DNA of 25,537 nucleotides. Source: a virus. The stretch covers positions 1 through 25,537 of IMG/VR virus record IMGVR_UViG_3300038332_000017; one strand, written 5' to 3'. Position 1 is the stretch's first letter. Each line of letters begins with the position of its first letter. The notes beneath the pieces are model-generated. The model searched no databases. It was not told where the DNA came from and saw only the letters and a list, made by a program, of their open reading frames with translations. This document shows, piece after piece, positions 1 to 25,537 of the stretch. A program made the position numbers and the translations under genes.

Positions 1-831
1 GGTGAACCCCTAATCTATCCAAAGTTTTCCGAGATTTTATCCTATGCACTCGATAGAGGGCTTCGACCGGAGATTATAACCGCTGGTCATTTTAAAAATG
101 CACAGAAAGTTGTTAAACGGTTTGGCAAAAAGAAGATTGATTGGTTAATATCCCTGCATGGTTCGCCAATTATGCATAATTATATCTGTAATGACAAAAC
201 TGCTTGGGATCAATTTGTTGGAACATTATTTATTATCGATGGGTCATATTTCAGGATTAATACTGTATTTTTATCTTTCAATTATTTGTCCCTTCATGAA
301 CTATATTACATGCATTTTCCATTATTATTCAATAATAGGGATTATCCAAATCCTATAACACCAAAAGCCAAACTAAAGAAACCTGCCCAAATTAATTTTA
401 TCAAATGGAGACCATTTTACGGATGGATCGGAAGGGCTGATCGGAAGGATCGTCCACACGATGAGCTTATAAAACAGTATATGTATCGAAGGGATAAAGG
501 AATCGCTGAGTATACCGATATAATTTTTGATATTATTTCTGAAGCAATGCGATTTTGCAATGGAATAAATTTTCGTTATTTCCCCAAATGTGAGATAGAT
601 TATGCGATCCTTGAAGATAAATATAATCTAAAGGGGAAAATCAAATATTGGTCAACCCTAAATTATATGTTTGATCCTTGGGAATGGTGTAATCGTGAGA
701 TAACCCCAGATGAAGCCATTGAAATCATGCAAAAAAAATGGACAGACAGGCTTTATTACAAATATGGAGGAGTCTGTAAACTCTGTGTTGAATCGGATAA
801 TTGCGAAGGATGGTTACAGGATTATGAATAA
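1..831 (+). CDS. Radical SAM enzyme with C-terminal CX2CX5C cluster (5' end cut by window edge)
   Basis: The frame is open from base 1, so the gene starts upstream; 276 C-terminal residues are visible. The first residues, GEPLIYPKFSEIL, match the 'GGEPLLxPxFxEIL' SAM-binding motif of radical SAM enzymes, followed by the usual 'ISLHGS' strand. The CxxxCxxC cluster that binds the catalytic iron-sulfur centre would lie before the window. The C-terminus has Cys at visible residues 197 (RYFPKC), 230, 259, 262 and 268; the last three form CX2CX5C followed by EGW, like the auxiliary iron-sulfur region of SPASM/twitch enzymes. Such enzymes do radical chemistry, often on peptides, but the substrate cannot be read here. 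It is the only plus-strand gene and converges on the phage structural operon, overlapping the minus-strand 51-residue gene by ten bases. Family assignment is firm; function and whether it belongs to the phage are not. Confidence 0.85.
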   Translation, partial: GEPLIYPKFSEILSYALDRGLRPEIITAGHFKNAQKVVKRFGKKKIDWLISLHGSPIMHNYICNDKTAWDQFVGTLFIIDGSYFRINTVFLSFNYLSLHELYYMHFPLLFNNRDYPNPITPKAKLKKPAQINFIKWRPFYGWIGRADRKDRPHDELIKQYMYRRDKGIAEYTDIIFDIISEAMRFCNGINFRYFPKCEIDYAILEDKYNLKGKIKYWSTLNYMFDPWEWCNREITPDEAIEIMQKKWTDRLYYKYGGVCKLCVESDNCEGWLQDYE

Positions 832-977
832 TTCTCATGTATTTTTTTACTTTCTTTCAATATTTCTTTATTTAATATGAAGTTTTCTTCATTTTTTTCT
901 TCTTCTTTTTTTAATTTTTTCATCAAATCCTGTAAAATTTTCATTCGTTCCTTCCGTGACTGTCCATTGAATCCCAT
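822..977 (-). CDS. Small highly charged protein, 51 residues
   Basis: An unrecognised short gene. The ATG at 977 directly follows the stop codon of the membrane-protein gene (978-980), and AGGAGA lies about seven bases upstream, inside the end of that gene. It encodes 51 residues with a Lys/Glu-rich helical middle (MKKLKKEEEKNEEN) and no membrane segment or cysteine. The stop falls at 822-824, inside the final codons of the convergent radical SAM gene. The tight spacing and good ribosome site argue it is translated together with the preceding gene. It may be a lysis accessory or simply an unknown late protein; nothing in the sequence decides. Confidence 0.6.
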   Translation of the reverse strand: MGFNGQSRKERMKILQDLMKKLKKEEEKNEENFILNKEILKESKKIHENYS

Positions 978-1292
978 TTATTCTTCTCCTTCTTTAAGAA
1001 TATTCTCGTCTATGTTATTGAATTTCATGAATCTATTAATAACAGTGCGACACCATTCCCTTGTTTTATTACTTTCTTTGCGTTCAATTTGTGATAGTTT
1101 TAATTCCTCACGTAAATCTTGACTCAAAATGTTTTCCCGTTCAATGACCGCTATTGCTTTTTCAAGAATACCTTTTAAGAAATCTAGGTTTTCTCGATCA
1201 GTTTTTTCTTTACTTTTATATATATATACCAAAGCCGAAATAACTCCAGCAAACCCCGCAAGAATTGTTGTTATTATTGTGGTAGTATCCAT
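978..1292 (-). CDS. Small membrane protein, holin-like or XhlA-like
   Basis: A 104-residue protein with one hydrophobic segment at about residues 5-25 (IITTILAGFAGVISALVYIY), followed by Lys/Arg and a long charged, probably coiled-coil helix (about 30-80). The start has a good AAAGGAGC ribosome site eight bases upstream. A single N-terminal membrane span plus a charged tail, placed after the tail-tip genes, is where many siphoviruses encode a holin or a holin-associated membrane protein. No endolysin is visible nearby, so the lysis role is inferred from topology and position only. It could equally be a membrane-anchored protein of another kind. Confidence 0.6.
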   Translation of the reverse strand: MDTTTIITTILAGFAGVISALVYIYKSKEKTDRENLDFLKGILEKAIAVIERENILSQDLREELKLSQIERKESNKTREWCRTVINRFMKFNNIDENILKEGEE

Positions 1293-1307
1293 AGCAAATA
1301 GCTCCTT

Positions 1308-2690
1308 TTACATCGGTATAGTATTCAACATGTTCTCCCAAGTCCTCAATCTGAATTTGCTGCGGGATAATCCTGTACTTCTTCCAACAATTAAACAGGG
1401 TTTTCCACTGAACCCTATTTGTGGTTCCGTATATCGGATAAATTCCCCAGGGAGTGCTTGCAAACACGAATTATCCCCAAGGACAGTTAAATATTTTGGT
1501 CTGAATGTAAACATATATTCAAGCCATTCTCCCAAAACATGAGCGGCTGATCTTCCCGCTTTTCCCAATATATTTGTGTCGGGGATGTCTATCGCATAAA
1601 TGGTATCGGCTGACCTATGACCGAACATATTATATGATTTCAAGCATCGTGGGCTAATTTTGGTATCCACATCTGGGTTTAGGGGTATATCAACCCCATG
1701 TGTTATATGAAGTTCGTTTAACCAGCCACCTGATTTTTTATTTATATCAAGATTATATTTTATATAAAAATTATTTTTTATTTCATCCTCGTCTCCTTCC
1801 TCCACCTGGCCAATACGATCCAATATATTGTAACCATATATAAAATCCATTTTGATTTTTGGCAATGTCTCAACAACACATAATTGATCGGTTTTGCTTG
1901 AACCCCATATATCAACAAATGCGAGCCCTAATTTCCCTTGGTCATAATATTCAAAGCAGGGAAGTTGTGGTAGTAGCCTTTTGTGGATTGTATCAATAGC
2001 CCGCATCCTGTCCCCGCCAAATCCATTGAAAGTTGACGAGAAAACTATTTTAAATAATCCTTTTCCGTATGCAGATTCAAATGTTTCCGTACTAATATTA
2101 TTTTCATTGAATCCAGTATATTGATTATATATTGTCCATAAGAGATTTACAGGATCAGCAGGATAAGGGAATTTCGGTGGTTGCCCTTTAAATGGCATTC
2201 CTATTATTTCAATAGTTAATACAGATTCATCATTAACCTCATAACTCCCATCATTTTCCAAAATACAAACAGGCTCATCATATGATGTCCATTCCCGTGT
2301 TGTTGTATTTCTCACGCTAAATCCATTATCTATTGTTCGGGAGTGTATTGGTATCGCATCTGTGCCCGATGCATCTTCCCAAAGGGTTGTTACTATATCG
2401 CCAGAAGCAAACCATCCTCCATCAACCCGTGATGGATCTGGAACCCAGCAATGATGACCTGATATTAACCAGGTGTTATCCGCTATTTTTGGGCATATTG
2501 TTTTTGTTTGTCCCCAAAGGATTGACATCGGGAATCCAACACTTTGTGTAGGGACAGTATCCCCAAAATATTTAGAGCTAATTGTCAATGGCGGAAACCA
2601 TTCATCGAGGCTGATCCTCTCATCCTCAAGCTCAAAATCAAAATTTTGTGCTTTATCTCCCCATCGTGGGTTTATAATATTTCCGCTCAT
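1308..2690 (-). CDS. Tail hub / tail-tip protein candidate
   Basis: About 460 residues. A TTG further upstream would add eight residues, but the ATG at 2690 overlaps the stop of the preceding gene as ATGA, so coupled initiation there is favoured. The protein is rich in aromatic residues and beta-prone stretches, with no signal peptide or membrane segment. Its middle part (DPVNLLWTIYNQYTG, then IDTIHKRLLPQLPCFEYYDQG) resembles the region of tail hub proteins where the remaining domains fold against the distal ring. Its place after the tape measure and the large tail protein, and before the membrane-protein gene, fits a baseplate or tip component. The specific hub assignment is inference; membership of the tail module is much safer. 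Confidence 0.5.
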   Translation of the reverse strand: MSGNIINPRWGDKAQNFDFELEDERISLDEWFPPLTISSKYFGDTVPTQSVGFPMSILWGQTKTICPKIADNTWLISGHHCWVPDPSRVDGGWFASGDIVTTLWEDASGTDAIPIHSRTIDNGFSVRNTTTREWTSYDEPVCILENDGSYEVNDESVLTIEIIGMPFKGQPPKFPYPADPVNLLWTIYNQYTGFNENNISTETFESAYGKGLFKIVFSSTFNGFGGDRMRAIDTIHKRLLPQLPCFEYYDQGKLGLAFVDIWGSSKTDQLCVVETLPKIKMDFIYGYNILDRIGQVEEGDEDEIKNNFYIKYNLDINKKSGGWLNELHITHGVDIPLNPDVDTKISPRCLKSYNMFGHRSADTIYAIDIPDTNILGKAGRSAAHVLGEWLEYMFTFRPKYLTVLGDNSCLQALPGEFIRYTEPQIGFSGKPCLIVGRSTGLSRSKFRLRTWENMLNTIPM

Positions 2691-3103
2691 AATACGATGT
2701 AACGCTCTTCCCAATATGTCCCTTTTGCCCAGAGACTCAATTCCGCCCGTACTCCTGCCAAACCGAATAATTCATCAAGGTTTTGCAATTGATGATGACC
2801 AGTAACAGAAATATTGGCTTTAATCGTTCTTCCTGCCCGTGACCAAATATTAAGATCAATATTTGTATCAACGTATTCCGAAACAGACAATCCTTCTTGA
2901 TAATATATATAAGGGATTCCTGTCATGGCATAAACACTATCCGTCAGATCCTTGTCAACCGGTATAATTAAAGGGGCATCAGCAATGCGAATTGTCCCGT
3001 TAAAATTTATATCAAGCAACCAATAAAATTCCGCTGTCCGGTTCCGTGCCATTCGTATGAATGGTGTTATTGTGTATACGGTTGCTGTTGCTGCTACTGG
3101 CAT
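2687..3103 (-). CDS. Tail-tip protein, likely N-terminal partner of the following hub-like protein
   Basis: A 138-residue protein. Two ATG codons are adjacent (3106 and 3103). The AGGAGG ribosome site ends one base before the first and four before the second, so the second is preferred. The sequence is beta-rich with no membrane segment, and ends in YWEERYIVL. Its stop overlaps the start of the next gene as ATGA, and its own start overlaps the stop of the 1006-residue protein, so all three are translationally coupled. Together with the following 460-residue protein it may form what is one hub polypeptide in other phages; this is inference from position and coupling. I do not recognise a named family. 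Confidence 0.5.
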   Translation of the reverse strand: MPVAATATVYTITPFIRMARNRTAEFYWLLDINFNGTIRIADAPLIIPVDKDLTDSVYAMTGIPYIYYQEGLSVSEYVDTNIDLNIWSRAGRTIKANISVTGHHQLQNLDELFGLAGVRAELSLWAKGTYWEERYIVL

Positions 3104-6100
3104 CATACCTCCTCTGAGAAGGTGATGGCTTCGTGAGTATACATATCCTCAATCTCATGAATGCGTTTCAGTCCACCCATGATACGACCAAGACGCAGTT
3201 CATAATAATTGCTTCCCTGTTTCACCGTATCATCTTCGACATATAAAACAGGGGTAAGCTCAAAACCCAGATATTCCAACCATTTTCTGAATCGCAGCAG
3301 GATGTCACTATCGTTGTGAGCCAAAAACTGGAGAGTTGTTTCTTGACGAGTACCACCAAGTTTATGGGTCCGTCTTACCCCTGTTCTTCCAACGTATGTA
3401 TCAACATTTGGATTCCAGGTACGTGTTGATTTGTCATCAGTAGAAGTATTAAAAAATTCCGTATCTGGTTTATATTCAAACCCGTGAGTAAAAAATGGGA
3501 GTAAATAATAAGCGGCTTCTGTGAATGTTACCTCTACCTGTAGTTTAATCCAGCGATATGATGCCGCACTCACCTCCTGCAATGCCTCGCCTGAACATAT
3601 ATTTACAGTATCACCCACATCTATTGGCACGGTAGAATGAGATTGTAATTCTATCCCATTATCAAATATCAGGGTATCGGCTGTATTTTGCGTAATTTTA
3701 TAACAAACAGTAAAAGCCCCATCATCAAACTCGGCTATTTTCCCTATATGCTCATTTATTTGCCATGATTTCCCTGATATTGTTGCCCAGGATTCATCAA
3801 GAGCAGTTATTGTACCAGTATCTCCCGTAAATGAATCAAGTTCAGCTATCTGAACAAATGATGTATCATCTGGATAATCCTCAGAATCAAACACTTTATG
3901 AAAATTTATTCCTTCTACCTCAACGGTAGGTGATCCAGGATTTGAATCAAGATAACTGGTATTTGTGCCATATACCTTCATTTTCCTGAAATTTGCGCCC
4001 TTAAATCCAAGCGCATCAAGATTATAAAGAACATTCAGATTATAATTATTAGAATCAAGAATAATTTCCCAATCAACTCCGCTTGCCCCATCCCGACTAC
4101 TGATCAAAGGTGCGTCAAGCATGGTTGAAAATAGGTTTGAATAGGGGACATTGCTATTCATCATGAACTCATAGGTATTCCCGATTGCGGCACCTCCACC
4201 CATCATGGAAAACATAAATGAGTTTGATAATACATGCATTGACGAGGTCGGTCCCATTCTTCTGCCTGTCAGGGTCGGAGTAGAGGCGGACAACGTATCA
4301 TCTGATGAGTCCTGATTGGTATCAATAACCCAATAAGATATACTGTTTTCCCCATTTACAGCGGAATTATCACCAAACCCTGTTTGTGTCGTTCTTGCTC
4401 CACCTTCAGCCAAATATCCATCTGTTGCTCCTGATGCTATCTCAGTCCATGTACCGTTCCAAGGGTCTGATGCCTCTTTCCTTTTAATCATATAATTAAC
4501 ATTGCTTCCCGTTTTTTTAACCGCAACCATAAAATCATGATATGCGGTATAATCATGGGTATCAGTCACTAGATCTGTCGATCCCTGTAGGTCTTTTACC
4601 ACAACAGAAGGCGTTCCAAACGCAAGGCAGAATGAAATACCATTATTTATATCATATCTCCGTATACAGGATTGGTTATTGCCTCCTCCTGCGGTTATTT
4701 TCATTCTGAATATATCCACAAACCCATCGGTTATGGTAGGACTAAATGGTCTGTAATAATATGTTTGTTCTGTTCCTCCAGGTGTATTTGTATCAATTTC
4801 CCAAGATTCCCCATTTTGAGAACCATTATCATTCCCTGTTCTTGACCATCCGTTTGATGTCGGATCACCATTTATTCCATAAAAATCTTGGTCTAGCGGT
4901 GTCGATAGGAACACATCCTTTGTCCATACTCTCCCTGCCAAAGCACCAATCGATTTCACCGTACCACGTCCACGCAGAAGAAACATCGCCATGCCACCAC
5001 TATCAGACACCGCCAGACCATCACAATCGGGGAGGATTTCATCTGTCACTGATGAAATATCCGACCAAGTTTCCCCAAAATCATTGGAATAGCTCATCAT
5101 GGTTTTCCCCTGATCAGAGCGTCCCATGACAATCATATCGTTATTATCATCAAGCATACCTGCTGGATAACTCATCGTATCATCTACCCCATCGCCAACT
5201 GCTATCGGGTTGGGGGAATCAAATGCTGCCCATGAATCACCAAATTGGGATACTTTTCCATAAACACTCGGAGTCCCTCCATAAATAAAAAAACAGGCAA
5301 ACATATTATTCCCATTATTTATAACCGCAGGATCAGTGGCAGAGGTTTGTATTGTTATTTGATTTGATTCAGCATAGAAATGATAGCCATTATTAAAAGA
5401 TACCCGGCATTTTGTATCCGTACCATCATCATATGCCACTATAACCTGATCACCAATTTTACAGCAATTAAGGTTATAGATAGGAGTGTTATAGGAGTGT
5501 GCGGCAAATTGGGCAAATGAATCACAATCCTCATCTGCCGATATACAAATCCTTATTTTTCTTGTACTTGTATCTGTATCATCAAGAAATGCGATGGCAA
5601 TATGGTTGGAATCATATAGATATGCTGTTGGATATGACTGATCATCGGTACTGCTATGGACAACAGTTTCAGATCCCCATGACCAATCGCCATAATCAAA
5701 TTTTTTGCAGACGATTTGCTTTCCCTCAGCGGTTGTCCATTTTTGCGCGAATGCAAGCATATCACCGGCTGGGAGATGGAGGAGACCAGGCTGATCGTAT
5801 GTGGTAGCTCCTAATGAACCAACAAACGGGGCATCGAGAATGCAAGGGGTGTGAAGTTTTGTTGCACCATTATAGGTAGTTCCTCCATCTCCTGACCATT
5901 TGTATTCAATAACACCATAGGAATCACTATTATCAACCACCTCAATAGTAAAAGTTTTCCGTCCTGAACAATACATGGTATTCATCAGGGGATGCAAGGC
6001 GGAGGTTTTATTTAAAGCACCTTCAGATGCATCATGGGTATAAAAATCACCTCCTATATCAGATACATATATAACCTGATTACCGTCAAGAATGGGATTA

Positions 6101-6123
6101 CCAAGGAAAATTGCCTGTGCCAT
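3103..6123 (-). CDS. Large tail protein with sialidase-like Asp-box repeats and a lectin-like region
   Basis: 1006 residues. Residues about 50-400 look like a beta-propeller of the BNR/sialidase type: clear Asp-box motifs occur at 77-84 (SGDGGTTY) and 346-353 (SNDFGETW), with weaker versions near 195 and 242. Residues about 415-560 resemble a concanavalin/LamG-like sandwich. The last 150 residues change character and may anchor the protein to the tail. It follows the tape measure gene, with GGAG eight bases before the ATG, where distal tail and receptor-binding genes lie. A role in binding or trimming host surface glycans is plausible. Asp-boxes are also found in non-enzymatic propellers, and I could not identify the sialidase Arg triad, so catalysis is not claimed. 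Confidence 0.65.
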   Translation of the reverse strand: MAQAIFLGNPILDGNQVIYVSDIGGDFYTHDASEGALNKTSALHPLMNTMYCSGRKTFTIEVVDNSDSYGVIEYKWSGDGGTTYNGATKLHTPCILDAPFVGSLGATTYDQPGLLHLPAGDMLAFAQKWTTAEGKQIVCKKFDYGDWSWGSETVVHSSTDDQSYPTAYLYDSNHIAIAFLDDTDTSTRKIRICISADEDCDSFAQFAAHSYNTPIYNLNCCKIGDQVIVAYDDGTDTKCRVSFNNGYHFYAESNQITIQTSATDPAVINNGNNMFACFFIYGGTPSVYGKVSQFGDSWAAFDSPNPIAVGDGVDDTMSYPAGMLDDNNDMIVMGRSDQGKTMMSYSNDFGETWSDISSVTDEILPDCDGLAVSDSGGMAMFLLRGRGTVKSIGALAGRVWTKDVFLSTPLDQDFYGINGDPTSNGWSRTGNDNGSQNGESWEIDTNTPGGTEQTYYYRPFSPTITDGFVDIFRMKITAGGGNNQSCIRRYDINNGISFCLAFGTPSVVVKDLQGSTDLVTDTHDYTAYHDFMVAVKKTGSNVNYMIKRKEASDPWNGTWTEIASGATDGYLAEGGARTTQTGFGDNSAVNGENSISYWVIDTNQDSSDDTLSASTPTLTGRRMGPTSSMHVLSNSFMFSMMGGGAAIGNTYEFMMNSNVPYSNLFSTMLDAPLISSRDGASGVDWEIILDSNNYNLNVLYNLDALGFKGANFRKMKVYGTNTSYLDSNPGSPTVEVEGINFHKVFDSEDYPDDTSFVQIAELDSFTGDTGTITALDESWATISGKSWQINEHIGKIAEFDDGAFTVCYKITQNTADTLIFDNGIELQSHSTVPIDVGDTVNICSGEALQEVSAASYRWIKLQVEVTFTEAAYYLLPFFTHGFEYKPDTEFFNTSTDDKSTRTWNPNVDTYVGRTGVRRTHKLGGTRQETTLQFLAHNDSDILLRFRKWLEYLGFELTPVLYVEDDTVKQGSNYYELRLGRIMGGLKRIHEIEDMYTHEAITFSEEV

Positions 6124-6125
6124 TT

Positions 6126-9100
6126 TTATACTCCACGAAAATCATCCGCTGTTGATAAGTTTATTAAATTACCACCAGCCAAATTAAACTTTATTTCACC
6201 CTGTTCATCGACAAATTTGTTTACCGCTTCACCAACAAACCCTGCCATATCCATGCCCAACAAATTTCCTACATTAATATTTATTGTTGCGCCACCTCTT
6301 CCACCTGGTCCTAAAAATTCCCTGGCTTCAGTTATTCCGCCCATCGGTTTGGCTGGATTTAAAAATTCCCTGGCTTCAGTTATTCCGCCCATTGGCAGAC
6401 CTGCATTCATCATGGCCATATGGCCCATCATGCCTTCCATATACCGCATGAAACTGACCATATATCCACCGCCACCAAGAGGCAAAAACCCTCCTCCGCC
6501 AACAGGACCACCAACGCTTCCAAACCCGCCCACATCTATTGATTCTATTTTTTTAACGATAGCATCGCCCATTTCCTCCACAACCCCGATTAATGCTTCC
6601 TGGACACCAACCAATGCACGTACAGTCTCCCCTGCAATAAGGTTTAGAAACTCATCACTCGTTGCAACAACATGATCCAAGGATTCAACAACATTCAGGT
6701 TTAACCGATATAATGAATCAACCACTTTCATAAATAATTTATCAGTGACCGATAGCCATACTTTTTGGCGTTCATCAAGATGTTGATCGACTTTACGGAA
6801 AAACTTCTCCTTTTTATCCTTGATATTATTAAAATATTCCTCAGACCTTTCATCCATTTTTATTCGGGATTCTTTTTCCTCTTTCCGTGAATCATCAATA
6901 GCTGTCCCATATTTATCAAACCAGCTTGCATATTTAGCGAGTAGTTGTCTGGCAAACTCAGCAAATGGTCCTCCTTCTCCTACAATTTGCTGAAGCATAT
7001 CAAATAATCTTCTCATCTCATCAATCGCATCTTTATCACCACGTTCAGCACGATATACAAGATCCTGAAGTGCAACCTCCATTTCAAAGAATAAATCCTC
7101 AAGCTCCTTTTTTATAACATCTTTATATTCTCCAGATGCTCTTGCATATTCATCGGTTAAACGATCAAGCTCTGCGAGAAATTTATAGTAACCCGATTCG
7201 CTACCCGTAAGATAACTTTCAAATGTACTGATTAATCGACCAACAATATTATCAATGTGATTGGTAAAGTTTATTAAGGTTTTATCCTCACGGTTCAACC
7301 ATCCAAATAAACTATCAACCAATCCACCAAAAATCCCTCCTAACCCCCCTAATAATCCACTGAACATACTTCCAAATACTGAACCCATTGAAGATATTGT
7401 TTTACTTAAAGTATCCTGCAAATGCTTACCCAATGCATCACCGAGTATTTTGCTCAAATTACTTGCCAAACTCGCTCCAACTTCACCTATATTCTGTCCT
7501 CCCGCAATAGCACCTAATGCCCTCGCAATTTCAGCACCAACATTTTTCCATGCATTTTCAACTTTTTTAGTACCCTCAAGAATTTCTCTTACCAATTCCC
7601 AATTCTTATTCTTAATAGCTTCAAGTAAATCGATCCTTACATTCTGCATACTATAATAAAGATCCAATTCTTCTTTTGATTTATCCTTTTTCAATGCCAG
7701 AGTATAAAGAATATCCGTTATATCCTGGGCTTTTAATTGTGCCTTCAACGCAAGAACTTTCTGATTGTATTCCTCCTGGCCGATAATACCTGCTTTATAT
7801 AACATTTCATATGCATCTATTTCTGCATGAAGACTATCAATATATATCTCATGCTCCTCCATCATCGCCTGATATGCCGCTTCTTCATCAGATACCATTT
7901 TATCGGTAATTTCTTTTGTCCGGTCAGCAGCATTTTGCCGTATTTCAATAATTTTATTGGCATCATTCTGATATAATGCCTCAAGCATCGCCAATTTATT
8001 TTGAACATCCGTAACGGTTTTCTCGGATATAAATCCTATATCAACTTCAAACTGAGGCATAACACGGGTTTTTTGAAGTTTTTCATATAAATTTTTAACA
8101 GCAAGAGCGTATTCCTCATGGGACATCAGGTTATGGGCAAGCAAATAATCAAGTTGGGATTTCTGCTCGCCATATTGCTGCTCAACAAAGATCGTTTCTT
8201 TTTTAAGTAGTGATTCCTTTAATTTAAGTGCATCACGCTCGTATTTCTCCTCATCCGTCAATTGTTTTTTCTTCTTCACGGTCATTGATGCCAATATTTG
8301 TGCTTTGGCAGCAGCAAACCTTTTTTCAGCAGCTTCTAATTTGGATTTAAGATCAGCATCACCCGCCAATTCCGCCATCATTTTTTCTTCGATATTTTCC
8401 CATTCTTCATCCAGTTCTTTTGCCTTCAATTGTTTTCTGGTCATGGCTGATTTTGCTGCTTCATCTTCCAATTCTTTTAACAACTTTTCGGATTCAGAGA
8501 TAATTGTTTTGTTCGCAACATCCTGAATGCCCATAGCCTCTTTTACTGCCAGTGCATATAATCCCCATTGACCTGCTGCGGCATATAATGCTGCTTGCAT
8601 CAATTGTAATTTTTGCTGAGCTTCAGGAAGAGTTTGCCCACTTGCATAATCTAGTTGTTGTGACGCTATATATAATTCAGCGGAGAATTTGATTAATCCT
8701 TTATTAACAAGGCTTATAAGTGCGTTTCTGGCTTCATTGCTTCCCTTACCAAACAACTCTGTGACTTTAACAAGATCTTCATATTCCTCTCTTGTTATTG
8801 CACCTTTCGCCCGTAAAAATTCCATTGCATTTCTGAGTTTATCTGTGCTTATTATCCCTTTTTCAAGCCCCTCAATAATTTTATCCAAATTAAATTCAGG
8901 AATATCAATCCTGAGATTTTTCAACCCTTCAATTTCGTCTTTAGTCAACCCGAACATTTTCTTCAGGTCTGCTCCTTCAATCAGGTCTTTATTCTCATTC
9001 AATATTCCGGCAAGATCCTTTGTAAAGTCTTTAAACTCATTGGCTAATACTTGTTGTTTATTAAAATATGTGAGCATTTTTTTGGTCGCTTCATTCCAAT

Positions 9101-10274
9101 ATTTTGCAACCTCATTATTTGATACCCAATCTGTAATAATATTTTTTGTCATCTCCCATTTGGATAATGTGGTATCAACTTTGCGTTGATATTCCTCAAG
9201 CATACTATTATTGGTTTTCATTTTATCAGATGCTTTTCCAACCTCATCCGATACCAATCCAAAATTGTCAGCCATTGCCTGTATCCAGGGAGCAGTCCGT
9301 ACACCGCTTAACCTCAAATTCTTGGTTCTTAGAATTGCGAGTTGTGTTGCTGAATCATATTGACCAAGTTTCTCAAGAAAAAACATTACTGCCTGACTCA
9401 TGTCCTCACGGGAAAGCCTTGCAAATTCCACCATTTCTGGCGTTGACAGTTTAAGGGCTTTTCCTACAGCATCAACATTGCCTGCTATGGCTGTGAGCAA
9501 TCTTACCATTGCGGATGCAGCAACTTCGTTCTTTGCGCCAAGTTCTTTCAAGGCTGCGCCAAAACCGAAAACTTCAGCAGAGGTCATCTGAAGGTTTGCC
9601 GCAATACCTCCAACCCGTTGACCAAAATCAAATAAATCTTTCCCTGTCGCTACTGTTGTATTACTTAAATAATTAACCGTATCACCCATATGTTTAAAAT
9701 GGTCGCTTGTTACTCCCGATTGAATGTCAATTTTCCTGAAAAGATTATCGAGTTTAGCCATGCCAGTAGCCGCTTCCTCGGCGCTCATATCAAGAGTAAA
9801 CCCCATCTTTGCAACAGTATCGGTAAATGCGAGTATTTGTTGTGATCCTCTGATTCCCAATTGACCTGCTATGGTAGCTATTTTTGCAAGCTCTTCCCGC
9901 GAAAGAGGAATAACCGTTGATAATCTTGATATATCACTTCCTAAACTCTGTAATGCGGCTCCGGTTATATCCGTTGTTTTAGAGACATTCGCCATCTCCT
10001 GTTCAAATTGGGCAAATAGTTGGATAGGTTTTGTTACAAGGTCAACAACCCGTTTAAATGTATACCCAATAACCATTATGGAACCAAATTTTGCCGCCAA
10101 TCGAACAAGGCTCATCCCCAGAAAATCCATATTTTTGGCTGCGTTTGTAGCGGTCTTGCCTGTTTCCTGCACTACTTTTTTAACTTTAACGATTTCCGTT
10201 GCGGCTTTTCGTGGCGCACCAAGGTTAGTTATGCCAAACCGTATCATTGCGGCAATTTCAGCCATTGCACTCAT
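6126..10274 (-). CDS. Tail tape measure protein (TP901-type)
   Basis: 1382 residues, the longest gene here. The N-terminal part (about 60-380) matches the TP901 tape measure core: a FAQFEQEMANVSKTT stretch, then LSREELAKIATIAGQLG and FTDTVAKMGFTLDMSAEEAA. A long alpha-helical, coiled-coil middle follows. A Gly/Ala-rich hydrophobic segment lies at about 905-995, and a Gly-rich tail with a 16-residue duplication near 1310. Tape measures set tail length, and this one implies a long tail of roughly 200 nm if the usual residue-to-length scaling holds. The start has a near-perfect AAAGGAGGTGAG site and overlaps the stop of the chaperone frame as ATGA. Identification is firm. Confidence 0.93.
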   Translation of the reverse strand: MSAMAEIAAMIRFGITNLGAPRKAATEIVKVKKVVQETGKTATNAAKNMDFLGMSLVRLAAKFGSIMVIGYTFKRVVDLVTKPIQLFAQFEQEMANVSKTTDITGAALQSLGSDISRLSTVIPLSREELAKIATIAGQLGIRGSQQILAFTDTVAKMGFTLDMSAEEAATGMAKLDNLFRKIDIQSGVTSDHFKHMGDTVNYLSNTTVATGKDLFDFGQRVGGIAANLQMTSAEVFGFGAALKELGAKNEVAASAMVRLLTAIAGNVDAVGKALKLSTPEMVEFARLSREDMSQAVMFFLEKLGQYDSATQLAILRTKNLRLSGVRTAPWIQAMADNFGLVSDEVGKASDKMKTNNSMLEEYQRKVDTTLSKWEMTKNIITDWVSNNEVAKYWNEATKKMLTYFNKQQVLANEFKDFTKDLAGILNENKDLIEGADLKKMFGLTKDEIEGLKNLRIDIPEFNLDKIIEGLEKGIISTDKLRNAMEFLRAKGAITREEYEDLVKVTELFGKGSNEARNALISLVNKGLIKFSAELYIASQQLDYASGQTLPEAQQKLQLMQAALYAAAGQWGLYALAVKEAMGIQDVANKTIISESEKLLKELEDEAAKSAMTRKQLKAKELDEEWENIEEKMMAELAGDADLKSKLEAAEKRFAAAKAQILASMTVKKKKQLTDEEKYERDALKLKESLLKKETIFVEQQYGEQKSQLDYLLAHNLMSHEEYALAVKNLYEKLQKTRVMPQFEVDIGFISEKTVTDVQNKLAMLEALYQNDANKIIEIRQNAADRTKEITDKMVSDEEAAYQAMMEEHEIYIDSLHAEIDAYEMLYKAGIIGQEEYNQKVLALKAQLKAQDITDILYTLALKKDKSKEELDLYYSMQNVRIDLLEAIKNKNWELVREILEGTKKVENAWKNVGAEIARALGAIAGGQNIGEVGASLASNLSKILGDALGKHLQDTLSKTISSMGSVFGSMFSGLLGGLGGIFGGLVDSLFGWLNREDKTLINFTNHIDNIVGRLISTFESYLTGSESGYYKFLAELDRLTDEYARASGEYKDVIKKELEDLFFEMEVALQDLVYRAERGDKDAIDEMRRLFDMLQQIVGEGGPFAEFARQLLAKYASWFDKYGTAIDDSRKEEKESRIKMDERSEEYFNNIKDKKEKFFRKVDQHLDERQKVWLSVTDKLFMKVVDSLYRLNLNVVESLDHVVATSDEFLNLIAGETVRALVGVQEALIGVVEEMGDAIVKKIESIDVGGFGSVGGPVGGGGFLPLGGGGYMVSFMRYMEGMMGHMAMMNAGLPMGGITEAREFLNPAKPMGGITEAREFLGPGGRGGATININVGNLLGMDMAGFVGEAVNKFVDEQGEIKFNLAGGNLINLSTADDFRGV
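6313..6392 (-). repeat. 48-bp tandem duplication inside the tape measure gene
   Basis: A 32-base string is repeated exactly at 6313-6344 and 6361-6392, 48 bases apart, giving two copies of a 16-residue unit (PMGGITEAREFLNPAK and PMGGITEAREFLGPGG). The reading frame is kept. It lies in the glycine-rich C-terminal part of the tape measure protein. Confidence 0.85.
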
Positions 10275-10789
10275 TTTTTCTCACCTCCTTTCATTTGGGG
10301 AATAGTTTTCCACGGGTCTACCAATTTCCCTCCAAACGCCTGGTTTGCTCGTTTCTCAAAATCAGTCACGGCTTTTATAAAACTCCTGTCTCTGCGTTTT
10401 TTCCCTGACTCTGTTGGTTCTTGAGGCATAATATATCCCTGTTGTTGCCGTTGCTGTTGACCCCGGATTCTTTTGATGCTTTTATCATATGCTTTTTTCT
10501 GGATTTCAAATGATTCCCAGATTGATACGAGTTTATAAACGATATACCGTGGCCGTGATCGCAATATTTTCTCATCGCTTAATCCTGCCTCTTTATTGAG
10601 CAACAACAATAATTGCCGATAACTTAGATTGTCTTTATCTCCTGTGTCTCCTCTTCCTCGGTTTCCATCCCAATGATTGTTTTGAAAAACTCCCATAGCT
10701 TTTTGTAACGCTGGGAAGAACATCTCTTTCTTAAGAAAGGGCCAAGGAAATCGAGTGCCACCTCCAGATCGATGTTCTGGTTTGCCCAT
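10271..10789 (-). CDS. Tail assembly chaperone, downstream (T-like) frame, probably made by -1 frameshift
   Basis: An open frame of up to 172 residues that overlaps the upstream chaperone gene by 166 bases and lies in its -1 frame. The conserved-looking part starts near the upstream gene's stop (LSYRQLLLLLNKEAGLSDEKIL) and is basic and Gln-rich. No good ribosome site precedes the ATG at 10789 or the later in-frame starts, so independent initiation looks poor. This gene pair just before the tape measure is the hallmark of siphovirus G/GT chaperones, whose longer form is made by programmed frameshifting. The real product is therefore probably a fusion of the upstream 200 residues to this tail. 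Its stop overlaps the tape measure start (ATGA). Confidence 0.65.
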   Translation of the reverse strand: MGKPEHRSGGGTRFPWPFLKKEMFFPALQKAMGVFQNNHWDGNRGRGDTGDKDNLSYRQLLLLLNKEAGLSDEKILRSRPRYIVYKLVSIWESFEIQKKAYDKSIKRIRGQQQRQQQGYIMPQEPTESGKKRRDRSFIKAVTDFEKRANQAFGGKLVDPWKTIPQMKGGEKK

Positions 10790-11244
10790 TCCGATTCAAG
10801 TCTATATATATATTCATCGGTATAAGGCTTTTTATCCTCGCTTTGCCTGGGAACAGGTGGTTTGACTGCCAGAACAAGTATTTCTTTAAATGTTTTTGGT
10901 GCTTGAATCATCAGATGGGGGAGACTATCAATAAGAATATTCAATCCCTGTTTCCTGAATTGGAGATCGTTTATGAGTTTCCCGGCAATCGTTGAGTTAT
11001 CCTCATCAATAACACTGTCAACAATTTCCCCAACGAGTCCGGTAAAACTTCCCAAGACCTGTCTATTATGCAATAGCGCAAGCCCGAAGATTCGTATCAT
11101 ATTCAAATCATCATCCATGAGAAACTCAGGGATCTTATATTTCTCACCATTCCGCAACGATATTGAATAGTCATCCCCCCTGATGTCTGCTGTTTCCTTT
11201 ACCAGACCATCAATCTGGTTTACTGCTGTACTGTTTTCATTCAT
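10624..11244 (-). CDS. Tail assembly chaperone, upstream (G-like) frame
   Basis: About 206 residues when started at the ATG at 11244, which has AGGTGAG three bases upstream; an ATG at 11259 would add five residues but lacks a clear site. The protein is acidic and mostly helical, ending in METEEEETQEIKTI. It lies between the tail-tube genes and the tape measure, the conserved place of the lambda G-type chaperone that coats the tape measure before tube polymerisation. Assignment rests on position, size and the overlapping -1 frame rather than on sequence similarity, since these chaperones diverge quickly. Confidence 0.7.
   Translation of the reverse strand: MNENSTAVNQIDGLVKETADIRGDDYSISLRNGEKYKIPEFLMDDDLNMIRIFGLALLHNRQVLGSFTGLVGEIVDSVIDEDNSTIAGKLINDLQFRKQGLNILIDSLPHLMIQAPKTFKEILVLAVKPPVPRQSEDKKPYTDEYIYRLESEWANQNIDLEVALDFLGPFLRKRCSSQRYKKLWEFFKTIIGMETEEEETQEIKTI
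10684..10705 (-). other. Candidate -1 ribosomal frameshift zone
   Basis: Within the overlap of the two chaperone frames, two runs could allow slippage in the reading frame of the upstream gene: C AAA AAG at 10705-10699 and G TTT TTC at 10690-10684. Each departs from the ideal XXXYYYZ heptamer at its first base. Slippage at either would join the upstream chaperone to the downstream frame. I saw no convincing stimulatory stem-loop by eye. Confidence 0.35.
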
Positions 11245-11289
11245 TTTCTCACCTGCCATCTTAGTATTAGTTTCAGGTATTTAAACTCC

Positions 11290-11868
11290 TTATGCGGTCT
11301 CAAAAATCATCCTATAAAACCGTTCACGCTCTGCCAGCGCATTTGTTGACCAATCCTGTGTCGAACGCAGCACTTTAAACGTGTATTGCGGTTTATGGAT
11401 GTCCTCATCGTCATAATCCCGTGTGACTGTCTCTGCTCCGCCAATAGCCCGCCAGATCTTTACTGTCTCGGTTTTTCCTTCGACATTGACGCATGTGAGC
11501 ATTATTGAACACTCATATTGCGTATTATCCTCACCAAAATCTATTTGATGGGTCGTTGCCGCAGTTGGTGTTGAATAATATGCCGAACCAAGGGCATATT
11601 GGAGAAGCTCATAGTCTCCTGGCTCAACGGTTCTAAATTTGACCGTGACCATCTTCTCTTTGATATACTGTTTCATCAAGACCTTGGGCCATCCCAATTT
11701 TAATTCAACCACATCAAAAGATGTATCGAGAGATACCTCAAACACACCGCCTATTTCCTCTGGAGTGCCTTCTCCAACGGCTACCGATGGATTATACGCA
11801 CCAAGATATACAACGGCTGGTCCTTGAAACACATTATTTTCTTCAAATACTGTTGATATATTTGCCAA
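11290..11868 (-). CDS. Tail tube protein, copy 2 (paralogue of the adjacent gene)
   Basis: 192 residues starting with TTG at 11868, seven bases after a strong GGAGGTGA ribosome site; no ATG fits the conserved N-terminus. It is clearly paralogous to the gene just upstream: both begin MANIS-VF, share FQGPAVV-LGA, EIGGV, LGWP, an EP-DY-L--YALG block, NVEG, DYDDE--HK and LR-TQDW. The beta-rich composition, size and place before the chaperones fit a major tail tube protein. Which copy forms the bulk of the tube cannot be told; the TTG codon could lower expression, the strong ribosome site could offset that. Confidence 0.75.
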   Translation of the reverse strand: MANISTVFEENNVFQGPAVVYLGAYNPSVAVGEGTPEEIGGVFEVSLDTSFDVVELKLGWPKVLMKQYIKEKMVTVKFRTVEPGDYELLQYALGSAYYSTPTAATTHQIDFGEDNTQYECSIMLTCVNVEGKTETVKIWRAIGGAETVTRDYDDEDIHKPQYTFKVLRSTQDWSTNALAERERFYRMIFETA

Positions 11869-11888
11869 TTTACGTTCACCTCCTTCCT

Positions 11889-12464
11889 TTATGCGGCTGT
11901 ATAAATTGCCCTGAAAAGCGAATCTTCAAAACTTCCTTCTGGAAGGCTAATATCATTGGTTAGGTCATTGCCTCCCCAATCTTGGGTTGCACGAAGTACC
12001 TCAAAACCCATGCCGATTTTATGGACACCCTCATCATCATAGCTACGAGTTAGTGATTCATTTGCGACACAACGCCAAAACCGCATTTCTTCACTATTGC
12101 CCTCAACATTTATTATGTAAAGTTTAATAGTGCAGACATTTAACTCATTCTGATCGCCAAACCGTAACTGTGTAGGAGGAGAAGTCCCATTATTTGTTGC
12201 CGCTCCCAAGGCATATGCCATAAGTGTATAGTCTGTTGGCTCACAGGATTCAAATTTCACTGTGGCTGATTTACGTTTTATATAGAGTTCCTGGGTAATA
12301 CGAGGCCAGCCAAGCTCCAACCGCTCTATCTCTAGTCCGACCTCAACGGAAACATTATATACTCCACCGATCTCATCAGGTGTTGTTCCGGCAGCACCAA
12401 GAAAGACCACCGCTGGACCCTGGAATACAAAGTTTTTCTGAAATACACTTGAAATATTCGCCAT
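11889..12464 (-). CDS. Tail tube protein, copy 1
   Basis: 191 residues, ATG start preceded by GGAAGGTAAG. It shares motifs along its entire length with the next gene (see that entry), differing mainly in loops: a shorter stretch after LGA and a longer C-terminal loop (NDISLPEGSFED). The fold expected is the beta-barrel of tail tube subunits. Placement between the neck genes and the tail chaperones supports this. A minor role for one copy, for instance at a tube end or as a surface-decorated subunit, is possible. Confidence 0.75.
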   Translation of the reverse strand: MANISSVFQKNFVFQGPAVVFLGAAGTTPDEIGGVYNVSVEVGLEIERLELGWPRITQELYIKRKSATVKFESCEPTDYTLMAYALGAATNNGTSPPTQLRFGDQNELNVCTIKLYIINVEGNSEEMRFWRCVANESLTRSYDDEGVHKIGMGFEVLRATQDWGGNDLTNDISLPEGSFEDSLFRAIYTAA

Positions 12465-12475
12465 CGCTTACCTTC

Positions 12476-13012
12476 CTATGATATGATTACTTCCTTTACT
12501 TTTTCCTCATCCCGTAATGGTTCAGGTACAAGCGCATCCCAGAACTTCTTGACCTCTGAGAATTTATTCGCAATGGTGATCTCTTTACATTCCGGGCATC
12601 CGAATACAATCTCTTTCGTGGTAAACCGAATCAGTTTCCCGTTATGTCCCGCTATGGAGAGAATGGTCCTTTTTGGTGATTCAAGCAGTTTTGCAAACTG
12701 CACATGACCACAACCATTACGGGCAGAACAGGATATGGTTGTCGGTTTTATATCAACCCCGTTTTTATTCCCGGAGAATAATGTCTCGCAAAAAAATTTT
12801 ACATCATCCCGATCGGTTGAACGGTTTATCGCATAGCATTTCGGGCACACAATCTCTACAACCCCATTACTATCAATGGAAATGATCTTATGATTATTTG
12901 AGTATATCCGCATCATGCTTCGTTTATGGCTTATCTCCGCAAGTTTTGCTGGATACTTATTAATCGGCTCACAAAAAGGGCATGTCCAATCAAAATCATT
13001 ATAATTACTCAT
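12476..13012 (-). CDS. Multi-zinc-ribbon protein of unknown role
   Basis: 178 residues with four cysteine pairs: C11PFC14, C56PKC59, C95-X5-C101 followed by GH, and C139PEC142. They could pair into two zinc ribbons. There is no membrane segment or enzyme motif. The start has AGGAGA about six bases before the ATG, and the gene is embedded between the tail terminator candidate and the tube genes with gaps of about ten bases, so it is co-expressed with the virion genes. Zinc ribbons serve in nucleic-acid or protein binding; a virion part, an assembly factor or a late regulator are all possible. I do not recognise the family. Confidence 0.7.
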   Translation of the reverse strand: MSNYNDFDWTCPFCEPINKYPAKLAEISHKRSMMRIYSNNHKIISIDSNGVVEIVCPKCYAINRSTDRDDVKFFCETLFSGNKNGVDIKPTTISCSARNGCGHVQFAKLLESPKRTILSIAGHNGKLIRFTTKEIVFGCPECKEITIANKFSEVKKFWDALVPEPLRDEEKVKEVIIS

Positions 13013-13022
13013 GGTAATTCTC

Positions 13023-13445
13023 CTAATTATGTTTTATCCATATGATTTTCAATGTTCCACGGGTTACAAGACATTTATTGTCCCAGAGCGCATCATCTTC
13101 CGGTGCTGTAAAATCCTCCACCGCTATAGAGAATGTTGCCCCCTGTTTTCTGGCCTTTACCAATTCCTCCCAGGCAGTCCGATAAATGAGTTGTGCCTTT
13201 GTTAGATCATCTTTATGAATAGCCTCCATAAGAAAAAATGTATACCCGATATATTTCCCATACAGGTTTTTGCCCATCGGAATACGGGTCAGCGATAATA
13301 ACCCATCACCGGAGTCAAGTCTTCGCATTAAATCACGTTCTTTTCGGCTAATTCCCTGATATATATTTGTCCCGATAAGTGCTTTGACTGCGGTATTTGT
13401 TATGAGCCAATTAATCAATACCTGCATTTCTGTCTGTTCTGCCAT
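13023..13445 (-). CDS. Tail terminator / tail completion protein candidate
   Basis: 140 residues, ATG one base after the preceding stop. The N-terminal helix (MQVLINWLITNTAVKALIG), a central strand region (GYTFFLMEAIHKDDLTKAQLIYRTAWEEL) and a C-terminal strand pair fit the small alpha/beta fold of tail terminators. The gene follows the gp10-like protein and precedes the tube genes, the usual spot for this function. Terminators cap the tube at its head-proximal end and set the stop of tube growth. Similarity is weak by eye, so the call rests largely on order and size. Confidence 0.55.
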   Translation of the reverse strand: MAEQTEMQVLINWLITNTAVKALIGTNIYQGISRKERDLMRRLDSGDGLLSLTRIPMGKNLYGKYIGYTFFLMEAIHKDDLTKAQLIYRTAWEELVKARKQGATFSIAVEDFTAPEDDALWDNKCLVTRGTLKIIWIKHN

Positions 13446-13446
13446 A

Positions 13447-14031
13447 TCAATAACCCACGTATTTTAATCCACCGCCACGAACATTGGCGATTCTCATGGT
13501 TGTTGTTTTTTCCCAGAATGTTTGATTATTAAACCATTTATCAAATATTCTTTTGTGCGCAGGTTCAAATTCTTTTATCATTGCCCGTACAACAAATCTT
13601 CCATACATGCTTTTCGTGCCAAAAATTGTCCAGACTGCATGTGCGTATCCTTCAGCGTCTTTTGCCTCATCAAACATCATTCTGCGTTTGTATGTTGCTG
13701 ATGATCTTCCCTTTAGTGTTGCGGGATAATCGAGCAGGTTTTTATTGTTCCATGCACGTTGCATAGCCCCGGTCTGTTTGTGAATAGCCCAAGGTTCATG
13801 CCCAACCGCATAACCCATATGTCTCTTACGGGAATATGGATGCCCAAGATCAGCCAATTCTTTCTTGGTATGGCAGGTTAGCCCTATCCCTTTGGTAAGG
13901 AGCATTCCTGAGTAATGCTCGGCACAATCGTTCATGAACCCCTTGGCTTTATAATCAAGGGTATTGACACCACTCAGGATTCTCGCAATAGCAGCCTCTG
14001 CGCCTTTCAGTTCAATATTTACAGTAATCAC
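13447..14031 (-). CDS. HK97 gp10-like neck / head-tail connector protein
   Basis: 194 residues with a GTG start at 14031 preceded by GAGGAT; the start overlaps the glycosyltransferase stop as GTGA. The N-terminus MITVNIELKGAEAAIARIL, the 'LGHPYSRKRH' stretch, and the basic middle match the pattern of HK97 gp10-type proteins, in which an amphipathic N-terminal helix is followed by a 'GxPYS' loop and a beta sheet. These proteins act in head-tail joining or tail completion. Position right before the terminator candidate agrees. Confidence 0.65.
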   Translation of the reverse strand: MITVNIELKGAEAAIARILSGVNTLDYKAKGFMNDCAEHYSGMLLTKGIGLTCHTKKELADLGHPYSRKRHMGYAVGHEPWAIHKQTGAMQRAWNNKNLLDYPATLKGRSSATYKRRMMFDEAKDAEGYAHAVWTIFGTKSMYGRFVVRAMIKEFEPAHKRIFDKWFNNQTFWEKTTTMRIANVRGGGLKYVGY

Positions 14032-16646
14032 CGTATCCTCACAATTTTATCTGCTGGAATTTCAAACTCATCTCCAAAATGCAAAACATTCTCAATATTC
14101 ATTCTATCCGTAACCTTCAGGTATTGTTGTAATGCTGCTTTATTTTGATCACCATTGGGGCTTTTTTTAATATAGTCCTCGGCATATTCCCTGATCTCTT
14201 TTAGACCAATCATAAACAGTTGATAATGCGGCATGGCGATCGAATTGTTCCGTTTTATCGCCTGTTTAAAATATCCACGGGCAGATTTCATGTCTCCCTC
14301 AAGAACTTTCTCCACACCAAGATTATATGGAGGCCACCCATCTTTTTTATTTGCATTCATGGCCTTGGTATTCATGAAATGATAATATTCTTTATATTTT
14401 TTCTCCTGATGTTTGTCATCTGGTTTCATATACCCAAGATGGAGCATGAATATACTTTCATGATGGTTTGGGGTTTGCCCAACCAATTCTGATCCAAACC
14501 GTTCCATAGCCTCCTGATGGTTCTCGTGAATACACCGGGTAACGTATAATCGTTTCGGGTCATTTCTGAAAAGGTTTATCCGGTGTTGATCGCTCGACCC
14601 GCCTTTACGCAACGGATTATTAATATAGGGACGGATATAATCAACAGGATAATTAGTAAACTGAATAATTCTCCATGCTGACTCTTTCATTAACATCTCA
14701 TCGGCACTTGTTCTGAATATCCAGGGAGTTTTTGAAACCTTAAAACAATAATTCCCCACAACACTATGATTATTAATCCATCCTTCAAACTTATGCCCTT
14801 TCGGGAAAAACCATTCTGGCTTTCCCTTTATAATCTGCGCTCCGTATGGTTTTATATTCTCAATAGTTTTATCGGTACACCCATTGTCATAAAACACAAG
14901 ATATTTACACATTGCCCAAAGCGAACTATGGCTTTTAATAATCAAATATTCCTCTGCGGTATCCTCAATTGAGTGTGCCATTGTGACACTTGTTATGGAA
15001 GCATCTTTCTGATATGGGATCAGGTTTAAATATGACTCATCCAAAATATAATGATATTTTGACCGATATGAATCTATACTTTTATCAAAATCATTTGATG
15101 GCGGATCTGTATCAACAATCTCTGTTTTATCATGTTTGCAATAGAAATCATGGCGGGCTTGCCGTTGTTCTTTTGTCATGTATCCGAATGTGCGCAATCT
15201 ACAATTAAACTGCATTAATGTATCATCGGGGAATTGCGGTGATTTTTGTGTAACGGGATCAAGGTTTGTCTTTTTGTATGTTTCCATAAAAAATGGGAAA
15301 TTCCTCCATATCCGTACATTTGAATAATCTGCGCCCCAACTTCCGTCACCCCGATAATATTCCTCGCTCATCCAATGATAAAACATTGGTAACTGTAGCC
15401 CAAATATCCTTAAATGCGGGCAATTATAAATTTTATTCAGTAAATCCCTATCAAACTCATAAGGTAATAACTCATCTGTATCAATGAATATCATCCATTT
15501 TGGGTTATATTTTTTCTTGGTATACTGAATTAAATTATCCATATCCCGTTTATCATCAAAAGAATCCATTTTACTCATAACCCAATCAAGACTTTTCTCA
15601 TTCTTTTTTAAATACTCGACATCAAGGTATGCGGGCAAATCACCACGGTTCATGAGAACAATCTTATCCACTCCTGCGTCAATGAATTTCCTGATATTAA
15701 ACATGATTTTCTCTGAATGGTATTTGCGATCAAATGTTGATAATGCAGGTTCAGAATCAATGTTCATCATGGCAATAAATTTTGTGTCATATATTTCGTT
15801 ATGCTGATAGTTGGCAAGCCGGGAATCATTCCTGGTTTTAATCATTACTTTTTTACTGAAATTTTCCTCATTGCTATCGGGAACATGATGGACATAACAA
15901 TCAAGGGCTGTCGCAAGCACATATCCCTTTTGATATGCGCGGTATGACCATTCAAGATCCTCACCAAACGCATCTTGGAACCCCTCATTGAAAATTCCCA
16001 CATCCTCGTAAACCGATCTTGGAATCATTACAAACATATGTTGTTGCAATCCGTTTATTTTTATATATCCACGATGGGTATTATTAATTTGTTTGGCGAA
16101 CTCTATGGGTGAACCTTCAAATTTCCCTTGTATCATCGAAACGCTTTGCGATGGCTCAACCCGTATATCATCATCCCGTGTGCATCCGCTTAATGCGCCA
16201 AGCCTATATTTTCTCATAATCGGGTTTTTTTCAAAATGGAAAATCATGGTATGAATAATGGAAAGATCTGTTTCAATATCATAATGGCAACGCACAAAAT
16301 ATTTCCCTGTGGCAAGTTCTTGGTCCTGCATACAGATGTTTGATGTTTGTGCCCATGATAGTGGAACCTCAGAATATAGGGATGTTATAAATCCTTCATT
16401 AAATTTATTCTCGTTCTGTACTAATTTTGCCCCATCTTTGTATTCGTATACTTTCTTGGATATGTTTGTTAAAAATTCATGGGGAATGGAATCTTTTTTG
16501 CAATTTGTTGCAAACAGTATTAATTCCACATTCTCAGGACGGTGATCGATATACATCTTAATAAATCCTCTGAGTTTGCGGAACTCTATTGATTCTGATT
16601 TTTGATCATCTGATACTCGATAATTCAGGATCATCGATACGTGCAT
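14028..16646 (-). CDS. Triple-domain glycosyltransferase (GT-A type) with C-terminal TPR-like region
   Basis: 872 residues with three glycosyltransferase-like units. Unit 1 (about 1-275) starts like a GT2 enzyme (VSMILNYR) and ends with the GED/W box (F-DAFGEDLEWSYRA, 220-236) and VHHV. Unit 2 (about 285-500) has a DTDE metal-binding motif at 389-392. Unit 3 (about 548-745) has FYDNGCTDKTIENI at 585-598 and SADE at 647-650, where DADE is more usual. Residues about 770-830 resemble a TPR hairpin. The enzyme should transfer sugars from nucleotide donors; acceptors are unknown. It lies inside the neck gene cluster, with AAAGGAG six bases before its ATG and overlapping the gp10-like gene. Possible acceptors are virion proteins, viral DNA or host surface glycans. 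Fold call is firm, substrate is not. Confidence 0.85.
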   Translation of the reverse strand: MHVSMILNYRVSDDQKSESIEFRKLRGFIKMYIDHRPENVELILFATNCKKDSIPHEFLTNISKKVYEYKDGAKLVQNENKFNEGFITSLYSEVPLSWAQTSNICMQDQELATGKYFVRCHYDIETDLSIIHTMIFHFEKNPIMRKYRLGALSGCTRDDDIRVEPSQSVSMIQGKFEGSPIEFAKQINNTHRGYIKINGLQQHMFVMIPRSVYEDVGIFNEGFQDAFGEDLEWSYRAYQKGYVLATALDCYVHHVPDSNEENFSKKVMIKTRNDSRLANYQHNEIYDTKFIAMMNIDSEPALSTFDRKYHSEKIMFNIRKFIDAGVDKIVLMNRGDLPAYLDVEYLKKNEKSLDWVMSKMDSFDDKRDMDNLIQYTKKKYNPKWMIFIDTDELLPYEFDRDLLNKIYNCPHLRIFGLQLPMFYHWMSEEYYRGDGSWGADYSNVRIWRNFPFFMETYKKTNLDPVTQKSPQFPDDTLMQFNCRLRTFGYMTKEQRQARHDFYCKHDKTEIVDTDPPSNDFDKSIDSYRSKYHYILDESYLNLIPYQKDASITSVTMAHSIEDTAEEYLIIKSHSSLWAMCKYLVFYDNGCTDKTIENIKPYGAQIIKGKPEWFFPKGHKFEGWINNHSVVGNYCFKVSKTPWIFRTSADEMLMKESAWRIIQFTNYPVDYIRPYINNPLRKGGSSDQHRINLFRNDPKRLYVTRCIHENHQEAMERFGSELVGQTPNHHESIFMLHLGYMKPDDKHQEKKYKEYYHFMNTKAMNANKKDGWPPYNLGVEKVLEGDMKSARGYFKQAIKRNNSIAMPHYQLFMIGLKEIREYAEDYIKKSPNGDQNKAALQQYLKVTDRMNIENVLHFGDEFEIPADKIVRIR

Positions 16647-16649
16647 ACA

Positions 16650-16886
16650 TTACTCCTTTGATTCGATTATATCGATTTTTGTAATCGATGTTGGTGATAT
16701 ATATTCCGTTGATTTCGGATGTTTCATGATAAACCCGCCCGACTCAAAAAACCTTGTGACAAGATCCTCGTTTGTTTCTGCACGAGCAAGTATTTTTCCG
16801 GCTTGCCGCCATTGCTTTACCATGTCCTCATCGCAGTAAAACTCCGTATGATGCTCACCCATAAATATTCTCACCAGATAATTCAT
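16650..16886 (-). CDS. Small unknown protein between head-closure and glycosyltransferase genes
   Basis: 78 residues, unrecognised. The ATG at 16886 overlaps the head-closure stop as ATGA, with GGAG about eleven bases upstream. The sequence is mixed alpha/beta with no cysteine cluster or membrane segment; it has a FYCDEDMVKQWRQAGKILAR helix. Its stop lies four bases before the glycosyltransferase start. It could be a small neck component or be functionally tied to the glycosyltransferase; nothing distinguishes these. Confidence 0.6.
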   Translation of the reverse strand: MNYLVRIFMGEHHTEFYCDEDMVKQWRQAGKILARAETNEDLVTRFFESGGFIMKHPKSTEYISPTSITKIDIIESKE

Positions 16887-17515
16887 GATATATAAGGCTC
16901 CGCTCCCAATCGTTTCAGGGCAACCTCCCAGATGGCTTTTGTTTGCACATCCCGGTATGGCTGTCTTTGATAATTTATCCCCTGGTAGGTTACTCCATAA
17001 TAGTCAATAACCTCATCCCACATATTCATCGTAATGGCGGTATCCTGAAAACAATACCCAATATGGCTTGTAATAATTTCAAATCCCATATGCCTGACCA
17101 CTAACACTTCTAAATCCCTCACATCACGCACATCAATGAACATATAATCGGATGTTGTTGATTTTAATTGCCGAATATCCTCATAATTTGCGTCCTGCTG
17201 CAATATCCATATTTTCCCGGTTAATCCAGAAGTTGTTATGGATGTTAATGCGGTATATTTATTTGCGGTAGTGACTGGTTTTGAGTTTGAAATGGTTAAT
17301 GGCTCATTTGTCGGATTACCACCCGATGTCCCATTAATGGTCATGGTTCCTGTTCCAACCAGATTCTCAAAGTTTACCTGAAAATATGCCTCTTCTGATG
17401 GTTGTCTTGCGATGGTAAGTGTTGCGGCAATATCCCCACGGTCAACAATAAGTGCCGTATATCGCTTAATCGTTACAGGATGCCGATATATTTTTCGTTC
17501 CAATGACAAACTCAT
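16883..17515 (-). CDS. Head closure (stopper) protein candidate with inserted beta-rich segment
   Basis: 210 residues, ATG overlapping the adaptor gene stop (ATGA). The ends look like a head-closure protein: an N-terminal strand (YRHPVTIKRYTA) and a C-terminal GVTYQGINYQRQPYRDVQ...VALKRL segment. Between them, about residues 40-110, lies a Thr/Gly/Asn-rich stretch (FENLVGTGTMTINGTSGG) typical of a small beta sandwich not expected in the minimal fold. Stoppers seal the portal after packaging and bind the tail. The gene order (adaptor then this) supports the role; the inserted segment might project from the neck. Confidence 0.55.
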   Translation of the reverse strand: MSLSLERKIYRHPVTIKRYTALIVDRGDIAATLTIARQPSEEAYFQVNFENLVGTGTMTINGTSGGNPTNEPLTISNSKPVTTANKYTALTSITTSGLTGKIWILQQDANYEDIRQLKSTTSDYMFIDVRDVRDLEVLVVRHMGFEIITSHIGYCFQDTAITMNMWDEVIDYYGVTYQGINYQRQPYRDVQTKAIWEVALKRLGAEPYIS

Positions 17516-18120
17516 ATGATACCCATTGCTCCATACTGCATTAATATGCGGTTAATAGTAGGGTCATATTGCAGTTTTTCCCGGATTTTCATTTGTACCA
17601 CTGAACGTCCGGTTTTCTCATAGAAAGAGTCTTTATTTGCGTAATCCTCATCAAATATCTCTCCGACAACCATATACATCCTATCCCGCAAATCATTGGG
17701 AAACCCTGCCTCTGTAAAACCCGCCTGGTATGATATTTTCCCCATCTCATAACCAACAGTGAAATAATCCTCCTTCAACACCACTATACCCGCTTTTTTC
17801 CTTACCGCATAATCTGAGGACGATACTGCGGATGAATCATTGGTTAACGCATATACCTGAATAATAGGCTTATAATATGTCTTGATCCTATCCTGGCAAT
17901 TTGCGTCTATATCATGCAGTTCATCGGTAACAGTCCTTGCGTATAATGCCCCACCGCACATTGTTTCAACCTCGGTAATAACACCAGGTACAAGCAAATT
18001 TGTCAGGTACGTATCATATGTTGTTACATCCGATGGGATACGCAAGAATATTTTCGCATTGGCAACCGTTATTGGTGCATACGAAGCATCTCCCAAAGTT
18101 CCATCCGTTATATGAGCCAT
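17512..18120 (-). CDS. Head-tail adaptor / connector protein (gp6-like)
   Basis: 202 residues, ATG at 18120 with AAGGAG about seven bases upstream. It begins 'ITVANAKIFLRIPSDVTTYD' and continues TNLLVPGVITEVETMCGG, the typical opening of gp6/gp15-type connector proteins ('t.a.aK.flrv...dD..l..li..a...ie...g'). The rest, with FPNDLRDRMYMVVGEIFD and the C-terminal helix, fits the helical bundle that docks on the portal ring. It comes after portal and capsid genes and before the stopper candidate, in canonical order. Confidence 0.8.
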   Translation of the reverse strand: MAHITDGTLGDASYAPITVANAKIFLRIPSDVTTYDTYLTNLLVPGVITEVETMCGGALYARTVTDELHDIDANCQDRIKTYYKPIIQVYALTNDSSAVSSSDYAVRKKAGIVVLKEDYFTVGYEMGKISYQAGFTEAGFPNDLRDRMYMVVGEIFDEDYANKDSFYEKTGRSVVQMKIREKLQYDPTINRILMQYGAMGII

Positions 18121-18132
18121 CGTTATTGCTCC

Positions 18133-18657
18133 TTAAAAGGGAATATCCTCATCCAATTTAAGATTTTTGCGTGGTCTGCCCCGTCCTTTTTTCACTTTTT
18201 TTGATTCCTCATCATATTTTTTCATCATTTTCTTTGGCTGATGATGGCGACAAAATACCGATCCTTTTACTGGCATACATCCACATCGTTTCCCATTATC
18301 AAAAAAATGTTCGCATTGCCTTCCATCGCCAAACCGTTTCCCCTGTTTTTGCTGATGTATTTTCTTTTTTGGTTTAATGACTACCAATTCTTCATCTTTT
18401 TTAATGATTTCTCCTTTATCAATTTTTTTCTCGATAATCTCATTAATAGTTCCGGGAATATATCCATGTTTTTGAAGCCATAATTGATCATCAATAACTC
18501 TATATCCATCAATGTGGAGTTTTCCTAAATGATGCTTTTGATATGGCCCATCAGGGATACGGATAATACCGTTATTATCGGCTTTATATACTGCGTTATA
18601 ACAGTATTCTGTTAAGCATCGTGTTCCTTCGATACATTTTACAAATATATCAGGCAT
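18133..18657 (-). CDS. Zinc-finger / AT-hook protein with an SSB-like C-terminal tip
   Basis: 174 residues, ATG at 18657 with AAGGAGATG ribosome site. The middle is Lys-rich. A CX9CX10CX2H finger (C115, C125, C136, H139; with NGKRC and SVFCRHH) resembles the small zinc finger found in many phage and bacterial proteins (DUF5763-like). Residues 157-164, KGRGRPRK, match the AT-hook core that binds the minor groove of AT-rich DNA. The last six residues, DEDIPF, closely match the acidic tip of bacterial SSB (DDDIPF), which recruits replication and repair enzymes. The gene lies between the capsid and adaptor genes. Domains are read directly; a DNA-binding role and contact with SSB partners are inference. 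It could be packaged with DNA or act on host repair enzymes. Confidence 0.7.
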   Translation of the reverse strand: MPDIFVKCIEGTRCLTEYCYNAVYKADNNGIIRIPDGPYQKHHLGKLHIDGYRVIDDQLWLQKHGYIPGTINEIIEKKIDKGEIIKKDEELVVIKPKKKIHQQKQGKRFGDGRQCEHFFDNGKRCGCMPVKGSVFCRHHQPKKMMKKYDEESKKVKKGRGRPRKNLKLDEDIPF

Positions 18658-18675
18658 AAATTGATCATCTCCTTC

Positions 18676-18702
18676 GATAAGGGGGCTTCACGCCCCCTTA
18701 TC
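18676..18702 (-). promoter_or_regulatory. Perfect GC-rich hairpin in the capsid gene 3' gap
   Basis: GATAAGGGGGC and its exact inverted copy GCCCCCTTATC form an 11-bp stem with a five-base loop, six bases after the major capsid gene stop (18708). No U-tract follows on either strand. On the minus strand it is followed directly by the AAGGAG ribosome site of the next gene. It may stabilise the capsid message end, act as a partial attenuator or mark an RNA processing site. Confidence 0.75.
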
Positions 18703-18707
18703 ACTTC

Positions 18708-19871
18708 TTAGGCACTGATAATGCCTGTCAGTCTGCAATGTCGTTGATAGTTTCTCATCACGATGACCATATCAGTAAAGATGTCGAATTTGACATGCTG
18801 AGATGTGTCTCGTGCAAGTGGCATAACGGTGATTGGAGTTAAGAACTCCAGCCAGCATTCTGTCGTATTGAGGAATATCAACTCAGTCTCAGAACCACCG
18901 GTATAGGATGACAGTGTGGTGTTATTGAACTGCATGGTATTCAGGATATTTGATGTGGGTAGTATTGGTATACCATCCCAAGAGTTTACCCTCATACCAC
19001 CAGCAACAGTCACCTTATTGTCCATATTATACCTGCGGTAACTTTCCTCCAGTACATTGATGTCTCGCCGTCCACGTTTTGATGCAAAAATAAAATCCGC
19101 ACCTGCACCCGTACAGGTATCAACTGCTAGATCCATTTTTGCTTTCGTGAGAGCCGCACCTCCTGTACCTGCGGTCATAGCGACAACCTGGGCTGCCGGA
19201 ATGAGTATATCAAGACCATCTGGTCCTTTCGGAGTTGTAGTATTGCTGCCCCGTACAATGGCAGCCTCTATATAATCCGTGAACTCCTCGGTCTTATACA
19301 TCAATTCCTCAGCAAGGATTCCGCCAATTGATCGTCCTACCGCAAGCATGAACCGGGAGAATTGTCCCTGACTTAATGCGGTTCTATAGTTGAACGTAAC
19401 ATTTGCATAGGTTCCCGTGTCCTCTGTTGCGGTATCCGTATCAATGACCCAGACACCAGGGGTGGTAAGAGCGGTCCTGCGCCTGACCTGAGCCTGATGC
19501 GCACTTCCATCTTTTTTCGGCATATTGGCGATGACGGGGTTCAGGAACTCCACAAGGTTTCCGACCACACGTTGCAATCTTGGATCGGTGAGAATAGTGG
19601 AATAAGCGGTCTGCATGATTGATTTTGTTCCCCCCGGTGTACGCCCTAATTTATTGGCATCCCGATGGAATACATAATCAACCAGATCCCTTCCACCTTT
19701 CTCATAGCAGCAATCAAAGATCGCCTTCTTGAAATCGGATTGTGCAAGTTCCCTTACGTTTCTGCGGTTATATGAATCCTCGTTCGGATTAGCCATAAGC
19801 CACTCCGTTGCAAACTCAAATCCCGCATCCTCAATCATCTTGTAAAAATCTGTCGTTTTCCTGAGTAACAT
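18708..19871 (-). CDS. Major capsid protein (HK97-fold)
   Basis: 387 residues. The start at 19871 has AAGGAGGT eleven bases upstream. It has an N-terminal helical arm, then a mid-region with the features of the HK97 capsid fold: AIVRGSNTTTPKGPDGLDIL, a long ALTKAKMDLAVDTCTG helix, ADFIFASKRGRRDIN, and VNSWDGIPILPTSNI, which resembles the 'lfG.pv..s' strand of these proteins. The C-terminal part ends in FDIFTDMVIVMRNYQRHCRL. It follows the protease-scaffold gene, the standard place. No separate decoration gene is recognised. Identification is good from pattern plus position. Confidence 0.85.
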   Translation of the reverse strand: MLLRKTTDFYKMIEDAGFEFATEWLMANPNEDSYNRRNVRELAQSDFKKAIFDCCYEKGGRDLVDYVFHRDANKLGRTPGGTKSIMQTAYSTILTDPRLQRVVGNLVEFLNPVIANMPKKDGSAHQAQVRRRTALTTPGVWVIDTDTATEDTGTYANVTFNYRTALSQGQFSRFMLAVGRSIGGILAEELMYKTEEFTDYIEAAIVRGSNTTTPKGPDGLDILIPAAQVVAMTAGTGGAALTKAKMDLAVDTCTGAGADFIFASKRGRRDINVLEESYRRYNMDNKVTVAGGMRVNSWDGIPILPTSNILNTMQFNNTTLSSYTGGSETELIFLNTTECWLEFLTPITVMPLARDTSQHVKFDIFTDMVIVMRNYQRHCRLTGIISA

Positions 19872-19917
19872 CTACTGCATTCACCTCCTTCCCATAAAAA
19901 TTCTATGCGGAATGGTG

Positions 19918-21462
19918 TTATGTCCCAAAATCAATAACATCTTGGTCAGAATCCCAGACCATAGCATTCTCACGACCAAGAGTTTTCCCCAATTCCTTGG
20001 TATATTCATCATTTTTTGTTGAGGCTTTTTTCTCCTCTTTTGAGGTTTTCCGTTCCGTGGATGTTTCCTCACGCTCACCGACAACCGATTTTGGATCAGG
20101 AGTAATATCCATAATCAGTTTCCGCAAATCTTTTAACTGTGCGCCAACAAGACTGCGGAACTGTTTATTTTCTTCAACCAATTGATCGATCTGTTCCTGG
20201 AACTGCTGTGGGGTTTTCTCATCATCATTTTCAGGTTCTTTCTGTTTTTCGGCTTTTTCCTGAGCAAGCTCTTTCAGTTTTTTTAACTCACTCAATATTT
20301 CATCATTCCCCATATTGACGAGGAACGTGTTATTTTCCATTTTCGCATCTGGTTTTGTTTCCATTTTCCGTTCAGGAATCGGAGATTCTTTTGGAAGCTC
20401 TTCGGGAACCTCATCACCTATCTCCTGCCCCAATACTTTCTCCAGTTCTTTTTTCTTATCTTCGTTCATTTCAGGTAATATCTCCTTTGTAATAAGTTTT
20501 TGTAGTATATCTGAATCGCCATCACCGAAAATCTTTTTATGGTCATCCGCTGAAATACTCATCATGAATCCCTTACTCATTTCCTGTGTGACGGCTGCAT
20601 CATATTGTGCGCCAAGCCATACAAGTGATCCTTCTAACCCTTCGCCTTTTCCATTCTCACCGATTTCATAAAAGAGGGTTTTCTCGTCTTTGTCAGTCAC
20701 TTTATTGTATTGCAAGGCTCGAAACCCGACAGAAACAAATTTTGCAATCCCATAATTAATATTTTTCAGGATCTCCTCATTGCTTACTCCATCAATGGTA
20801 CTCCCCTCATTCCGCATATAGACGGATATTTCCAGGTTTTTCCATATGATAGAAATATTGTTTCCGATGGGAAGTTTAACTCCAGTATCAATCACTTTGG
20901 CATCATATATAACACCAAATCCCGGTCCTGACCAATCATGTTTCAATAGAAACCCTTTGCCGGGAAGAGTTTTTGCGAGTGTTCGCAAATAATTCTCATG
21001 AAACCGATCCATTGTCCGGTCAACATAATTATTCGCAAGGTCAGCTTTAAATATCGCTATTTTTGATGGGTCAACCTCTTTTGGATTACCCAGATATGGC
21101 ATTATTTTTTCCAGTTCTTTCTTGTTTAATTCCAATACTTTTACCGGTTTTTTCCCATCGGTAAAAAGATTATGGGATTTTAAATAGATCGTATCAGGGT
21201 CTCTCCGTGTATCCGTAAATTTTTTCCATCCATATTGTGCGTAATCCATAACAAGCTCCTTTCCATCATCGTGGGTTTTTATCCACGCCTTCGCCTTCTC
21301 CATTGTCCAACCTTTGCTCTTGGCAAATAAATAAGTACGGACTTTCTTTATTCTCCCGCAATAAAGGGCTTTAATCCCTTTGGTTTCTGATATATCAATA
21401 GTTGCTGTTACTTCACAATTTCTTACAGGAATCCGTATATATTTATCTGTTTCCTCTGGCAT
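19918..21462 (-). CDS. Prohead protease fused to scaffold-like coiled coil
   Basis: 514 residues. The N-terminal part has the WTMEKAKAWIKTHDD helix seen in several phage proteases of this type. H175 (LLKHDWSGPGFGVIYDA) and S244 (KFVSVGFRAL) are candidates for the catalytic pair of herpesvirus/HK97-type prohead proteases. Residues about 330-460 are charged and form a coiled-coil (ILSELKKLKELAQEKAEK, then QIDQLVEENKQFRSL) typical of scaffolding proteins. The C-terminal 50 residues are Lys/Glu-rich and acidic. The protein would guide capsid assembly and then cleave itself and others. Protease plus scaffold in one chain is known in other phages. Ribosome site is weak (GGGAAGA). Confidence 0.75.
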   Translation of the reverse strand: MPEETDKYIRIPVRNCEVTATIDISETKGIKALYCGRIKKVRTYLFAKSKGWTMEKAKAWIKTHDDGKELVMDYAQYGWKKFTDTRRDPDTIYLKSHNLFTDGKKPVKVLELNKKELEKIMPYLGNPKEVDPSKIAIFKADLANNYVDRTMDRFHENYLRTLAKTLPGKGFLLKHDWSGPGFGVIYDAKVIDTGVKLPIGNNISIIWKNLEISVYMRNEGSTIDGVSNEEILKNINYGIAKFVSVGFRALQYNKVTDKDEKTLFYEIGENGKGEGLEGSLVWLGAQYDAAVTQEMSKGFMMSISADDHKKIFGDGDSDILQKLITKEILPEMNEDKKKELEKVLGQEIGDEVPEELPKESPIPERKMETKPDAKMENNTFLVNMGNDEILSELKKLKELAQEKAEKQKEPENDDEKTPQQFQEQIDQLVEENKQFRSLVGAQLKDLRKLIMDITPDPKSVVGEREETSTERKTSKEEKKASTKNDEYTKELGKTLGRENAMVWDSDQDVIDFGT

Positions 21463-21516
21463 CGTTATTTCTTCCCGTAATATTCATCATTAACTTTTTT
21501 TATTGGCCAGGGGCGT

Positions 21517-22989
21517 TTATTCATTTCCTTGTCCTTGTCTTTCACTGGCTCTTTCTTCAGTTTGCTCTTCTTTTGGTTCTTGTCCATTTCCCGATGCTCC
21601 TTGTCTCATGCTTTGAGGTTTATATGACGGTAAATCTTTTATGAGAATAATATCATTTCCAATCCGTAAGAATCTTTCATCCCCGCCAAGAACAGGGTCT
21701 TTCCCAATTTTTCGTGCCACATCATTGGGACTCATGCCCCCGCAATCCTGAAATCGTTGATATGCTCTTCCCAACGATTCTTGATCCTCAATTTCAAATG
21801 GATACCAGTTAAACTCAAGCTCAGGCGCACCAAAATCCTTGGCAATAATATAATCAAATTGTTCTTTATATGCGTTCATAATCGGATTAAATAACCGTGA
21901 CCGCCCCAAGTTTTTCTGTTCCCTGGATGATCCTTTTGATGAATCAGGCTCGGCCATTTCAATTGGTGTAAACCCATATTTCCGGTATACCGTTTTTTCG
22001 AATGCTTGCATGAGTTGTGATCGTTGCATTTCTGTGTTTGGTCGTTTCAGTTCAATCCACTCAGCAGTCGCAAGACCCCAGAGTATACGCAGTTTCCACG
22101 ACTGTCCTGCTTTTGTCATCATATCCGATTCAATAGAGTCAGCGGTTGCCCGTGAGATCATCCCAAGATTAAGCAACCCTTCAGGAATCTCTCCATGCGT
22201 GAAATCTTTTCTTATTGCGATTGTTGAGAAAACAAGGGTGCCAATTTCCTCCAGTATCCCTTCAATCGGTGGATTCCCAAACCCAGATTCTGTGCAGGGA
22301 TTCATGAATATGCTGACACAGTTTTGAGCCGGTATTTTGCTTTTTACCACTTTCCCATTTTTCAGGATATTGTCATAGTAATAATATTTCGGGTATCCCA
22401 GATCCTCATCAAACTCTATGGTATATACCCCTACATCAAGGGGAGTCAGTCCCAAGAGTTTCCCACCTTTAGAATATAGCTTTTCCATCAGGCTCCAATC
22501 GACAATGGCCAGATCTCTTACATTTCGTGACATGAATTGCCGAAAATTATATCCATTTTCATAATAAAGCGGTTTTTTGAAAAAATCCTCTACTCTTCTT
22601 TTTATGGTGGGACGTTCTGAATATCCTTCACGGGCCTCTATTTTCCAGGATGTGTTTGATATATTCCTTGACCATGAATCAACACAGGTATTAACAACGG
22701 AGCATTGCTTGGTTATCTCACGCATGGTTTGAACAGATAATTTTGCTCCGTTTAATAGGAGCGATAAACTGTTTGTGTTTGATGTGCCGAAACCAGCATA
22801 CTCATATCTTCCTGAAAGAATGCCTGCTGTGAGGGTAGATAATTTTTTTATCTCATCTTGTGATGGCTCAGGAATACCAGCAGCACCACAGAATGCTTTC
22901 AGTAGATCCGGGGTTTCCTCCATAACCATCATACATTCATCACGCAGTGTTTTAAGTTCATCTTTCGTGATTTTTATATCATCACTCAT
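21517..22989 (-). CDS. Portal protein
   Basis: 490 residues, ATG overlapping the terminase stop (ATGA). The NTCVDSWSRNISNTSWKIEA opening of the core, the DWSLMEKLYSKGGKLLGLTPLD stretch, a long helix around 320-380 with YRKYGFTPIEMAE (the 'a.rfgvpp' turn) and GGMSPNDVARKIG near the C-terminus follow the usual portal pattern. It forms the dodecameric channel at the capsid vertex and is the docking site for terminase. The C-terminus is Gln/Glu-rich and disordered. Its place after terminase and before protease agrees. Confidence is high. Confidence 0.9.
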   Translation of the reverse strand: MSDDIKITKDELKTLRDECMMVMEETPDLLKAFCGAAGIPEPSQDEIKKLSTLTAGILSGRYEYAGFGTSNTNSLSLLLNGAKLSVQTMREITKQCSVVNTCVDSWSRNISNTSWKIEAREGYSERPTIKRRVEDFFKKPLYYENGYNFRQFMSRNVRDLAIVDWSLMEKLYSKGGKLLGLTPLDVGVYTIEFDEDLGYPKYYYYDNILKNGKVVKSKIPAQNCVSIFMNPCTESGFGNPPIEGILEEIGTLVFSTIAIRKDFTHGEIPEGLLNLGMISRATADSIESDMMTKAGQSWKLRILWGLATAEWIELKRPNTEMQRSQLMQAFEKTVYRKYGFTPIEMAEPDSSKGSSREQKNLGRSRLFNPIMNAYKEQFDYIIAKDFGAPELEFNWYPFEIEDQESLGRAYQRFQDCGGMSPNDVARKIGKDPVLGGDERFLRIGNDIILIKDLPSYKPQSMRQGASGNGQEPKEEQTEERASERQGQGNE

Positions 22990-24659
22990 GCTAATACTCC
23001 TTTTAATACCTCTTTTATGACACCCTTTTCCCCAATGGCATTTCGTATCATTTTCAGGGTTTCCTCATCCGTATTAACCCTAATTACATAAAAATTATCC
23101 ATAATACGACATCCCTCTGGCATCCCAAACCCGACCACCCGACCTCCATAGGGTTGCAACAAGGCATCAAGCCCTGCCGGATCATCTGTATCAACCAATA
23201 TATCTTTAGCACCTTCATCATCCCTGATAATGAGTCCATAATATTGTTTCATCAAATCAGGTTTTTGCGGAATAACGGTATGACGTTTTTCACCTTCTAT
23301 CGATAATGCGGGTGTCACATATGAGCGCATATTCTCGAAATAGAGTGAACAATCAACTGAGTGGTTTTTGTACTTTTTTATCATCTCACGCTCATTACGT
23401 TCCACCCGCATTGTATTCTCTTCCCACTCGGCATCCCGGTGTTCCTCAATTGCGGCCTGACACCAGCGCATGAATACCAATAATGGCAAATCCCCTATTA
23501 CTTTATTGAGCATATAATTTACCCGATCAGCCATTACCACCTCTTCGCCTTTTTCAACTGGTATAAGCCCATCAATACCATGCGATGCCATCTCTGCGGC
23601 AGCCTGTGATCCCATCCCATGCGGATCATAATACGTACATTCAACCCTATCCTCAAATAATGCGCTTTGCTCTTGTATAATTTTTACATGTTCATGCATA
23701 AGGGTTTCCCGTGCATAGTGTTCTTTAAATACCCAATGCCTCTCATTCCCGTCAGGAAGCGGCTGCACCCATATCCAGAGGCAACAAAGAGGGTTTCTAA
23801 ACCCAAAATCAACAACCCTATAAATCTGACCATAATTGGGCGGTATCTCGCCGCCTTCAGGAAATTCATCCACAATGTTTGCCTCTGAGAATGTGAATAC
23901 GTTCCCTGAAAGGGTGATAAACTCACCGCCATACTGTTCCGCATATATCCGTGGATTTAACGTCTTTTTTGCTTCATTTAACTCCCCTTCATCAAGATAG
24001 GGGTTTGCGCTTGATGGATAGAGGCATGACCAATAATCTTTCTCATTTTCATCCTGGCCCATTTTCCATAGTTCATGTACCCAATTATTTTTCCCCTTTG
24101 GAGTTGTCGGTATATCAAGCCGTCCAAGCCGTGATGTTAACCGGCCACGGATAACTCGCTGATATATTCTTCCGGGTATCTTCGATGCCTCGCTCATAAT
24201 TATCCCATCTAGTTCCTCGCCATAGAGCAAATCCTCGTCTTTGGCTGATCTTACCCGTATCCAGGAGCCCCACTCAGTTTCTATAACCATATTGCCAGAA
24301 CGTACATTCCAATTTTGTTTTTTGGTGGGTACTTTCAATGTTTCTATAAGCCCTGCCCAGACATATTCAAATTCTTTCGCCCCAAGATCATAGGAAGGAG
24401 CCACAATCCAAAACCGAAATGGGAATGGAGCAACCATCATGAATCCGGCATATTCATTTCCCGCACCCATGGATTTCCCCCATCTGGTTCCTGCCGCAAT
24501 TATCCTGAACCGTGCCTCGGAAAGATGATAATCCCTCTGCCCGCCTTTATGCGGTTTATAATCGATTTCCTTAAAATAATTCCATTTTACATTTTGTATA
24601 TATGATGGATTCAAATCACACATCCGCATTTTCCGTACTTGTCGCTCAGTTAAATTCAT
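22986..24659 (-). CDS. terL: Terminase large subunit
   Basis: 557 residues. Walker A-like GTRWGKS at 57-63, Walker B LDGIIMSEA at 150-158 with catalytic Glu 157, and TTPKG at 185-189 as coupling motif mark the packaging ATPase. D284 (RVVDFG), D345 (YYDPHG) and D436 (HSVDCSLY) are candidates for the RNase-H-like nuclease metal site. After about residue 470 the protein has an additional segment ending in FYVIRVNTDEETLKMIRNAI, which looks like a small alpha/beta unit beyond the usual end. The ATG shares its A with the stop of the preceding gene (TGATG). The enzyme translocates and cuts DNA at the portal. Confidence 0.93.
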   Translation of the reverse strand: MNLTERQVRKMRMCDLNPSYIQNVKWNYFKEIDYKPHKGGQRDYHLSEARFRIIAAGTRWGKSMGAGNEYAGFMMVAPFPFRFWIVAPSYDLGAKEFEYVWAGLIETLKVPTKKQNWNVRSGNMVIETEWGSWIRVRSAKDEDLLYGEELDGIIMSEASKIPGRIYQRVIRGRLTSRLGRLDIPTTPKGKNNWVHELWKMGQDENEKDYWSCLYPSSANPYLDEGELNEAKKTLNPRIYAEQYGGEFITLSGNVFTFSEANIVDEFPEGGEIPPNYGQIYRVVDFGFRNPLCCLWIWVQPLPDGNERHWVFKEHYARETLMHEHVKIIQEQSALFEDRVECTYYDPHGMGSQAAAEMASHGIDGLIPVEKGEEVVMADRVNYMLNKVIGDLPLLVFMRWCQAAIEEHRDAEWEENTMRVERNEREMIKKYKNHSVDCSLYFENMRSYVTPALSIEGEKRHTVIPQKPDLMKQYYGLIIRDDEGAKDILVDTDDPAGLDALLQPYGGRVVGFGMPEGCRIMDNFYVIRVNTDEETLKMIRNAIGEKGVIKEVLKGVLA

Positions 24660-25537
24660 CAGTGATTATCCATTTCAAAATATCCGCCATAAAAAGATAC
24701 CACACCTTCACAATCAGTTCTTCCTTGGAGATTAATCAGCAAATAAAGTGCCTCATGCCCTTTGATATAGTATGGTAATCCTGTCAGATCAAAATATTCA
24801 TTTCCATTAACAGTTGTATCGGAATAATTTACCAATACATCTATATCCCCTGTATCAGCAATATCGACAGTTAATAATTGCACTGCAAACACAAGAGGTG
24901 TTGTTGTCGGTGTTGGGGCCGTCATATTATATTTTAGTCGGCAACTAATAATCCGTACCTGTTCCCCATGCAATCTTTGAGGTGCTTCTATATGATACAG
25001 TAGTGTTGGGTTCCCATTTGTCCCATCATCACTAATGTAGGAATATCCACCACCTTTTAATACTGCTATTTGTATATTCGGGACTGGTGATGGCGTCGCT
25101 GAATTATTATAACTCATATAATAATTCAATGGATTTATAATAATCCTTGAAGGTGCCCATACCTCTATACAATATGCTTGATTCAAGTTTATGCATGGTG
25201 TTGGTGTTTTTGTAGGACCACCCGGTGTTTCTGTAAAAGTTGGTGTTGGTGTATCTGTAGGAGTAGGTGTATCCGTTGGTGTTGGGGTATCAGTGGGTGT
25301 GTTCGTTGGTGTTGAAGTTGATGTATCTGTTGGTGTAGGGGTATTGGTTGGTGTATCGGTTGGAGTAGGGGTATTAGTAGGAGTTGATGTATCCGTTGGT
25401 GTTGGGGTATCAGTGGGTGTGTTAGTAGGTGTTGGCGTATCAGTAGGAGTTGGAGTATTGGTAGGCGTTGGAGTCGGAGTTGGTGTGGGTGTTTCAGTCG
25501 GGGTTTCCGTAGGCGTTGGAGTCGGAGTTGGTGTGGG
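24659..25537 (-). CDS. Thr/Pro-repeat protein with C-terminal beta-rich domain (5' end beyond window)
   Basis: The frame stays open to the right edge with no stop; a TTG at 25186 is not a credible start because the repeat frame continues upstream. Visible are 292 residues: about 113 residues of (Thr-x) repeats, x mostly Pro with Asp/Asn/Glu/Ser, then TPTPCINLNQAYCIEVW and a 160-residue beta-rich domain with further Pro-rich loops (SATPSPVPN, APTPTTTP). Such linkers join surface domains, and their Thr density makes them possible O-glycosylation targets. Stop and terminase start overlap by one base. It occupies the place where a small terminase gene is often found, but the sequence does not look like one. 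A surface or head-fibre protein is the best guess. Confidence 0.7.
   Translation of the reverse strand, partial: PTPTPTPTPTETPTETPTPTPTPTPTNTPTPTDTPTPTNTPTDTPTPTDTSTPTNTPTPTDTPTNTPTPTDTSTSTPTNTPTDTPTPTDTPTPTDTPTPTFTETPGGPTKTPTPCINLNQAYCIEVWAPSRIIINPLNYYMSYNNSATPSPVPNIQIAVLKGGGYSYISDDGTNGNPTLLYHIEAPQRLHGEQVRIISCRLKYNMTAPTPTTTPLVFAVQLLTVDIADTGDIDVLVNYSDTTVNGNEYFDLTGLPYYIKGHEALYLLINLQGRTDCEGVVSFYGGYFEMDNH
25199..25537 (-). repeat. Low-complexity (Thr-x)n coding repeat with higher-order units
   Basis: The stretch encodes alternating Thr and Pro/Asp/Asn/Glu/Ser. Larger units are also repeated: a 36-base string at 25268-25303 recurs exactly at 25388-25423 (120 bases apart), and a 28-base string at 25462-25489 recurs at 25510-25537 (48 bases apart). 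The array reaches the window edge, so its full length is unknown. Confidence 0.9.

Follow-up and report, generated by a model that had tools for sequence, protein, structure and literature searches.

The open reading frame at 18133-18657 of the window (the whole 25.5-kb stretch of DNA that was analysed, an IMG/VR virus record that is nearly all one minus-strand structural block) encodes a basic protein of 174 residues that ends exactly in DEDIPF, the type of ending known from the C-terminal tip of bacterial SSB (SSB-Ct), and its gene is located between those of the major capsid protein and the head-tail adaptor. The reading that we favour, with a confidence that stays somewhat short of an even chance, is that this small basic protein is an accessory of the head cluster that binds dsDNA, and that its tail would dock an enzyme that binds the SSB-Ct.

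The 174-residue protein and its gene

The preliminary description had set a capsid-cluster protein with a zinc finger, an AT-hook and an SSB-like tip at 18133-18657, and a minus-strand ORF of 174 aa was indeed found there. The ORF, its parts and its immediate surroundings are as follows:

18708-19871, minus strand: major capsid protein gene (phrog_212, E 4.4e-11), directly upstream of the DEDIPF ORF in the direction of transcription
18675-18703, minus strand: strong RNA hairpin without a U-run, past the stop codon of the capsid gene and ahead of the ribosome site for the DEDIPF ORF
18133-18657, minus strand: ORF of the DEDIPF protein, 174 aa, ATG start, TAA stop
18454-18657, minus strand: N-terminal region, residues 1-68, neutral, short strands predicted at low confidence, no family match
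18241-18315, minus strand: putative zinc finger C115-x9-C125-x10-C136-x2-H139, residues 115-139, by motif reading (zf-TRM13_CCCH sub-threshold)
18166-18189, minus strand: AT-hook core KGRGRPRK, residues 157-164, by motif reading (Pfam AT_hook sub-threshold)
18136-18153, minus strand: SSB-Ct-like tip DEDIPF, residues 169-174, exactly C-terminal, from the sequence
17512-18120, minus strand: head-tail adaptor gene (phrog_442, E 9.2e-10), directly downstream, starting 12 nt past the stop of the DEDIPF ORF

The translated protein (MPDIFVKCIEG...CEHFFDNGKRCGCMPVKGSVFCRHH...KKGRGRPRKNLKLDEDIPF) has a net charge of +14 (K+R minus D+E), with a net +8 in the 25 residues ahead of the tip. The motifs were recovered as they had first been described: the four residues of the CX9CX10CX2H finger are spaced exactly as claimed, the AT-hook core is in place, and nothing extends beyond DEDIPF. 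GRGRPRK is the textbook AT-hook core. The finger scored 14.2 bits with zf-TRM13_CCCH (PF11722), under the Pfam cut-off of 20.9, and KGRGRPRK scored 13.5 bits with AT_hook (PF02178), under the cut-off of 17.4, so that both assignments rest on motif reading.

Bacterial DNA repair and restart have the SSB-Ct as their hub ligand. The tip of the 174-aa protein comes after a polar, probably disordered stretch, and it resembles the bacterial SSB-Ct (DFDDDIPF) in that three acidic residues are followed by I-P-F with a free carboxyl. In the enzymes that bind the SSB-Ct, a pocket accommodates the terminal Phe, basic residues hold its carboxyl and a basic ridge receives the Asp side chains; loss of the Phe abolishes binding, and the Pro and the acidic residues are also needed (PMC10164576). 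All of these ligand features, i.e., the terminal Phe, the free carboxyl, the Pro and the acidic residues, are present in DEDIPF. In contrast to a bacterial SSB, however, the protein is strongly basic, carries dsDNA-type motifs and is encoded in the head cluster, and sequence profiles of Pfam and PHROG detected no SSB family or OB-fold SSB domain in the whole protein or in parts of it. Structure prediction, performed without relatives, yielded no confident fold (mean pLDDT 42 and 45), and a search of solved structures with the protein returned nothing meaningful.

In the order of transcription, the block comprises the terminase large subunit gene (phrog_2, 3e-33), which sits near the window end, the portal gene (phrog_2662, 5e-26), a gene that weakly matches capsid/protease families, the major capsid gene, the DEDIPF ORF, the head-tail adaptor gene and the tail genes. 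The placement in the capsid cluster was confirmed, since the ORF lies between a match to the major head protein family and one to the head-tail adaptor family, which is the gene position of a head-cluster accessory protein. The ATG has a Shine-Dalgarno-like AAGGAG ahead of it, and the TAA overlaps the AAGGAG of the adaptor gene; this ribosome site fixes only the TAA and not the codons of D-E-D-I-P-F. The hairpin ahead of the ORF is near-perfect (12 pairs, 5-nt loop), and an 86-nt stretch that contains it folds at -31.8 kcal/mol (z -4.1). Because a strong hairpin without a U-run separates the capsid stop codon from the ORF, expression of the ORF may differ from that of the capsid protein, and an element for mRNA processing or for balancing expression is possible. 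No known RNA family was found in the window.

At the sensitivity used, no homologue of the 174-aa protein was observed in IMG/VR, in 84,980 prokaryote genomes or in 50,697 phage records, and no close relatives turned up when the capsid, adaptor and terminase proteins were used as queries. The best terminase relatives were about 28-35% identical (about 26-37% in one terminase alignment), and together with the failed searches this indicates that this tailed phage is remote from everything in the collections searched. DNA patterns that combined the finger with the tip, restricted to TTT-TAA endings, matched 11 viral and 5 genomic stretches, which were discarded as chance matches; the finger was present in a single ORF, which looks spurious. 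A finger-only profile search confirmed nothing.

Occurrence of the DEDIPF ending

The frequency of such endings was analyzed in 88 loci not picked for the tip (882,955 bases), whose open segments in six frames, counted from 60 aa upwards, amount to 861,459 residues. The pattern [DE][DE][DE][ILVM]PF was found at four C-termini, all in one small protein family, and at no internal position. When six residues were drawn from the composition of the 174-aa protein itself, three acidic residues followed by [ILVM], P and F appeared in 1 of 400,000 draws, and the chance was put at about 1e-6 per protein. The odds of a chance origin are thus very small for one protein; as many proteins and motifs were scanned, such an origin is still unlikely but not negligible.

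A scan of viral contigs for DEDIPF followed by a stop, in one tip spelling and with TAA as the stop, gave at least 120 stretches (IMG/VR loci L101-L220); a few of the 120 listed are probably not genes. The listed ORFs group into about 37 clusters, and 61 of the 120 tip proteins among the listed matches were scanned against family libraries. The families observed include SSB, T7 gp2.5-like, T4 gp32-like, ERF and other annealing proteins, as well as AAA ATPases, TOTE-type AEP primases and DnaB/Toprim primase-helicases; DEDIPF also ends the proteins of small families whose function is unknown (phrog_862 and phrog_1811). No head or tail family was found among the families listed (25 of 49 families, and 24 of the less obvious proteins). 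Since the DEDIPF-ending ORFs that could be matched to described families are DNA-metabolism proteins of many kinds, besides families without an assigned function, the ending appears to serve viral DNA metabolism at large as a docking signal, beyond SSB. The presence of the same hexamer on many non-SSB phage proteins appears to be little discussed in the literature that we found, and phage proteins seem worth surveying systematically for SSB-Ct-like tips.

The non-SSB phage proteins of this set (gp2.5-like, gp32-like, ERF, AEP-TOTE primases, DnaB/Toprim primase-helicases, phrog_862 and further small families) share an identical C-terminal hexamer with the 174-aa protein, but those listed are less basic and lack the pair of finger and AT-hook. 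Among the 116 other listed tip ORFs that are 60 aa or longer, the net charge reached a maximum of +6, versus +14 here, and in the 25 residues ahead of the tip the other listed ORFs reached at most +4, versus +8. None of the other listed tip ORFs was found to combine a finger with an AT-hook; two motif matches were dismissed, one in a spurious-looking ORF and the other in a basic stretch well inside a long protein. A terminase, portal or capsid homologue was detectable at 5 of the 120 listed tip loci, with the tip gene about 3 kb or more away, and the tip gene of the 174-aa protein is the only one of the set found beside a capsid gene. The combination of finger, AT-hook and tip is unique in the collections searched; a known tip may have been put to a new use here, or the combination may be a coincidence.

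Proposed function and competing readings

In the favoured reading, the zinc finger and the AT-hook would keep the protein on DNA, probably A+T-rich, and the exposed DEDIPF tail would dock an enzyme with an SSB-Ct pocket, for which the host RecO, RecG, PriA, RecQ, ExoI and DnaG, or a phage equivalent, are candidates. The docked enzyme would be brought to, or kept from, DNA under replication and packaging. We infer the DNA binding and the docking, and likewise the partner, the timing, a location in the virion and whether recruitment or blocking takes place. In favor of this proposal, the tip was C-terminal and never internal in the 861k viral residues, and the listed DEDIPF ORFs that match a named family belong to DNA-metabolism families, with no head or tail family among those listed. 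Furthermore, two independent, putative nucleic-acid-binding motifs and the net +14 are suggestive of a DNA-binding protein, and the small proteins that occupy the post-capsid slot in distant relatives, with their acidic stretch and apparently SAP/HeH-like C-terminal segment, may be analogous.

Several observations argue against it: no homologue with a conserved tip or finger was found in the collections searched, structure prediction gave no confident fold, the basic stretch that adjoins the tip could mask it, and none of the other listed tip genes was seen to have a terminase, portal or capsid gene close by. The SSB link made in the preliminary description is upheld in part. The tip is a close SSB-Ct match, far above chance, and the identical hexamer on many non-SSB viral proteins strengthens the SSB-tip interpretation, which seems plausible on these sequence comparisons; however, the other listed tip proteins are far less basic and none of those that could be mapped sits next to a capsid gene, so that carrying over the usual role of DEDIPF to this protein is a stretch. 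A DNA-tethered SSB mimic is a doubtful possibility: this late protein would grip dsDNA by the finger and AT-hook, and its tip would draw or titrate host repair and restart enzymes during packaging or right after ejection. If true, a DNA-binding protein of the head cluster that carries such a tip would tie host repair enzymes to the packaged or injected DNA.

It is also conceivable, at a similarly low level of confidence, that the protein belongs to the head cluster as a DNA binder (capsid-internal, packaging or neck-associated) and that its acidic tail folds onto the basic AT-hook and finger and tunes DNA binding, with no SSB partner being docked. The net +8 ahead of the tip, unlike in the other listed tip proteins, is consistent with such folding, and there is a precedent in Hfq for control of a nucleic-acid-binding domain in cis by an acidic C-terminus (PMC5606850). 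In distant relatives, the post-capsid slot is occupied by other small proteins, none of which carries the tip, namely those of Wollypog, Shrew, Kurnik and IMG/VR locus L011. Gp7 of Arthrobacter phage Wollypog, annotated 'DNA binding protein', and the 150-aa ORF at 11192-11644 of L011 resemble the 174-aa protein in being small, in being encoded directly past the capsid gene and in having a C-terminal part that putatively binds DNA; from their sequences, both read as acidic proteins with a SAP/HeH-like C-terminal segment, and their PHROG matches are to unnamed and mixed families. Unlike the 174-aa protein, they are acidic and lack the finger, AT-hook and tip, and the Shrew and Kurnik proteins are acidic without an obvious module. 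The lack of the tip in these slot analogues, one of them annotated as DNA-binding, is in line with a function that does not involve docking. Autoinhibition, however, wants acidic residues only, and leaves the exact I-P-F with its free carboxyl unexplained.

An accidental hexamer, on a small head-cluster protein that would do no more than bind DNA, is unlikely. No homologue that shows conservation of the tip was found in the collections searched, and with many windows and motifs inspected a one-in-a-million coincidence is conceivable somewhere; the draws from the protein's own composition and the lack of any internal occurrence in the residues sampled speak against it.

The finger shares its Cys/His spacing with the CX8-10CX9-11CX2H class (zf-TRM13_CCCH, and DUF5763 in the Kozie protein), to which the plant WRC finger also belongs, and in both a Gly precedes the second Cys and another lies between the second and the third; the Pfam score is sub-threshold, though, and the remainder of the 174-aa protein is unrelated to this class. 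The fingers nearest by sequence are those of Microbacterium phage Kozie gp84 and a Thermus phage Lalka8 protein (151 and 257 aa). A DNA-packaging factor, either terminase-small-subunit-like or binding the packaging site, with the finger reading DNA, is improbable: the finger region of Kozie gp84 matches the terminase small subunit family phrog_10899 weakly (E 0.04), the Lalka8 gene is near the portal gene of its own phage and the window shows no recognisable small terminase gene, but the Kozie and Lalka8 matches are weak and confined to the finger. Moreover, the small terminase gene normally precedes that of the large subunit, and as the latter sits close to the end of the window here, a small terminase gene may lie outside.

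Other genes of the structural block

Several tail-region genes, all on the minus strand, deserve mention. The overlapping ORFs at 10271-10789 and 10624-11259, directly ahead of the tape-measure gene, resemble a pair of tail-assembly chaperones made by frameshifting, and no slippery site was confirmed for this pair. The genes at 11290-11868 and 11889-12464 are tandem paralogues, 48% identical, and by their position probably encode two tail-tube-type proteins. The ORF at 12476-13012 in the tail cluster encodes a Cys-rich protein of 178 aa with several CxxC pairs, which is zinc-ribbon-like, all its Pfam matches being sub-threshold. In addition, the ORF at 14028-16646, amid the neck and tail genes, encodes a protein of 872 aa in which a glycosyltransferase family 2 domain was matched (PF13704, 1.6e-6).
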